From: SAR86 cluster bacterium
Lineage (GTDB): Bacteria; Pseudomonadota; Gammaproteobacteria; Magnimaribacterales; AG-339-G14
DNA: 64,000 bases
Assembly (NCBI GenBank): GCA_023703675.1
Contig: CP097974.1
Span: 519,288-583,287, forward strand
Direction of reading: 5' to 3'
This document shows positions 1-64,000 of the stretch, in pieces; position 1 is the first letter of the stretch, and each line of letters opens with the position of its first letter. Under the pieces are notes generated by a model that worked only from the letters and a program-made list of their open reading frames with translations, was not told where the DNA came from and searched no databases. The position numbers and the translations under genes are program-made.

Positions 1-577
1 TAGCAATAAACCTTTCAATAAAAACTCTTTTATCTCCAAATCCTCCTTCAGCTTCTCTTTGTGCTGAAATAATAGACTCTTTCAAATCTTTCTGGGTCTT
101 TACGATTCTCATGCCTTTACCGCCCCCACCTGCAGCAGCTTTTATCAAAAGAGGATAACCAATTTTTTTTGCTTCTTTTGGATCATTTGTCATTGGCAAT
201 GTTGGAACATTAGCCTTTTCAGATAATTTCTTTGCTGTTAATTTATCACCCATCTTTTTAATTGCATTGGCCGAGGGACCAACCCATTTAATACCCGATT
301 TAGATACTAAATTTGCAAAATTTGAATTTTCAGATAGAAAACCATAACCCGGGTGAATTGCATCAACATTTGCAGAGGTTGCAATTTTTACTATCCTTTT
401 TGCATCTAAATATGAAGTTTCAAGCCTAAAGGCTTCTTTTGCTTCTCTCACATACGGTGAATTAGCATCTGCATCGGTATAAATTGCAACGGTCCCAATC
501 CCCATTTGATGAGCAGATTCAATAATCCTAGAGGCAATTTCTCCTCTATTGGCAATTAATAATTTTTTAATCGTCAT
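1..577 (-). CDS. Acyl-CoA carboxylase biotin carboxylase subunit (N-terminal part, cut by window edge)
   Basis: The reading frame runs leftward off the window, so only about the first 192 residues are visible. It begins MTIKKLLIANRGEIASR, the standard start of biotin carboxylase and of the alpha subunits of methylcrotonyl-, propionyl- and geranyl-CoA carboxylases. HPGYGFLSEN and the glycine-rich ATP-grasp loop AAAGGGGKGM follow. The enzyme carboxylates biotin using ATP and bicarbonate. Its ATG overlaps the TGA of the upstream carboxyltransferase gene (ATGA), so the two are translationally coupled subunits of one enzyme. Whether a biotin-carrier domain is fused at the C-terminus cannot be seen. 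The acyl-CoA substrate is not determined by this part. Confidence 0.93.
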   Translation of the reverse strand, partial: MTIKKLLIANRGEIASRIIESAHQMGIGTVAIYTDADANSPYVREAKEAFRLETSYLDAKRIVKIATSANVDAIHPGYGFLSENSNFANLVSKSGIKWVGPSANAIKKMGDKLTAKKLSEKANVPTLPMTNDPKEAKKIGYPLLIKAAAGGGGKGMRIVKTQKDLKESIISAQREAEGGFGDKRVFIERFIA

Positions 578-2205
578 AATCTGAATACACCAAAACCATC
601 AGATCCTTTAACTTTTTTGTTATTTACAACCGATAGACAAATTCCAAGCACATCTCTGGTATCTCGTGGATCTATAATGCCATCGTCACTTAGAACGCTT
701 GTCGCCTTTAAGGCAACTGAAGCCTTGTCGTGTCCTATTTGTTGATTTTTAACAATTTCAGCATCTTTTTTTTCATCAAATTTAATACCTTTCCTAGCAG
801 CTTGGCCTCTTCTCACAATGGACATCACACCAGCAATAACTTCTCCTCCCATGACTGCAATTTTTGCAGTAGGCCACAAGAAGGTAAATGAGTTACCAAA
901 TTCTCTTCCAGACATTGCATAAGTTCCAGCGCCATAAGAATTACCAACAATTACTGTTAGATGGGGAACTTCTGAATTAGACACTGCATTTAGCATTTGA
1001 GCACCTTTTTTTATAGAACCGTCTTGCTCGTAATCTTTTCCAACCATAAAACCTGTAATGTTTTGTAAGAAAACTAAAGGAAGATTTCTTTTATTACATA
1101 GTTGAATAAAATGAGCCGCCTTTTGAGAGGCGTTAGGAAATAACATTCCATTATTTCCTAAAACTCCAACTGGATATCCATGAATAGATATAAAACCACA
1201 AATAATTGTCGGACCAAAAAGGGGTTTAAATTCCTCAAATTTTGATCCGTCAGCAATTCTTCCAATGATTTCTCTTATATCGAAAGGTGTTTTTAAGCTT
1301 GGCTCAATTAAACCTAAAAGATCTTCCTGATCATGAATTGGTTCTTCAATAGAAAATCTTGGCTTTGTTCCTTCTTTATACCAATTTAAATGAGACATAA
1401 CTTCTCTTGCAATTCTAATTCCATCTAAATCGTCTTCAGCAAGATATTCTGCAAGGCCTGATTTTTCAGCATGCATCTTGGCACCGCCGATATCTTCTCT
1501 TGAAGAAATCTCTCCAGTTGCCATTTGAACGAGAGGAGGTCCCGCAAGAGCAACGTCTGCTTGATCTTTTACAAAAATATTATAATCAGACATTCCAGGT
1601 TGATAAGCACCACCGGCAGTAGCGGTCCCAAAAGTAACGGTCACAGTGGGGATGTTTAGTTTGGAAAGTTCAGTAATTTCATAGAATTGTCTTCCAGATT
1701 CTGCAAAATGAGTGGTTCCACCTACAACGGCGTTGCTTCTTGGTCTCAAGTCACCACCCGCGGATTCAACAAACTGTATAAAAGGTAATCTGCTATCTCT
1801 AGCAATTTGCATGGCGCGCATCCACTTTTTCACTGAATAAAAATGCATGGCTCCCGCAAGCACAGTTGGGTCGTTTGCAAAAATTATGCATTCAATTCCA
1901 GCACTAACACCAATTCCTGCAATTGCTCCTCCTCCGACAGGATAATCTGACTTAAATGCCGCAAGTCCACTTATTTCGAGAAATGGACTGTCAGGATCTA
2001 AAAAATGAAAAACTCTTTCTCTAACCGGAAGCTTACCTCTTTTGGCTAATCTCTCTTTATGGTGCTCTCCACCTCCAAGTTCAGCTTCGTCAAGCAGAAC
2101 ATCAATTTCTTCTAGCATGGAAAGCATAGAAGATTTATTCTTTTGAAATTGCTCGCTCGATCGGTCTAATTTTGATTCAAAAGGCTGTGACTCAAGTTTA
2201 GGCAT
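574..2205 (-). CDS. Acyl-CoA carboxylase carboxyltransferase (beta) subunit, methylcrotonyl-CoA type
   Basis: This 543-residue protein has the two crotonase-like halves of biotin-dependent carboxyltransferases. The N half includes FGTATAGGAYQPGM and GGAKMHAEKSGLAEY. The C half includes GNNGMLFPNASQKAAHF and GNSYGAGTYAMSGR. It transfers the carboxyl group from biotin to an acyl-CoA. Length and overall pattern fit the beta subunit of methylcrotonyl-CoA carboxylase (leucine breakdown) better than propionyl-CoA carboxylase, but geranyl-CoA carboxylase is close and cannot be excluded. It is followed, with a 4-nt ATGA overlap, by the biotin carboxylase gene. No isovaleryl-CoA dehydrogenase or HMG-CoA lyase is visible here, so the leucine-pathway role is inferred. 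Confidence 0.9.
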   Translation of the reverse strand: MPKLESQPFESKLDRSSEQFQKNKSSMLSMLEEIDVLLDEAELGGGEHHKERLAKRGKLPVRERVFHFLDPDSPFLEISGLAAFKSDYPVGGGAIAGIGVSAGIECIIFANDPTVLAGAMHFYSVKKWMRAMQIARDSRLPFIQFVESAGGDLRPRSNAVVGGTTHFAESGRQFYEITELSKLNIPTVTVTFGTATAGGAYQPGMSDYNIFVKDQADVALAGPPLVQMATGEISSREDIGGAKMHAEKSGLAEYLAEDDLDGIRIAREVMSHLNWYKEGTKPRFSIEEPIHDQEDLLGLIEPSLKTPFDIREIIGRIADGSKFEEFKPLFGPTIICGFISIHGYPVGVLGNNGMLFPNASQKAAHFIQLCNKRNLPLVFLQNITGFMVGKDYEQDGSIKKGAQMLNAVSNSEVPHLTVIVGNSYGAGTYAMSGREFGNSFTFLWPTAKIAVMGGEVIAGVMSIVRRGQAARKGIKFDEKKDAEIVKNQQIGHDKASVALKATSVLSDDGIIDPRDTRDVLGICLSVVNNKKVKGSDGFGVFRL

Positions 2206-2254
2206 ATTAGTTAAATTGATAGAAAAATATGCCTGAAAAAACTATTTATGTCCA

Positions 2255-2282
2255 TTTAGATTTTATTAAGTCTGGGTATAAT
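2255..2282 (+). promoter_or_regulatory. Putative sigma-70 promoter of tRNA-Val
   Basis: A perfect TATAAT at 2277-2282 is preceded, after 16 nt, by TTTAGA at 2255-2260 (four of six matches to TTGACA). Transcription would start about 6 nt before the tRNA-Val 5' end. This lies in the divergent gap between the carboxyltransferase gene and the tRNA. Confidence 0.6.
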
Positions 2283-2294
2283 ACACTCCTCGCA

Positions 2295-2370
2295 GGGCGA
2301 TTAACTCAATTGGTAGAGTGCCACCCTTACAAGGTGGAAGTTACAGGTTCAAGTCCTGTATCGCCCACCA
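2295..2370 (+). tRNA. tRNA-Val (TAC)
   Basis: A complete 76-nt cloverleaf. Acceptor arm GGGCGAT pairs with ATCGCCC, followed by A and the encoded CCA. The anticodon stem CCACC/GGTGG encloses loop CTTACAA, giving anticodon TAC. The T-arm is TACAG-TTCAAGT-CCTGT, with a T-T first position that may be unpaired. It has a TATAAT just upstream. Confidence 0.95.
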
Positions 2371-2436
2371 TAAAAATTTTCTTTTAATTTTTCTATATTT
2401 CAAACATTCATCACAATTAAATGTTAGATTTCTCCA

Positions 2437-3741
2437 ATGAATAGATATAGAAGACATTTCCTTAAATTTTTATTGTTATTTTCTTTTGCGCTTCCTTTTA
2501 GAATTTATCCTCAACTAGTAAATGTTAATAATGTTAAATTTAAATTCGGAGTCGCAAGCGGAGATCCTACCAATACGCATGTAATTCTTTGGACAAAATT
2601 AAATCTAAATATAAAAACAAATGTAAACGTTGCTTGGGAAATTTCTAATGAAAAAAGTTTTAAGAACTTAATATCTTTTGGAAATATTGTTACTGACTAT
2701 AAAAGTGATTATACAGTGAAGGTCGATGCAAAAATTCCCCCCAGATTTAATGGTAAGAAAGTCTATTACAGATTTAAAGTTGGAAACTCAATTTCAGATG
2801 TTGGTATAACTTCAACTTTGCCAAAAGAGAACCCGGAAAAATTTAATATTGCTTTTTGCAGCTGTTCCAATTATCCAGCGGGTTATTTTAATGCTTACCG
2901 AGAAATGGCACTAAATAAAGATATAGATTTAGTTCTTCACCTTGGAGATTACCTGTACGAATACGCGTGGGATGGATACGCTTCAGAAAGAGCGATCCAA
3001 ATGAACAGAGTTGTAGATCCTAATCATGAAATATTGTCTCTTGACGATTATCGAAGACGCCATGCCACGTATAGAAAAGATCTAGACCTTAAATTACTCC
3101 ACGCAAGTAAACCGATGATTGTGGTATGGGATGATCATGAAATAACTAACGATACTTGGAAGGAAGGGGCACAAAATCACTCTTCAGATGAAGGGTCTTT
3201 TAAGAAAAGAAAAGATTTTGCGACTCAAGCGTATTTTGAATGGATGCCGATAAGAGAGAATAAGAATAAAAAACAAATCTGGAGAAATTTTACGGTAGGG
3301 AATTTAATTAATTTATTGATGCTTGATACAAGACATTACAATAGAGATAAACAACTCGATATTGAAAAATATTTTGAGACAGATGATTTTAATGAAAAAA
3401 AATACAAGAATGACCTCAAAAAACCAAGAAATTTATTGGGTAAAACACAATTAAAATGGGTTAAATCCAAAACCAACAATAAATACAAATGGTCTATATT
3501 TGGGCAACAGATTTTAATTGGTCCCAAATATCTTCCTGCAATTTTAAAATTTGTAGATCTCGAAACCATACCCTCATATGTACATAAATATGTAATGCTC
3601 GCAGGAAAAAAAATTCCTTACAATACTGATCAGTGGGACGGGTATCCTAAAGAAAGAGAAAAGTTCTTTGAAATCATAAAAAATTCTCAGTCAAATTTGA
3701 TTTTAGCTGGCGATTCACACATTCATACTATGTATAATTGA
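2437..3741 (+). CDS. PhoD-family alkaline phosphatase/phosphodiesterase, C-terminally shortened
   Basis: The 434-residue protein starts with a twin-arginine signal (RRHFLK followed by a hydrophobic stretch), as in PhoD enzymes exported folded by Tat. An N-terminal beta domain, with GVASGDPTNTHVILWTK, precedes the metallophosphatase core: AFCSCSNY, LHLGDYLYE, VWDDHEITND and LMLDTRH. It would release phosphate from extracellular phosphomonoesters or diesters using Ca/Fe-type metal sites. The frame ends only six residues after GDSH (about residues 425-428), where PhoD proteins normally continue for many more residues with further metal-site and core elements. The stop lies 12 nt before tRNA-Asp, leaving no room for the rest in any frame. 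It is either a decaying gene or a minimal variant. No clear ribosome binding site precedes the ATG. Confidence 0.85.
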   Translation: MNRYRRHFLKFLLLFSFALPFRIYPQLVNVNNVKFKFGVASGDPTNTHVILWTKLNLNIKTNVNVAWEISNEKSFKNLISFGNIVTDYKSDYTVKVDAKIPPRFNGKKVYYRFKVGNSISDVGITSTLPKENPEKFNIAFCSCSNYPAGYFNAYREMALNKDIDLVLHLGDYLYEYAWDGYASERAIQMNRVVDPNHEILSLDDYRRRHATYRKDLDLKLLHASKPMIVVWDDHEITNDTWKEGAQNHSSDEGSFKKRKDFATQAYFEWMPIRENKNKKQIWRNFTVGNLINLLMLDTRHYNRDKQLDIEKYFETDDFNEKKYKNDLKKPRNLLGKTQLKWVKSKTNNKYKWSIFGQQILIGPKYLPAILKFVDLETIPSYVHKYVMLAGKKIPYNTDQWDGYPKEREKFFEIIKNSQSNLILAGDSHIHTMYN

Positions 3742-3753
3742 TTTTCTTTTAAA

Positions 3754-3832
3754 GGACCGGTAGTTCAGTTCTGGTTAGAACGCCGCCCTGTCACGGCGGA
3801 GGTCGCGGGTTCGAGCCCCGTCCGGTCCGCCA
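3754..3832 (+). tRNA. tRNA-Asp (GTC)
   Basis: A full cloverleaf of 79 nt with encoded CCA. Acceptor GGACCGG pairs with CCGGTCC, discriminator G. The anticodon stem CCGCC/GGCGG encloses CTGTCAC, giving anticodon GTC. The D-loop is somewhat long (11 nt). It begins 12 nt after the stop of the shortened PhoD gene, and no separate promoter was recognised. Confidence 0.95.
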
Positions 3833-3851
3833 TAATTTCACTATTTCTAAC

Positions 3852-5057
3852 TTATTTCCAAGCAGGAAATGGATCTTCGAGCGTATCCCAATAAGACCTT
3901 CCCTTAAGCACTTCTTCTTCTTTCAGAAGGCAATCGTCGAGTGCTGCTATTATTTTTTCTTTTTGTAATTCTTGGCCTATAAAAACAAGTTCTTGTCTCA
4001 TGTCGCCAAAAGGCTCGACCCAAGTTTTTTTAATATTTTCAAGGTACTCTTCATCTGTTGGCCAATCTTTTTTTGGCACGGCCTTCCAAAAAAGACCCGC
4101 AAATCCATATCGGGCGATTCCCCCGGCCTGACTCCATTGTCCTGCATACTGGGGACGTGTTGCGAGCCAAAAATAACCTTTCGAACGAATTAATTTTCCA
4201 AATTGTTGAGTATTGTGCAAAAAGTTATAGAATTTTTCTGGATTAAACGGTCTTCTTGCTTCGTAACTAAAGCTGCTAATTCCATATTCTTCAGTTTCTG
4301 GAACATGTTCTCCTCTCATTTCTTTTAACCATCCGGGCGCTTGTTGAGCTTTTTCAAAATCAAATTTTCCAGTATTAAGAACTTCATTGAGATCAACATC
4401 ACCATTAGAAATTGGTATGATTTTTGCATCAGTATTGAGAGTTTTTATTATTGCTTTTAGACGTTCTATTTCTGAATTAGCAACTAAGTCAGTTTTGCTA
4501 ATTAAGATAACGTCTGCAAATTCAATTTGATCTACTAAAAGGTCAGCAACACTTCTTTCATCGTCTTCACCTAAAGATTCACCTTTATCTTTGAGACTCT
4601 TTGCTTCGTCATAATCTTTTAAAAAATTAACCGCATCGACAACTGTGACCATAGTATCGAGGTCAGCTACATCAGACAAAGAAACACCATTTTCATCAGC
4701 AAAAGTAAATGTCTCTGCAACCGGAAGAGGTTCTGAAATTCCTGTGGATTCTATGACCAAATAATCAAATCTTTTTTCTTTAGCAAGCTTCGTTACCTCT
4801 TCTAATAAATCCTCTCTAAGGGTGCAACAAATACAGCCGTTGCTCATTTCTACCAGTTTTTCTTCACTTCTACTCAGTGAAACTTCATTTTGAATAATTG
4901 CAGAGTCAATATTAATCTCACTCATATCATTTACAATTACGGCAACTTTTTTGTTTTGTCTATTTGAGAGAATATTACTTAAAACTGTAGTTTTGCCAGC
5001 TCCAAGAAACCCTGACAACACAGTAACAGGTAATTTTGAATCAATTGAATTGTTCAC
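3852..5057 (-). CDS. CobW/YjiA/ZigA-family GTPase (metallochaperone)
   Basis: The G3E-family P-loop GFLGAGKTT is at residues 16-24. The CxCC motif of the COG0523 group (C75-I-C77-C78) follows, with a switch-like ESTGISEP and a SKTDL guanine-specificity motif. The 401 residues cover the GTPase domain and the C-terminal CobW_C domain. Family members hand zinc or other metals to client enzymes, often under Zur control. Here the neighbours are panD and tRNA-Asp, which give no client, and I see no clear Zur box in the upstream gap. It faces away from panD, with about 110 bp between the two starts. Confidence 0.9.
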
Positions 5058-5147
5058 AAATTTAAAATTTTATTAAGACTTACAAGATAAATTATAAATG
5101 AATTTTAAAAAAAAAATAATTCATCTAAAATTTTCTCTCAAAATATA

Positions 5148-5153
5148 TATAAT
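5148..5153 (+). promoter_or_regulatory. Putative -10 box of panD
   Basis: TATAAT lies 17 nt before the preferred panD ATG (5171), so the leader would be only about 10 nt and carries no Shine-Dalgarno sequence. No convincing -35 was found. Confidence 0.4.
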
Positions 5154-5170
5154 TGCGGATAATTTTTTTT

Positions 5171-5497
5171 ATGAAAATAACAGTTCTAAAATCAAAAATT
5201 CATAGGGCAATCGTTACTGATACTCAATTGGAATATGATGGTTCTTGCGCTATAGATTCTAATTATTTAAAAGAGGCTAACATTAGCCCTTTTGAACAAA
5301 TTCATATTTATAATTTAACAAATGGCGAACGCTTAATAACTTATGCAATTGAAGCTGAGGCTGGTTCAAAAATTATTTCAATGATGGGAGCTGCAGCGCA
5401 TAAAGCTTCTAAAGGTGATTCTATAATTATCGTTGCTTACGGAAGCATTGAAGAAACTGAAGCAAAATCATTCGAACCTAAAATTGTGAGACTTTAA
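5171..5497 (+). CDS. panD: Aspartate 1-decarboxylase proenzyme
   Basis: The 108-residue protein makes beta-alanine from aspartate for pantothenate and CoA synthesis. The motif YDGSCAID places the self-cleavage site at Gly24-Ser25 when translation starts at the ATG at 5171. This is the same position as in the E. coli enzyme, so I prefer this start over an upstream TTG at 5153. Other family marks are KIHRAIVT, NGER and GAAAHKASKGD. It is followed after 2 nt by the Old Yellow Enzyme gene, so they are probably co-transcribed. panB and panC are not in this window. Confidence 0.95.
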   Translation: MKITVLKSKIHRAIVTDTQLEYDGSCAIDSNYLKEANISPFEQIHIYNLTNGERLITYAIEAEAGSKIISMMGAAAHKASKGDSIIIVAYGSIEETEAKSFEPKIVRL

Positions 5498-5499
5498 TT

Positions 5500-6795
5500 A
5501 TGACTATTTTAAAAGATGAAGTTCAGCTTCCTTGCGGAGCAAAAATAAAAAATCGTATATGCAAGGCAGCTATGACGGAGAGAATCGCTTTCGGGGATAA
5601 TTTTACAAATCAAAGGCATTTGAATCTCTATAAAACTTGGGCAGAAGGAGATATCGGAATTTTATTAACGGGAAATGTTCAAGTGGACAGAAATCATTTA
5701 GAAGGCCCTGCAAATGTTTGTATCGAAGAAACCTCCTATAAAGACCAGCTACCTATGTTGAAAAAATGGGCAGATGAAGGAACAAAAAATGATACACATT
5801 TATGGATGCAAATAGCTCATGCCGGTAGACAAACTCCGGGAGAAATTAACCAGTCTCCTAAAGCACCTTCCTCGGTTCAATTAAAAATTCCAGGAAGAAA
5901 TTACGGAGTTCCGTCTGAACTTACTCCAGATGAGATAGTTGAAATAATTAAAAAATTTACATTTGTTGCAAAAATAGCAAGAGAAACTGGATTTACGGGT
6001 ATTCAGATTCACTCTGCACATGGCTACTTACTCTCTGAATTTCTTTCTCCGGATATAAACTTAAGAAAAGACGAGTGGGGCGGATCAGTCGAAAATCGTT
6101 CTAGAATTCATGTAGAAATTGTCAAGAGTATAAGGTCTGAAGTTGGAGATGATTTTCCAATCTCAATAAAGATGAATTCTGCAGATTTTCAAAAAGGGGG
6201 TTTTTCGCCAGAAGATTCAATTGAGGTAGCAAAGATAATTGAATCCGCAGGAGTAGACAATATAGAAATTTCTGGCGGAACTTACGAACAACCAAGATTA
6301 TTAGGCTTAGATAATGTAAGTATTAATCCCGATAGAAGTGAGTTTAGAAAAGAAAGCACCATAGCTAGAGAAGCTTATTTTCTGGATTATGCCGAAAAAA
6401 TTAGAAAGAATACTTCTATTCCTTTGATGGTTACTGGAGGGTTTAGAACTAAAGAAGGAATGGAGAGCGCCATTAATAGCGGAGCTTGTGAAATAATTGG
6501 AATAGGAAGGCCTCTGTGTGCAAATCCTTTGGCAATGAAAGAATTATTTGAAGGAAAAATTGATAAATTACCCAGTTATGAAAAAACGCTTTCTTTAGGT
6601 CCTTGGGTACTTTCCCCTTCTAGTCCATTTAGACTTATACAAGCACTTAATGCTTTTGGAGCACAAGCGTGGTTTTACCAACAAATTAAAAGAATGGGCG
6701 ATGATAAATTACCTGATTTATCTTTGGGACTATTCTCTGCTTTCAGGAAGGATACAAACGAAGATAAAAAAGCTTTCAAAGAATTTAATAATTAA
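5500..6795 (+). CDS. NADH:flavin oxidoreductase (Old Yellow Enzyme family)
   Basis: A TIM-barrel FMN oxidoreductase of 431 residues. Family signatures include the active-site region IHSAHGYLLSEFLSP, the following DEWGGSVENR, QIAHAGRQ, and the FMN-phosphate region VTGGF...GACEIIGIGRPL. It would reduce an activated C=C bond (enone or enoate) using NAD(P)H. It has no C-terminal FeS/FAD domains, so it is not a 2,4-dienoyl-CoA reductase of the long type. The C-terminal tail of about 60 residues after the barrel is longer than in classical OYEs. It sits between panD (2 nt) and an SDR gene (14 nt), which suggests an operon with a reductive step on a carbonyl or enone substrate. The substrate is unknown. 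Confidence 0.88.
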   Translation: MTILKDEVQLPCGAKIKNRICKAAMTERIAFGDNFTNQRHLNLYKTWAEGDIGILLTGNVQVDRNHLEGPANVCIEETSYKDQLPMLKKWADEGTKNDTHLWMQIAHAGRQTPGEINQSPKAPSSVQLKIPGRNYGVPSELTPDEIVEIIKKFTFVAKIARETGFTGIQIHSAHGYLLSEFLSPDINLRKDEWGGSVENRSRIHVEIVKSIRSEVGDDFPISIKMNSADFQKGGFSPEDSIEVAKIIESAGVDNIEISGGTYEQPRLLGLDNVSINPDRSEFRKESTIAREAYFLDYAEKIRKNTSIPLMVTGGFRTKEGMESAINSGACEIIGIGRPLCANPLAMKELFEGKIDKLPSYEKTLSLGPWVLSPSSPFRLIQALNAFGAQAWFYQQIKRMGDDKLPDLSLGLFSAFRKDTNEDKKAFKEFNN

Positions 6796-6809
6796 ATAGG
6801 GAGAAATTA

Positions 6810-7610
6810 ATGAAAATTGATCAATTGTTTGATGTGAAAGGAAAAGTAGCTCTGGTTACAGGCGGCTCTAGAGGAATTGGGGAAATGATTGCGGCTGCTT
6901 TCTTAGCTAATGGAGTAAAAGTATATATCTCTGCAAGAAAAGCAGATCCTTGTGATCAAAAAGCAATGGAATTATCTGAATTATATGGATCGGAATGTAT
7001 TTCTATTCCAGCTGATGTTGGATCAATGGATGGTATAGTCAAACTAACTGATGAAATAAAAGCTAGAGAAGATAAATTAGATTTTCTTATTAATAATGCT
7101 GGCGCTGCTTGGGGAGAGAATATTGACGATTTTTCTGAATCGGGTTGGGATAAAGTCATGGACTTAAATGTCAAGGGAATGTTTTTTACTACTCAAAAAC
7201 TTTTACCTCTGCTAAGAAAATCTGGAACACAAGAATTACCTGCAAAAGTCATAAATATTGGTTCAATCGATGGAATCAATACACCGGCTTTTGAAAATTA
7301 CGTTTACAGTGCTTCCAAAGCAGCAGTTCACCAGCTCACCCGACATTTGGCTTCAAAATTAGTAAGAGAAAATATTCTTGTGAATGCTATCGCTCCAGGA
7401 CCATTCCCTAGCAGGATGCTCGGTTCGGCTGTAGCCCATGATTTCAGTCCATTAGAAGAGAGAAGTCCAGTTAAACGCATTGGAACCAAGGAAGACATTG
7501 GAGGACTTGCAATATATTTATGCTCCAGAGCTGGTAATTTCACAATAGGTGAAACCATTACATGCGACGGTGGACTTACAGCTTGTTCAGGCCATAATCT
7601 TTCCGTATAA
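6810..7610 (+). CDS. SDR-family oxidoreductase
   Basis: A classical short-chain dehydrogenase of 266 residues. It has the nucleotide loop TGGSRGIG, the NNAG motif, the catalytic serine in IGSIDG, YSASK carrying Tyr and Lys, and a C-terminal GETITCDGG. It would oxidise a hydroxyl or reduce a ketone with NAD(P)(H). A good ribosome binding site (GGGAG at 6799-6803) lies 6 nt before the ATG. It follows the OYE gene by 14 nt and is probably co-transcribed. Its stop codon abuts the terminator of the minus-strand RNA that follows. Confidence 0.9.
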   Translation: MKIDQLFDVKGKVALVTGGSRGIGEMIAAAFLANGVKVYISARKADPCDQKAMELSELYGSECISIPADVGSMDGIVKLTDEIKAREDKLDFLINNAGAAWGENIDDFSESGWDKVMDLNVKGMFFTTQKLLPLLRKSGTQELPAKVINIGSIDGINTPAFENYVYSASKAAVHQLTRHLASKLVRENILVNAIAPGPFPSRMLGSAVAHDFSPLEERSPVKRIGTKEDIGGLAIYLCSRAGNFTIGETITCDGGLTACSGHNLSV

Positions 7611-7639
7611 AAAAACCCTGCCTCCGAAGAGACAGGGTT
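7609..7639 (-). terminator. Strong intrinsic terminator with cUUCGg loop
   Basis: Read on the minus strand, the stem pairs 7639-7629 with 7624-7614 (11 bp including one G-U) around a C-UUCG-G tetraloop, followed by T residues to 7609. The T-run and the extra-stable tetraloop exist only on the minus strand, so termination of leftward transcription is its main role. It may also slow rightward transcription from the SDR gene. Confidence 0.85.
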
Positions 7640-7815
7640 TCAAGATAAAGTATCTCAACTTAAATCTTTCTAGAAGCGGCCGAAGCGTCTTCTAGTCGGA
7701 ATAGGGATAACCCTAGTCAGGCGGTCCTCCCTGATATTCCTGTTAAATTGTTCGTATTAATTTTGGATCACCTCCTGTCAGGGATTGTTGGAATTAGCAA
7801 AAATAGAGACCCTGT
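7609..7815 (-). ncRNA. Candidate structured small RNA with 14-nt perfect complement of the 16S rRNA 3' end
   Basis: This fills most of the gap between the SDR and the transporter gene. On the minus strand it shows, in order: a 5' stem CAGGG (7814-7810) with CCCTG (7783-7779); the unpaired AGGAGGTGATCCAA (7776-7763), perfectly complementary to the canonical 16S 3' end; a three-way junction closed by 7740-7735/7703-7698 containing a 5-bp hairpin (7734-7717) and a GGG/CCC hairpin; a hairpin 7695-7670 ending in cUUCGg; and the terminator. No ATG, GTG or TTG frame follows the Shine-Dalgarno-like element at normal spacing. I do not recognise the family. It does not show the features of 6S, 4.5S, tmRNA or RNase P RNA. 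An AUU-initiated 14-codon frame is possible but speculative. Confidence 0.6.
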
Positions 7816-7820
7816 TTTAA

Positions 7821-7848
7821 ATTCTATAATTTGCGACTAACATTTTAA
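7821..7848 (-). promoter_or_regulatory. Possible promoter of the minus-strand small RNA
   Basis: On the minus strand, TAGAAT (7826-7821, five of six matches to TATAAT) is preceded after 16 nt by TTAAAA (7848-7843). Initiation would fall near 7815-7813, exactly at the start of the predicted 5' stem. The -35 match is weak, and processing from the transporter mRNA is the alternative. Confidence 0.4.
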
Positions 7849-7878
7849 TTTTACTACTTTTTAAATCGCTTTCAATCT

Positions 7879-9318
7879 TCAAAGCAAAGTAGGAATAAAC
7901 AAATAAGCCAAAATAAAAATAAAGAAGATACTTATTAGATTAATAAAAATTCCAGCTCTAACCATGTTTTGAATTGGTATTAAGCCAGATGCATAGACAA
8001 TTGAGTTTGGGGGAGTCGCCACTGGCAGCATAAAAGCGCAACTCGCTGATAATGTTAAAGGCAACACTAGCAACATGGGATCAATTCCTAAATTTATTCC
8101 AACACTTGCTACAACAGGAAGAAAAGTAACAGTCGTTGTGAGATTACTAGTTAATTCAGTAAGCAATATAACCATTGTTATCACGATCAAGAGTATTATG
8201 AAAAAATAAGTTTGTGATGGTATTAAGGAAGCTAACCATAAGGCTAAGCCTGAATCATTTACGACAAAAGCTAATGCCATTCCTCCGCCAAATAAAAATA
8301 TTAGCCCCCATGGGAAACCTGTTTGAGCATCATCCCAATTAAGAAGTTTTTCGGAGTTATTTTTTTGAGCAAGAAAAAATAATGATAAGCCTCCTAGCAT
8401 TGCAATTACAGAATCATCTAAAAGTGATAATCCAGGAATATCATCAAGAATTTGTCTAAAGACCCAACAAAAAGCTGTAAATCCAAAAACTATTGCTACT
8501 TTTTTTTCTTCATTTCTCATTTTGCCTAGATCCAATAACATAGAATTCAATTGATCTTTTGCTTCTTTAGATGCCTGAAAATTTATAGGATAAATAAATT
8601 TAGTCAGCAATATCCAAACAATGGGACCAAGTCCTAAGGTCACAGGCAAACCAAAAGCAATCCAATTTGCAAAACCAATATCCTTGCCAAAATTATCACT
8701 AGCAAATTGAATCAATACACCGTTAGGGGAGGTTCCAATTGGAGTTGCTATACCGCCAATAGAAGCACTATATGCAATACCAAGCAGCAAACACAATTGA
8801 AAGTTGAAAGACTGCTTATTATCGATTTCTTTCACAGTATCGTTAATTACTTTAATAACTGACACTGCAACGGGAAGAAGCATTATTGCTGTAGAAGTAT
8901 TCATTACCCACATACTTAGCAAGGCACTTGCTAGCATGAAAGAAGCTATTATGCCGCTTGCATTCAAGCCACTTAACTTCAAAATATTTAAAGCAACTCT
9001 CTTGTGAAGACCCCATTTTTGAATTCCTATAGCTATTAAAAAACCTCCAGCAAAAAGAAATTGAACTTTGTTCATATATTCCTTACTGATAACTCCAATT
9101 TCTATAACTCCTAGTAAGGGAAAAAATACCAATGGCATCAAAGCAGTTACTTGTAAAGGTAGTGCCTCAAAAGCCCACCAAACTCCCATTAAAAGAAATA
9201 CCGCTAAAGTAAGTCTGCCGTCATTCGTCAAACCTTCTGGATTAGGGATTAAAATAACAGTGATAAAAAGAATCAGTCCTATCCAGAACCCAATAGATTT
9301 TGCGTTGAAAGAATCCAT
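7879..9318 (-). CDS. DASS (SLC13) family sodium/dicarboxylate or anion transporter
   Basis: An inner-membrane protein of 479 residues with about 11-12 hydrophobic segments. It carries the DASS signatures: an SNT-like stretch (LLTELTSNLTTTVTF) and the C-terminal ATPPNSIVYASG, with the matching first-half TPIGTSPNGVL. Members import succinate, malate, citrate or sulfate with sodium. The substrate is not predictable from sequence alone, but the second half resembles C4-dicarboxylate carriers. It stands alone, divergent from gpsA. Downstream lies the structured RNA on the same strand, which might be released from its 3' UTR. Confidence 0.88.
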   Translation of the reverse strand: MDSFNAKSIGFWIGLILFITVILIPNPEGLTNDGRLTLAVFLLMGVWWAFEALPLQVTALMPLVFFPLLGVIEIGVISKEYMNKVQFLFAGGFLIAIGIQKWGLHKRVALNILKLSGLNASGIIASFMLASALLSMWVMNTSTAIMLLPVAVSVIKVINDTVKEIDNKQSFNFQLCLLLGIAYSASIGGIATPIGTSPNGVLIQFASDNFGKDIGFANWIAFGLPVTLGLGPIVWILLTKFIYPINFQASKEAKDQLNSMLLDLGKMRNEEKKVAIVFGFTAFCWVFRQILDDIPGLSLLDDSVIAMLGGLSLFFLAQKNNSEKLLNWDDAQTGFPWGLIFLFGGGMALAFVVNDSGLALWLASLIPSQTYFFIILLIVITMVILLTELTSNLTTTVTFLPVVASVGINLGIDPMLLVLPLTLSASCAFMLPVATPPNSIVYASGLIPIQNMVRAGIFINLISIFFIFILAYLFIPTLL

Positions 9319-9375
9319 AAGAAATTATAAGTTAGACTATAATTTTTTTTTCTAAGAAACAAAAATAAAAATTTA

Positions 9376-10377
9376 ATGATCAATCGTTTTTCTATTCTAG
9401 GTTCGGGCTCTTGGGGAACAGCTCTTGCTAATTTATTGGCTAATAATGGTGAAGAGTGTCTTATATATACCAAAAACAATGAGGTTTTTGATTCAATTTC
9501 AAAGGATAAAGTTAATAAAATCTATCATCCAGATTTCAAATTAAACAAAAATATAAAAATTACTAAAAATTTAAGTGAATTTAGTATTTTTTCTGATTTA
9601 TGGATTATAGCGATTCCTTCGAAAGAGATTTCATCTGTCTTCAAATTAGTCAATGCAGAAATTTTAAAAAAAAAGGAGTTTATAATTGCTTCAAAAGGAA
9701 TTGATAAAAATTCTCTTTATACAATTTCAGATGTTCTTATCAAAGAATTTAATGTTGACTCTTCAAAGATATTTTCTATCTCAGGACCTAATCTAGCTAA
9801 AGAAGTGATGGAACAACAAGTTTCCGCATCAGTTTTAGCTGGAGATGATCTCTCCAGGGCAGAAAAGATTTCGAAAAGTTTTAATAATAATTTTTTTAAA
9901 GTTTTCTTATCTAACGATAAAAAAGGAGTTGAATTATCAGGGTCTTTAAAAAATATTTATGCTATTTCGGCAGGCATAGCCGATGGTCTAGGAAATAAAT
10001 TTAACACTAAGGCCATGATTCTTACCAGAAGCCTTCATGAAATGTCAGAATTATTAAAATCTTTAGGAGCAAGTTCCGAAACTTTAATGGGATTGGCTGG
10101 AGTGGGAGACCTTATAGCTACATCTAGTTCATCCAATAGCAGAAATTATTCTTTTGGGTACTATTTAGGTCAGGGTATGGACGTAGAAACGTCGTTGAAG
10201 AAAGTAAATCAAGTTGTCGAAGGCATAGGAACTTTGGAAATAATTTTTAAAAAAAAGAAGGAGCTTAATTTAACAATGCCAATTGTGGATATTTTAAATA
10301 AAATAATTTTTGAGAAAGAAAGTCCAAAAGATTGTTTTGCAGATATTTTGATTGAAGGTGATAATAGGGATACTTAA
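9376..10377 (+). CDS. gpsA: Glycerol-3-phosphate dehydrogenase [NAD(P)+]
   Basis: A 333-residue enzyme that makes sn-glycerol 3-phosphate from dihydroxyacetone phosphate for phospholipid synthesis. The N-terminal dinucleotide motif is LGSGSWGTALA. Family motifs include ASKGID, SGPNLAKE, the catalytic-lysine region SLKNIYAISAG and GLAGVGDL. Length matches the family. A TATAAT at 9338-9343 lies about 33 nt before the ATG. It is followed after 2 nt by the DUF4389 gene, a plausible operon. Confidence 0.96.
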   Translation: MINRFSILGSGSWGTALANLLANNGEECLIYTKNNEVFDSISKDKVNKIYHPDFKLNKNIKITKNLSEFSIFSDLWIIAIPSKEISSVFKLVNAEILKKKEFIIASKGIDKNSLYTISDVLIKEFNVDSSKIFSISGPNLAKEVMEQQVSASVLAGDDLSRAEKISKSFNNNFFKVFLSNDKKGVELSGSLKNIYAISAGIADGLGNKFNTKAMILTRSLHEMSELLKSLGASSETLMGLAGVGDLIATSSSSNSRNYSFGYYLGQGMDVETSLKKVNQVVEGIGTLEIIFKKKKELNLTMPIVDILNKIIFEKESPKDCFADILIEGDNRDT

Positions 10378-10379
10378 TA

Positions 10380-10703
10380 ATGACTAAAAGTAAGGTAAAA
10401 AAGGAAACTATTCAAGAAGTGGTATCTGTGAACACAGAAGAGGTAGTCGAAAACATCAAAGAGACCTCAATTTGGTTAAGATTAATTTTGGTTGTTATTT
10501 TTTTATTTGTTTTTACCTTTACCGACATCATTCTTTGGTTTATTGCCGGTATTCAATTTTTGTTTACAATTTTTACAAAAAAACCGAATGAAAATTTATT
10601 AGGTTTTTCAATCAAGTTAAGAAATTATTTAAGTCAAATTATTGATTTTGTTACTTATAGTTCTGATTTAAAACCTTTTCCTTTTAGCCCCTTTCCTGAT
10701 TAA
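10380..10703 (+). CDS. DUF4389-type small membrane protein
   Basis: A 107-residue protein with a charged N-terminal segment of about 30 residues, then two hydrophobic segments (around residues 33-50 and 52-66), then a short tail with KLRNYLSQIIDFVTY and a proline-rich end. This pattern matches the DUF4389 family of unknown function. It starts 2 nt after gpsA and is probably translated from the same mRNA. No enzymatic motif is present. Confidence 0.75.
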   Translation: MTKSKVKKETIQEVVSVNTEEVVENIKETSIWLRLILVVIFLFVFTFTDIILWFIAGIQFLFTIFTKKPNENLLGFSIKLRNYLSQIIDFVTYSSDLKPFPFSPFPD

Positions 10704-10779
10704 TAAAATTCATACCCTAATAAGAATTAGTCTAATTAAGGAAATTCAACTAAGAATCTGGTAAATTACGAACAATATT

Positions 10780-11379
10780 ATGAAGAAAAACGAAAAAATA
10801 ATTAATTTCAGGCCTTCAAGAGACCAAGCTATGGAGGCAGTAAAAACTCTTCTTGCTTACACAGGCGATGATCCCACAAGAGAAGGTTTAGTGGATACCC
10901 CAAAAAGAGTTATTAAAGCTTACGATGAATTTTTCGCTGGATATCATGAAGATCCAAAAGAAGTTCTTGCAAGAACTTTTGAACAAGTTGAAGGTTATGA
11001 TGAAATGGTTATTGTCAAAGGCATAAGGGTCGAATCTCATTGTGAACATCATATGGTTCCAATTATTGGCGTAGCTCACGTAGGGTACATCCCAAATAAG
11101 AAAGTAGTAGGAATAAGTAAGTTAGCAAGAATGGTTGATCTCTTTGGTAAAAGACTACAAACTCAAGAAACGATGACTGCACAAATTGCTGACACTATTG
11201 AGGAAGTCTTAAATCCTAAAGGTGTAGCAGTTGTTATTGATGCAGCTCACATGTGTATGACTACTAGAGGAATTCACAAAACTGAAACCAGCACTGTAAC
11301 CAGCAGAATGCTTGGGGCTTTTAGGAAAAATGCTAATACTAGAGCTGAGTTTATGAATTTAATTAGTACTGACAATTAA
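10780..11379 (+). CDS. folE: GTP cyclohydrolase I
   Basis: A 199-residue enzyme that converts GTP to 7,8-dihydroneopterin triphosphate, the first step of folate synthesis. The zinc and active-site elements are visible: [10 protein letters not shown] (Cys and His ligands), GISKLARMV and HMCMTTRGI (second Cys). Length matches bacterial FolE. The maf gene begins 1 nt after its stop, giving a tight folE-maf-SDR operon. Confidence 0.97.
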
Positions 11380-11380
11380 T

Positions 11381-11986
11381 TTGTCTTCTGCTCAAAAAAG
11401 ACTTCTTAAACCCTTAATATTCGCAACTGCTTCTTCCATCAGGAGGGAAATAGTTAAATCTCATGGAATAAATTGTGAATTTGTTAAATCAGATGTTGAT
11501 GAAGAGTTAATAAAACTTAATTTCAAAGGAATTGAATTTAACAATTTAGCCATGCAACTGGCTACAGAAAAAGCATTAACCGTGAGTGATATTAAAGAAA
11601 ACTATTACGTTGTGGGAGTTGATCAAGTATGTGCTATTGATGACGAAATATTAAATAAACCTGAAAATTCAGAAAACGCTTTTAAATCTTTAAAAAAACT
11701 TTCTGGAAGATCACATTTTCAGAATTGCGGTATGGCTATTTGTCTCAACGGAAAAATTTTATGGCAATCTTTTTCAATTGCAGAATTAACTATGAAATCT
11801 CTATCCGATCAAGAAATCCATGATTACATAAAATTAGATGAACCTTTTAGTTGCAGCGGTAGTTATAAATTTGAGTCTTATGGAAAAGAGTTATTTACAA
11901 ACGTTTCAGGCACTGAATATACTATTCAAGGTCTGGACATTGATAAATTAATGGATGTTTTTGTCGAGGAGGGAATAATTGAATAA
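11381..11986 (+). CDS. Maf-family nucleotide pyrophosphatase
   Basis: A 201-residue Maf/HAM1-like protein starting at TTG. The start of Maf proteins (LIFATASSIRREI) and the central GVDQVCAIDDEILNKP (catalytic Asp region) are visible, as is SGRSHFQNCG. Maf proteins hydrolyse non-canonical or modified NTPs to NMPs, sparing nucleotide pools. The sequence diverges from E. coli MafA/YhdE and MafB/YceF, so the subfamily is not assigned. It begins 1 nt after folE, and its stop overlaps the ATG of the next SDR gene. Confidence 0.85.
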   Translation: MSSAQKRLLKPLIFATASSIRREIVKSHGINCEFVKSDVDEELIKLNFKGIEFNNLAMQLATEKALTVSDIKENYYVVGVDQVCAIDDEILNKPENSENAFKSLKKLSGRSHFQNCGMAICLNGKILWQSFSIAELTMKSLSDQEIHDYIKLDEPFSCSGSYKFESYGKELFTNVSGTEYTIQGLDIDKLMDVFVEEGIIE

Positions 11987-12885
11987 TGAAAGATTTTAAA
12001 AATAAAGTAGCTGTTATAACTGGCTCAGGATCAGGCATGGGAAGAGAATTAGCTATAGAGTTAGCTAATGCCGGAGCTAACATTGCTTTAGTTGAAATAA
12101 ACGAAGAGACTCTCAATGAGACCGCAGAATTATTAAAGAAATACAATGTAGGCGTTTCGAAACACATTGTGGATGTTGGAAATAAACAGGCTGTATTTGA
12201 TCTACCTGAAAAAGTTATCGAAGAACATGGATCAGTAGATATGGTTTTTAACAATGCAGGCGTAGCACTTTCTTCGACGGTAGAGAATTCAACAGATGAA
12301 GATTGGGAATGGGGATTAGGCATACTACTTCATGGGGTTATAAATGGTACTAGAGCATTTTTACCTTTTTTGAAAGACCGCCCTGAGGCAGCAATTATCA
12401 ATACTTCCTCCATATTTGGTTTGTTAAGTGTTCCAAATCAATCTATTTATCATGTTGGAAAATATGGTGTAAGAGGTTTTACAGAAAGCCTTGCCTTAGA
12501 AATGAAAATGGAAAAATCAAATGTAGAGGTTTATTCAGTTCACCCAGGCCACATTGGGACTAACATAGCGAACATTGGAGCTAAAAATGGAAAGTTCGAC
12601 TTTGATGAAGATGCTGAAGACGGACCAAATCTTTTTGGTGCGCAAGCAAAAACTGTTGAGGAAGCTGGGCAACTTTTTAAAGACAAGGCGCCAATTAATG
12701 CTAATACCGCGGCTAAAATCATTTTAAAAAATATAAAGAAAAAAAATAAAAGAATTCTTGTAGGCTCAGATGCCTATGCATACGATCTCATTCAAAGGAT
12801 TTTTCCCAAATGGTACATTTATCTTTTACCATTAGTATTTCTTGTAAGAAGATTATTCCCAAAAGACAAACCTTTGAATAGATAA
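11986..12885 (+). CDS. SDR-family oxidoreductase with C-terminal extension
   Basis: A short-chain dehydrogenase of 299 residues with cofactor loop GSGSGMG, FNNAG, serine in TSSIFG and catalytic YHVGK. It carries a C-terminal extension of roughly 50 residues ending in a hydrophobic, basic stretch (WYIYLLPLVFLVRR). This may associate with the membrane. The start codon overlaps the maf stop. The last 67 nt overlap the 3' end of fabY on the opposite strand, so the tail is constrained by both frames. The substrate is unknown. Confidence 0.87.
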   Translation: MKDFKNKVAVITGSGSGMGRELAIELANAGANIALVEINEETLNETAELLKKYNVGVSKHIVDVGNKQAVFDLPEKVIEEHGSVDMVFNNAGVALSSTVENSTDEDWEWGLGILLHGVINGTRAFLPFLKDRPEAAIINTSSIFGLLSVPNQSIYHVGKYGVRGFTESLALEMKMEKSNVEVYSVHPGHIGTNIANIGAKNGKFDFDEDAEDGPNLFGAQAKTVEEAGQLFKDKAPINANTAAKIILKNIKKKNKRILVGSDAYAYDLIQRIFPKWYIYLLPLVFLVRRLFPKDKPLNR

Positions 12886-14495
12886 GTCATCTCCAAATCT
12901 GTCTCAGGATTTAAAATTTCTTCGTTAGCTCTGTATATGAGGTTGAAATTTCCTTCTAAACAATTTGAATTATATACAAGTTTATTTTCTCTAGTTTTTT
13001 CTAATGCAGTTTCATAAGCATTAAGCTTGGATTTAGAAAATAAGTTTGGGAGTATTTTTGTTACAAAGTCAGATTTATAAATGCTCGTGGTAGCATTATT
13101 TCCTCCAAACCCTTTTGCATTTAAGAAAAATGCGTCCAATTCAGATGTATCTATTTCTTCGTGTTTCATACAAAAATTTAAGTTTTTGGTGATCACGTCA
13201 TTGGCGAGTTTTGGAGTTGAATTTAGCCCTGGAATAATTCCATGATCAAAAATTCCTAAAGAGCATGCTAATTGATCACCACCAGCGGGCCCCATTGTGT
13301 GGCCTAAATATCCTTTTAATCCTGTTACTCTTAAGTCCTTCATCCCCATAGATGTCGCACATTTACTTAACACGTCAGATTCAGTGCTTCTATTTTGAAA
13401 AGTTCCTGTGCCATGAGCAATCACACAGGAAAGTTTAGGTTTTTCATGATCTTTGAGATATTTTTTAAATGCTTGCCCCATAGTTAAATAATTTCCTATT
13501 CCCGGAGAGCTGATTGATTTTTTAATTCCATCAGAATTTATAAAGACGTTTGGAACGGCACATAAAATTTCTGCGCCAATTTCAATTGCAAATTCAAGGG
13601 ATGTAACAATTGCAAATTGAGACGATTCTCCCAAAACAAGTCCACAGTTATCTCCAAATGGTCTACACGCTTTGGAAAAATCTACTTTGTCAAAAGGTTC
13701 TCCATGCCTTTCTTGCATAGCTAATATTTTTTTATCATCAGCAATACCTGTTGTAGCAAAAAATCCGTCAGTGACTTCAGGATTTATAGGAGCTTCTGCA
13801 GATCCTATTACAGCAAAATCAACTTCGTTAGATTTTATTAACGTAGTAGCTGCATTAAGGTTGTAAAAGAAAGTTGCACATGCTCCTGCTACTTGACCAC
13901 TTTTCCCAACTGAACCAAGAATGTATGCATTAATGAAGTCTGCTGACATTTCTATTAATGACATAGATAGGTGTTTAGAACTCGCTCTTTTCTCTTGTAA
14001 TCTAGACTGCATTAAACCTCCAAGACCTTTTTCATCTAACTGACCAATTGCAGGACCAGCAAATACAGCTACTCGGTTTGGATCCAATAAAGGTTGAATA
14101 TCTTCTCTCCAATTTATTCCCAAATTATAGAGAGCATCATTAACTCCAAATACAGTCATTTTTATCCCTCGAGGATGTTGTTTCGAGTTATATAAATTAT
14201 CAATTTCGTAATAATCAGGGAGTTTGGCCCCAGCATTCACGCCTATCTGTTTTGTCATCAAACCTTTAGGATCCAGAAAATCATCAATCTGCCTAATCAG
14301 TGTTCCAGATAAAATCTCTTTTTCTGTTTTCTTTTCTTCGGATAAAGAAATTAAATCTTTTAATACTTGTTTCTTCTCTTCATTTGATAAATTTTCATAG
14401 ACTAATCTCTTGTAAGATATGTTCCCAGAAGTTCTACCTCCAGAATTTAATCCTCCCATAGAACATATCACGGGGAGTCTTTTTAAATTTTCCAT
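12819..14495 (-). CDS. fabY: Beta-ketoacyl-ACP synthase, FabY type
   Basis: A condensing enzyme of 558 residues. The start (RLPVICSMGGLNSGGRTS) resembles Pseudomonas FabY, which primes fatty acid synthesis with acetyl-CoA and malonyl-ACP in species lacking FabH. The Cys-His-His set is visible: C206 in GACATF, H361 in AHGTGTF and H399 in LGHTMGPAGG. It is longer than FabF or FabB because of an N-terminal extension. It would be cytoplasmic, in the fatty acid cycle with the FabI encoded at 25275. It is divergent from the acyl-CoA synthetase by 53 bp and overlaps the convergent SDR by 67 bp. Confidence 0.85.
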   Translation of the reverse strand: MENLKRLPVICSMGGLNSGGRTSGNISYKRLVYENLSNEEKKQVLKDLISLSEEKKTEKEILSGTLIRQIDDFLDPKGLMTKQIGVNAGAKLPDYYEIDNLYNSKQHPRGIKMTVFGVNDALYNLGINWREDIQPLLDPNRVAVFAGPAIGQLDEKGLGGLMQSRLQEKRASSKHLSMSLIEMSADFINAYILGSVGKSGQVAGACATFFYNLNAATTLIKSNEVDFAVIGSAEAPINPEVTDGFFATTGIADDKKILAMQERHGEPFDKVDFSKACRPFGDNCGLVLGESSQFAIVTSLEFAIEIGAEILCAVPNVFINSDGIKKSISSPGIGNYLTMGQAFKKYLKDHEKPKLSCVIAHGTGTFQNRSTESDVLSKCATSMGMKDLRVTGLKGYLGHTMGPAGGDQLACSLGIFDHGIIPGLNSTPKLANDVITKNLNFCMKHEEIDTSELDAFFLNAKGFGGNNATTSIYKSDFVTKILPNLFSKSKLNAYETALEKTRENKLVYNSNCLEGNFNLIYRANEEILNPETDLEMTYLFKGLSFGNNLLTRNTNGKR

Positions 14496-14548
14496 TGTTA
14501 TTTTTAATCAGATTGAATTAATATTTTATATCAAATAGAGGAGTAAAA

Positions 14549-16090
14549 ATGCATCCGGGAGTAAATGGACCAAAATTTAAAGACAAACCAGCAATTATTA
14601 TGGCCGGGAGTGGAGAAATACTTACCCATCAAGAGGTAAATGAATTATCTAATCAAATGGCACACCTTTTTAGATCTTTAGGCTTAAATGCAGGCGACAG
14701 TATGGCTTTTACGATGGAAAATCATAAATACTTTCTTCCCATTGCTGCAGCGGCTTACAGAAGTGGTTTGATTTATACTGCCATAAGTTGGAGACTACAA
14801 CCAGAGGAGGTTGAATACATTGTAAAAGATTGCGGTGCTAAGGTTTTTATAACCTCTAAATTTTTAGAAGAAAATGCAAAATTATTAACTCCTTTATTGA
14901 AAGACGTTAATAAATTTATGATCGATGGAGAAACAGAAGATTATTTATCTCTTGAAAAATCTATCTCGGAGTTCCCATTAACTGCAATAAATGACGAATG
15001 TCAGGGATCTTCAATGTTGTATTCCTCTGGAACAACTGGAAAACCAAAGGGGGTAAGTAGAGAAATTAACTTAAGTCCTCTGCCTTACACTCCAGAAGAG
15101 GAGGATCTTGGCCTCACTAGAGTTGTTGAGGGAATGTATGCAGCAAGTTCGGATTCAGTCTATCTGTCTCCTGCTCCACTGTATCATTCTGCACCTTTAG
15201 GATTTAATACTGGATTTCAAGCATTGGGTGCAACTTCAATAATTATGGAAAAATTTGATCCTGAAGAAGCTTTAAAACTTATTGAGAAATATAAAATAAC
15301 TCACTCACAGTGGGTTCCAACAATGTTCGTAAGATTTTTAAAGAGTGATCCTGAGATTCTCAATAAATATGATCTAAGTTCTCACAAAGTGGCTATTCAT
15401 GCAGCGGCACCATGTCCAGTTGAAGTAAAAGAAAAAATGATAAATTGGTGGGGGCCAATTATTCATGAATATTATGCTGGAACTGAATTCAATGGGTTTG
15501 TTGCATGTAATTCTGAAGAGTGGTTAGCTCATAAAGGCACCGTTGGAAAATCTTTATTAGGCCCAATTCATATTTTAGACGACGATGGAAATGAAGTGTC
15601 AAAGGGAGAAGAGGGCACTATTTACTTTGAAGGACCAACTTCTCAAAGTTTTAAATATCATAATGATCCAGAAAAAACCAAAGGATCTAGATCTAAACAG
15701 GGTTTTTCGACACTTGGAGATGTTGGTTATTTAGATGATGACGATTATTTATATTTAACTGATCGTAAAGCTTTTATGATTATTTCTGGAGGAGTAAATA
15801 TTTATCCAAAAGAAACAGAGGATATATTAGTAATGCATCCCAAGGTTGCTGATGTTGCCGTTTTTGGAGTCCCCAATGAAGAAATGGGTGAAGAAGTTAA
15901 AGCTGTAGTCCAACCACAGGATATGAATGAAATTGAAAATAATTTAGAACAAGAACTTATGGCTTACTGTAGAGAAAAAATCTCACATGTTAAATGTCCC
16001 AAATCTATTGATTTCAGGCCAGAATTGCCGCGTCATCCTACGGGTAAATTATATAAAAGACTTCTTAAAAACGAATATTGGGAAAAATAA
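14549..16090 (+). CDS. Acyl-CoA synthetase (AMP-forming)
   Basis: A 513-residue ANL-superfamily ligase. The P-loop-like motif SSGTTGKPKG is followed by EYYAGTEFNG (A5 region), TLGDVGYLD and DRKAFMIISGGVNIYP (hinge), and the final PRHPTGKLYKR carries the catalytic lysine. It activates a carboxylic acid to acyl-AMP and then acyl-CoA. The pattern resembles medium- or long-chain fatty acyl or bile-acid-like CoA ligases, but the acid is not assigned. A strong ribosome binding site (GAGGAG) precedes the ATG. It is convergent with folD, with only 5 nt between. Confidence 0.9.
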   Translation: MHPGVNGPKFKDKPAIIMAGSGEILTHQEVNELSNQMAHLFRSLGLNAGDSMAFTMENHKYFLPIAAAAYRSGLIYTAISWRLQPEEVEYIVKDCGAKVFITSKFLEENAKLLTPLLKDVNKFMIDGETEDYLSLEKSISEFPLTAINDECQGSSMLYSSGTTGKPKGVSREINLSPLPYTPEEEDLGLTRVVEGMYAASSDSVYLSPAPLYHSAPLGFNTGFQALGATSIIMEKFDPEEALKLIEKYKITHSQWVPTMFVRFLKSDPEILNKYDLSSHKVAIHAAAPCPVEVKEKMINWWGPIIHEYYAGTEFNGFVACNSEEWLAHKGTVGKSLLGPIHILDDDGNEVSKGEEGTIYFEGPTSQSFKYHNDPEKTKGSRSKQGFSTLGDVGYLDDDDYLYLTDRKAFMIISGGVNIYPKETEDILVMHPKVADVAVFGVPNEEMGEEVKAVVQPQDMNEIENNLEQELMAYCREKISHVKCPKSIDFRPELPRHPTGKLYKRLLKNEYWEK

Positions 16091-16095
16091 AAAGG

Positions 16096-16935
16096 TTATT
16101 TTAGAGTTGTTTCACAACTTTCAATAGTTTGCAGAATTAGCGTGTTAATAGTCATAGGTCCTACACCCCCTGGAACTGGAGTGTAGGCTTTACATCTACC
16201 AATAATAGAATCTAGCTCAATATCTCCACATTTTTCAGGATGATAACCAGCGTCAACCACAATCGCATTGTCTTTTATCCAATCTCCTTTAATGAATTTT
16301 GGTATTCCCAATGCGCCAATAACAATGTCTGCTTTATTAATCTCATCTGAAAGATTTAATGTTTTTGAATGGCACACAGTTACTGTGCAGTTTTTATTTA
16401 AAAGCATCATTGCCATAGGTTTGCCTAAAATTGGACTTCTTCCAACCACAACGGCTAATTTACCTTCGAGTTCAATTTTATATTCTTCTAAAAGTCTCAT
16501 AATTCCATATGGCGTGCATGATCCAAACGCATTTTCTTGCATACTCATTTTTCCAAATCCAAGACTCGTTACGCCATCAACGTCTTTATGAACATCAATG
16601 GAATCAAAACATTTTCTCTCGTTTATGTGTTTAGGAACTGGATGTTGAAGGAGAATTCCATGAACATCTTTATTTTTATTTAGTTTTTCTATCTCAGTTA
16701 TTAGATCGTCTGTTGATGTATTTTCTGGAAGTTCAATTTTTAAAGATTCCATGCCAACTCTTTGGCAAGCATTTCCTTTCATTTTTACGTATGTAGCAGA
16801 AGCAGGATTATCACCTACTAGAATTGTTGCCAAAATTGGTGTGGATCCAGTACTTTTTTTAATTACAGAAACTCTTCTTTTAAGATCTTCTTCTGATTTT
16901 TCAGATAACTTTTTTCCGTCAAGTACTATAGTCAT
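16096..16935 (-). CDS. folD: Bifunctional methylenetetrahydrofolate dehydrogenase/cyclohydrolase
   Basis: A 279-residue enzyme interconverting 5,10-methylene-, methenyl- and 10-formyl-tetrahydrofolate. The active-site [13 protein letters not shown] carries Tyr and Lys, followed by [11 protein letters not shown], the Rossmann segment [11 protein letters not shown] and the C-terminal [10 protein letters not shown]. Length matches the family. It is divergent from the tRNA-Pro cluster, with a 37-nt gap. Confidence 0.97.
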
Positions 16936-16972
16936 TATTATTTCCTATGATAACATTCCTCAAAATTTTTTT

Positions 16973-17049
16973 CGGGGTGTAGCGCAGCCTGGTAGCGCGC
17001 CTGCTTTGGGAGCAGGATGTCGGGGGTTCAAATCCCTCCACCCCGACCA
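16973..17049 (+). tRNA. tRNA-Pro (TGG)
   Basis: A 77-nt cloverleaf with acceptor CGGGGTG/CACCCCG, discriminator A and encoded CCA. The anticodon stem CCTGC/GCAGG encloses TTTGGGA, giving anticodon TGG. It is first of the cluster that leads into tig. A TATGAT at 16946-16951 is a plausible -10. Confidence 0.96.
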
Positions 17050-17067
17050 TATGCCTGTAAATTTTTG

Positions 17068-17073
17068 TATAAT
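17068..17073 (+). promoter_or_regulatory. -10 box upstream of the tRNA-like RNA
   Basis: A perfect TATAAT lies 7 nt before a GGGG run (17081), which would be the natural transcription start of the tRNA-like RNA. No good -35 was found. The element suggests that this RNA is transcribed on its own, not only as a spacer in the tRNA operon. Confidence 0.45.
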
Positions 17074-17080
17074 TTACTTT

Positions 17081-17185
17081 GGGGAAGAGGAAACGGAGTT
17101 CCTCTCGGTGTTTTATTGGAAAACATTTGTTTTACGACAAGGAAGTTATCAAACAAGTTTAGGTTCGAATCCTAACCGAGAGCCA
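17081..17185 (+). ncRNA. tRNA-like RNA of unknown function (tRNA-Arg-like acceptor and T-arm, aberrant middle)
   Basis: Acceptor CTCTCGG (17102-17108) pairs perfectly with CCGAGAG (17176-17182). A 5-bp T-arm, TTAGG-TTCGAAT-CCTAA, ends at 17175, and CCA follows directly at 17183-17185, so the discriminator base is missing. The 5' acceptor strand is identical to that of tRNA-Arg 60 nt downstream. The centre is not canonical: a D-like arm TTTT-ATTGG-AAAA, an anticodon-like stem TTTG/CAAG with an 8-nt loop TTTTACGA, and a long variable region with a possible GTT/AAC stem. A 7-bp hairpin (17086-17092 with 17099-17105) in the 5' leader competes with the acceptor stem. It could be a degenerate tRNA, a non-translating tRNA mimic or a divergent class II tRNA. 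Confidence 0.55.
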
Positions 17186-17241
17186 ACACTTGATCACAAG
17201 ACTATTTCAAACCTTTTAGTTAGAATACTTCCATAATTATT

Positions 17242-17318
17242 CTCTCGGTAGCTCAGTTGGATAGAGCATCTGCCTTCTAAGCAGAGGGTCGCAGGTTCGA
17301 ATCCTGCCCGGGAGGCCA
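17242..17318 (+). tRNA. tRNA-Arg (TCT)
   Basis: A 77-nt cloverleaf. Acceptor CTCTCGG pairs with CCGGGAG (one T-G pair), discriminator G, encoded CCA. The anticodon stem TCTGC/GCAGA encloses CTTCTAA, giving anticodon TCT. The T-arm is GCAGG/CCTGC. It lies between the tRNA-like element and tRNA-His, as in the usual gammaproteobacterial Pro-Arg-His cluster. Confidence 0.96.
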
Positions 17319-17324
17319 AAATAT

Positions 17325-17401
17325 GGTGGGCGTAGCTCAGTTGGTAGAGCGCTGGTTTGTGGTACCGGTTGTCGTGGGTTCGAGTCCCATCGTCCACCCC
17401 A
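17325..17401 (+). tRNA. tRNA-His (GTG)
   Basis: The cloverleaf includes the extra 5' G (17325) opposite C73, typical of tRNA-His. Acceptor GTGGGCG pairs with CGTCCAC. The anticodon stem CTGGT/ACCGG encloses TTGTGGT, giving anticodon GTG. The encoded CCA ends at 17401, one nucleotide before the first possible tig start codon, so tRNA and tig mRNA are almost certainly one transcript separated by processing. Confidence 0.96.
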
Positions 17402-17402
17402 T

Positions 17403-18710
17403 ATGGAGAAAAATATGTTTGGATTAGGAAAAAAAGACAAATTACAAAAAATTAAATTTAAGATTCTTTCAAAAGATATGTTGCAAGAATTTAAAGTTAA
17501 GCTCTCTAAAGAACAAGCATCATCAAATCTAAAAGGATATAGAAAAGGAAAAGCTCCTTTAGAAGTAATAGAACAATATTATGGTGAACAACTTAGGGCT
17601 AGAGTTATTTACGAAACTATGACAAATGAATTCTATAAATTGATTACAGAAAAAAAGATTTCTGTGGTGGGTCAGCCTGCTATTAATCCGTTATCTATGG
17701 ATATTAATAAAGATATAAATGTAGAAGCATCCTATGAGGTCTATCCTGAATTTAATTTGAAGAAATTTTCTAATTTAAAAATTAAAAAACCTGTATGTGA
17801 TCTTTGTGAGGAAGATATAAAGAACACAATTACTAAAATGCAAAAGAGATTTGGCAAGCTTGAAAAGATTGACAAAGAGATATCTGAAGGATGCTTTGCA
17901 AAAATTGATTTTGAAGGATTCTTAGAGAATGAAAAATTTGAGGGTGGTGAGGCAAAAGACTATCTTATAGAAATTGGGTCTAAGAATATGATTCCAGGTT
18001 TTGAAGATGGCTTAATTGGATTAAAGATTGGGGAAAAGAAAGACTTAAATCTGAAATTTCCTGATGACTACCATGCTGAAAATTTAAAAGGTAAAGAAAC
18101 ATTATTTAAAATTACTGTTAATGAAGTTTTAGAAACTCTACCAGCTGAATTAAATGAGAGTTTTTTTGAGCAAGCTGGAATTCCATCAAAATCTGAAGAA
18201 GAATTTAAAGATAACTTGAAAAAACAACTAGAAAAGGATTTAAGAATTACAGAAAAAAGAAAATTGAAAGAAAGGATTTTTGATGCTGTAGAGGCACAAA
18301 ATCCCATAGAAATACCTTCAGCAATGGTTTTAGCAGAAGCTCAAAATCTTAGAAACTCAGCAGCCCAACAAATGGGAATGGATCCTGCGAAGCTGAAGGA
18401 TGAAGAATTACCAATCAGCACATTTGAAGAAAATGCCACTAAAAGGGTTAGATTAGGTGTGATTCTCAATAAAATTATAGAAGAAAGAAAAATTGAAAAA
18501 GATGATGATCTCATAAAAGAACTTATTGAAGAGAGAGCTAGCGGATTTAAAGATCCTGAACAATATAAAAAATGGATTTTTAGTAGCGAAGAACAATTAA
18601 AAAACATTGAGTCCATAGCTTTAGAGGAACAGGTTACAGAACTTATATCTGCAGAAGCCAAATGTGAATCTGAAAAACTAAACTTTGAAGAAATTATGTC
18701 AATGAGTTAA
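17403..18710 (+). CDS. tig: Trigger factor (ribosome-associated chaperone / prolyl isomerase)
   Basis: The 435 residues have the three trigger-factor parts: an N-terminal ribosome-binding domain with GYRKGKAP (the GFRKGK signature), a FKBP-type PPIase domain (about 155-245, FEGFLENEKFEGG...MIPGFEDGLIGLKIGEKKDL) and a helical C-terminal domain. It binds at the ribosome exit tunnel and shields nascent chains. Two ATGs are possible. The second (17415) has GGAG 6 nt upstream, inside the first codons, so translation may start there (431 residues). It directly follows tRNA-His and precedes clpP by 9 nt. Confidence 0.95.
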   Translation: MEKNMFGLGKKDKLQKIKFKILSKDMLQEFKVKLSKEQASSNLKGYRKGKAPLEVIEQYYGEQLRARVIYETMTNEFYKLITEKKISVVGQPAINPLSMDINKDINVEASYEVYPEFNLKKFSNLKIKKPVCDLCEEDIKNTITKMQKRFGKLEKIDKEISEGCFAKIDFEGFLENEKFEGGEAKDYLIEIGSKNMIPGFEDGLIGLKIGEKKDLNLKFPDDYHAENLKGKETLFKITVNEVLETLPAELNESFFEQAGIPSKSEEEFKDNLKKQLEKDLRITEKRKLKERIFDAVEAQNPIEIPSAMVLAEAQNLRNSAAQQMGMDPAKLKDEELPISTFEENATKRVRLGVILNKIIEERKIEKDDDLIKELIEERASGFKDPEQYKKWIFSSEEQLKNIESIALEEQVTELISAEAKCESEKLNFEEIMSMS

Positions 18711-18719
18711 ATTAATTGA

Positions 18720-19322
18720 ATGGAAACTTTCAACCAACTGGTCCCAATGGTAGTGGAACAAACTCCAAGAGGGGAGAGAGCATTCGATATTTACTCGAGA
18801 CTTCTCAAAGAAAGAGTAATATTTATCACCGGAACAGTTGAAGACCAGATGGCAAATTTAATTGTTGCTCAACTCCTATTTTTGGAAGCAGAAAATCCTG
18901 ATAAAGATATTAATCTTTACATCAATTCTCCTGGAGGATCTGTGACTTCAGGCCTTTCGATATATGACACAATGACTTACATCAAGCCTGACATAAGTAC
19001 TTTATGTATCGGACAAGCTTGCAGTATGGGAGCAGTGCTTCTCGCTGGAGGTTCTAAGGGCAAGAGATTTGCTCTTCCAAATTCTAGAATAATGATTCAT
19101 CAACCTATGGGTGGCTTCCAAGGGCAGGCAACAGACATTGAAATTCAAGCCAAAGAAATGTTAAAAATAAGAACTAAATTAAATGAAATTTTGTCAAATC
19201 ATTGCGGTCAATCACTTGACAAAATTTCTGAAGACACGGAGCGTGATAATTTTATGTCGGGTGAAGAAGCTTGTGAGTACGGTCTTATTGATAAAGTTTT
19301 GAGTGAAAGAATAGAAAAATGA
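18720..19322 (+). CDS. clpP: ATP-dependent Clp protease proteolytic subunit
   Basis: A 200-residue serine peptidase. The catalytic serine is in [13 protein letters not shown], the histidine in MIHQPMGG, and the aspartate follows in the DTERDNFM region. It forms the tetradecameric chamber used with ClpX. Its last codons overlap the clpX ATG (ATGA), giving translational coupling. The start [19 protein letters not shown] matches the mature N-terminus of the family, so the propeptide is short. Confidence 0.97.
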
Positions 19323-20584
19323 CAGATACTGAAAATAAAGAGAAACAATTATTTTGCTCATTTTGTGGGAAGAATCAAAGTGAAGTTAAGAAACTTATTG
19401 CCGGTCCATCAGTTTACATTTGTGATGAATGCGTTGCTCTTTGCAATGACATCATAAAAGAAGATTCCAATGACGACAAAAATGAGGACAAAAAAGAAAA
19501 TCTTCCTATCCCCGCCGAAATAAATGCAATTCTTGATCAATACGTTATAGGTCAAAGCGATGCAAAAAAAATTCTTTCAGTTGCTGTTTACAATCACTAC
19601 AAGAGATTAAAAAATACAAACTTAGCCGATGATGTCGAACTGGGAAAAAGTAACATCTTGCTTTTAGGTCCAACGGGGAGTGGTAAAACTCTACTAGCAC
19701 AAACTTTAGCAAGACTTCTTGATGTACCCTTTACTATCGCCGACGCAACAACTTTAACTGAAGCAGGATATGTTGGCGAAGATGTAGAAAATATTATTCA
19801 AAAGTTGTTACAAAAATGCGATTACGACGTTGAAAAAGCTCAATTGGGCATCGTTTACATTGATGAAATAGATAAAATTGCCAGAAAATCTGATAACCCA
19901 TCCATTACAAGAGATGTTTCTGGTGAAGGAGTACAACAAGCATTGCTTAAGTTAATTGAAGGCACAACTGCGTCTGTTCCTCCTCAAGGAGGAAGAAAAC
20001 ATCCTCAACAAGAATTTCTTCAAGTAGATACATCAAATATATTGTTTATTTGTGGTGGAGCTTTTTCAGGACTAGATGAAATCATTAGAAGTCGTTCGGA
20101 TGAGAAAGGTATTGGCTTTGAGGCATCGGTTACTAGGAAACTTGAATCCAAGAGTGCAGCTGAAACAATCAAAAAAGTTAAACCAGAGGATTTGATTAAA
20201 TATGGATTAATTCCCGAATTCATTGGAAGGCTTCCCGTTACGGCTTGTTTAGAAGAACTTGACGAAGAAGCTTTGGTTACAATTTTGACTGAACCTAAAA
20301 ACTCATTGACTAAACAGTTTAATAAACTTTTCGAAATGGAAAATGTTGAATTAGATATTCGTGATGACGCATTAAATGAGATAGCTAAGAAAGCAATTTC
20401 TATGAAAACCGGTGCACGAGGGTTGAGATCAATAATAGAAAATATACTTCTAGACACTATGTATCAGGTTCCATCAGAAAATGAATTGGAAAAAGTAGTT
20501 GTTGATTCTTCTTGTGTTAATGGAGAATCAGCACCTCTTTACGTTTATAAAAATGAATCAAAAGCTAAAGAAGAAAAAAATTAG
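19319..20584 (+). CDS. clpX: Clp protease ATP-binding subunit ClpX
   Basis: An AAA+ unfoldase of 421 residues. The N-terminal zinc-binding domain has CSFCGK and CDECVALC. Walker A is GPTGSGKT, Walker B VYIDEIDK, and the pore loop GYVGED and sensor region GARGLRSI are visible. It recognises, unfolds and feeds substrates to ClpP. The start overlaps the clpP stop by 4 nt. Confidence 0.97.
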
Positions 20585-20637
20585 TTACTTGTTTTTTTAA
20601 CTTCCGTCCTTATTATAAAAGTATATAAAAGAAAAGT

Positions 20638-23022
20638 ATGTTATTACCTTTAGTCCCATTAAGAGATGTTGTGATTTTTCCAGGAGTTGTTACTCCCTTA
20701 TTTGTTGGAAGAGATAAATCTATCAATGCTCTTCAGAAAGCAATGTCTGAAGATAAATCTGTGATGCTTATCGCCCAAAGGAATGCTAATGACGAAGATC
20801 CATCTATTGACGAGATGTATAAGATCGGAACAGTTTCTACTATCTTACAATTAATTAAGTTACCAGATGGTACTTTCAAAGTGTTAGTCGAAGGCATTAA
20901 AAGAGCTAGTTTAGAAAAGATTAAGGACAAGAAGGATTATGTTGAATCAGAAGTTGAAATTTTGAATTCAAAATCTATGGATGATGATTTACAGCAAAGT
21001 TACTTAAATACACTCAAATCCCAATTTAAGGATTTATCTAAATCTTCAGCGAAAATAAGACCAGAAGTTCTAAGTCAAGCACGTTCAATCGAAAGGTTAG
21101 ATAAACTTATTGATACTTTAGTTGGACATTTATCGCTTTCTTTAGAAGACAGACAAACTTTACTAGAAGAAATAGATTTAGAAGAAAGATCAAAAAACCT
21201 GGTTTCATTACTAGAAAATCAACTTGATTTGACTCAAATGGAGAAAAAAATTAGAGACAGAGTCAAAAAGCAAATGGAAAAAAGCCAGAAGGAATACTAT
21301 CTAAGCGAACAGATGAAAGCTCTAAAAAAAGAAATGGGTGAAGGCGAAGATGTTGATGATGAAATAGAAGTTATTGAGAAAAAAATTAAAGATTCAGGTA
21401 TGCCTGAAGAAGCTGTAGAAAAAGTTAATACTGAATTAAACAAATTTAAACTAATGCCGCCAATGTCAGCTGAAGCTTCAGTTGTAAGAGGTTATATAGA
21501 CTGGATGATCAGCATTCCTTGGAAGAAAAAATCAAAGATTCAAAAAAGTATTACAAAAGCTTCTGAAATTTTAGAGAATGACCATCACGGTCTTGAAGAA
21601 GTAAAAGAGCGAATATTAGAATTTTTATCAGTTCAAAAAAGAGTAAGCAAGATCAAAGGACCAGTTTTATGTCTTGTAGGCCCGCCTGGAGTTGGAAAAA
21701 CCTCTCTTGGAGAATCTATTGCAAGAGCTACAGGCAGAGAATTTATAAGAGTCGCTCTGGGAGGAGTTAGAGACGAGGCAGAAATTAGAGGACATAGAAG
21801 AACTTATATTGGCTCAATGCCTGGAAAAATTTTACAAAAAATGTCTAAAGTTGGCGTTAAGAATCCTTTATTTTTATTGGATGAAATAGATAAGATTGGA
21901 GCTGACTATCGTGGTGATCCTTCTTCAGCTCTATTGGAAGTCTTAGACCCTGAACAAAACCATACATTTAACGATCATTACCTAGAAGTTGATTATGATC
22001 TTTCGGATGTAATGTTTGTTTGCACTGCTAATTCTTTAAACATTCCTGGTCCACTGTTAGACAGAATGGAAATTATTAGACTTCCTGGCTACACAGAGGA
22101 TGAAAAATTAAGTATAGCCAAAAATTATTTAGTCCCTAAACAATTAGAAAATAATGGTCTTAAAGAAAATGAAATATCTTTTGAAGATTCTGGAATTTTA
22201 GATGCAATCAGGTATTTCACGAGAGAGGCTGGTGTGCGAGCTTTAGAAAGAGAAATAGCAAAAATCTGCAGAAAAACTATCAAAAAAATCGCTGATCTTA
22301 AAAGAAAAACGAAACAGAAAATTTCATCAAAAAACATTGAAGATTTCCTTGGAGTTAAAAAATTTGATTTTGGTGAAGCCAAAGAGAAAGACAGAATCGG
22401 CCAAGTTACTGGGTTAGCCTGGACCCAAGTAGGCGGCGAATTATTAACTATTGAAGCTTCTGCCTTCAAAGGAAAGGGAAAAATCATAAAGACTGGTAAA
22501 CTTGGAGACGTCATGCAAGAGTCTATACAGGCTGCAATTTCCGTAGTTAGGTCTAGATCTGAAGGATTAGGTATAAATCCGGACTTTCATGAATTAAATG
22601 ATATTCACATTCATGTGCCAGAAGGAGCCACACCAAAAGACGGTCCAAGCGCAGGAATTGCAATGGTTACTGCTGTAACTTCCGTGTTAGCTAACTTACC
22701 AGTTAGAGCCGATGTAGCTATGACTGGAGAAATTACCCTTAGAGGTGAAGTATTAAAAATTGGTGGCTTAAAAGAAAAGTTACTCGCTGCTAGAAGAGGA
22801 GGAATAAAGACAGTTTTAATTCCTGACGGTAATCTCGGGGATTTAAAAGAAATACCTGAAAAAATAAAGGATAATTTACAGATTAAGCCAGTCAAATGGA
22901 TAGATGAAGTATTTAAGGTTGTATTTACCGAAGAACCTAAACCTTGGGTAAGTGAAAAAGAAGAAAATTCTAAAACTCAAAAAATTTCAAAAAATAAAAA
23001 AAATAAGCTTGAAACTCATTAA
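20638..23022 (+). CDS. lon: ATP-dependent protease La (Lon)
   Basis: A 794-residue protein with the LonA layout: N-terminal substrate domain (LPLVPLRDVVIFPG), a coiled-coil helical region, the AAA+ module (Walker A GPPGVGKTS, Walker B FLLDEIDKIG) and the C-terminal peptidase. The last has catalytic serine in DGPSAGIA and lysine in GGLKEKLLAARR. It degrades misfolded and regulatory proteins. The 53-bp gap after clpX holds no clear heat-shock promoter that I can recognise. The C-terminal tail after the peptidase is lysine-rich and low in complexity. Confidence 0.97.
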   Translation: MLLPLVPLRDVVIFPGVVTPLFVGRDKSINALQKAMSEDKSVMLIAQRNANDEDPSIDEMYKIGTVSTILQLIKLPDGTFKVLVEGIKRASLEKIKDKKDYVESEVEILNSKSMDDDLQQSYLNTLKSQFKDLSKSSAKIRPEVLSQARSIERLDKLIDTLVGHLSLSLEDRQTLLEEIDLEERSKNLVSLLENQLDLTQMEKKIRDRVKKQMEKSQKEYYLSEQMKALKKEMGEGEDVDDEIEVIEKKIKDSGMPEEAVEKVNTELNKFKLMPPMSAEASVVRGYIDWMISIPWKKKSKIQKSITKASEILENDHHGLEEVKERILEFLSVQKRVSKIKGPVLCLVGPPGVGKTSLGESIARATGREFIRVALGGVRDEAEIRGHRRTYIGSMPGKILQKMSKVGVKNPLFLLDEIDKIGADYRGDPSSALLEVLDPEQNHTFNDHYLEVDYDLSDVMFVCTANSLNIPGPLLDRMEIIRLPGYTEDEKLSIAKNYLVPKQLENNGLKENEISFEDSGILDAIRYFTREAGVRALEREIAKICRKTIKKIADLKRKTKQKISSKNIEDFLGVKKFDFGEAKEKDRIGQVTGLAWTQVGGELLTIEASAFKGKGKIIKTGKLGDVMQESIQAAISVVRSRSEGLGINPDFHELNDIHIHVPEGATPKDGPSAGIAMVTAVTSVLANLPVRADVAMTGEITLRGEVLKIGGLKEKLLAARRGGIKTVLIPDGNLGDLKEIPEKIKDNLQIKPVKWIDEVFKVVFTEEPKPWVSEKEENSKTQKISKNKKNKLETH

Positions 23023-23051
23023 AATTTTAATTAAGAGTTAATCAGATCCGC

Positions 23052-23079
23052 TTGACATCCCTCAAACTTAGGATATAAA
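23052..23079 (+). promoter_or_regulatory. hupB promoter
   Basis: A consensus TTGACA (23052-23057), a 16-nt spacer, and TATAAA (23074-23079). This is the best promoter match I found in the window and fits a highly expressed nucleoid protein. A leader of about 58 nt follows, AT-rich with an imperfect TTAATCATTATTAATAATTAA-like symmetry. Confidence 0.8.
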
Positions 23080-23143
23080 TGAACATAGTTATTAATCATT
23101 ATTAATAATTAATACATTTTTTTAATTTTAAATAGAGAGAGTT

Positions 23144-23413
23144 ATGAATAAAGCAGAATTAATTGATTCAGTAGCATCCGCAACTGACATGTCAAAAGCT
23201 GAAGCGGGGAGAGCTCTGGATGCTGTGTTAGACGGTATATCTGGTGCATTAAGTAGTGGTGACCAAGTTGCTTTGGTCGGTTTTGGTACTTTTCTGGTAA
23301 GGGAAAGAGCAGCAAGAATGGGAAGAAATCCTCAAACAGGAGCAACTATTCAAATAGCTGCTTCTAAAGGTGTTGGTTTCAAGCCAGGAAAGGCTCTTAA
23401 AGATAGTCTATAA
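23144..23413 (+). CDS. hupB: DNA-binding protein HU
   Basis: An 89-residue histone-like protein. The start MNKAELID, the hinge [21 protein letters not shown] (beta arms with the intercalating proline in NPQTG) and the end [11 protein letters not shown] are diagnostic. It bends DNA without sequence specificity. Its own promoter (23052-23079) and terminator (23427-23457) make it a monocistronic unit, in the typical lon-hupB-ppiD order. Confidence 0.97.
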
Positions 23414-23425
23414 TAATTGTATAAT
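23397..23425 (+). promoter_or_regulatory. Possible ppiD promoter inside the hupB 3' end
   Basis: TTAAAG (23397-23402), a 17-nt spacer and a perfect TATAAT (23420-23425) span the end of hupB. Initiation would fall near 23432, inside the hupB terminator stem. ppiD mRNA would then escape the terminator because it would carry only part of the stem. Confidence 0.45.
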
Positions 23426-23426
23426 T

Positions 23427-23457
23427 AAAAACGCGTCGTAATGGCGCGTTTTTTTTT
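23427..23457 (+). terminator. hupB intrinsic terminator
   Basis: Stem AACGCG (23430-23435) with CGCGTT (23445-23450), a 9-nt loop, and a run of nine T residues (23449-23457). It separates hupB from ppiD, whose ATG lies only 6 nt after the T-run. Confidence 0.85.
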
Positions 23458-23463
23458 GGGATT

Positions 23464-25278
23464 ATGTCTGCGATATCAAATATAAGAAAAAATTTATCTT
23501 CAACTGGATCTTCAATCATTGTGGGTCTAATTGTTTTCGTACTAGTAGCAACTTTTGGAGGATTCATTGGTAATTCGAATATTTCAAGTAATGAAATATT
23601 TTCTGTGAATGGCAAAGGTATTCATATAGGTGAATATAATTTAGAAGCAAATAGAATATCTTCAAATTTTGATGAATCTCAAAACTTTACTGAAGAAGAT
23701 ATAGAAAGCTTTACAAGAGAATCAATAATTTTCAAAGAGATGTTTTCTCAACAGGCTGAAAGTATTGGTTTAAAAATATCTGAAAAAAATATTAATGATT
23801 TAATCAGAAACGATCTTAGTCTTTATTCAGAAGAAAAATTTGATGCAGATTTATTTAGAGGGCTTTTAACAAGATTGGGAATGACGATTGACGATTATAG
23901 AGAGCTAATCGAATCTAAATATTTAGCGTCAAGATTACTGGATTTTTATGACAATACTGCATTTGTATCCACTAACGAAGCCAAAAATTTTATTGCAAAC
24001 TCTAAACAGAAACGGGATTTAAGATTTAGAAAAATATCTTTGGAGGAGTTAGCAACTTTGCAAGAAATATCTAATGAAGAAATAGAAAATTATTACAATA
24101 ACTATCCCAGCGAATTTAAATCTTTAAAAAAAATAAATTTTAGATCTGTATTTTTCTCTAAAAACAATTTTATGGAAAGTTTTCAAGTTACAAGTGATGA
24201 AATCGAAAATGAAAAGATAGCAATAAAATCTTCCGAAAACCTTAATGGGCAAATAAGAGCAAGCCATATTCAATTATCTTATGATGATGAACAAGCAAAA
24301 GAAGGAAAAAGAATTATTGCAAACGAGATCGTATCTAGAATTGATCTAGGAGAAGAATCATTCGAAGAATTGGTTTTGCTTTACTCAGATGATATTGGAA
24401 CAAATAAGATTGGTGGAGACCTTGGTTTCACAGACGGAACTGTGTTTCCAGAAGAATTTGAACGAGAATTAGCTACTTTGAATCTTCAAGAGGTTTCGCA
24501 AATAATTGAACTAGACGATTCATTTCATATTCTGAAAGTTACACAAAAAAATATTTTTGATCTATCTGATGAACAAGTTGCTGAAAGAATTTTATCTGTT
24601 AAATCCGAAGAGGAACTTCAAAACATTTTAAATGAAATATACGAAAATTTAGATAACACAACTTTAAGTGAAATTTCTGAGTCTTATGATTTTTTAATAC
24701 AAGACAATAAGAATTTATCCATAACTAATCTTGTTACTGAGTTCGAGGGTTTAGAATTTATAGACGATTTTGATAGAAATAATATCTTTATAAATGAACT
24801 ATATGGCCCATATAATTTCAATGGGGGATATATACTAATTGAGCCTTATGAATTTTTTCCTAGCACTTTGAAATCTCTGAGCGATGTAAAAAATGAAATC
24901 GAAGAAACTCTAAAATTAGCTTCTGCTCAAATTATAATGCCTGAAAAAATCAATGAAGAAATTTCTAATTTACAAAATGTAGTGAATCTAGAAAGATTTT
25001 CGTCCTATTCTGACGTTGAAAGAAACACAAGTTTGTTTCCTCAAGAGGTAACAAATTTAATTTTTTCTATTTCTCAATTAAAAGGTGATAATTCTATAAT
25101 TAGTACGGTTCATCTTGGTGATGCTTACATCATACAATTATTAGGTGTTACAGATTTTGAAGGAATAATTTCCTTAGAAGAAATAACTGAGACAAAGAAT
25201 GCCTTAAACCTTGCTCTGAACGAAATTGAAAAAGATAATTTTTATGGAAAATTAAGAGAAGAAGCTTCTATAAATTAA
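23464..25278 (+). CDS. ppiD: PpiD-type periplasmic peptidyl-prolyl isomerase/chaperone
   Basis: A 604-residue inner-membrane-anchored protein. A short cytoplasmic N-terminus is followed by one membrane segment (about residues 18-34, [19 protein letters not shown]), then a SurA-like N region. A parvulin domain lies around 260-360 ([14 protein letters not shown] ... [17 protein letters not shown]), and a C-terminal chaperone part follows. It assists proteins leaving the Sec translocon. It lies directly after the hupB terminator and overlaps the convergent fabI by 4 nt. Confidence 0.92.
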
Positions 25279-26069
25279 TCTGCTTCGGAAAGATCTCCCA
25301 TCGCTGTAATATTGAATCCAGCGTCTACATATAAAATCTCTCCAGTAATTCCACTGGCTAAATCAGAACAAAGAAAGGCAGCAGCATTACCAACTTCCTC
25401 AGTTGTAATATTTCTCATTAATGGAGCTCTCGAAGCATTATAAGAGAGCATTTTTCTAAAGCTTTTTATTCCTGAAGCAGCCAGAGTTTTAACAGGTCCC
25501 GCAGATATGGCATTCACTCTAATGTTTTCTTTTCCTAAACTATTGGCTAAATATCTAGTAGTAGATTCTAATCCGGCTTTTGCAACACCCATGACATTAT
25601 AATTTGGCAAGGTCCTTACTGCTCCAAGATAAGATAATGTTAGTAAGGCAGCATTTCTATCTTTCATGAGTTTTCTTGAGGCTTTTGCAAGAGCAGTGAA
25701 GCTAAAGACACTAATGTCATGAGCTATTTTAAAACCTTCTCTGGTGGCAACCTCTGTAAAGTCTCCTTCTAATTCATTTGCGGGAGCAAATCCCACAGCA
25801 TGAACTAAACCATCCAAATAACCCCATTTTGATTCTACTTCATTTATTAAATTATCAATGGATTTGTCATCGGAAACGTCGCATTCAATGTAAGCTTCAC
25901 AATCAATTTTACTTCCAACTTGCTCAACTTTCTTCTTTAGTCTATCAGATTGATAGGAAAGAATAATGTTTGCACCTTGAGAATGCATGGACTCAGCAAT
26001 GCCAGCAGCAATAGAAAATTTGTTGGCAACGCCAACGATCAGTATCTTTTTATCTTTTAAAAAACTCAT
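25275..26069 (-). CDS. fabI: Enoyl-ACP reductase [NADH]
   Basis: A 264-residue SDR-fold enzyme performing the last step of fatty acid elongation. The FabI-specific cofactor loop is [13 protein letters not shown], and the Tyr-x6-Lys active site is in [12 protein letters not shown]. The ends [14 protein letters not shown] and GEILYVDAG are typical. It is convergent with ppiD (4-nt overlap) and divergent from the small His/Cys protein, with 37 bp between. Confidence 0.96.
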
Positions 26070-26091
26070 TTCATAATTTTATCACGTTAAG

Positions 26092-26097
26092 TATAAT
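26092..26097 (+). promoter_or_regulatory. -10 box giving a probably leaderless mRNA for the zinc locus
   Basis: A perfect TATAAT ends only 9 nt before the ATG at 26107, so transcription would begin at or within a few bases of the start codon. An imperfect CACGTT...CTCACGTT repeat flanks it, which might be an operator. No Zur consensus could be matched with confidence. Confidence 0.4.
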
Positions 26098-26106
26098 CTC
26101 ACGTTT

Positions 26107-26376
26107 ATGAAATATAGCCATTTTCTGTTTCTTTCTTTATTCGCTCTTTTAAGCTTATCGAGTCATGGATTTGAGCACGAGCATGAGCAAGACTTTCATG
26201 AAGGAGAATCTGAGCAACATTGCATTTCTTGTCATCTTCTTGAATTTTCTATTGAAACTCATAAATTAGATGCAAATTTTATTTCTACACAAAGTTTTTA
26301 TTTCTTTTCAAAAAAAGAAAATCTAAATAATTTTAAAATACAAAATTCAGATGTAAGAGCTCCACCAATTAGTTAA
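26107..26376 (+). CDS. Small exported His/Cys-rich protein next to zinc receptor
   Basis: An 89-residue protein with a signal peptide (about 20 residues). A His-rich stretch (FEHEHEQDFHEGESEQH) and a CISCH pair of cysteines follow, and the C-terminus ends in VRAPPIS. This layout is like small metal-linked periplasmic proteins (DUF2946-like) found beside metal transporters. It starts 36 nt before the ZnuD-like receptor, with an AT-rich hairpin between. A role in zinc or copper binding in the periplasm is inferred from the residues and neighbour only. Confidence 0.6.
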   Translation: MKYSHFLFLSLFALLSLSSHGFEHEHEQDFHEGESEQHCISCHLLEFSIETHKLDANFISTQSFYFFSKKENLNNFKIQNSDVRAPPIS

Positions 26377-26396
26377 AACTTTTTTTTTAACTAATT
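26367..26396 (+). other. AT-rich hairpin between the small His/Cys gene and the receptor gene
   Basis: A 12-bp perfect inverted repeat (26367-26378 with 26385-26396) with loop CTTTTT covers the stop codon of the small gene. It is not followed by a T-run, so it is not a standard terminator. It may protect the mRNA 3' end or set the ratio between the two products. Confidence 0.5.
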
Positions 26397-26412
26397 AAAA
26401 ACAGGAGTTTTT

Positions 26413-28476
26413 ATGAAATTTATATATATTTTTTTTACAGCTTTATTGGCTGTATCAAACTTCTTGCTCGCACAAGAAGATACTGAAGAACTTATTGTTA
26501 CTTCAGCTTTTATTGAAGGCGATGCATCTTCAATTAATAATCCAATTCATGTGGTTGGATACGCAGAAGTTTCTAAAAGAGGCATCTCAAATCTAGGTGA
26601 GTCAATTGACTCATTATTAGGTGTGTCTAACCAAGATTTTGGTGCTTCCGTAGGGCAACCGATTATTCGAGGAATGGCTGGAAATCGAGTTAAGGTTTTA
26701 AACAATGGCTTGGTTGTAAGAGACGTTGCTTACATGGGTGCAGATCACCCAATCGAAATAGATCTTAATGCAATTGAACAAATTGAGATTGTAAAAGGAC
26801 CATCTTCAATTCTTTATTCAAACGGAGCAATTGGCGGAATTGTCAACGTTGTGGATAAAACGATTGCAAAAGAAGATATTTTAGAAACGTCTATTAACGT
26901 TGGATTTGAATCTCAATCAGTTAATGACGGCGATAGCTATAATATTAACCTTTCAAGTAATGTTTCAGGATTCAATATTTTCCTGTCACATTTAGACAAA
27001 AATCTTGATAACTTTGATATACCGGATCATGCAATAATCCATGAGGAAGAGGAAGGACATGAAGGAGAAGAGGAAGAAGAAAAAACTTTCTTATCTAATT
27101 CTGATTCCAAATTAGCTGCAAGCAGAGCTGGAATATCTAGAACAGGAGATTGGGGGTATTACGGCATTTCTTTTATAAATTCTGATCAACTCAATGGCGT
27201 TCCATTTCATGGCGAAGAACATGGAGAAGAGGAAGGTGGAGAACACAAAGAAGAAAGAATTTTTGCGACAACTAATTCAAGTGTAATAAATATTGAGGGT
27301 GAACAACTTCTCGATGGCCCTATCAAAGGCATTACTTATTTTGTTCGTGAAACTGATTCTGTTCTAACTGAACAACATGCCGAAGAAGAAGGTCATCACG
27401 AAGAAGAGGAAGGACATGAAGAGGAAGGTCCAACCACCTTCACAAATAATGCAGAAGAGGTTCAATTTATATTCGATATTTCAAATGAAATTGGCGAACA
27501 AAAAGTTGTATTTAATCATGCTGATCAGGAATCATCTGTAATTGGTTCTGAAGCTTTTATGCAACCTACTGATAGTACCGAAACTACAATTGGTTATTAT
27601 TTAGGTACTTCCTTAAATGAAATTGATGTAGATTTCGGTATAAGGTTTGATGAGATCAACAGAAAAGGTTCTATCAAACCAGCTACTGGGAATGCTGTTG
27701 CACATGACCTTGATTTTGATGGATTGAGCTATTCTGCCTCTTTTGGCACTAGTTTCGCAGATAATGTATCTGCAGTGTTGGGACTTTCAGCAGTTGAGCG
27801 AGCGCCTTCGCCAACTGAATTATTCATGAATGGTAAACATTTAGTTATTCAAAGATACGAGATAGGTAGTGTTGCTCTAGAGACAGAAGAATCACAAAAT
27901 ATTGACCTTCAATTCAATTTTGACTTTGACGGCTTTGAGATTTCAGCATTATTTTTCAAAAATGATATTGATAACTATATCTATCTTCTTGATACTGCCA
28001 TTAAAAAAGAGAAAGTGTTGATTGCGAATCACTCTCAACGTGATGCAGAATTTGAAGGATATGAGTTAAGTATTGGTTCTTCTTTTGATTTATATCAAGG
28101 TGAGCTAGCAGTATCTTTAGGAACAGATTCTGTTGAAGGAAAATTCACAGATGGAACGTTTATTCCAAGAATAACTCCTTCTAGGTTTATATATTCATTT
28201 GAATATGCTCAAGACGATTTACTTATTGATATATCTTTAACCGACGTAGATTCACAATCTGACGTTGCTTCAGGAGAATCTGTAACCAATGGTTTTGAGT
28301 TACTGGATTTGTCAGTATCTAAGAGCTTTGATCTTTACGGCGAAGAAGATCTTACTTTGGGAATATTCGGAACCAATTTACTTGATGAAATAGCGAGAAA
28401 CCATAATTCGTATGTTAAAAATGAAGTCCCATTGGCTGGAAGAAGTATTGGTTTGAGATTTAATCTTAGTCTTTAA
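26413..28476 (+). CDS. ZnuD-like TonB-dependent zinc receptor
   Basis: A 687-residue outer-membrane receptor with signal peptide (ending near LLAQ), plug domain (QPIIRGMAGNRVKVLNNG, IEIVKGPSSILYSNGAIGG) and C-terminal barrel ending RFNLSL. Three acidic, histidine-rich loops (around residues 213-223, 260-275 and 325-340; HEEEEGHEGEEEEE, EEHGEEEGGEHKEE, EEEGHHEEEEGHEEEG) match the zinc-capturing loops of ZnuD. It would import zinc, powered by TonB. It has a good ribosome binding site (CAGGAG) and follows the small His/Cys protein gene. Confidence 0.85.
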   Translation: MKFIYIFFTALLAVSNFLLAQEDTEELIVTSAFIEGDASSINNPIHVVGYAEVSKRGISNLGESIDSLLGVSNQDFGASVGQPIIRGMAGNRVKVLNNGLVVRDVAYMGADHPIEIDLNAIEQIEIVKGPSSILYSNGAIGGIVNVVDKTIAKEDILETSINVGFESQSVNDGDSYNINLSSNVSGFNIFLSHLDKNLDNFDIPDHAIIHEEEEGHEGEEEEEKTFLSNSDSKLAASRAGISRTGDWGYYGISFINSDQLNGVPFHGEEHGEEEGGEHKEERIFATTNSSVINIEGEQLLDGPIKGITYFVRETDSVLTEQHAEEEGHHEEEEGHEEEGPTTFTNNAEEVQFIFDISNEIGEQKVVFNHADQESSVIGSEAFMQPTDSTETTIGYYLGTSLNEIDVDFGIRFDEINRKGSIKPATGNAVAHDLDFDGLSYSASFGTSFADNVSAVLGLSAVERAPSPTELFMNGKHLVIQRYEIGSVALETEESQNIDLQFNFDFDGFEISALFFKNDIDNYIYLLDTAIKKEKVLIANHSQRDAEFEGYELSIGSSFDLYQGELAVSLGTDSVEGKFTDGTFIPRITPSRFIYSFEYAQDDLLIDISLTDVDSQSDVASGESVTNGFELLDLSVSKSFDLYGEEDLTLGIFGTNLLDEIARNHNSYVKNEVPLAGRSIGLRFNLSL

Positions 28477-28508
28477 GTAGATATCGAATATCATCTTCAA
28501 AACATATA

Positions 28509-28537
28509 GAATGGAGGAGTTTTTAACTCCTTCATTC
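28509..28537 (+). promoter_or_regulatory. 13-bp stem-loop abutting the start codon of the second TonB receptor
   Basis: 28509-28521 pairs with 28525-28537 (13 bp, one G-T) around a TTT loop, and the ATG follows 2 nt later. The only Shine-Dalgarno-like sequence (GGAGGAG, 28513-28519) is inside the 5' arm. As drawn, the stem would block ribosome entry, so it may be a translational switch. It has no T-run and so is not a terminator. Confidence 0.6.
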
Positions 28538-28539
28538 GT

Positions 28540-31356
28540 ATGTCAAAGATAAATTATTTATTCTTAATTTTATTTTTCTCTTCCCTAATTTTTTCTCAAG
28601 AAAATTTAGGTTTAGAAGAGATAACTGTAACTGGGAGTTTAATAAAATCTAATAATTTAGAAACCGCTAATCCAAGATACTCAATTACTAAAGAGGATTT
28701 GGATAAAAGTGGAACTTTTAGATTAGAAGACTATTTATCGAAGCTACCCCAGATAGCACCAGGCAATTCCGCACTGCAGTCTGGCTTTTCTACTGGAACT
28801 GCGTCAGTGAGTTTAAGATCTTTAGGCGGAGATAGAACCTTACTATTAATTGATGGAAAACGTCTTTCTCCAGGAACTCCCTTTGATGGTCATGCGGAAG
28901 CCGATATAAATCAAATTCCTGATGCATTAGTTAAAAGAATTGATGTTGTAACTGGTGGAAAATCAACCATTTATGGATCTGATGCAATTGGTGGAGTTAT
29001 AAACTTCATTTTGGATAGATCTTTTGAAGGGATAAAAGTTGATTTTCAAGGAGGCTTTTACAATCATAAAAATAATAATACTTATTTACGAGATATCCAT
29101 TCAGCAAAACCTTATGATCTTGCTCCAAAAAACATAAGAGATGGCGATCAAGGCAATCTATCAGTGGTCATAGGAAATAAAATTTTTCAAGACACCCATT
29201 TCACGACCTACATAAATTACAGAAAAGTAGACCCAATCAGATGGTCACAGAGAGATATAAGCAATTGCGCACTGTCTGCCAATTCAGTTTGTAGAGGTTC
29301 AAGCGCTAGTAAGGAAGGCTTATTCAAAATAGGAGCTTCGACTTTTTATTATGTTGATGACACAGATTTTATTGCAGGAAGGAAAACTTACAATTTTGCT
29401 TCTTATAATTTTCTTCAAAGGCCAGATAATAAATTGAGCACGGGCTTTTTATTGGATCATAAAATTAATAAAAACCATCAATTGAAGAGTAGTTTTTTTC
29501 ACGTAACCGATAAAACCACCGCGCAAATAGATTACTCACTCCTATTCCGTCAATCTGTATCTATTCCTTGTTCCCATCCTTTTTTGTCTGCACAACAAGT
29601 AGAAAAGCTTTGCTCAGATTTTGGTCTTATATCCAGTGATTCACAAACGGTTACTTTAAGCCGAAGAAATTTTGAAGGTTTACCAAGACAACAAGAATTT
29701 AATCTTCAAAATAATCGCTTTATCCTTGAATTGGAAGGCAAAACATTTGCAAATTGGGAATATCAGTTCTTTCTGCAAAGATCCATAACAGACCTTGAGT
29801 ATATTTATTTTAATGACATATCGAAATCTAAAACTGCAAATGCGTTAAATATTACTGGTTCAGCTTTAAATCCAATCTGTGTTTCTAATGATCCTGGTTG
29901 TGTTCCTTGGAATATATTTATTAATAATGGAAACCAAATTGTAAATAATCCTGCTTTAGGGATTACACAAGATGCTTTGAATTATATAAATTTGAATCTA
30001 TCGATAACGGGTTCAAGCAGTGAATCTCAACAGGTTTTATTTTTTTCAAAGAAACTTAATTTAGAGAATTCTTTAATTTTTAATCCTTCGATAGTGATTG
30101 GTTTAGAAAAAAGAAAGATTTCATTACTTAAAAATCCTGACGAGAACTTCGAAGGAAATGATGGAGCTGGTCAACAGGTTGAGCAACATCAACTTTCTGG
30201 AACGATCAAAGTTGACGATTATTTTATTGAAGGTTTAGTGCCATTTAAAAACTCGACCAAACTATCGGCTAGCTATAGATTTTCTGATTACTCGCTTTCT
30301 CAAAAATCTGAAGCTTTCGATGTTGGTATAAATTATAAAATAAATGAATTAATTTCCTTAAAAGCTTCAATACAAAAAGCCATTAGAGTTGCAGACATTC
30401 ATGAATTATTCGAAGAAACTCATGCAAAATACGTAGCTCTTAGTTCTGATCCTTGTTCTGGATCCAATCCAGAAAGATCTCTATCTGAATGTTCAAGAAC
30501 TGGCGTAACATCTTCACTGTATGGTTTGATTGAAGCTCCAGCTAGTTCAATTGCTACAACTACAGGAGGAAATAAAAATTTACTTCCAGAAGAAGCAATT
30601 ACCTCGAGCTTTGGGTTTGTTTTTAATGGTCTTATAAATTTTGTCGAAATTGATTTCTACAATATAGATTTGGATGATCAAATAGACACCTCAGATGCTG
30701 ATACTGTCCTAACTAAATGTTTGGAAACAGGTGCGTCAAAATGGTGTTCACTTATTACTAGAAACCCTTCAACTGGAACTTTTCATGAAGGTTCTGGAAA
30801 AATTAATACGCCTCTCTTAAATTTTGTTTCAAATGAGACTTCAGGATTAGATTTTTTATATAAACGTAGTTTTGATACTTCAGTAGGCCAAGTCAATGTT
30901 TCAAACTTTTCTAATTTTTTATTTAAAAGAAGAATTCATCAAGCTTCAAGCGATTTTGCCACAGATTGTCGAGGAAAATATGAAAATATCTGCGGTCTCC
31001 CTTCACCTAAATTCCAAAACATCTTAACCATTGATATAGAAAGTGAGTGGCAAAATATGCCTCTTAGTACTTCCTTTAAATTTAGATATTTGGGTTCAGT
31101 TAAAGACGTAAATTTAGATAAATCTAACACTTCATATAATGAGAATGTTCCTTTCAAAAGTTTCACTTATTTCGACATCTCTCTAAATACTACTTTTGAA
31201 AACATAGACTTAAGATTTGGTGTAAATAATTTATTTGATATCGATCCTCCAGTAAATGGACAAATAGGTTATGTTCCAGGAAACGGAAATATTTATCCTT
31301 CTTTTTATGATTCCTTGGGAAGATTTATTTTCTTCAGATTATCTACTGAATTGTAA
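28540..31356 (+). CDS. TonB-dependent receptor (large, unknown substrate)
   Basis: A 938-residue outer-membrane receptor. Signal peptide (to about residue 20), TonB-box-like EEITVTGSLI, plug with SLRSLGGDRTLLLIDGKRL and DVVTGGKSTIYGSDAIGG, then a long barrel ending FFRLSTEL with NNLFDIDPP near the end. Many paired cysteines occur in the extracellular loops. This is the common type of marine proteobacteria, predicted to import complex organic molecules. No ligand-specific neighbour is present, though glk follows after 3 nt and may share the transcript. A strong hairpin precedes the start codon. Confidence 0.88.
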   Translation: MSKINYLFLILFFSSLIFSQENLGLEEITVTGSLIKSNNLETANPRYSITKEDLDKSGTFRLEDYLSKLPQIAPGNSALQSGFSTGTASVSLRSLGGDRTLLLIDGKRLSPGTPFDGHAEADINQIPDALVKRIDVVTGGKSTIYGSDAIGGVINFILDRSFEGIKVDFQGGFYNHKNNNTYLRDIHSAKPYDLAPKNIRDGDQGNLSVVIGNKIFQDTHFTTYINYRKVDPIRWSQRDISNCALSANSVCRGSSASKEGLFKIGASTFYYVDDTDFIAGRKTYNFASYNFLQRPDNKLSTGFLLDHKINKNHQLKSSFFHVTDKTTAQIDYSLLFRQSVSIPCSHPFLSAQQVEKLCSDFGLISSDSQTVTLSRRNFEGLPRQQEFNLQNNRFILELEGKTFANWEYQFFLQRSITDLEYIYFNDISKSKTANALNITGSALNPICVSNDPGCVPWNIFINNGNQIVNNPALGITQDALNYINLNLSITGSSSESQQVLFFSKKLNLENSLIFNPSIVIGLEKRKISLLKNPDENFEGNDGAGQQVEQHQLSGTIKVDDYFIEGLVPFKNSTKLSASYRFSDYSLSQKSEAFDVGINYKINELISLKASIQKAIRVADIHELFEETHAKYVALSSDPCSGSNPERSLSECSRTGVTSSLYGLIEAPASSIATTTGGNKNLLPEEAITSSFGFVFNGLINFVEIDFYNIDLDDQIDTSDADTVLTKCLETGASKWCSLITRNPSTGTFHEGSGKINTPLLNFVSNETSGLDFLYKRSFDTSVGQVNVSNFSNFLFKRRIHQASSDFATDCRGKYENICGLPSPKFQNILTIDIESEWQNMPLSTSFKFRYLGSVKDVNLDKSNTSYNENVPFKSFTYFDISLNTTFENIDLRFGVNNLFDIDPPVNGQIGYVPGNGNIYPSFYDSLGRFIFFRLSTEL

Positions 31357-31359
31357 TTA

Positions 31360-32280
31360 ATGGAAAAAGTTTTTTTATTAGACATAGGTGGGACTAATGT
31401 CAGATATGCTTTGGCAGAAAAGGGTAAGACTTCAATTGAAAAAATATTTAAAAAAAATATAGGTAGCGAAAGTCTAGACAAATTATTGGAAGATCTTTTG
31501 ACAACAGAAAGAGGAAAAGTCTTAAACATAGTTATTTCTGCGGCTGGTCCAAAATTAGACGGAATTATTAAAATGACTAACAGATCTTACAAAATAGATC
31601 CTAATGAAATAAAAGAAAAATTTAGTCTGAAAGAATGTCATCTGCTGAACGATTGGGAATCAATCGCATATGGACATGCTTATCTTAATCAAAAAGATTG
31701 CATTAATTTAATAAACAAAGAAGTAAGTTCATATAATAAAAATTCTTTATATTTTGGCCCAGGCACGGGATTGGGTGTATCAATTTTGTTAGACGATCAA
31801 ATTGTAATCTCTTCTGAATATGGCAACACAAACATAGGTGTTGAAGAATTAATTGGGGAGGATTTATCCAAGTTCCATCATTTTAAATCCATCGAAGATA
31901 CTCTCTCCGGAAAAGCAATTTCAAAAATTTATGAAATTAAGACAAGAAAAAATTTAAGTGCAGAAGAAATTTTTTCGCGAGCTAAAAATGATGATCTAGT
32001 AGCAAAAGAAATCATACAAGATTTTATTGAGAGATTAGCGATAATTCTATCTGATCTGACTTTGTCCTTTCTTCCAGGAAGAGGTATTTATTTAGCTGGA
32101 AACCTCACAAGAAGTTTGAAAGATTTTATTAACACCAAAACTTTTGAGGAGAAATTTCTTTCAAATAAAGCTGGCCCTCACTTAGAAATATTAAGAAATA
32201 CTCCTATAAACATAATAACGAAAGAGCATTCACCGTTATATGGGAATTTAAATTATTTTAATTTATCTCAGAAAGATTAA
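31360..32280 (+). CDS. glk: Glucokinase
   Basis: A 306-residue ROK/hexokinase-fold enzyme phosphorylating glucose with ATP. The phosphate-binding LLDIGGTNVRYAL, the LNDWESIAYG (catalytic Asp) and the GPGTGLGVS motif are visible, as is EYGNTNIG and LAGNLTRSL near the C-terminus. It begins 3 nt after the receptor stop. Its 3' end overlaps the convergent mltD by 23 nt. Confidence 0.9.
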   Translation: MEKVFLLDIGGTNVRYALAEKGKTSIEKIFKKNIGSESLDKLLEDLLTTERGKVLNIVISAAGPKLDGIIKMTNRSYKIDPNEIKEKFSLKECHLLNDWESIAYGHAYLNQKDCINLINKEVSSYNKNSLYFGPGTGLGVSILLDDQIVISSEYGNTNIGVEELIGEDLSKFHHFKSIEDTLSGKAISKIYEIKTRKNLSAEEIFSRAKNDDLVAKEIIQDFIERLAIILSDLTLSFLPGRGIYLAGNLTRSLKDFINTKTFEEKFLSNKAGPHLEILRNTPINIITKEHSPLYGNLNYFNLSQKD

Positions 32281-33664
32281 GTTTAATTATATCTCCTGGA
32301 TAAATAAGACTTTCGTCTTCAATATCATTCCATTTTAGAATCCAATCTTTAGTTATCCCAAAACGCAAAGATATCTTATTAATAGTGTCGCCAGTTTTTA
32401 CTGGATATGAAATATTATTTCTATTTATTTTTGGAGCAGGTCTGGGTTTTAAATATTTAGGATAAATTAAAATTTTAGTTCCCGTGAGGAGAAAATTACT
32501 TGGATTGAGATCGTTCCAAATAGATAAGTCTCTAATAGTCACTTCGAATTTCTTTGCTATTGACCAAAGACTATCTCCTCCCTGAACATAGTATATATCG
32601 GGCCTATTTAAATAATCTTTTATCCAGCTTGGACCTCTTGGAACAATTAATTCTTCTGATTCATAGATCGTGTCATCTTTCAGTCCATTTATTTCTTTGA
32701 GCAGTTCAAAATCAATCAGATAGCTCTCTGCAATCGAGGTCAAAGTATCGCCGCTAGAAACTAAATATTTATCCCATTGAACTAATTCGTTGGGATCAAT
32801 ATCTTCAAGAATGATTTGAAATCTGTCTGCAATTCCAACTGGCAACAAAATATGAAAAGGACCATTAGGGTCAGTAGCCCATTGATTAAATCCAGGATTT
32901 AATTCATAAATTAACTCAAGTTTAACTCCTGAAAGATTAGAAACTTGCATCAAATCTACTTGAGAGGGTAATTCTATGACACTAAAATAAGGGCGATTGG
33001 CTAGATAAGGCAGCTCAATATTATATTTTTCGGGCTCGCGAATAACTTCTACTATTGCAAGTATTTTTGGAACATAAGCTTTGGTCTCTCGGGGAAGATT
33101 TAATGACCAAAAATCTGTAGGTAATCCATTAGATTTATTTTTTTCAATTTCTCTTCTTATTCTAGATGGCCCAGCGTTGTAAGCTGCAATTGCTATTAAC
33201 CAGTCATCATATTTTTCATACAAACTTGTTAGAAAAGTATAGGCGGCCTCTGTTGAAGCAAGGATGTCTCTCCTGCCGTCATACCACCAATTTTTTTTTA
33301 AGCCATTTTCTTTTGCTGTGCTTGGTATAAACTGCCAAATTCCAGATGCTCCTGTTGAAGATTGAGCATACGGATCAAATTGACTTTCTACAAATGGAAT
33401 TAAACTTAATTCTACGGGCAATCCTTTTTTTAAAGCCTCCTTGACTGTGTAATACAAATACCTTTGCCCATTCTTTGAAAGACGGTTTATGAGGTATTGA
33501 TGACCATCATATTTGTCAGCAGCACTAATTATCTCACTTCTAGTTGAATCAAATTCTAGGTTGCTGTTTCTTCTAATTTCATCCCACAAGGAATTTAGAT
33601 CTCTTGTATTTTGAGTAAAAGCTAGAGACGAATAAATTAATAAAACAGCGATAAAAGATTTCAT
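32258..33664 (-). CDS. mltD: Membrane-bound lytic murein transglycosylase D with LysM repeats
   Basis: A 468-residue protein with signal peptide and an SLT domain at about 85-210 (VESQFDPYAQSSTGASGIWQ carries the catalytic Glu; AAYNAGPSRIRR). Three LysM repeats (about 296-340, 355-398 and 417-460) bind peptidoglycan. It cleaves murein to 1,6-anhydro products. The signal peptide lacks a lipobox cysteine, unlike E. coli MltD. It starts at the gloB stop (TAATG), so the two are coupled. Confidence 0.93.
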   Translation of the reverse strand: MKSFIAVLLIYSSLAFTQNTRDLNSLWDEIRRNSNLEFDSTRSEIISAADKYDGHQYLINRLSKNGQRYLYYTVKEALKKGLPVELSLIPFVESQFDPYAQSSTGASGIWQFIPSTAKENGLKKNWWYDGRRDILASTEAAYTFLTSLYEKYDDWLIAIAAYNAGPSRIRREIEKNKSNGLPTDFWSLNLPRETKAYVPKILAIVEVIREPEKYNIELPYLANRPYFSVIELPSQVDLMQVSNLSGVKLELIYELNPGFNQWATDPNGPFHILLPVGIADRFQIILEDIDPNELVQWDKYLVSSGDTLTSIAESYLIDFELLKEINGLKDDTIYESEELIVPRGPSWIKDYLNRPDIYYVQGGDSLWSIAKKFEVTIRDLSIWNDLNPSNFLLTGTKILIYPKYLKPRPAPKINRNNISYPVKTGDTINKISLRFGITKDWILKWNDIEDESLIYPGDIIKLNLSEIN

Positions 33665-34446
33665 TAGAAATTATCTTTCCATTCTCGGATTGTTTTCAAA
33701 GTTTCAATTTCATTGGAGATAGAGATTGATGCATGTTTGCTAGCGTTAAAAATAATATTCTTTGAATTTAATCTAAGAAAAGGATTAATTTGTAATTCTT
33801 TTTTAATTGAAGAAGGTAGAGTTATTTTATCTTGCTCCCTAAGATTTTTTACCTTTAAAGAATAATCTTTTAAGTAATCATTTTGATCATCAACAACAAG
33901 AGCAAAATCTAAATTGTTTTCGGTGTATTCATGAGTACAAAATACGAGCGTTTCGGGATGAAGATTTTTTAGTTTATTCAATGATTCATGCATTTGATCT
34001 GGAGTTCCTTCAAAAAGTCTACCGCAACCTCCAGAGAATAAGGTATCTCCGCAAAAAAGAAGTTTTTGATTTGAGTCGGAATAGTAAGCAATATGATCAA
34101 GAGTATGTCCAGGTACTTCAAATATTTTAAAACTTTCTCCCAAAATGGTTATGCAATCATTTTCAACCAACTCATTTGTAATTCCCTCAATATGTCCTCC
34201 CTTAGGACCATAAACAGGAACTTCAAATCTATCTACTAACGTTTTAATTCCTCCAGTGTGGTCAAAATGGTGATGAGTAATTAAAATTCCTTCTAGATTA
34301 AAGTTATTGTTTTCTATAAAGTCTATAACCGGATTTGGATCACCAGGATCTACTACATAAATTGATTCTTTACTAACTAAAGCCCAGATATAATTATCAG
34401 TGAATGCTTTTAGTGGATGAACTTCGATCATACTTAATTTTATCAT
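33664..34446 (-). CDS. gloB: Hydroxyacylglutathione hydrolase (glyoxalase II)
   Basis: A metallo-beta-lactamase fold enzyme that hydrolyses S-lactoylglutathione. The metal motif THHHFDHTGG, then VPGHTLDHIAYY, FCGDTLFSGGCGRLFEG and THEYTENNL follow the glyoxalase II order. The product is 260 residues from the first ATG. The internal ATG (MIEVHPLKAF, 34431) gives 255 residues and matches the family start better. It is divergent from rnhA and coupled to mltD. Confidence 0.94.
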   Translation of the reverse strand: MIKLSMIEVHPLKAFTDNYIWALVSKESIYVVDPGDPNPVIDFIENNNFNLEGILITHHHFDHTGGIKTLVDRFEVPVYGPKGGHIEGITNELVENDCITILGESFKIFEVPGHTLDHIAYYSDSNQKLLFCGDTLFSGGCGRLFEGTPDQMHESLNKLKNLHPETLVFCTHEYTENNLDFALVVDDQNDYLKDYSLKVKNLREQDKITLPSSIKKELQINPFLRLNSKNIIFNASKHASISISNEIETLKTIREWKDNF

Positions 34447-34475
34447 TAGGAAGTAATTTTGGTTAAGACTTTAAA

Positions 34476-34907
34476 ATGAAAATAATTAGAATATATACTG
34501 ATGGCGCTTGTAGAGGAAACCCAGGTCCTGGAGGGTGGGGAGCTTTAATTTTAAAGGACAATGAAGAGATTAAATTAAATGGCGGTCAAAACGTAACCAC
34601 TAATAATCAAATGGAACTTACTGCTGTTATAAAAGCTTTAGATTTTTTTTCTGAATCTACGGAAATAGAAATTTTTACTGACTCAAAATACGTTATGGAC
34701 GGAATTACAGAATACATAAAAAAATGGAAAGTAAATGGATGGAAAACTGCATCAAAGAAACCAGTTAAAAATTCAGATTTATGGAAACAATTAGATGTTT
34801 TAAATGCTCAGCATTCAATAAGATGGAATTGGGTAAAGGGGCATAGTGGTCTTAGAGAAAATGATATTGCAGATGAATTGGCAAATTTGGGAATAGACAA
34901 CCTTTGA
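34476..34907 (+). CDS. rnhA: Ribonuclease HI
   Basis: A 143-residue enzyme degrading RNA in RNA-DNA hybrids. The catalytic residues are in YTDGACRGNPGPGGWG (Asp), MELTAV (Glu), FTDSKYV (Asp) and the late ENDIADELA (Asp), with the basic WKVNGWKTA handle. It is the first gene of an rnhA-dnaQ-gltX run. dnaQ starts 1 nt after its stop. Confidence 0.97.
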   Translation: MKIIRIYTDGACRGNPGPGGWGALILKDNEEIKLNGGQNVTTNNQMELTAVIKALDFFSESTEIEIFTDSKYVMDGITEYIKKWKVNGWKTASKKPVKNSDLWKQLDVLNAQHSIRWNWVKGHSGLRENDIADELANLGIDNL

Positions 34908-34908
34908 G

Positions 34909-35580
34909 ATGAAACAAATTATTCTAGATACTGAAACGACGGGTTTGGATTACAAATCCGGTCACAAACTTATTGAAATAGCCTGCGTTGAAATTGAAAA
35001 CAGAAAATTTACCGGGAATGAATTTCATTCATATCTTAATCCTGAGAGATCTATAGATCCTGGAGCGGTTAAAATTCATGGTCTCTCAAGAGATTTTTTA
35101 TCAGACAAACCAAGATTTTCTGAAATTTATAATGAGTTATTTGATTTCATTAAAGACTCTGAACTATTAATCCATAATGCAGAATTTGATTTGGGATTTT
35201 TAAATAATGAATTGCAACAAATCAACGTAAACCAAAAAATCGAAGATCATGTAGAAAAAGTAATAGATACTTTATTAATGGCAAGGCAAATGCATCCTGG
35301 ACAAAGAAATAGTCTTGACGTTTTAACAGACAGATACAATATACAAGGATATGACAGAAGCTATCATGGTGCATTAATTGATTCAAAAATTCTTGGTGAA
35401 GTTTATCTTTCTATGACCGGTGGTCAAACCGATTTAAATCTCCCATCAGGCATTACCAAAAAGACGATAAATGAAACTAAAGTGTCTCAATCGTCGTCTT
35501 TGATTAAAATAAGTGCTTCAGCTGAAGAAAATTTAGCTCATCAAAATTACTTAAAATCTATTCATGAAGACAATAACTAG
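34909..35580 (+). CDS. dnaQ: DNA polymerase III epsilon subunit (3'-5' exonuclease)
   Basis: A 223-residue DEDDh exonuclease. It has ILDTETTGLDY (two catalytic acids), HNAEFDLGFLNNEL, and YHGALIDSKIL (His and Asp). It proofreads within the replicative polymerase. The rnhA-dnaQ adjacency is conserved in gammaproteobacteria. The last 17 nt overlap gltX in another frame. Confidence 0.96.
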   Translation: MKQIILDTETTGLDYKSGHKLIEIACVEIENRKFTGNEFHSYLNPERSIDPGAVKIHGLSRDFLSDKPRFSEIYNELFDFIKDSELLIHNAEFDLGFLNNELQQINVNQKIEDHVEKVIDTLLMARQMHPGQRNSLDVLTDRYNIQGYDRSYHGALIDSKILGEVYLSMTGGQTDLNLPSGITKKTINETKVSQSSSLIKISASAEENLAHQNYLKSIHEDNN

Positions 35581-36937
35581 GTTTGCTCCAAGCCCAACAG
35601 GACATTTACACATCGGAGGCGCTCGAACCGCATTATTTGCCTGGCTGCAAGCAAAGACCTCGGACGGTAAATTCCTTTTGAGATTTGAAGACACTGACCA
35701 AGAAAGATCTAGCAAGGAATTTGTGACTTCTATTAATGCCAGTTTGGCTTGGCTAGGGATAGAACCTGATGAACCTCCGATTTTTCAAAGTAAAAATTTA
35801 AAAAAACATAAAAAAATTGCATTTGAATTACTCGAATCTGGAAATGCTTATTCTTGTGATTGTTCTCAAGAACGACTTGAAGAAGTAAGGAAAGCACAAA
35901 TTGAAAAAAAATTAAAACCCAAATACGATGGTTTGAATAGAGACAAAAACTTGTCTCATGAAGAGGGTAATGTCATTAGGTTCAAAATGCCCCAAACTGG
36001 CACGACATCATTTCAAGACGAAATCTTGGGCAATATTTCTGTTGAAAATAAAGAATTAGATGATTTTATAATTTTAAGATCAGATGCCTCACCGACATAT
36101 AATTTTTGTGCCGCTATAGATGACAAAGAAATGAACATATCAACGGTCATTCGTGGCGATGATCATATTACTAATACCCTGAAACAAATAAACATTCTCA
36201 ATGCTCTTGATTCTACTATTCCAAATTATGCTCATTTACCAATGGTTCTTTCTTCTGATGGAAAGAGATTGTCAAAAAGAGAAGGGGCTGTTGATATAAA
36301 CGAATATCGAAAATTAGGTTATTTAAAAGAAGCGATGATAAATTATTTAATGAAATTAGGCTGGTCTCACAATAGCAAAGAAATTTTTACACAAAAGGAA
36401 TTAATTAAAAATTTTAAAATATCGGATGTCAATTCTTCTGCAGCTAAATTTTCTCAGGAATTATTAGATTTTTATAATAATCATTATTTGAAGGAGTATA
36501 AAATTAATGCTTTATACGAGTACATAGACAATAATTTTTCGTTACCAGATAAATTTGTAAAAAATCCCAAAAAGTTAGAGATCATTAGTTTGTTAAGAGA
36601 GAGCGCAAATAATATTCTGCAAATTATTGACAGTTTATCCATTTTTTATTCAGAGCCAAATTTTAACAGAGAATTAATATCTCAAATAAAAATTGATCCA
36701 GATTTGCTTTTAAAATTTAAAAAAGAACTTAATGAAGTAAATTTTAACGATAAACTTCTTATCGGTGTTTTCATTGATAATTTTCTCAACGAAAATAATC
36801 TTAAATTCCCTACATTAGGCAAACCATTACGATTAATATTGACCGGTAAATCTCAAGCCCCCTCTATAACTGACTTACTTTTTTTAATTGGTAAAGATAA
36901 TTGTTTAGCCCGTATAGAAAATTTTTTAAGTATCTAA
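35564..36937 (+). CDS. gltX: Glutamyl-tRNA synthetase
   Basis: A 457-residue class I synthetase. It has the HIGH-type motif in SPTGHLHIGGARTALF, RFEDTDQERS, RGDDHITNT, and the KMSKS-type KRLSKREG. The anticodon-binding C-terminal region is somewhat short. A zinc-like CDCS is visible near residues 98-101. Its 5' end overlaps dnaQ by 17 nt and its 3' end overlaps the lipoprotein start by 37 nt. Confidence 0.95.
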   Translation: MKTITRFAPSPTGHLHIGGARTALFAWLQAKTSDGKFLLRFEDTDQERSSKEFVTSINASLAWLGIEPDEPPIFQSKNLKKHKKIAFELLESGNAYSCDCSQERLEEVRKAQIEKKLKPKYDGLNRDKNLSHEEGNVIRFKMPQTGTTSFQDEILGNISVENKELDDFIILRSDASPTYNFCAAIDDKEMNISTVIRGDDHITNTLKQINILNALDSTIPNYAHLPMVLSSDGKRLSKREGAVDINEYRKLGYLKEAMINYLMKLGWSHNSKEIFTQKELIKNFKISDVNSSAAKFSQELLDFYNNHYLKEYKINALYEYIDNNFSLPDKFVKNPKKLEIISLLRESANNILQIIDSLSIFYSEPNFNRELISQIKIDPDLLLKFKKELNEVNFNDKLLIGVFIDNFLNENNLKFPTLGKPLRLILTGKSQAPSITDLLFLIGKDNCLARIENFLSI

Positions 36938-38262
36938 CACTCTTTCTTTCGTTATCGTTTTTAAGTTGTGGAGGAGGCGGAGGAAATGTTGCTTCTGAAA
37001 GTAGAAACATTCAACTGCAATCTACCGCACAGCAGTCATATAGTTATTCTTGGGAAACCGCCTTACCCGAGACGGTTGGCCTATCAGCATCAGCGGTTCA
37101 AAACGCATTAGACTACGCAACATTTGATGGACTCTATACTCAATCCGCCATAATTGTAAAAGATGAAAAAATAGTTGGTGAAAAATATAGATCAATATCA
37201 GAATTGGAGAAATATAATTTAATCTCAGCCCATCCTTCACTGACAAAATCTTTTCTAGAGGCAAAATTAGGGTCACAAGACTCAGATTCCTTAGTAAATA
37301 GTTGGTCAGTAGGTAAATCTTTTACGAGTATTCTTTTCGGTATTGCAGAATCAAAAGGACTTTTATCCATCAATTCAAATGCATCTGATTACATTAATGA
37401 ATGGATAGGCGACGAGAGAAAAAATATAACAATTAAGAACCTACTTGACATGAGATCTGGACTCCACCAAGGATGTTTCAATGCTTCTGAACCTGACGAG
37501 ATTGGAAATTGTGCAGATTTACCAGCATCTTCAAGTATAGGAGGTGGAAATATAGCTAGGGCAACAAATCAACTCATAGGTTGTATTAATCAAACTTTCA
37601 ATGTTCCATTACATGGTCAATATAATCCCTTAGATCAAAATTCTTATTCCCTTTATTCAAATTGTGACACTATGATATTAGGAGAGATTTTTTATCGTGC
37701 TACTAGCCAAAACATCAAAGATTTTGCCCAAACACACCTTTTTTCAAAATTAGATATTACCGTTTATTGGTGGAAAGATAATTCAATCGGTGGACAAAAT
37801 AATGGGAATTACTTAACTTATTGTTGCATTGATATGACGGCCAGAGATTTTCTAAAAATAGGTCAACTACTTTTAAACGATGGATTATGGAACGGCGAGA
37901 GAATATTATCATCTGCTTACGTGCAACAAATAAAGGATTTAACGACCTATGGACTAAAATTCTGGCACACACCAGAAGCAACATTTTCTTCTCCAAATCC
38001 GTCATTCAATAAATTGATCTTTGCTGCGGGTTTTGATGGTCAATATGTGTTTATAGATTTTGAAAATAAAATTTTAATTTCAAGAAATAGCTTATACTAT
38101 CCATCACTAGATTTATCCGAGGAAAGAAAAATGTCCGCTGGAACTTTAGGATCAACAAATTTTACAGTAACCGCTCCAACAATCATTACAACTAATGGCG
38201 AAACTAGACTTACACAAGTTTTTAGCCCTACACAAATGATTAATTTTCTTTATACGCAATGA
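36901..38262 (+). CDS. Serine hydrolase lipoprotein (class C beta-lactamase-like)
   Basis: A 453-residue protein starting at TTG inside gltX. The choice of start is supported by the hydrophobic signal it creates ([14 protein letters not shown]), whose Cys23 sits in a plausible though atypical lipobox, followed by a glycine spacer. The catalytic SVGK (S136-K139) and a later YSN fit the SxxK/YxN pair of penicillin-binding-protein-like hydrolases. It would sit on a membrane facing the periplasm and act as an esterase, peptidase or amidase; the substrate is unknown. The 3' end overlaps the Trm112-like gene (ATGA). Confidence 0.83.
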
Positions 38263-38444
38263 TTGATAAAAAATTATTAAATATCCTAGTTTGTCCGGAA
38301 TCAAAAACTGGGTTAATTTTAATTGGAAATGAATTGATTTCTATAGAAAGCAAACTGGCATATCCAATAAAAGATGGAATTCCTATTTTATTAAAAAAAG
38401 AAGCTAGAAAAGTTTCCTCGGAGGAAATAGACAAAATCAATTAA
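38259..38444 (+). CDS. Trm112-like protein (YcaR/UPF0434)
   Basis: A 61-residue protein with the fold signature of bacterial Trm112 proteins ([29 protein letters not shown]). It keeps only one cysteine of the usual first zinc-binding pair. Members act as small partners of methyltransferases or remain uncharacterised. The start overlaps the hydrolase stop by 4 nt, and its end overlaps the convergent MBL gene by 4 nt. Confidence 0.82.
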
Positions 38445-39730
38445 TCTAATTCTGCCAAGTCTCTTTTTAGTTTATCGCTGGCCAAGCTTGCGTGGTTAAG
38501 AATATTTCTTGCCATTGATGATTCTTGTTTTTCAGAAAATCTTTTAAATATTATTTTTCTAGCTTCATGTACTTTTATACTTTTCATATCTGCGTAAAAA
38601 GCTGATTCTATTAGATGTGCTGCTAACTCATGTTTTCCATCGTTACTACATTCTAAAGCCTTTGAGATAATCGGATCGATGCCTCCAGATAATTCTTTCC
38701 AAATTATAGCTTCTTCGCTTCTTGGTGAGGGTAGAAGTCTGTCATATTCTCCATCCCACCATCCACCATACCTTCTCCAAACCATTCTTATGAGAAATTG
38801 AGGATCGTCATAAACCGGTCTCAACCAAGCATGTTTCATTAAACTATCAGAAAATTTAACTTCATGAAGTATTTCATTAAGTCTTTTGCCTTTATTCATG
38901 AAAGCGAGAGTTTGATCTTCAATTGACCTGAGAAACTCAGAAGTTGTAGTCAAGGCAATTTCTATTCTTTCCTTACCAAATATTGGAAAGCCATGCCCGG
39001 GAAGAAGAATCTCTGACTCTAACTCATTCATTTGATCTAATGCATCAGCCCAGTCAGAAATATATCTTTGAACTTTTTGAGGATTTCCTCCATTGGGTAC
39101 AGCCCAAATAAATAAATCACCAGGAGCTAAAATTTTTGCTTCTGGAATATGCACCCAAGTATGATCATCTGTCTCACCTCTAGCGTGGAATAAATTGAAA
39201 GTAAAATTACCTTGCTTAAATGACATCTCAGTTTCATAAGTTTCGTCAGGATATCTATACGATGAAGGCCAGGAAAAATTTTCTGAATCAATTGCAAACT
39301 GTCTCCTATTTATTGCCGTGTTCCAACCTTGTGTTTTTATATATCTATCGAAGTGTTTTGGAGTTAAAGAATGTGAATAAACTTTTGGAAGTGGTAAGTT
39401 TTTTTCTTTGCACTCCTCATCAAATTTTTGAACAGCAAAAACATGATCGACGTGATGATGGCTGAATATTGCTTTTTTAAGATAATCGTTTGGCCTCCAT
39501 TTTTTTATTTCTTGATAACCCGTTTCGATATCTAGTTGACTGCCTGCATCAAGCATAACTAATCCATCGCCAGTATCTATCGCATAAAAACCTCCAATTC
39601 CTTTTATACCAAGTACGAAAGAATTTATTTCTGTAGATCCTTCATAAAAAGTATGAACTGGATGATGTTTAAATTTTGTATCTAATAATCCTTTCCAGGC
39701 TAATTCAGATAATTCCCTTAAATCGTTCAA
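38441..39730 (-). CDS. Metallo-beta-lactamase-fold hydrolase, alkylsulfatase-like
   Basis: A 429-residue protein. The metal motif SHHHVDH (HxHxDH type) comes after [25 protein letters not shown] and [11 protein letters not shown] carry further metal ligands. The C-terminal helical part ([15 protein letters not shown]...[12 protein letters not shown]) resembles the dimerisation domain of BDS1/SdsA1-type alkylsulfatases. No signal peptide is present, so it acts in the cytoplasm. A sulfatase role is inferred; a lactonase or thioesterase role cannot be excluded. It is divergent from the CoA-transferase. Confidence 0.78.
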
Positions 39731-39799
39731 ATCAAAACCCCCATTGTATAAACTGTTAAGACCAAGTATCTTTTATTATAAGTCAAAAGGGAGGGATTA

Positions 39800-40930
39800 A
39801 TGGATAACCAACTACCGTTAGAAGGAATAAAAGTATTAGAAATTTCTACAATAATTACAGCCTCACTTGCCACAATGATGATGGCAGATCAGGGGGCTGA
39901 AGTTATTAAAATTGAACAGACTGGTATCGGTGATCCTATGAGATATTTAGGCACTCAAAAAGGAGGAATTTCAGCATTATTTGCCAATTGTAATAGGGGC
40001 AAGAAATCTATCGATTTAGATTTAAAGGTCGATGAGGATCTAACTGTCGCAAAAAAACTAATATCTAAAGCTGATGTCTTAATTAATAATTTTCGTCCAG
40101 GAATAATGGATAAAATAGGATTAAGTGAATGTGATTGTAAAAAATTAAATAAAAAATTAATTTATGTTTCAATAAATGGCTTTGGAAATCAGGGTCCTTA
40201 TTCAAAGGCGCCAGCTTATGATCACGTCGTCCAGGCAATGTCTGGAGCTACCGACATTCAATCTGACTTAGAGAAACCTCAATACATTAAAACTCTTCTA
40301 TGTGACAAAATCACTGCTTATACTGTCACTCAATCTATATTGTCAGCGCTGTTTAAAAGAGAAAGAACAGGAGTAGCTGATCGAATAGATTTATCTATGA
40401 TTGATTCAGCTGTATTTTTCTTATGGCCAGATGGAATGATGAATCACACTTTATTGGATGATGATGTAGAAATCCTTGCCCCTTTAACGAAATCTTATAA
40501 TCTTTATAAGTGTAAAGATGGTTACATATCAATTGCTGCTCTGTCCGATGCGCAATGGTTTGGAATCTTTAGAGCCTTAGACGAACCTAACTTAACCGAG
40601 GATGAAAAATTTAATACCGCAACGGCGAGAAGTGAGAATTTAGTAGAACTAATGAGTTTGCTATCAAAATTTGAAAATCTTTCAACTACAGAGGCTTTAA
40701 AAAGATTAAGAAAAGAAGATGTGCCTTGTGCAGAAACTACTACTTTAAAAGAGTTAATGGAACATCCTCAACTTCAAGCTAATGAGTTATTTAAAACTAT
40801 CGAAAGTGATCACCAAGGCAAGGTAAGAGCCTTAAGATATCCGGCAAAATTCAACGATCAAGAACTAAAAAATCATAGTCCAGCGCCAAAATTGGGTGAG
40901 CACAAAGACGAAATATTAAAGAGTATTTGA
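39800..40930 (+). CDS. CaiB/BaiF family (class III) CoA-transferase
   Basis: A 376-residue protein with the family start GIKVLEISTIITASLATMMMADQGAEVIKIE, then NNFRPGIMDKIGL, DLSMIDSAVFF (catalytic Asp region) and HSPAPKLGEHKDEIL at the C-terminus. It would move CoA between acyl-CoA and a free acid, or act as an alpha-methylacyl-CoA racemase-like enzyme. It has a strong ribosome binding site (GGGAGGG). The neighbouring MBL sulfatase-like and TauD genes suggest a catabolic role; the substrate is unknown. Confidence 0.88.
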   Translation: MDNQLPLEGIKVLEISTIITASLATMMMADQGAEVIKIEQTGIGDPMRYLGTQKGGISALFANCNRGKKSIDLDLKVDEDLTVAKKLISKADVLINNFRPGIMDKIGLSECDCKKLNKKLIYVSINGFGNQGPYSKAPAYDHVVQAMSGATDIQSDLEKPQYIKTLLCDKITAYTVTQSILSALFKRERTGVADRIDLSMIDSAVFFLWPDGMMNHTLLDDDVEILAPLTKSYNLYKCKDGYISIAALSDAQWFGIFRALDEPNLTEDEKFNTATARSENLVELMSLLSKFENLSTTEALKRLRKEDVPCAETTTLKELMEHPQLQANELFKTIESDHQGKVRALRYPAKFNDQELKNHSPAPKLGEHKDEILKSI

Positions 40931-40932
40931 AA

Positions 40933-41769
40933 TTATTTTTCCAATACAGCATACATGCTGTCACTTAAAGGTTGTCTATCAAGAAAGCCCATGGAAAAAT
41001 TATTAAAGCCTGATCTCAGAGAAATATCTTTTAATGTTTTAGGAGTGAAATAGTTGACATGATCAGGGTGGCGAAAACCACACCATTTTTCTTTTCTTAA
41101 ATGACGATTCCAACTGTCAAAATTAGGAACCTTAATAATTACATTCCCTTTATCTTTAAGTTTAATGAATGTATTTTTTAATAGACTTAGCGGATTAATT
41201 TCATGCTCAAGAAAAGATGAAAGGACCACAACATCAAAAAAAGAATCTTGAAATTCTAGCATTCCATCGACTGCATTATTGTGAATCCAAATTCCTCTTT
41301 TAGCATTGATTTTTGCCTTATTTGCTAGTTCAGCAGAGATCTCTATCCCATTCGGTATACATTTTGAATGATAAGAACTCGGAAGCTCAGAAATTATAGC
41401 TTCTAACGCTCCTCCGTCAGCACAGCCAACGTCTAAAAGTTGGATATTCTTTTGATTTTTCTTTTTTAAAATACATTTCTTTAATAAGTTTTTTACTTTA
41501 TTTCTTTTTAAAACTTTATGACGATACTCTTTAGCATAAGAACTGACCTTATATCTCAATGGCTCAGCATTTTGTTTTGATTCAACTTCAGATTGATAAG
41601 TTTTTTCCCAAGCAAATTCTTCTTTAAGAGCTTCATAACCTGGAGGGTTTTCCAAAAAAACTATATCTGTTTCAAGGCATTTCAGTATTTTCCATGGCTC
41701 TGGAGCAAGATTTAATAATTCTGTTTCAGTTTCCCTTTCTAGTATAGGACTTACTCTTTTAAGATTCAT
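40933..41769 (-). CDS. Class I SAM-dependent methyltransferase
   Basis: A 278-residue protein. Motif I is LLDVGCADGGALEA, followed by a FFDVVVLSSFLEH (post-II region) and LKDKGNVIIKVPNF. This is the layout of methyltransf_11/23-like enzymes, often acting on sugars, quinones or small molecules. A long N-terminal portion (about 100 residues) precedes the Rossmann fold. It is convergent with the CoA-transferase (2-nt gap) and divergent from the TauD gene. The target is unknown. Confidence 0.8.
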   Translation of the reverse strand: MNLKRVSPILERETETELLNLAPEPWKILKCLETDIVFLENPPGYEALKEEFAWEKTYQSEVESKQNAEPLRYKVSSYAKEYRHKVLKRNKVKNLLKKCILKKKNQKNIQLLDVGCADGGALEAIISELPSSYHSKCIPNGIEISAELANKAKINAKRGIWIHNNAVDGMLEFQDSFFDVVVLSSFLEHEINPLSLLKNTFIKLKDKGNVIIKVPNFDSWNRHLRKEKWCGFRHPDHVNYFTPKTLKDISLRSGFNNFSMGFLDRQPLSDSMYAVLEK

Positions 41770-41808
41770 TTTGGTTATCTAAATAAAAAAACTTATAATG
41801 CTCTTTAA

Positions 41809-42654
41809 ATGTTACAGGAAATAACCACTAAAATTAAGGATCCTAAATCTAACCTAGGAGTTGAAATAAGCGGTTTGGATTTAAATCAAGAATTGTCAGA
41901 TGATGAAGTTAATTCCATTAGAAATTCATGGCTGAAAAACGGTGTTGCAATATTTCCTAACCAAGAACTCACACATGAAAATTATGAAAACTTTTGTTTA
42001 AAGTTTGGAGCTTTTGGGGACGATCCATATCTTGCAGGGTTAAAAGATAAGCCAAACATTGTCGAAGTAAAAAGATTGGCTTCTGAAAAAGCTCCTCCTT
42101 TTGGTGGAACTTGGCATTCTGATTGGTCATTTCAGAAAAATCCTCCGGCAGCGACTTTTCTACTTTCAAAGATTATTCCTCCTGTAGGCGGCGATACTTT
42201 ATTTGCTAATACTCAAAAAGCGTACGAGGAACTTGATTCCGGCTTAAAAGAACAAATAAAAGATTTAAAGGTAGTTCATAGCGCTAAGCTTCCCTATGCA
42301 GATGATGGATTTTACGCCACAGAGAAAGAAGAAAGGGCAATGGATATAATTACATCGAAAGAAGCGAAAAAAGAGGAAATCCATCCTTTAGTAAAAATTC
42401 ACCCAGAAACCAATCAAAAATGTTTGTTTGTGAATCCTGTTTATACATCCCATATTCATGGAATGGATGAAGAAGAATCATTTTTATTATTATTGAAATT
42501 GTATGATCACATGACCCAAGAGCGATTTATATATCGTCATAAATGGTCAGAAAATATGCTGCTGATGTGGGACAATCGAACCGTCATGCATATGGCAGAT
42601 GGTGGGTACGATGGATATGATCGATTATTGCATCGGATCACGATTGCAAATTAA
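41809..42654 (+). CDS. TauD/TfdA-family Fe(II)/2-oxoglutarate dioxygenase
   Basis: A 281-residue enzyme. The iron motif HxD is in GGTWHSDWSFQ, the distal His in RLLHRITI, and the 2-oxoglutarate/Arg region near the end (WDNRTVMHMA) matches TauD. The family hydroxylates taurine, alkylsulfonates, alkyl sulfates, 2,4-D or carnitine-like substrates, often releasing sulfite or an aldehyde. Given the sulfatase-like gene nearby, an organosulfur substrate is possible but inferred. It is convergent with the flavoprotein monooxygenase (2-nt gap). Confidence 0.88.
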   Translation: MLQEITTKIKDPKSNLGVEISGLDLNQELSDDEVNSIRNSWLKNGVAIFPNQELTHENYENFCLKFGAFGDDPYLAGLKDKPNIVEVKRLASEKAPPFGGTWHSDWSFQKNPPAATFLLSKIIPPVGGDTLFANTQKAYEELDSGLKEQIKDLKVVHSAKLPYADDGFYATEKEERAMDIITSKEAKKEEIHPLVKIHPETNQKCLFVNPVYTSHIHGMDEEESFLLLLKLYDHMTQERFIYRHKWSENMLLMWDNRTVMHMADGGYDGYDRLLHRITIAN

Positions 42655-42656
42655 TT

Positions 42657-44555
42657 TTATTCAGCAGTAACTAATCCTTGAAGCTTATTGTTTTTTCTCC
42701 AGCTATCTAGAAGCTTAAAATACTCTAAAGCGCCGCCCCCATAAGAATTGTTTTGAGGGTTTGTATTTGGTTTTCCTTCGTTATTGTAATAACCAGGCGT
42801 ACAAGCTTCTTGAAAACTTTCCATATTTCTTGCTTTCGTGATTATTGTTTCATTCCATTTTTTTTCAGCATCATCAGAAGCTTCAACAAAATTTAATTTT
42901 TTATTATCTAAATATTTTAAAATATAAGCCACATGAGAGCTTTGCTCATCTAATGAGTGAGTAAAATTAGCTGTAAATGGGCCTTGTCCTGGACCGTAAA
43001 AAAAACAATTTGGGAAGCCTCTGGAGTGAATCCCATGAAAAGTAGAAAGACCATTTTTCCATTTTTCGCTGAGAGTTATTCCATCAACTCCAGTTATTTG
43101 ATAACCACATCTTCTTGAATAATCCGTTCCAACTTCGAAACCCGAAGCGAAAATTATGCAATCAACTTCGTATTCTTTTCCATCATGAATAATTCCTTTG
43201 GCGTTAATCTCTTTTACCCCTTTGCCGTCGGTATCAACTAACTCAACGTTATCGTTATTAAAGGATTGTAAGTATTCATCATGAAAACATGGTCGTTTGC
43301 ACAACTGCCTGTAATAAGGCTTTAATGACTCAGCTGTTTGAGGATCGTTAACAATTTCTTCCGCTCTTTTTCTAACTTTTTCCATTTTTTGAAAATCTAT
43401 CATTTCTACTTTCTGACTGATGTCTTTCCTACTGATGAATTTCATGAATTCATTTCTGATGTAAGTTTTCATGCCAAGTTTATAAAAATCACTATAGAAA
43501 GGAGCAGAAATAACCCAAGAAAATATTTTTAACTTACTTGGACCATTATTCATTAGGCCTCCAAGAATAGTTCTGAATATTTCAGTCCAGCCATCATTTA
43601 CCAAATCTCTATTTGAAAAAGATCCTGTTAAAAATCCTTCAAAATTTTCTCTACGATCATTTTGCCAACCTTTTTTTTGTGATTTAAACCATTTTTCATC
43701 TGTATCTGAATTGTTTCGCTCGTCAATAGAAGAGGGCGTTCTTTGAAAAACGTAAAGTTTTTTTGCACTCGCTGCTAAATGCGGCACGCATTGAACCGCA
43801 GTAGCTCCAGTACCTATGATTGCTACCTTTTTATCCTTAAGATTTTCTAAATTTCCGTTTGAATCACCACCAGTGTAATCATAATCCCATCTACTCGTAT
43901 GAAATGTATGGCCTTGGTAATCGTTTATTCCATTCATCGCTGGAAGTTTTGGTCTATTTAAAAAGCCATTAGCATGAATCACGAACTTAGCTTTAATTGA
44001 ATCTTGTCGATTAGTTTTGATGCACCAAAGTTTTTCATCAGATAACCACTTAACTTCATTAACTTCAGTCTGAAATAGCGCGTTCTCTTTTAGAGAGAAC
44101 TTTTCTGAAATTACATTGAAATAATCCAATGTTTCAGGCGCATTGGTATATTTTCTTTTCGGAATAAAATTAGTTTCTTCTAATAAGGGGAAATAAATAT
44201 AAGATTCAATATCACAGGAAGCGCCAGGATATCTATTCCAATACCATGTGCCACCAAAGTCTCCACCTTTTTCAATAATTTTAAAATCATTTATACCTTG
44301 TTCTCTAAGTCTCGCTCCACTCAAAACTCCTCCGAATCCACCACCGATGACAATAGTGTGATAGGTGTTTGTATTGGGTTCTCTAGAAATACTTTCTGTT
44401 ACGTAAGGATCTTCAACAAAATAAGAAAAGTCGCCTTTGACTTCTACGTACTGATCATTACCATCGGCTCTAACTCTTTTGTCTCTTTCTTGAAGATACT
44501 TTTCTCTTAATATCTCAGGATCGAAGGATAAATTTTCTTTTTCTTCACTAATCAT
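42657..44555 (-). CDS. FAD-dependent Baeyer-Villiger-type monooxygenase
   Basis: A 632-residue flavoprotein. It has an FAD motif (IVIGGGFGGVLSGARL), the second Rossmann motif for NADPH (KVAIIGTGATAVQ) and the Baeyer-Villiger fingerprint between them, GHTFHTSRWDY (F/YxGxxxHxxxW). An N-terminal extension of about 60 residues is as in cyclopentadecanone- and phenylacetone-type enzymes. It would insert oxygen next to a ketone, giving an ester or lactone. It is convergent with TauD and ends upstream of tRNA-Ala's promoter region. Confidence 0.88.
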   Translation of the reverse strand: MISEEKENLSFDPEILREKYLQERDKRVRADGNDQYVEVKGDFSYFVEDPYVTESISREPNTNTYHTIVIGGGFGGVLSGARLREQGINDFKIIEKGGDFGGTWYWNRYPGASCDIESYIYFPLLEETNFIPKRKYTNAPETLDYFNVISEKFSLKENALFQTEVNEVKWLSDEKLWCIKTNRQDSIKAKFVIHANGFLNRPKLPAMNGINDYQGHTFHTSRWDYDYTGGDSNGNLENLKDKKVAIIGTGATAVQCVPHLAASAKKLYVFQRTPSSIDERNNSDTDEKWFKSQKKGWQNDRRENFEGFLTGSFSNRDLVNDGWTEIFRTILGGLMNNGPSKLKIFSWVISAPFYSDFYKLGMKTYIRNEFMKFISRKDISQKVEMIDFQKMEKVRKRAEEIVNDPQTAESLKPYYRQLCKRPCFHDEYLQSFNNDNVELVDTDGKGVKEINAKGIIHDGKEYEVDCIIFASGFEVGTDYSRRCGYQITGVDGITLSEKWKNGLSTFHGIHSRGFPNCFFYGPGQGPFTANFTHSLDEQSSHVAYILKYLDNKKLNFVEASDDAEKKWNETIITKARNMESFQEACTPGYYNNEGKPNTNPQNNSYGGGALEYFKLLDSWRKNNKLQGLVTAE

Positions 44556-44630
44556 TTGAAAATTGTAAAAAAAATACAGATATAAGCAACAGAAATCTCA
44601 AGAAAATTAGTACAATACAAATCTAATTTT

Positions 44631-44706
<76 letters not shown>

Positions 44707-44751
44707 TTAAAGGTTAATAAATATAAAGGTTCATAAAGAGAAGGGGGAGAT

Positions 44752-45126
44752 ATGAATAATTTATCAATTTTAAAAATTACGTTAAGGATATTCGGTGTAG
44801 CATTCATTTTAATAATGCCGATGATGAAATTGGATCCACTTGGAGGATGGGCTTGGAGTCCAGGACAATGGGAATATGAAATGATGATTCAAGGGGTGTA
44901 TATGACCCTTGGGATTATGATGCTAATCGCTGCTAATGATCCTTTAAAAAATCCTTTATTTGTTTGGTTTGTGGTTTGGAGTAGTTTGGTACATGGTGGG
45001 ATTATGTCTTATCAGGCGATAATCGATACCCATGAAATGGGCCACTTCCTTGGCGATATCCCAGCTTTAATTATTCTTGCGATTATTGCTGGCTATAATT
45101 TAAGAAAATTACAAACGAGTTCATAA
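44752..45126 (+). CDS. Small integral membrane protein, family not recognised
   Basis: A 124-residue protein with about four hydrophobic segments (near 10-25, 45-60, 70-85 and 100-115). It has conserved-looking polar points: a GGWAWSPGQWEYE loop, and histidines in HGGIMSYQ and HEMGHFLGD. It is probably an inner-membrane protein. The strong ribosome binding site (GGGGGAG) supports expression. RidA starts 5 nt after its stop, and another four-segment protein follows, suggesting a small operon. I know no function. Confidence 0.75.
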   Translation: MNNLSILKITLRIFGVAFILIMPMMKLDPLGGWAWSPGQWEYEMMIQGVYMTLGIMMLIAANDPLKNPLFVWFVVWSSLVHGGIMSYQAIIDTHEMGHFLGDIPALIILAIIAGYNLRKLQTSS

Positions 45127-45131
45127 ATACA

Positions 45132-45524
45132 ATGAATAAAAAACTTTTTAGAAACGGTCCGTATTCAGATTTTTTTTCTCAAGGTGTGCAAACAGGAAAT
45201 ATTCTTACTTTGGCAGGTCAATTGGGGGACGATTTAGCAGGTAATGTTCCAAATGATCTGCAAGGTCAGATGGAAAATTGCTATAAAAATATCGAAACCA
45301 TTTTAAAAGAATTTAATGCAACATTAGACAATATTATTGACGAAACCTGGTTTGTAACAAATATAGAAGAATGCATGACAAATGTCGGAGAAATTTTTGA
45401 TTCAAGGGAGAAAATTTATGGCTGCAAACCAGAGGTCTCCCAAACCTTAATTGGAGTTTCTGCTTTAGTGGATCCTAAGTATAAAATTGAGATTAAGTGT
45501 ATTGCATTCTTAGAGAAAGTTTAA
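45132..45524 (+). CDS. RidA/YjgF-family protein
   Basis: A 130-residue protein of the trimeric RidA fold (FSQGVQTGNILTLAGQLG, then NCYKNIETILKEFNATLDNI). RidA enzymes hydrolyse reactive imines such as 2-aminoacrylate. Here the conserved arginine in the VARLPKD-type motif appears replaced (VSALVDPKYKIEI), so the usual deaminase function is doubtful. It may bind a ligand or act on another substrate. It sits between two membrane protein genes in tight spacing. Confidence 0.85.
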   Translation: MNKKLFRNGPYSDFFSQGVQTGNILTLAGQLGDDLAGNVPNDLQGQMENCYKNIETILKEFNATLDNIIDETWFVTNIEECMTNVGEIFDSREKIYGCKPEVSQTLIGVSALVDPKYKIEIKCIAFLEKV

Positions 45525-45941
45525 GTGAATAGCAAATTAAAAAACTTACCTTTAAATCAGGTCACATATACTTGGTGGTTTGGAATTATTCTTTTTTCTT
45601 TAATATGGCCTATGTTTGTCGGCCCTTATATAGCTTTAACAAATCCATCTTTTTTCGGAGGACCTGAAGTTACGAATTTAACTTTAAGCTCGGCTTTGTA
45701 TGTCGCAAGAAATCTAGCTGTGGGGCTTGCCTTTCTTTTAGCTATTTATTTAAGAAATGCATCGATGTTATTTATTTTAATCCTAATTAGATTTATAACC
45801 GATTTAATTGATGCACCTGCATTTTTTTCTTTTCGTGATCCTGATTTGCTTGGTTTAATCATAATTTTTAGTCTTTGTTGCTACTTGCCAGCATTATTTG
45901 GGTTAAGCTTTCTTTGGAAACATATTAGAAATAAAACATAA
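45525..45941 (+). CDS. Four-segment membrane protein, unknown
   Basis: A 138-residue hydrophobic protein starting at GTG directly after the RidA stop. It has about four membrane segments (near 17-35, 55-75, 80-98 and 110-130). Charged residues are scarce: an RFITDLIDAP loop and a basic KHIRNKT end. No catalytic motif was recognised. The placement suggests co-expression with the RidA homologue. Confidence 0.7.
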   Translation: MNSKLKNLPLNQVTYTWWFGIILFSLIWPMFVGPYIALTNPSFFGGPEVTNLTLSSALYVARNLAVGLAFLLAIYLRNASMLFILILIRFITDLIDAPAFFSFRDPDLLGLIIIFSLCCYLPALFGLSFLWKHIRNKT

Positions 45942-45963
45942 ATAATATAGAACAAGTTTAAAT

Positions 45964-46209
45964 ATGGATTTTATAACCTCTATTTATTCATCGCTTACAA
46001 CCACTCTTTTTTTTGGTTACGTTATTGGAAGTCTTTTTATCATTACTCCCCTATACCTTTACACTAGGCTCTACGAAAGATTTACGAATAAGACCTCTTA
46101 TTTCAATAAAAAGGGAAATTTATTTGAAAAACTTCTCTGGATTTTGTTTGCTATTTATTTTGTTGGTTTCTTTTTCTATTCAATTTTTTACGTTTTTATC
46201 GTCAGATAA
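45964..46209 (+). CDS. Small two-segment membrane protein, unknown
   Basis: An 81-residue protein with two hydrophobic segments (about 13-30 and 59-80) separated by a basic loop (YTRLYERFTNKTSYFNKKGN). An alternative frame at 46013 has no such features. It lies 22 nt after the previous gene and ends 6 nt before the convergent purine permease. A real product is likely but not certain. Confidence 0.55.
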   Translation: MDFITSIYSSLTTTLFFGYVIGSLFIITPLYLYTRLYERFTNKTSYFNKKGNLFEKLLWILFAIYFVGFFFYSIFYVFIVR

Positions 46210-46215
46210 TTGGTT

Positions 46216-47514
46216 TCAAAGAAAAATAAACTTTGATACAAAAACTAGAGTTAAAAACCAAGCGCCTAAACTAATTTTATTAATTTCGCCATATCCTATT
46301 TTTAATACGATATAACAAAGAAATCCCAAAGCTATACCGTCTGCTATAGAAAAAGTTAAGGGAATCATAATGATGATAATCAGCGCTGGCAGTAATTCCA
46401 CCATACTTGACCAGTTTAGTTTCTCCATTCCACTCAGCATCAAAATTGCCACATATAGTAAAGCTCCCGCAGTAGCGCAAGCTGGGACTATAAGAGCGAT
46501 AGGCGATAAGAAAATAGATAGTAAAAAGAACAATCCAATAAAAACCGACGTAAGACCTGTTCGACCACCTGCTTCAACTCCTGCTGAGCTTTCAACGTAA
46601 CTGGTTACAGGAGAGCAACCAAAAAAAGCCCCCATAAAACTCATACTGCTGTCAGCTTTGAGAGCTTTATCAAGATTTTCTGCATTTCCTGATTCGTCAA
46701 CTAGATTTGCTCGATTAGCTACCCCAAGCAAAGTTCCAGTGGTATCAAATAAATTAACGAAAAGAAACGACATAACGATTGTAATCATGGAAACATCGAG
46801 AGCTCCATAGATATCAAGTTTAAATAGAACTGGATCGATCGAGGGAGGCGATGAAATAATGCCATTAAACTCAACTATGTTGATTAATAAAGAAATGAAC
46901 GTCACTGCAAGGACACCTATCAAAATAGATCCTGGTATTTTTCTTACCGCAAGAACTGAAATAATAAGAAATCCAAGAGCAGCTAACAACGTTTCAATAT
47001 TTGCAAGATTTCCAAGTTTCAAGAAAGTCGCCTCGTTACTAATTATAAGGCCACCACTTTTCAGTCCAATGAAACCGATAAACAGTCCAACTCCTGCGCC
47101 CATTGCAATTCTTAGATTTAACGGAATGCTATCAATCATCCAACCTCTTAATTTAGTAACACTTATCAAGAAAAATAAAACGCCAGCTAAAAAAACAGAT
47201 CCTAGGGCTATCTCCCAAGAATAGCCCATTTCTCCAACTACTGTAAAAGTAAAGAAGGCATTTAATCCCATGCCTGGCGCTAAACCTATTGGCCAATTCG
47301 CAAACAAACCCATCAAAATACAAGCCAAGGCAGCTGCTAAGCAAGTTCCTACGAATACTGCTCCTTGATCCATGCCAGCTAGTGACATAATTTGAGGATT
47401 GACAAAAATTATATAAGCCATGGTCACAAAAGTTGTGAAGCCAGCTAATAATTCTTTTTGGATATTAGTTTCAAATTCTTTAATTTTGAAAAAATTTTCT
47501 AAAATTGCTTTCAT
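46216..47514 (-). CDS. NCS2-family purine permease (AzgA-like)
   Basis: A 432-residue transporter with about 12 hydrophobic segments. It has the AzgA/PurP pattern: ELLAGFTTFVTMAYIIFVNP, GLAPGMGLNAFFTFT, DTTGTLLGVA and TSYVESSAGVEAGGRTGLT. It imports hypoxanthine, guanine or adenine by proton symport. A minus-strand TATACT (47545-47540) may be its -10. I see no purine riboswitch in the leader. A phosphoribosyltransferase gene lies at 50105, with a TonB receptor between, so the region could serve purine salvage. Confidence 0.92.
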   Translation of the reverse strand: MKAILENFFKIKEFETNIQKELLAGFTTFVTMAYIIFVNPQIMSLAGMDQGAVFVGTCLAAALACILMGLFANWPIGLAPGMGLNAFFTFTVVGEMGYSWEIALGSVFLAGVLFFLISVTKLRGWMIDSIPLNLRIAMGAGVGLFIGFIGLKSGGLIISNEATFLKLGNLANIETLLAALGFLIISVLAVRKIPGSILIGVLAVTFISLLINIVEFNGIISSPPSIDPVLFKLDIYGALDVSMITIVMSFLFVNLFDTTGTLLGVANRANLVDESGNAENLDKALKADSSMSFMGAFFGCSPVTSYVESSAGVEAGGRTGLTSVFIGLFFLLSIFLSPIALIVPACATAGALLYVAILMLSGMEKLNWSSMVELLPALIIIIMIPLTFSIADGIALGFLCYIVLKIGYGEINKISLGAWFLTLVFVSKFIFL

Positions 47515-47701
47515 AAATCTTATTTAATGTTCACATCTTAGTATACACATACACCAAGTTGTAAAAATCATAAAGGTCTGCATCTTTTGTTTTAACTTTG
47601 AACACTTGAAAACTTAATTTGTGACAAAGTAGGGCAAATAATAAGGTTTTGGTAACAATATTTTTAATTAATGCTACTTTTTCAATATTGGATAATTAAA
47701 T

Positions 47702-50041
47702 ATGGAAAACACTAAATTTATCAAACGCTTTTTTATATCTTTTTTAATTATTACTTCCAGTAATTTTGCTGTTTCCCAAAGTGGGGGTTTTTTAGAGGAA
47801 GTAATAGTTACTGCAGAAAAAAGATTCGAAGGTCTTCAAGACGTATCTCAAGCTGTTACAGCTTTAACTAGTGATGAAATAGAAGCTAAAAATATTACTT
47901 CTATGGTGGACTTAAGTGCTATTGTGCCGGGAGTTACCGTTGCAAAAAACGAGGGTTATAAAACTGTAATATCAATAAGAGGGGTAGGTAATGAAACTAA
48001 CCAAAACGCTATTGCGGCTCCTTCAGTTGCGTTCCACTTAGATGGAATTTTTATAGCCTCACCATTCGCCCTTCAAACTGATTTTATCGACATAGACAGG
48101 ATTGAAGTTATCAGAGGTCCACAAGGAACGCTTTTTGGACAAAACTCAACTGGTGGAGCAATTAATGTCGTTAGTTCGATTCCCTCATTAACAGAATCAT
48201 TTAACGCTGCTGAATTCACTGTGGGAAATTATGGACTTAGAAAAGGAAAATTTATTTCAAGTATTCCAGTTTCTGATTCAGTTTCTACTAGACTTTCTTT
48301 GACTTCTACAACTAGAGATGGTTTCTCAAAAAATATCACAAACGGTCAAGAACTAGATGACGCAGAAAATTTTGGAATAAGAAACGATTGGTTTTTTGAC
48401 TTAAGCGACAGTTCAACATTTAGATTTTTTGCTCAATACTTTGATGTAAACAGAAATGGTGCAGCGATGAAGGGTATAGACGATACTACTGCAGGACCGA
48501 GATACCTTTCTCAAGATACTTTATCAACTCAATCTTTAAGTTCTTTAATAACCGCAGGTATATTTGAAACCGATTTAGATTTTGCTAATTTAAAAATTTT
48601 ATTCAGCTATCAACGAGACGAAATTTCTGTTGATAGAGACAACGATAGACACAATACTGGGGTAGCTGCGTCTTCCATACCTGGAGTTTCTGCCTATCAA
48701 AGTGCTGAATTTAGACCAGAAACTTCTAAAGTAGATACCAATACGGTTGAGTTTAATTTGGTTTCAAATGAACCTCTCTTGAACGGTAAATTAGATTGGA
48801 CTTTTGGTATGTTTTTCCTAGATCATGAAATTGAAAATCATATTAGAGAATATATTGATTTCAACGGTAACGGTCATACTTATATTTGTTCTGAACCTTT
48901 TGCAAATACAACAACTCCTGGTACCACCTGTTTTGTAGTTGGCGGTTCAACAAGTCCTTACGCGGCTGAATTTGGTTTTGTTTCAGATGCTTTTCCCGTA
49001 AGACGTTCTTTATCGGCTTATGGACAAACAACTTATAGTTTCAATGATGATCTAAGACTTATCACTGGTTTAAGATTTACTAGGGACAACTTTGCTACCA
49101 ACGTTTCAAATTTCTTTGGATTTGAACCTTATGATCTAGATGAAACAGCTAATGAGAATACTGGAAGAATTACTTTTGAGTATGACGTGCAAGATGAAAT
49201 CATGGTCTATCTATCACAAACAAGAGGGTTTAAACCAGGTGGATCAAATCTAACTTTTGGTTTTAAAACTCGTGCGGAATTAGACGCTGCTTTTAGACAA
49301 TCTTCTCAGTTAGCTCCTACACTTGTCGAAAGGACTTTCTTACCCGAAATTGTAGATTCAACTGAGATTGGCTTGAAAGCTGACTTTTTTGACGGAAAAG
49401 CTAGAGCAAACTTAGCTTTATTTAATTACACCTATGAAAATCTTCAATTACAAGGAACAGATCCAGATGTTTTTAGAGGCGGGGTTGTAAATATTCCTGA
49501 ATCTGAAGTAGAAGGAATGGAGCTTGAATTTACAGCTCTATTAACAGACTCTTTAACCCTCGACGCTAATTTGGCTTATTTAGATACAGAGATTACATCC
49601 TCCTTTGTATTCTTAGATAATGTTGTGGCACAACAACATTACTTTGGTTCTGAGCTCGCTAGATACGCTCTTAGAGAGGATATTAAAGGTAATGAATTAG
49701 CAAAAGCGCCTGATTTTAACGTTGATTTAAGCTTGAACTATTTTGTAGCCTTGCCAAATGGAACCGATTTATCATCTTCTTTGCAATTTATTAAGAGAGG
49801 TGAATTTTTTCAAAGAGTTGCCAATAGGCCAGCCCAAGATGCAATTCCAGCTTATGAAATCTTTAATTTAAAGATCGGATTAGCTTTTACTGATAATTCC
49901 AGCGTCGATTTCATATTAACTAACCTCACTGACGAAGACGGAATTAATTCAAGCATGACCGATGTATTTGGAGTAGCTGGAACAGGGGTAGAATTAATAC
50001 CGCCAAGACAGTTAATGACTCGTTACAGTATAGATTTCTGA
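47702..50041 (+). CDS. TonB-dependent receptor
   Basis: A 779-residue outer-membrane receptor with signal peptide (about 26 residues, ending in AVSQ), TonB-box region EEVIVTAEKR, plug (SIRGVGNETNQ, RIEVIRGPQGTLFGQNSTGGAINVV) and a barrel ending MTRYSIDF. This is the FecA/pyoverdine-like subgroup widespread in marine and sphingomonad-type bacteria, with substrates from iron chelates to polysaccharides or lipids. It sits between the purine permease and the phosphoribosyltransferase, but no link to purines is proven. A hairpin spans its stop codon. Confidence 0.9.
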   Translation: MENTKFIKRFFISFLIITSSNFAVSQSGGFLEEVIVTAEKRFEGLQDVSQAVTALTSDEIEAKNITSMVDLSAIVPGVTVAKNEGYKTVISIRGVGNETNQNAIAAPSVAFHLDGIFIASPFALQTDFIDIDRIEVIRGPQGTLFGQNSTGGAINVVSSIPSLTESFNAAEFTVGNYGLRKGKFISSIPVSDSVSTRLSLTSTTRDGFSKNITNGQELDDAENFGIRNDWFFDLSDSSTFRFFAQYFDVNRNGAAMKGIDDTTAGPRYLSQDTLSTQSLSSLITAGIFETDLDFANLKILFSYQRDEISVDRDNDRHNTGVAASSIPGVSAYQSAEFRPETSKVDTNTVEFNLVSNEPLLNGKLDWTFGMFFLDHEIENHIREYIDFNGNGHTYICSEPFANTTTPGTTCFVVGGSTSPYAAEFGFVSDAFPVRRSLSAYGQTTYSFNDDLRLITGLRFTRDNFATNVSNFFGFEPYDLDETANENTGRITFEYDVQDEIMVYLSQTRGFKPGGSNLTFGFKTRAELDAAFRQSSQLAPTLVERTFLPEIVDSTEIGLKADFFDGKARANLALFNYTYENLQLQGTDPDVFRGGVVNIPESEVEGMELEFTALLTDSLTLDANLAYLDTEITSSFVFLDNVVAQQHYFGSELARYALREDIKGNELAKAPDFNVDLSLNYFVALPNGTDLSSSLQFIKRGEFFQRVANRPAQDAIPAYEIFNLKIGLAFTDNSSVDFILTNLTDEDGINSSMTDVFGVAGTGVELIPPRQLMTRYSIDF

Positions 50042-50051
50042 TCTATACTGT
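50025..50051 (+). terminator. Stop-codon-spanning hairpin at the end of the TonB receptor gene
   Basis: A perfect 11-bp stem (50025-50035 with 50041-50051) and loop TTCTG, which includes part of the TGA stop. It is followed by TTCTCGAG and then TATTTTTG, so the T-run is displaced. It may be a weak or rho-assisted terminator, or an mRNA-stabilising end. Confidence 0.55.
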
Positions 50052-50104
50052 TCTCGAGTATTTTTGATTGCAAAACTTTTTGTATCAATGTAAAACCTTA
50101 GCCC

Positions 50105-50671
50105 ATGGAAAAATATTTCATCGGAGCTGACCAACTACTAGAAGACTCTTTTAATCTAGCTTGGAATATTTATGAGAGCGGGTACAAACCAAATTATATT
50201 GTAGGGGTTTGGCGAGGAGGTGCGCCAGTAGGAATTGCTGTTCAGGAATTTCTAAAAGTCTTAAAAATAGATTCTGATCACATTGCTATCAGAACCTCTT
50301 ATTACAGCGGTATAAATAAAAGAAAAAAGAAAGTTAGAGTTTATGGATTGAATTATGTTACGAAGAAATTCGAATCGGATGATAAATTATTAATTGTTGA
50401 TGATGTTCATGACACAGGAAATTCAATCAAACAGATAATTTTAGATATCAACAAAACTTGTAAAAAGAATACTCCTGAAATAAAAGTAGCAACGCCTTAT
50501 TTTAAGCCTGATAAAAATGAAACTGACTTAAAACCAGATTTTTACATTCACAAAACCGATAAATGGCTTATTTTTCCTCACGAATTGCAAGGACTTGAAT
50601 TCAAAGAAATTTTAGAAAACAAACCACAATTAAAAGCTTTATCTTCAAAAATTAAGTCGCTGATTAAATGA
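50105..50671 (+). CDS. Purine-type phosphoribosyltransferase
   Basis: A 188-residue type I PRTase. The PRPP-binding loop is LLIVDDVHDTGNS, with YIVGVWRGGAPVG (PPi loop) and RTSYYSGINKR. It resembles Gpt-like xanthine/guanine or hypoxanthine enzymes. It would convert a base and PRPP to the nucleotide. The following P450 ATG overlaps its TGA (ATGA), an unusual pairing, and the purine permease is one gene away. The base is not assigned. Confidence 0.85.
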   Translation: MEKYFIGADQLLEDSFNLAWNIYESGYKPNYIVGVWRGGAPVGIAVQEFLKVLKIDSDHIAIRTSYYSGINKRKKKVRVYGLNYVTKKFESDDKLLIVDDVHDTGNSIKQIILDINKTCKKNTPEIKVATPYFKPDKNETDLKPDFYIHKTDKWLIFPHELQGLEFKEILENKPQLKALSSKIKSLIK

Positions 50672-51966
50672 AAGAGTTAATAAATTCGATTAGAATTTTT
50701 TTAATTTATCGTTTCTATAATTTAGGAGTAATCCTAGAACGTATCTCAAATAAAGGTTTCGCGTTAGATATTTTTTCCTCCTCTTTTCAAAACAATCCAT
50801 ACGAGACATATTCTAGGATGAGGTCAATAAATCCTATCTATCACTCAAAACCTACTTTCCTCAGATGGGTAACTAAAATGGACCTTGTCCAGGAAATGAT
50901 AAGAGATGATCGATTTAGTGTAGATGATAGAAAATTTCCAATAGCAAAATTAAGAAGAAACGAGTTGAGAAGAGATGGTAGAGATATTATGTTGGATCAG
51001 TTTGAGAATCCAAGCATTTTAAAACTTGATCCACCAGACCATTCAAGGATAAGAAAACTTGTTTCTTATGGGTTTACCAATAGATACATAAAATCTCTAG
51101 AAACTGAAATTAACGACACCATTAATCAATGTTTAGATAAAACTCATAACTTAGAAAGTTTTGATTTAATGAATGTATTAGCGAAACCTCTGCCAGCAAT
51201 TGTTATTGCCAAAATGATGGGTCTCCCTGATTCAGATCTTAATCAGTTTCAAATATGGTCTGAAAATCTTTTAAAAGAAGTTGGCGGTATTGGTTCTTCG
51301 GTAAAAAAAAGAAAGCTAGCAAGAGATGCTTATGAGGATCTAATTCGATATTTTGAAAAAATAATTTTAGAACGCAAAGACAATCCTGGAGATGATTTTA
51401 TTGGAAAATTAATACTCGCAGAAGAAGAAGGAGATAAGTTAAATGTAAAGGAAATGTATGGCACTTGTTTGCTTTTGTTAATAGCAGGACATGAAACAAC
51501 CACTAGATTGGTAGGGAATGGATTGTTTGCTTTATTGAAACATCCTGATCAATTTGAACTTTTAAAGCAAGATCATTCCAAAATACCTAACGCCATAGAA
51601 GAAATGCTTAGATATGAGCCTCCTGTGCACGCTACAGTTAGATTTGCCAATGAAAATATGACCTATAGAAACAGATATTACAAAAGAGGAACACCTTTTG
51701 CGATCAGTATTGCAGGAGCAAATAGAGATCCAGAAGCCAATAAGGATCCAGACTCTTTTAATATCCTTAGAGAAAATATTAAACATGTTTCATTTGGCTA
51801 TGGACCGCACATGTGTATTGGCGCAAATTTAGCAAGAATCGAAACAAGGCTTGTGTTTGAGAGATTATTAGAAAGGTTTCCTAATATGAAGCTTGGCGAT
51901 AAGAACCCTGAATGGCAAAAGAATTTCATATTTAGAGGGTTTGAAAACTTAGAACTTAAAGTTTAA
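50668..51966 (+). CDS. Cytochrome P450
   Basis: A 432-residue soluble bacterial P450. The I-helix oxygen motif is AGHETTTR, the ExxR pair is EEMLRYEP, and the heme loop SFGYGPHMCIGANLAR holds the proximal cysteine (about residue 383). It hydroxylates an organic substrate using electrons from a ferredoxin, but no ferredoxin or reductase gene lies next to it. It begins in the phosphoribosyltransferase stop codon and is followed by small membrane proteins. Confidence 0.95.
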   Translation: MKELINSIRIFLIYRFYNLGVILERISNKGFALDIFSSSFQNNPYETYSRMRSINPIYHSKPTFLRWVTKMDLVQEMIRDDRFSVDDRKFPIAKLRRNELRRDGRDIMLDQFENPSILKLDPPDHSRIRKLVSYGFTNRYIKSLETEINDTINQCLDKTHNLESFDLMNVLAKPLPAIVIAKMMGLPDSDLNQFQIWSENLLKEVGGIGSSVKKRKLARDAYEDLIRYFEKIILERKDNPGDDFIGKLILAEEEGDKLNVKEMYGTCLLLLIAGHETTTRLVGNGLFALLKHPDQFELLKQDHSKIPNAIEEMLRYEPPVHATVRFANENMTYRNRYYKRGTPFAISIAGANRDPEANKDPDSFNILRENIKHVSFGYGPHMCIGANLARIETRLVFERLLERFPNMKLGDKNPEWQKNFIFRGFENLELKV

Positions 51967-51970
51967 AAAG

Positions 51971-52288
51971 ATGTTAAAACTTTTCTTAGGGATATTCGGA
52001 GGGATCTTTACGATTATCTCCATTTTGGCAAGTATTTTTGTTCCTGTAAGTTTTCTAAAACCTAATTCAACTTTTTTTGATTTTGTCTTAACTCTGTTTT
52101 TTGCTTATTTTACCTATCTATGTATCAGGGTGTTAAAGACTACTGATCGTACAAAATCATTTCCTGGAATGATTTTTCATTATGATTCACAAAAATATTA
52201 TTTTTCAAAACGATGGTTTGCTTCAATTGGAACTTTATTTTTTGGTTTATCTACATTATTCAAAGTTCAAAGTTTTATCGTTCTATGA
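51971..52288 (+). CDS. Small membrane protein, unknown
   Basis: A 105-residue protein with three hydrophobic segments (about 4-25, 35-52 and 82-100) and a central polar part (KTTDRTKSFPGMIFHYDSQ). It starts 4 nt after the P450 stop. The next small gene overlaps its stop (ATGA). Probably an inner-membrane protein co-expressed with the P450; no function is known to me. Confidence 0.6.
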   Translation: MLKLFLGIFGGIFTIISILASIFVPVSFLKPNSTFFDFVLTLFFAYFTYLCIRVLKTTDRTKSFPGMIFHYDSQKYYFSKRWFASIGTLFFGLSTLFKVQSFIVL

Positions 52289-52464
52289 GTAGCTTTTTAA
52301 TTTTCTTGTCATTTTGGGTAATGTGGAGTTTGATAAGCTATTTCATAATTCAAGTGTATTCAGAATCTAGAATTAATATTGCAGACAGAAATTTTTTTTA
52401 TGAAATCATAGGATCGATTGGATTTGGATTGTTAGTAAATTCTATTCTTTTTGTTTTATATTAA
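52285..52464 (+). CDS. Small membrane protein, unknown
   Basis: A 59-residue protein with two hydrophobic segments (about 2-20 and 39-59) around a short polar loop (YSESRINIADRN). I choose the ATG at 52285 because it forms an ATGA overlap with the previous stop; an in-frame upstream ATG (52213) would read through the previous gene's coding region. It forms a tight chain of small genes. Confidence 0.55.
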   Translation: MSSFLIFLSFWVMWSLISYFIIQVYSESRINIADRNFFYEIIGSIGFGLLVNSILFVLY

Positions 52465-52473
52465 AATCTTTTT

Positions 52474-52596
52474 ATGAAATATCTATTGATTGGCCTTTTT
52501 ACTCTTTTTCTTTTAGGTTCTTTATACATTTATTACTCTGCTCAACATGAGATGCTTGAAGCTGTTGGTTTAGAATTTGGTGGTCACGATCATTAA
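52474..52596 (+). CDS. 40-residue membrane peptide with His-rich end
   Basis: A 40-residue protein, MKYLLIGLFTLFLLGSLYIYY, then a short tail ending LEFGGHDH. A single membrane segment is followed by a histidine/aspartate end. It lies 9 nt after the previous small gene and 5 nt before hflX, in the same direction. Small size makes it easy to miss; the support is position and composition only. Confidence 0.4.
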   Translation: MKYLLIGLFTLFLLGSLYIYYSAQHEMLEAVGLEFGGHDH

Positions 52597-52601
52597 CCAT
52601 T

Positions 52602-53894
52602 ATGAATGAATCAAAAACTTTAAACGAAGTAATAATAGTAAATTCTTCTTTAGGTAATTTAATAAACTTAAATGCGAATGAAATATTTTCAGAATTTAAA
52701 GAATTAGTTTCTTCAACTAGTGCAGAGATAATTGATGAATTTAATTTTCATCAAAAAACTATTAACGCAAAGTATTTTATTGGAAAGGGAAAACTGGAAG
52801 AAATTAAAAATACTTTAATCCAGCATAATTGTTCTTTAGTTATCTTCAATCATGACTTATCTCCTTCTCAAGAACGTAACATTGAAAGTTTTTTGAATTC
52901 AAGAGTATTGGATAGAACGGGTTTAATTTTAGATATTTTTGCACGCAGAGCTTCTAGCCATATTGGGAAAATGCAAGTTGAATTAGCTCAATTATCACAC
53001 CTTTCAACGAGATTGGTTAGAGGCTGGAGTCATTTGGAAAGACAAAAGGGGGGTATCGGACTTAGAGGCCCAGGAGAAACACAGTTAGAAACTGACCGTA
53101 GACTTATTTCGAATCGAATAAAAGGTATAAAAAAAAGGCTGATAAAAAGTCATCAACAGAAAAACTTGAACAGATACTCCAGGAAAAAGGGCAGAAACCA
53201 TATCGTTGGAATTGTTGGTTACACAAATGCTGGAAAAACTACACTTTTTAACCAATTGACTGGCTCTAGCGAATTTGAAGCAGATAAGATGTTTGCAACA
53301 TTAGATACCGTTACAAGAAAAAATCTTACGCCTGGATCTGAGTCCATAATTTATATTGACACGGTGGGTTTTATTTCTGATTTACCGACTTCTTTGATTG
53401 AATCCTTTAAAGCTACGCTAGATGATTTAAAATCTGCAGATCTTTTGCTTCATGTGGTTGATGTAAATGACAGAGCTTTTGAAAATAAGATTTTTGAAGT
53501 AAATAAAACTTTAGTTGATATAGGAGCTGAAAATATTCCTCAAATATTTGTTAAAAACAAAGTCGATTTGGTAGAAAAAATAGATTTCGAAATTAACAAT
53601 GTAGTGAATTCAGTGAATGTATCTGCTAAGGAGGGCATTGGCATCGAATTATTAAAAGACCTAGTTTCTAGTCATGCAAATAGAGGATTATTTAAAGGAA
53701 AACTTTTTATCGACTTTAAAAATCCAAACATTAGAGCTAAATGCTTTAAAACAGCCAAAATTATCAAAGAAATTTCTACAAATACTGGTTGGGAGATTGA
53801 ATTAATTATAGGTAATTATGATCTCAAAAAACTATTAAATAGCGATGATATAAAAATCATTAATTCTGAAGAATATTTACAAGAAAAATTATAA
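52602..53894 (+). CDS. hflX: GTPase HflX
   Basis: A 430-residue protein. The N-terminal HflX domain (KYFIGKGKLEEI, LDRTGLILDIFARRA, GGIGLRGPGETQLETDRR) is followed by a GTPase with P-loop GYTNAGKTT, DTVGF and NKVD. It splits stalled ribosomes under stress. The usual hfq neighbour is absent. It precedes the PhyH gene by 9 nt. Confidence 0.95.
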   Translation: MNESKTLNEVIIVNSSLGNLINLNANEIFSEFKELVSSTSAEIIDEFNFHQKTINAKYFIGKGKLEEIKNTLIQHNCSLVIFNHDLSPSQERNIESFLNSRVLDRTGLILDIFARRASSHIGKMQVELAQLSHLSTRLVRGWSHLERQKGGIGLRGPGETQLETDRRLISNRIKGIKKRLIKSHQQKNLNRYSRKKGRNHIVGIVGYTNAGKTTLFNQLTGSSEFEADKMFATLDTVTRKNLTPGSESIIYIDTVGFISDLPTSLIESFKATLDDLKSADLLLHVVDVNDRAFENKIFEVNKTLVDIGAENIPQIFVKNKVDLVEKIDFEINNVVNSVNVSAKEGIGIELLKDLVSSHANRGLFKGKLFIDFKNPNIRAKCFKTAKIIKEISTNTGWEIELIIGNYDLKKLLNSDDIKIINSEEYLQEKL

Positions 53895-53903
53895 AATTTA
53901 ACA

Positions 53904-54797
53904 ATGGCTACTTTAAAACATTTAAATTCCGATTGTTCTATAGACGAAGTTTTGTCTTTATTAGAAAGTGATGCAGGACTAATTATCGATAATTTAATAA
54001 CTTCAGAAGAAATTGACAAACTCAATTCCGAATTAAGTCCTTATTTAGAGACCGATTCTTATGGCAGAGATGATTTTACTGGGTTCAAAACCAAAAGAAT
54101 TGGTGCATTAATTGCAAGATCAGATTCTTGTAGAAAATTAGCTTTAAATGAAAAAATTAATAAAGTCTCGAAAGAATATTTAGATCCGTTTGGAGATGGC
54201 TATCAACTTCATTTTACTTCTGCTGTTTGTATAGGCCCAGGAGAATCAAAGCAAATCTTACATCGAGACAGAGGAATATGGGGAGGCTATTTGCCCAGAA
54301 AAGTAGAACCTCTTATGAGCACCATTTGGGCTGTTACAGACTTTACGAGAGAAAATGGTGCTACTCAAATAGTTCCTGGCTCACATAAATGGGATAAAGA
54401 CCGATTACCAAATGAAGATGAGATAGCTTATGCTGAAATGACTGCTGGATCTGTTTTACTTTACACTGGGACCGTTCTTCATGGAGGTGGAGAAAATATT
54501 ACCTCTAGTGAAGCAAGAACCGGAGTATTTTTGCACTATGCCCTAAATTGGCTGAGACAAGAAGAAAATCAATATTTGTCATGTCCACCAGAGATTGCAA
54601 AAGATTTGTCTCCAGAAATAAGGTCTCTGATTGGCTATTCAAAAGGAGGTTACGTGTTAGGTTTTTATTCAGATCCTAACGATAAAAGTGCTGTTTATGA
54701 ATCTGTTTCTCCTGAAAATATGTTTAAGGCTGAAGTAGATGACGACTTTAGCTTACTACCAAATCCTGAAGAATTAGTTTCTAAATCAAATAAATAA
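53904..54797 (+). CDS. Phytanoyl-CoA dioxygenase (PhyH) family protein
   Basis: A 297-residue Fe(II)/2-oxoglutarate oxygenase. The HxD iron motif is in LHRDRGIWGG, and the distal His is in LHGGGENIT, with a following arginine (SEARTG). The family hydroxylates phytanoyl-CoA, ectoine, mitomycin-like or other small molecules. It is likely cytoplasmic. It begins 9 nt after hflX and is followed by two small membrane protein genes and a sirtuin gene. The substrate is unknown. Confidence 0.85.
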   Translation: MATLKHLNSDCSIDEVLSLLESDAGLIIDNLITSEEIDKLNSELSPYLETDSYGRDDFTGFKTKRIGALIARSDSCRKLALNEKINKVSKEYLDPFGDGYQLHFTSAVCIGPGESKQILHRDRGIWGGYLPRKVEPLMSTIWAVTDFTRENGATQIVPGSHKWDKDRLPNEDEIAYAEMTAGSVLLYTGTVLHGGGENITSSEARTGVFLHYALNWLRQEENQYLSCPPEIAKDLSPEIRSLIGYSKGGYVLGFYSDPNDKSAVYESVSPENMFKAEVDDDFSLLPNPEELVSKSNK

Positions 54798-54801
54798 ATT
54801 C

Positions 54802-54996
54802 ATGCTTATCGAATTATTTGTTACAGCTTCTATTTCTCTCTTGTTGGCATTAATTTCTTTTTTGGCTCATGGAAGAATGACTTCTTATAATTTAGCTATA
54901 AGAACATTATCATTTTTAGTAGTTGTCTCTACTTTGTGGTGGACCTTTGGACTAAGTATTGTTTTTGAAGGGAATTCTGTAATGTTGAAATTCTAG
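54802..54996 (+). CDS. Small membrane protein, unknown
   Basis: A 64-residue protein with two hydrophobic segments (about 3-22 and 34-54) and a short basic loop (HGRMTSYN). It starts 4 nt after the PhyH stop and is followed 1 nt later by another small membrane gene. Position and composition support it; there is no known function. Confidence 0.5.
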   Translation: MLIELFVTASISLLLALISFLAHGRMTSYNLAIRTLSFLVVVSTLWWTFGLSIVFEGNSVMLKF

Positions 54997-54997
54997 A

Positions 54998-55168
54998 ATG
55001 TATTTTATTAATTGGATTATTTTATCGATTATTTATTATTTTGTTTTGAGACTTTACTTAAGTTCAAAGTATTACAAAGGGAGTAGAAGTAATATTCAAG
55101 AAGTTCTTTTAGCTATTGTATTTGGTTCCATTACTTCTACATTTATTATTTATGGATTTAATGTTTGA
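54998..55168 (+). CDS. 56-residue membrane protein, unknown
   Basis: A 56-residue protein (MYFINWIILSIIYYFVLRLYL ... SNIQEVLLAIVFGSI ... IIYGFNV), with two hydrophobic segments and a polar loop (SSKYYKGSRSN). It starts 1 nt after the preceding small gene and overlaps the TTG start of the sirtuin. The conserved tight spacing suggests it is translated. Confidence 0.45.
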   Translation: MYFINWIILSIIYYFVLRLYLSSKYYKGSRSNIQEVLLAIVFGSITSTFIIYGFNV

Positions 55169-55899
55169 TTGATATGCTCAAAGAATTTCTTAGAAATTCT
55201 GTTTATCCGGTTTTTTTCACTGGAGCAGGCATTAGCACCAATTCAGGAATACCAGATTTTAGAGGTCCTAAAGGATTTTGGAAAAACAATACGCCAATTT
55301 ATTTTCAGGATTTTATCGATTCAAAGATTTCAAGAATAAAGTATTGGGAACAAAGCATTAACTTTAAAAGCAATTTTGGTTCTTTTAAACCCAACGAGGG
55401 TCATTACGCAATCAGTAAAATTATACAAACGAAAGGGCAAGGCCATTGCATTACACAAAACGTTGATAATTTACATCAAGCTGGGGGGTTAGCAGATGAA
55501 AATGTGACGGAAATTCATGGCAATGCAACTTATGCAGTGTGCCTTGAATGTAAAGATAAATCTCAATTAGAAGAAATTCATAAAAGTTTTAAAAGAAATT
55601 CTGAACCGCCTTTATGTAAAAAATGTGGAGGTTATATAAAAACAGCTACAATTTCTTTCGGCCAGCCAATGCCTCTAATAGAAATGCAAAGGGCTCAAGA
55701 GGAAGCTTTTAAAGCCGATCTTTTTGTTGTGGTTGGTTCCTCTCTTGTGGTTTACCCAGCTGCATCATTACCCTTAATTGCAAAGGAAAATGGAGCTAAG
55801 TTTGTCATCATAAATAATGAGGAAACTGATTTTGATAATCTAGCAGACTTAGTTATAAATGATGATATTTCAAAAGTATTTAAGGAGGCGCTAAATTGA
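55165..55899 (+). CDS. Sirtuin-family NAD-dependent protein deacylase
   Basis: A 244-residue protein. The NAD-binding GAGISTNSGIPDFRG and TQNVDNLHQAGG, the catalytic His in EIHGNATYAVC and four zinc cysteines (CLEC, CKKC) are visible. It removes acyl groups from lysines. It may start at TTG 55165 (overlapping the previous stop) or at ATG 55174, which gives a more standard N-terminus. It resembles class II/III bacterial CobB-like proteins; the exact acyl preference is unknown. Confidence 0.9.
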   Translation: MIDMLKEFLRNSVYPVFFTGAGISTNSGIPDFRGPKGFWKNNTPIYFQDFIDSKISRIKYWEQSINFKSNFGSFKPNEGHYAISKIIQTKGQGHCITQNVDNLHQAGGLADENVTEIHGNATYAVCLECKDKSQLEEIHKSFKRNSEPPLCKKCGGYIKTATISFGQPMPLIEMQRAQEEAFKADLFVVVGSSLVVYPAASLPLIAKENGAKFVIINNEETDFDNLADLVINDDISKVFKEALN

Positions 55900-55935
55900 G
55901 AAGGATTTAAAGTTTTAGCTTCCTTTTAAAAGAAA

Positions 55936-56739
55936 TTAATTAAATGACTCAAAAAGACTATCTAATTCTTCTTTTTGATTCAAACTAAATTGTTTCAAAG
56001 CATCTATTAAAGGCATTGGAAGATAAGATGTTATTTGTTTTTCATAGAAGGGAAGTTTTTTAATCTTGTTAAACCAATTATTAATATGTGGGTGTGTAGA
56101 CTCACTGCAGTAATTCATGAGAGACAATTGCTCCCATCTCAAGACGTAAGGAAATACAGCTGCATCTGCTAATCCAAACTTTGATCCCGTAAACCAATCT
56201 GAATTTTTAAAATTTTCTTCCAATGAATCCATAAGGATTTTTGATTGTTTTAATCCTTCGATAACGCATTCTGCTTTAAGTCCATTTTCAATGAGATCTC
56301 TACGATTATTTCTTTTAATTAAATCTGGAATATCATTTATTTCTTTTTCTAATTCATCTTTAGGTTTTTGAATCAATATATTTCTAACCGCTATGCCATA
56401 GGTTATCGAGCCTCCATGAAGATGATACGCATCTGTTGTTTTTAACCAAAGGCGCATTGAATGAATCTCCTCTGCTGTAGAAGGCCTCGCAGATATTTCT
56501 GGAAATTCATCCTCAAGAAATTCTAAAATCAGGGACGATTCGATAAAAATTTTTCCCTTGTAGACCAATGTAGGCACGACATGATTAGGATTTATTTTTA
56601 CATAATCAGGATCGTGTTGTTCTCCTGCTTGTAGATCGATCAATTTAGATTCGTAGGCAAGGTCTTTTAATCCAAGTATTAGTCTTATTTTTTGTGAACA
56701 AGTTGAAGGACCGTTGTGGTAAAGAATCAAATCAGGCAT
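55936..56739 (-). CDS. Glutathione S-transferase family protein
   Basis: A 267-residue protein. The N-terminal thioredoxin-like domain has STCSQKIRLILGL (active-site Ser/Cys region), NPNHVVPTLVYKG with cis-proline, and IFIESSLILEFLED (glutathione-gamma-Glu contacts). A helical C-terminal domain follows, with FGLADAAVFPYVLRWE. It would conjugate or reduce electrophiles. It is longer than typical GSTs (about 200-220). It is convergent with the sirtuin and in the same direction as the downstream-placed ferritin-like gene. Confidence 0.87.
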   Translation of the reverse strand: MPDLILYHNGPSTCSQKIRLILGLKDLAYESKLIDLQAGEQHDPDYVKINPNHVVPTLVYKGKIFIESSLILEFLEDEFPEISARPSTAEEIHSMRLWLKTTDAYHLHGGSITYGIAVRNILIQKPKDELEKEINDIPDLIKRNNRRDLIENGLKAECVIEGLKQSKILMDSLEENFKNSDWFTGSKFGLADAAVFPYVLRWEQLSLMNYCSESTHPHINNWFNKIKKLPFYEKQITSYLPMPLIDALKQFSLNQKEELDSLFESFN

Positions 56740-56782
56740 GTCTAATTCTAAAGCTTATATTTATAAAAAACTAATAAGTATG

Positions 56783-57223
56783 TTAACTAAAATCTTTTAG
56801 CATTTTTCTAAGCTCAAGTTGATGTTGTTCCTCTTGACCAATTAAGTTCCTAGTATATTCTTCGAGATAAATTGATGATCCTTCAACAATCATTAATAGC
56901 TCTTTATACAAGTCTAACGCTGCCATCTCATGTTCTAAACTTTCTTCCAGAATCCCTTTAATACTATGATCATTTGTTTCTAGAATCTTAGAAATTTTTT
57001 GGCTTGGATGACCATCCAAACCGGTTAAAAATTCACCAGCAGTTTGTGCATGCGTAAGGGATTCGGAGGCTTGTTCTTGTAGAAATTGAACAATCGGAAT
57101 TCTATGAGGTCCAACCACCATCAAGGAAGAATGGGTGTATCTTACAACTCCTGCAAGTTCAAACTCCATAATTTGATTTAATACATCACAGACTTTTTCT
57201 TTGTTTAACTCTTTCAATTCCAT
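56783..57223 (-). CDS. Bacterioferritin-like diiron protein
   Basis: A 146-residue four-helix protein. The diiron ligands of the ferritin superfamily are visible: E22 in MEFELAGVVRY, Glu and His in LQEQASESLTHAQ, then LEHEMAALDLYKEL and GQEEQHQLELRKML. It stores iron or detoxifies it together with peroxide. It lacks a conserved heme-binding Met that I can pin down, so bacterioferritin versus Dps-like is left open. The upstream inverted repeat may be its iron-responsive operator. Confidence 0.85.
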   Translation of the reverse strand: MELKELNKEKVCDVLNQIMEFELAGVVRYTHSSLMVVGPHRIPIVQFLQEQASESLTHAQTAGEFLTGLDGHPSQKISKILETNDHSIKGILEESLEHEMAALDLYKELLMIVEGSSIYLEEYTRNLIGQEEQHQLELRKMLKDFS

Positions 57224-57276
57224 AAATAACCTCTTTTATTTACAGATTTTAAATCATTTTTCATAAAAAATATTTG

Positions 57277-57305
57277 ATGAGAATTGAGAAAACAATGATT
57301 CTCAT
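57277..57305. promoter_or_regulatory. ATGAGAAT-N13-ATTCTCAT inverted repeat, candidate iron (Fur-type) operator
   Basis: Two perfect 8-bp arms (57277-57284 and 57298-57305) separated by 13 bp lie in the divergent gap between the bacterioferritin-like gene and the MAPEG gene. The arms match the TGAGAAT/ATTCTCA halves common in gammaproteobacterial Fur sites, but the spacing is wider than in the classical 19-bp box. The position suits control of the ferritin-like gene. Confidence 0.45.
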
Positions 57306-57360
57306 TTACAAAAAACTCCTAAATTGAAATAATTAATTTATTAATCTCAAGGAGGGATTT

Positions 57361-57789
57361 ATGAGTACAGAAATTTTCTTACCAATTTTTTATATGCTGA
57401 TTTTAACTTCAGCTGTTTTTTTATTTAATACCATCATTAGATTTAAAGACGTTTTAATTGATAAAGGGCATAGAGGCTCTGAGTTATATGGATTATCTCT
57501 TCCTTCGTCAGCAAGCAACATAACTAAACAAGGGGATAGAAATTTAGTAAACCTTTTTGAATTCCCAATATTTTTTTATACGGTTTGCGTTTCGATTTAT
57601 ATAACCGGAAAAGTTGACGGTTATTTTGTCTTATTAGCTTATTGGTTTGTAGGCTTTAGAGTGTTGCATAGTCTTTATCACATTTTTATAAATGGATTCT
57701 TAGGAGCATTACCCATAAGAGCTTTATTTTTTGTTCCCAGTTGGGCAATAGTAGTGTGGATGTGGTTTAGATTTATTCAGATGCTTTGA
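57361..57789 (+). CDS. MAPEG-family membrane protein
   Basis: A 142-residue protein with four membrane segments, matching the eicosanoid/glutathione-linked MAPEG family. It has an N-terminal segment, a hydrophilic region with RNLVNLFEFPIFFY (the conserved EFP-like motif), then HSLYHIFINGFLGALPIRALFF. Family members include microsomal GST-like enzymes. A strong ribosome binding site (AAGGAGGG) precedes the ATG. Its 3' end overlaps the convergent membrane protein gene by 17 nt. Confidence 0.87.
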   Translation: MSTEIFLPIFYMLILTSAVFLFNTIIRFKDVLIDKGHRGSELYGLSLPSSASNITKQGDRNLVNLFEFPIFFYTVCVSIYITGKVDGYFVLLAYWFVGFRVLHSLYHIFINGFLGALPIRALFFVPSWAIVVWMWFRFIQML

Positions 57790-58462
57790 TTCCTCGAAAA
57801 ACAAAAAAGAGAGGATACGCAAGTATCACCATTTGAAAGTAGGATAAAAGGGTATTTATACTAATATTTATTAAATAAGGAATTTGAGTTGCTCCTTCAG
57901 ATATTAAAAAAGCTGATACGACGCTCAGTACTAAAAAGTAGGGCATTAATAGAATAAACCAATAAAAAAGCACGAGATATATAAACTTAATTTGGTTGCT
58001 CTTTGTAACGTTCCACGATTTATCAAGCGCCTCAGTTATAGAGGAGTTTTCGATGATCAAGTAGAAGGGCGCCAAGATTAATCTTGAAGCTAGATAAATT
58101 CCTGGAATCACGAAAAGAATTAGCCCAACTAAAGTGATTAAACTTAAAACTAGAGTCAGTAAAAATGCTTTAAAGAAAAGTTGAAAAGAAATTAAGTAGT
58201 AACCAATGGTTTCCTTAAGATTTTCTGATTTTAAGTCATTTACTAAAAGAACAGATAGAACCAAAATAAACGGATTCAAAAACATATTTGTAAAGATAAA
58301 AAAAATTGCTCCCCAAGAGAAAAAATTTTCATTATTTAACAAAATCTCACCAGTTGCAGTGCAAAGTCCAATTAGAATAAATACTGGAAAAGTTTTTAAG
58401 GTAAAAGAAACGAACGTGTTTGCGTAAAATTTAAAACCCTCAGAAACAAAAGAAAATGGCAT
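57773..58462 (-). CDS. YciC-like / glycerophosphodiester phosphodiesterase membrane-domain protein
   Basis: A 229-residue integral membrane protein with about six hydrophobic segments. The central motif FVIPGIYLASRLILAPFYLIIEN...SITEALDKSWNVTKSN matches the YciC/GPDPase membrane-domain group, whose function is not known. It is convergent with the MAPEG gene (17-nt overlap) and divergent from glutaredoxin. Confidence 0.75.
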   Translation of the reverse strand: MPFSFVSEGFKFYANTFVSFTLKTFPVFILIGLCTATGEILLNNENFFSWGAIFFIFTNMFLNPFILVLSVLLVNDLKSENLKETIGYYLISFQLFFKAFLLTLVLSLITLVGLILFVIPGIYLASRLILAPFYLIIENSSITEALDKSWNVTKSNQIKFIYLVLFYWFILLMPYFLVLSVVSAFLISEGATQIPYLINISINTLLSYFQMVILAYPLFFVFRGIKASE

Positions 58463-58493
58463 AATGTGTATTTTATAACTTAAGTGAAAAATT

Positions 58494-58709
58494 ATGATAG
58501 AAATTTGGTCAAAACCTCAATGTCCTTTTTGCGATAAAGCTGAAAATCTTTGCATACAAAAAGATCTAGAGTATAAAAAATACATGCTAGACGTTGATTT
58601 CACTAGAGATGAATTCATGCAAAAATTTCCTACCGCAAGAACTTTCCCTCAAATATTAGTTGATGGAGATTTAGTTGGTGGTTATACAGAGTTTGCTGCA
58701 ACCTTTTAA
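58494..58709 (+). CDS. Glutaredoxin (GrxC-like)
   Basis: A 71-residue protein with a thioredoxin fold. The dithiol active site CPFC is at residues 10-13, followed by the cis-Pro ARTFPQILVDG and GGYTEF. It is short, ending right after the last core strand and helix, so the final helix of GrxC may be missing. It reduces disulfides with glutathione. It is convergent with the trypsin-like autotransporter. Confidence 0.92.
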   Translation: MIEIWSKPQCPFCDKAENLCIQKDLEYKKYMLDVDFTRDEFMQKFPTARTFPQILVDGDLVGGYTEFAATF

Positions 58710-58714
58710 AGGAT

Positions 58715-61453
58715 TTATTGCAAGTTTACTTTTACACCGATAGCAAAGTTACTGAGAGTGTTTGAAAGGTTGATTCCGAACCCGTAATCTACTCGATCGG
58801 CTCTGTATATTAATTCTGCTGCAACTTGAAACAAGTCCTCAAAAGAATCTTCAATATTTATTTGGAAACTCCCTAAGTTTTTATCAATATAAGAGTTTCT
58901 GCTACCTAAAGAATTTGTAAAATTTAAATTTAAAGAAGAAGTAAAAAATAAATTTGGAGAATTAAATATATTTTCTTTATAGGAATAAGCTGAAAAACCT
59001 ATTCCAAGAAAGATATTATCAATTGATTCATAAGTTATATCTAAACCATTAGGGTGATTATTTTCGGAAAAGCCAGGTGCATCCAGATTGTTTACTGAAA
59101 AGCTAAAAACTGATTTATAGCTCCATCCATTATCTTCATTTTCTCTTAAATTAGATTTTCTTGAATAGTCGAAAGTGAATGACGTTAAGGATAAATCATA
59201 ATTATTAACTAAGTAGATATTATTTAATCCAGAAGTGGTTATGTTTTGAAATGTTCTTGATCTAATTTCCTCTACATCAGCATTTGTGTGAATCAAATTG
59301 ATTGAAAAATCATTGAATTTTCCAAATAAATATTTTCCAAAAAAAGAAATATTATCACTTTCAAATTCTACTAGACCGCTCGAGTCCGTTTGGTCAATAT
59401 TTATTCCTAGTAAAAAGGGATTTATTCCAAAGGATAAAAACATACTTTTAGAATTTGCTTCATTCATATTTGATTGGTTTATATTTTTATAAGAAATATT
59501 GCTAGAGAAACTATCCGTGTTAACTTTTTCTAAATTATTTTTTAAAAAAATAAAGTTAGTTAGTTCAGCGCCTATTGAATGATTTAAATTTGGAGCAAAG
59601 AAACTAAGACCATTATTCAAATTATTAAGATTTTTGCTTAAATTAATTTCATCCAATAAACTTTGGATGTTATTTTTCAAAGACAAATTACTACCTTCGA
59701 TACTAGAAATATTATTCAACTGTTTGGCTACTTCTATATTGGCAGGACCATCGGCTAAAGTTAAGTAATTAGGATTCGAATAAGTAAAACTTTTTTTATC
59801 AGTAGATAATTCAGCGGCAAGATAACCAGCAATTCTATTAGTGTCATTAAAAATTAAATTATTAAAAGTTCCAATAATGTTTGAAGATTGCAAAAAATCA
59901 ACTTTAAGTCCTTTTTTAAAAAAGTTAGATCCATCTTGAAGAGGCTTAATTGTCAGGGTTCCAGATAAAGAAATTTGTCCATCTACAATTAACAAATCAG
60001 AAGAACCTAATGGGTTATGTTCAACAATTAATTCTGAATTTTCGTCAAAAGTAGTATTTCCATTAATTTTTAAAGTTCCAATACTATTGCCTGGATTTAT
60101 TTTTGAACTATTTAATTTAAGCTCTTTAGTATTAATTTGTCCTATTCCAGAAAGAACGCTTTGATTGTTTAAAATTACTTCTCCGGTTAAATTAGAAATA
60201 GTTCCATCGCCAATAGTCGATAAACCCGTCGTTGAGGAAGACCCAAAATTTATTACTAGTTCACTAGAATTAGAATTTAGATTTCCTGATAGAGTTAGAT
60301 TATTATTTAGAATTAATTTTCCATTGCTTGAAAGAAACACGTTGTCAGCAATTGATATGGAGTCAAGAGTTACAGTATCCGAAATATTTGCGTTGTAGTA
60401 TTTTTTGCTGGTCTTATGAAAACTTGAATAACATTCGTAACCGCTGCACGAAGAATTTGAAGATCCAGAGGCGCTCATTGAAAAAGGGAGTTTATTAAAA
60501 CCTAATTGATTTAATGAGTAGGAACCATCTCCACTAGAGCTTACAACTTGTAAAGGTAAATTTGTATTGATCCAGTCAAGTAAATCGTAAGAGGAGCTAA
60601 AAAAAGCATTACTGTCATATATTCCGTGGTTTGAGCCAGGTGTATTCCCGCAACAAGTTGCTCCAAGCAATACATATTCAATAGTTGAATTGGACTCATC
60701 GATTAAAAAAATTGGACCACCGCTATCGCCTCTACCGACAAATCCTTCCTTAGGTAAAAAATCGCTAGAATCTTCTTTATCAAATTTTATGCTTAAAGAG
60801 TTTATAGATTCACCGGTATCTATAAAAACACCTGAAATTTTATTCTCAGCTGATCTTCTTTTGTAATCGGCTAAATTTTCATCAGCTGGATTATCATAAT
60901 CGTATCCACTGCTTCCATAACCAATTATTCCATAACCAACTATTGCCACTTTATCTCCAACTTTCGGAGTCGAATTTGGTAAAGATGGAAAAGAATCCAA
61001 ATATATCGGTGTATCCAACGACATGATAGTTAAGTCGTATGCGGAACCACCTCTGCCTCCATTTTCAAAATATTTTTCATTGAAAATATTACTTCCAGCA
61101 GTAACAGCTTTGTCCGGTCTAATCGTTGCAAGATTTCCGTATAGAGGTTGAGAAGCATCTCTTAAATCATTGCCGAGCATAAAAACAGAATTATATGTAG
61201 TTCCATTGGTAGATGTCTCAGGTATGCAGTGAGCTGCAGAAATAACGGTTCTGGGATTTATTAATGTAGCACTACATGACGATATGGCATTCTCGCCATA
61301 ATAAATAACATTAAGACCTACATATGGAAATTCGTTGTCAGAATTAAATGTGGTTTTAACATCTCCCATGGAATCATTGAAAATTATTGCTAGAGAAAAA
61401 TTACAATTTAAAATAGCAAAAATAATAAGAATTTTATTTGTTATCTTTTTCAT
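58715..61453 (-). CDS. Trypsin-like (S1) autotransporter protein
   Basis: A 912-residue protein with signal peptide (about 22 residues), then a chymotrypsin-fold peptidase at about 40-295. The histidine is in SAAHC, the aspartate in YDLTIMSL, and the serine in GRGDSGGP. After a Ser/Asn-rich passenger (about 300-600) with autotransporter-type beta repeats (NNLTLSGNLNSN, LSGIGQINTKEL, GNSIGTLKING), a beta-barrel of about 270 residues ends in FAIGVKVNLQ. It would be displayed or released at the cell surface to cut proteins. Its ATG lies 20 nt inside the ptrB 3' end. An S1 peptidase joined to this barrel is uncommon; most described autotransporter proteases are subtilisin-like or SPATE. Confidence 0.85.
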   Translation of the reverse strand: MKKITNKILIIFAILNCNFSLAIIFNDSMGDVKTTFNSDNEFPYVGLNVIYYGENAISSCSATLINPRTVISAAHCIPETSTNGTTYNSVFMLGNDLRDASQPLYGNLATIRPDKAVTAGSNIFNEKYFENGGRGGSAYDLTIMSLDTPIYLDSFPSLPNSTPKVGDKVAIVGYGIIGYGSSGYDYDNPADENLADYKRRSAENKISGVFIDTGESINSLSIKFDKEDSSDFLPKEGFVGRGDSGGPIFLIDESNSTIEYVLLGATCCGNTPGSNHGIYDSNAFFSSSYDLLDWINTNLPLQVVSSSGDGSYSLNQLGFNKLPFSMSASGSSNSSCSGYECYSSFHKTSKKYYNANISDTVTLDSISIADNVFLSSNGKLILNNNLTLSGNLNSNSSELVINFGSSSTTGLSTIGDGTISNLTGEVILNNQSVLSGIGQINTKELKLNSSKINPGNSIGTLKINGNTTFDENSELIVEHNPLGSSDLLIVDGQISLSGTLTIKPLQDGSNFFKKGLKVDFLQSSNIIGTFNNLIFNDTNRIAGYLAAELSTDKKSFTYSNPNYLTLADGPANIEVAKQLNNISSIEGSNLSLKNNIQSLLDEINLSKNLNNLNNGLSFFAPNLNHSIGAELTNFIFLKNNLEKVNTDSFSSNISYKNINQSNMNEANSKSMFLSFGINPFLLGINIDQTDSSGLVEFESDNISFFGKYLFGKFNDFSINLIHTNADVEEIRSRTFQNITTSGLNNIYLVNNYDLSLTSFTFDYSRKSNLRENEDNGWSYKSVFSFSVNNLDAPGFSENNHPNGLDITYESIDNIFLGIGFSAYSYKENIFNSPNLFFTSSLNLNFTNSLGSRNSYIDKNLGSFQINIEDSFEDLFQVAAELIYRADRVDYGFGINLSNTLSNFAIGVKVNLQ

Positions 61454-63473
61454 ACAATTTCAAGAAGAAAGCATTGTCTTGAGCAGATTCTTCAAGTGCA
61501 TTAAGCCTTCCACTCTTTCCAGCATGACCGCCTATAAGATTCATCTTCATGATTATAGGGTTTTCTGATGAGCTGTTCTCTCTTAATTTGGGGACATACT
61601 TTGCCGGCTCATAATATTGAACTTGAGAATCAAATAAACTACTTGTAACAAAAACAGTAGGGTAATTTTGCTTTTTTATATTGTCGTATGGCGAATAAGA
61701 CTTTATGTAGTCGTATTCTTCTTTATTTTTTGGATTTCCCCATTCTTTGTATTCAAAAGTAGTCAATGGAATTGATTCATCGGACATCGTGGTCAATACG
61801 TCGACGAAGGGAACAGCAGAAATTATTCCTTTATATAGTTCTGGCTCATAATTAATTACAGCTCCCATGAGTAATCCTCCAGCACTTCCGCCTAAAGCAA
61901 AAATATTTTTTGGATCTCCAATGCCTTTTTGAGTTAATCCTTTTGTGGAATCAATAAAATCATAAAAAGTATTTTTTTTCTTGAACATCTTCCCATCCTC
62001 ATACCACTGACGGCCCATTTCTGAGCCTCCTCTAATATGTGAAATACAAAAAATAAATCCTCTGTTCAGTAGCGGTAGCATAGTTTTTCTAAAACTTGCA
62101 TCAATAATGCTTCCATAAGAACCATAACCGTACATTAGGATAGGGGCTTTTTTTAAATCTATACCTTTTTTATAAACTAAAGAATTAGGAACTTTTATTC
62201 CATCTCTCGAAATAATCTTTTCTCTTTTTATTTCAAAAAGATTTTCATCAAAATTCAAAACTTCTGACCGCCAAATTTCCTTTTTTTCAAAAGTTTTTAG
62301 ATTCAGAGAAAATACCGAACTCGGTTTTCTTAGGCTGGTATAACCGAACAAAAATTCATCAGAATCGTATTTTGGGTTTGCTGAGATATAACAACTATAG
62401 GCTTCATCGGGAAAATCTATTAGATCTTGAGATAAATCCTCCACATTAAGTTTAAGAATTTTCGGCAATCCATCTTCTCTAATGTCCAGAAAGATCAAAC
62501 CTGGAAAACAAACAAAATCTTCCAATAATATTTGATCATTGTGCTCAAGAACTATTTTCCAATCAGAATAATTACCAAAATTTTCTTTTTTAAAATTCAA
62601 AAGACAAAAATTTATGCGATCATTTTTATTGGATAAAGCATAGAAAGATTCAGGTGTATCTTCTACATAATATAAATGCTTATCAGACCTTTCTAGAAGA
62701 CATTTAGGCTCTTCTAGAATATTTTCAAGATCAATGATCCATATTTCATTAGATTCAGTCTTGCTTGAATTGATATAAATATAGCGGTCGGTGCGTGATT
62801 TTGAAATTGATAAATTGAATTGATCATCTAATTCCTCATAAATAAGAAAATCATCCTTTTGGGACTCGCCAAGTTTGTGACGAAAAACTTTGTTGGAAAT
62901 AAGAGTTTTGGGATCTTTCAGTGCGTAATAAATGTATTCATCATTCCCCCAGGAAATATTACCGGAAGTATTTTGTAATTCATCGATAAGTAAACTATCG
63001 GACCTTAGATCTTTAAATTTAACGGTATATTCTCGTCTTCCGTTTTTGTCTTCACCATAAGCAATTATATTGTTGTTTGGGGAGGGCGAAACACCAGAAA
63101 TTTGATAGTAATCTAAATCTTTTCCTAGTTCATTAACATTTAATATTTCTTCTTCTACAGTTTCTTTTTCACGAAAATAAACAGGATATTGTTCGTCTGA
63201 CTTCATTTTTGAAAAATAATAAAAATCATTTTTCTTAATCTTAAGAGAAATTTCTTCTTTGGGTATTGAGTTAACTAATTCGTCATATATTTCTTTCCTG
63301 TAATCAACTCCATTAACAAACCACTCTTCGCAGTATTTATTTTCTTCTTCAAGATAACTCAATATTTCTGGATTTTTTCTAGTATCGTCTCTTAACCAAT
63401 AATAATTATCAGTTCTTAAATCTTCATGAGCTTCAAGAATTTTAGGTATTTTCTTTGGTTTGGGTGCTGGCAT
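61434..63473 (-). CDS. ptrB: Oligopeptidase B (S9A prolyl-oligopeptidase family)
   Basis: A 679-residue protein with a seven-blade beta-propeller N-terminal part (to about 400) and an alpha/beta hydrolase C-terminal part. It has the catalytic serine in LGGSAGG (about residue 528), Asp in SLFDSQV and His in GGHAGKSG. It cleaves short peptides after Arg or Lys. It has no signal peptide. It overlaps the trypsin-like autotransporter start by 20 nt, so two proteolytic genes are coupled: one extracytoplasmic endopeptidase, one cytoplasmic or periplasmic oligopeptidase. Confidence 0.93.
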   Translation of the reverse strand: MPAPKPKKIPKILEAHEDLRTDNYYWLRDDTRKNPEILSYLEEENKYCEEWFVNGVDYRKEIYDELVNSIPKEEISLKIKKNDFYYFSKMKSDEQYPVYFREKETVEEEILNVNELGKDLDYYQISGVSPSPNNNIIAYGEDKNGRREYTVKFKDLRSDSLLIDELQNTSGNISWGNDEYIYYALKDPKTLISNKVFRHKLGESQKDDFLIYEELDDQFNLSISKSRTDRYIYINSSKTESNEIWIIDLENILEEPKCLLERSDKHLYYVEDTPESFYALSNKNDRINFCLLNFKKENFGNYSDWKIVLEHNDQILLEDFVCFPGLIFLDIREDGLPKILKLNVEDLSQDLIDFPDEAYSCYISANPKYDSDEFLFGYTSLRKPSSVFSLNLKTFEKKEIWRSEVLNFDENLFEIKREKIISRDGIKVPNSLVYKKGIDLKKAPILMYGYGSYGSIIDASFRKTMLPLLNRGFIFCISHIRGGSEMGRQWYEDGKMFKKKNTFYDFIDSTKGLTQKGIGDPKNIFALGGSAGGLLMGAVINYEPELYKGIISAVPFVDVLTTMSDESIPLTTFEYKEWGNPKNKEEYDYIKSYSPYDNIKKQNYPTVFVTSSLFDSQVQYYEPAKYVPKLRENSSSENPIIMKMNLIGGHAGKSGRLNALEESAQDNAFFLKLYEKDNK

Positions 63474-63563
63474 TTTTTTTATAATAACTTAATTATTGCA
63501 AAAACATTTTATTCAAATATATTAACTATCAAATACATCTTAGCAATTTCTATAAATCTATAA

Positions 63564-64000
63564 ATGTCACAAAAAATAATTTATTTTTTTATCAGCATAT
63601 TATTAATTTCTAATGCCTTCAGTATTACTATTGATGGAGATCTATCCGATGACGAATGGTCAAACGCAGAAACTTTAGAAGGTTTTCTAACCGTTTTCCC
63701 TGATACTTTAGAAAAACCTAAGTATAAAACTGAAGTTAAATATTTTACTGATAACAAAGGCATATATTTTGGGATAACTAATTATCAACCAAAAAGTACC
63801 CAGGTTATCGAAAGACATCAAAGAGATAGTTTTTACGCAAATGCAGACAGAAACTATGTGATGATTGATTTTGATAATAATGCCAGTGTGGGTTATGAAT
63901 TCACCGTTACTTTAGGAGATTCCATAAGAGATTCAATTTTTGTAGATGAAAACGAATTTTCTGATAATTGGGATGCTATTTGGTATGCAAAAACTAAAAG
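63564..64000 (+). CDS. CBM9/DUF5916-type exported protein (N-terminal part, cut by window edge)
   Basis: The frame begins MSQKIIYFFISILLISNAFS, a signal peptide, followed by ITIDGDLSDDEWSNAE, the typical start of the carbohydrate-binding family 9-like domain of DUF5916 proteins. It continues with EVKYFTDNKGIYFGITNYQP and RDSFYANADRNYVMIDFD. About 145 residues are visible and the frame is open at the window end. Such proteins often sit beside TonB receptors and are thought to be outer-membrane or periplasmic. It is divergent from ptrB, with a 90-bp gap. Confidence 0.8.
   Translation, partial: MSQKIIYFFISILLISNAFSITIDGDLSDDEWSNAETLEGFLTVFPDTLEKPKYKTEVKYFTDNKGIYFGITNYQPKSTQVIERHQRDSFYANADRNYVMIDFDNNASVGYEFTVTLGDSIRDSIFVDENEFSDNWDAIWYAKTK

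Follow-up and report, generated by a model that had tools for sequence, protein, structure and literature searches.

A tRNA-like element in a SAR86 genome, located at 17102-17185 between the genes for tRNA-Pro(TGG) and tRNA-Arg(TCT)-tRNA-His, is most likely a non-translational pseudo-tRNA, an RNA that mimics tRNA. Positions refer to the window, the whole 64,000-nucleotide stretch of DNA that was analysed. Comparison across related genomes provides good support for an RNA under selection outside decoding, and this RNA very probably functions in a role other than protein synthesis. We consider it fairly probable that a small structured RNA arose by duplication of tRNA-Arg(TCT) in an ancestor of this SAR86 family, left translation and now acts as a tRNA mimic in trans. 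The chances appear evenly poised that the elements represent a new tRNA-born RNA family, which lost its decoding arm, acquired two further pairs at the acceptor/D junction, took on a selected trans role outside translation in an abundant ocean bacterium and had its lower arm remodelled differently in each genus. The elements would document the conversion of a tRNA gene into another kind of RNA, non-coding and under selection, and the parent and several divergent forms still coexist in present-day lineages. Little dead weight persists in streamlined genomes such as SAR86, hence the persistence of the element points to a function for tRNA mimics in free-living ocean bacteria.

The source genome (G000) is a single contig of 1.19 Mb, is 97% complete and has a GC content of 33%. 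SAR86 cluster bacteria are the nearest named relatives, and FolD shares 99% identity with that of AG-339-G14. Downstream of tRNA-His, frames resemble tig-clpP-clpX-lon, and a folD-like frame is located upstream of the element locus on the opposite strand (all names from reading translations). ARAGORN, proposed as a check by the first-pass annotation, calls a tRNA at 17102-17184 and labels it tRNA-Arg(ACG). The Rfam model RF00005 scores the element at 39.8 bits (cut-off 29) and the neighbouring tRNAs at 62-70 bits. Among the nine homologous elements described below, only those of G000 and G001 (37.8 bits) pass the RF00005 cut-off, and the other seven have no match even at E<=1. Annotation tools mislabel the element as tRNA-Arg(ACG) in G000 and overlook it in most relatives. 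The sequence 17102-17185 folds better than all but one of 200 shuffles (z -2.8), and the leader and element folded together give no signal over shuffles (z -0.07). A 27-bit match to the Y RNA YrlA (RF02553, cut-off 69) at 17287-17350 corresponds to the tRNA-Arg/tRNA-His junction and was rejected.

Table 1. Features of the element and its surroundings, with window positions.
Feature	Position	Strand	Basis or remark
tRNA-Pro(TGG), upstream neighbour	16973..17049	+	ARAGORN; Rfam 68.6 bits
TATAAT, candidate -10 hexamer, 7 nt before GGGG (17081-17084)	17068..17073	+	sequence
5' leader starting GGGGA	17081..17101	+	G-run leader of 12-21 nt in 9/9 homologues
Acceptor stem 5' strand, 8 nt, CTCTCGGT	17102..17109	+	8 pairs, formed in every homologue
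D-like arm, 5 bp, loop ATTGG	17110..17124	+	two-sided compensatory changes in 4/5 pairs
Lower arm in anticodon-arm position	17126..17157	+	covaries among g1 elements; 3-4 bp stub in g3
T-like arm, 4 bp TAGG/CCTA, loop TTCGAAT	17160..17174	+	stem comparison
Acceptor stem 3' strand, ACCGAGAG	17175..17182	+	stem comparison
CCA straight after G72, without discriminator base	17183..17185	+	sequence
tRNA-Arg(TCT), downstream neighbour	17242..17318	+	ARAGORN; closest to the element of all other tRNAs in the genome

The element occurs at the same place in nine of 40 family genomes, which belong to two genera (g1 and g3). Three stems are common to all nine elements, namely the acceptor with eight pairs, the D-like arm with five and the T-like arm with four. 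All 153 of 153 cells for these 17 pairs hold standard pairs; the nine elements stand for about three independent lineages, and with identical rows collapsed, 102 of 102 cells are formed. Aligning the tRNA-Pro to tRNA-Arg gap across relatives, as suggested earlier, recovered homologues with fully paired stems and two-sided compensatory changes in seven of the 17 pairs. The covariation score is 0.396 against 0.188 in shuffled data, and none of 500 shuffles matches the observed percentage of pairing, the count of two-sided changes or the covariation score. The paired fraction drops to 30-48% in slid-alignment controls. Because MAFFT columns shift the D-arm of G002 and G006 by one, stems were aligned by hand for these counts. 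This favours structure somewhat, but in every row the helices run without interruption and have the same length. For alignment A8 and model R2 only, G002 and G006 were shortened by two bases, one in the linker and one preceding the T-stem.

The architecture retains the upper half of a tRNA in modified form. The perfect acceptor strands CTCTCGG (17102-17108) and CCGAGAG (17176-17182), the T-arm TTAGG/CCTAA and the CCA lacking a discriminator base were all correctly read in the first-pass annotation. The comparison of homologues favours an 8/4 rather than a 7/5 split between acceptor and T stems, in which U8 pairs with A66 or G66, and this twelve-bp acceptor domain is found in all nine elements, which range from 65 to 85 nt in length. 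Acceptor pair 4 is either U-A or C-G, and the first A and the GG of the D-loop are constant throughout. The T-loop carries TTC in the four g1 elements as well as in G020 and G021, and is altered in G017, G018 and G019, with a broken loop (CAGGATG) in the last. The 3' end following G72 is CCA without discriminator in G000 and G001, CCU in G002, UCC in G006 and ACC in the g3 elements (ACCA in G019). Since g1 does not conserve a proper N73-CCA end and the T-loop of G019 is broken, it is not certain that the RNA passes through every step of tRNA maturation.

The lower arm differs most between the genera. In g1, it forms a single hairpin with an outer helix of 7 bp and an inner one of 3 bp, capped by an apical loop of AAGGAA, AUGGAA or UGGA. 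The G000 arm consists of a 7-bp helix (TTTGTTT/AAACAAG), an inner helix GAC/GTT and the loop AAGGAA. The g1 lower-arm pairs covary between G000/G001 and G002/G006, and the 27 pairs within g1 including this arm are 99% paired. Three of five measures beat all 500 shuffles; the count of two-sided pairs and the further pair types do not, which is expected when only four sequences are compared. In g3, a stub of 3-4 bp stands in its place. The earlier proposal, a 4-bp anticodon stem with an 8-nt loop and a long variable region, is one possible drawing, but the comparison favours the single hairpin, and the proposed stem is broken at two of its four pairs in both G002 and G006. Neither the long hairpin nor the stub corresponds to a 5-bp anticodon arm with a 7-nt loop. 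A long variable arm or a readable anticodon was seen in none of the nine elements, and ARAGORN finds no proper anticodon in the G001 element. Because g1 carries a long hairpin and g3 a stub, no anticodon can be common to all. As far as sequence comparison tells, no anticodon arm is conserved, and what occupies the lower position is a different structure. By structure alone, the element is a tRNA-like structure not used for decoding, as there is no usable anticodon arm. The previous proposal, that the element is no relic but either a maintained mimic or a divergent tRNA, hence finds support for the mimic and none for the divergent tRNA, since the anticodon arm is gone in g3 and replaced by a hairpin in g1.

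The distribution of the element is patchy within both genera. In g1, it is carried by G000, G001, G002 and G006, and G004 has a clean 56-nt gap instead. In g3, G017-G021 carry it, and G016 and G023 do not. Absence or free drift in close relatives had been named as evidence against a maintained element; absences do occur in these three genomes, but wherever the element is present its stems are 100% paired and show no drift. The homologues in G001, G002, G006 and G017-G021 are all located between tRNA-Pro and tRNA-Arg, and the element always lies 31-56 nt downstream of tRNA-Pro. A covariance model built from g3 elements and searched over 203 genomes of the order produced high scores (72-98 bits) in G017-G021 only. 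The next matches were tRNA-Arg(TCT) genes at no more than 35 bits, with the G002 and G006 elements among them at 30-33 bits. A g1-only model at 1e-5 recovered its own four elements and the G017 element (E 2.9e-6), and reported no tRNA and nothing beyond these. It misses the remaining g3 elements at this threshold; these model searches found no element outside g1 and g3 in the 203 genomes, though weaker relatives could escape them. The FolD gene tree has the form (g3,(g1,g4)), with G004 inside g1 beside G000 and G001. The simplest reading is that the element was present in the ancestor of g1, g3 and g4 and lost in g4, in G004 and in G016/G023, based on one gene and assuming no movement between genera. 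With at least three losses, the element is dispensable rather than essential.

The gap between tRNA-Pro and tRNA-Arg accepts different inserts depending on the genus. An SDR-type dehydrogenase gene is found there in g4 (e.g., L043) and a thioesterase-like gene in g2 (e.g., L046, L052), both named from reading the sequence, with inserts of ~460-860 nt. The G023 gap (L041, upstream of tRNA-Arg) spans ~820 nt and contains a short frame for a small secreted-looking protein, which is absent in its relative G016 (gap of 121 nt). In other SAR86 and other gammaproteobacteria outside the family, the two tRNA genes are often closely spaced (1-44 nt in most readable cases) or separated by other DNA. With regard to a viral origin, pattern scans of IMG/VR found no match.

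The adjacent tRNA-Arg(TCT) is the probable parent of the element. For the four elements tested, it is the best match among the other tRNAs of the genome, with a small margin for G000 and G002. As noticed earlier, the acceptor 5' strand is identical in the two, and the tRNA-Arg 3' strand CCGGGAG produces a U-G pair where the element has U-A. Two pairs, 8-66 and 9-26, are new relative to tRNA-Arg(TCT); with these, the acceptor and D stems abut and the acceptor/T split becomes 8/4. We suggest that duplication of the adjacent gene in the ancestor of this SAR86 family created the element, which might be transcribed from the + strand either alone or behind tRNA-Pro. The RNA would be trimmed by tRNA-processing enzymes such as RNase P, 3' exonucleases and possibly the CCA-adding enzyme. 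It might then act off the ribosome as a tRNA mimic that binds protein via its acceptor/T/D domain, and the lower arm would be free to evolve into a hairpin or a stub between lineages.

The U-G pairs at 8-66 in g3 elements are standard on the + strand only and become A-C on the other, which indicates that the RNA corresponds to the + strand. The TATAAT ahead of the G-run had been noticed earlier. Its letters and spacing are as described, but a promoter reading is not upheld: no convincing -35 partner was found, a consensus scan reported no + strand promoter, and the hexamer of G000 and G001 is not conserved in relatives, where the G-run alone is common. A scan for intrinsic terminators produced one weak match within the G000 leader, as expected by chance. 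A switch hairpin between leader and acceptor stem is possible in all homologues and was rejected, as it does not exceed shuffled leaders (P 0.04-0.48). The region 17188-17240 contains a promoter-like AAGACT-17 nt-TAGAAT/TACAAT before tRNA-Arg/His/tig, kept in all family genera whatever the gap holds.

The main alternative is that the element acts in cis, as part of the tRNA-Pro transcript. At the 3' end of this transcript, the fold would serve only as a processing or stability signal, a stop for RNase P or an exonuclease, with no activity in trans. The invariable location 31-56 nt behind tRNA-Pro and the lack of a convincing promoter of its own, with the conserved promoter-like motif for tRNA-Arg/His/tig just downstream, are consistent with this, and selection on pairing rather than sequence suits a processing signal. 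The tRNA-Pro transcript manages without the element in g4, g2, G004 and G016, however, and a simple hairpin would suffice, leaving the retained D-like and T-like arms unexplained. We consider a purely cis-acting element unlikely, even as the strongest of the alternatives. Titration of CsrA by a regulatory RNA, with binding to GGA in its G-rich leader and in either the apical loop or the D-loop, is possible but weak, and quite improbable overall. The g1 lower-arm loops and the g3 D-loop do contain GGA, and csrA is present in 11 of 11 relatives tested. These relatives include both element-bearing and element-free genomes, so CsrA also occurs in genomes that lack the element; the D-loop GGA is inherited from tRNA, and GGA exceeds shuffles only in G000 (5 vs 2.1, P 0.03; others P 0.25-0.5).

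Selection on a tRNA mimic also has to be weighed against decay. A tRNA-Arg pseudogene retained by chance would share the tRNA-Arg origin, the losses in several lineages and the degenerate anticodon arm. At fourfold-degenerate sites of folD, G000 is 36-45% identical to g3 and 38-39% identical to G002/G006, likely near saturation for a genome with 33% GC. All stems were kept over this near-saturated neutral divergence, which argues that the element is not a relic; intact, compensated stems in a streamlined 1.19-Mb genome make chance retention very improbable. A divergent yet decoding tRNA with the Arg(ACG) label is more doubtful still. ARAGORN and RF00005 do call the G000 element, and the whole-genome search of G000 found no tRNA-Arg(CCG) gene. 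The same search found 34 other tRNAs, including normal tRNA-Arg(ACG), tRNA-Arg(TCT) and tRNA-Arg(CCT), and among the 633 Arg codons that 43 long ORFs of the window contain, only 3 are CGG. Judged from this gene content, the tRNA set is full without the element, which is unnecessary for decoding. Furthermore, g3 elements have no anticodon arm, the stem of the ACG loop is broken in G002/G006 and the G001 element receives no proper anticodon from ARAGORN. Equally doubtful is an attachment-site duplication from an integrated element: tRNA genes are common integration sites and other genes were inserted in the same gap in g2 and g4, but what has been retained is a complete cloverleaf plus leader rather than a tRNA 3' end, and no integrase is found among the listed flanking ORFs.

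A non-translational tRNA mimic in SAR86 has partial counterparts among known RNAs. The Y RNA YrlA is likewise a bacterial non-coding tRNA mimic but, unlike the SAR86 element, is permuted, with the T-like arm preceding the D-like arm (Rfam alignment). The mammalian mascRNA and menRNA have a shortened lower arm. They are also short, non-decoding tRNA-like RNAs, matured by RNase P (PMC11693755). In contrast to the SAR86 element, they are cut from eukaryotic long non-coding RNAs, with no common descent. tmRNA is alanylated via G3-U70, whereas pair 3-70 of the SAR86 element is C-G, and neither an mRNA part nor a tag reading frame was seen. ARAGORN reports no tmRNA at the locus, and the element measures only 65-85 nt. 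The tRNA-like domain of tmRNA does resemble it in consisting of the upper half of a tRNA and lacking the anticodon arm (PMC3929946). Allo-tRNAs share the 12-bp acceptor domain in 8/4 arrangement, and they include irregular 8/4 tRNAs of unknown use, some of which cannot translate in E. coli (PMC7609411). Allo-tRNAs have tRNA-Sec features (a long variable arm), SerRS identity and an anticodon (PMC7609411), whereas the SAR86 element, with tRNA-Arg(TCT) as its probable parent, has no variable arm or anticodon. The nearest described case is tRNAOther of Bacillus cereus, likewise a retained tRNA-like gene. It encodes a non-translational pseudo-tRNA that is not found on polysomes and can be deleted without harm, although the deletion alters antibiotic resistance; it retains the anticodon for Trp, and its charging in vitro, with lysine, is poor (PMC3399842). 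Unlike tRNAOther, the SAR86 element has no anticodon arm, is located in an ordinary tRNA cluster rather than beside a genomic island, and shows pair-by-pair covariation.
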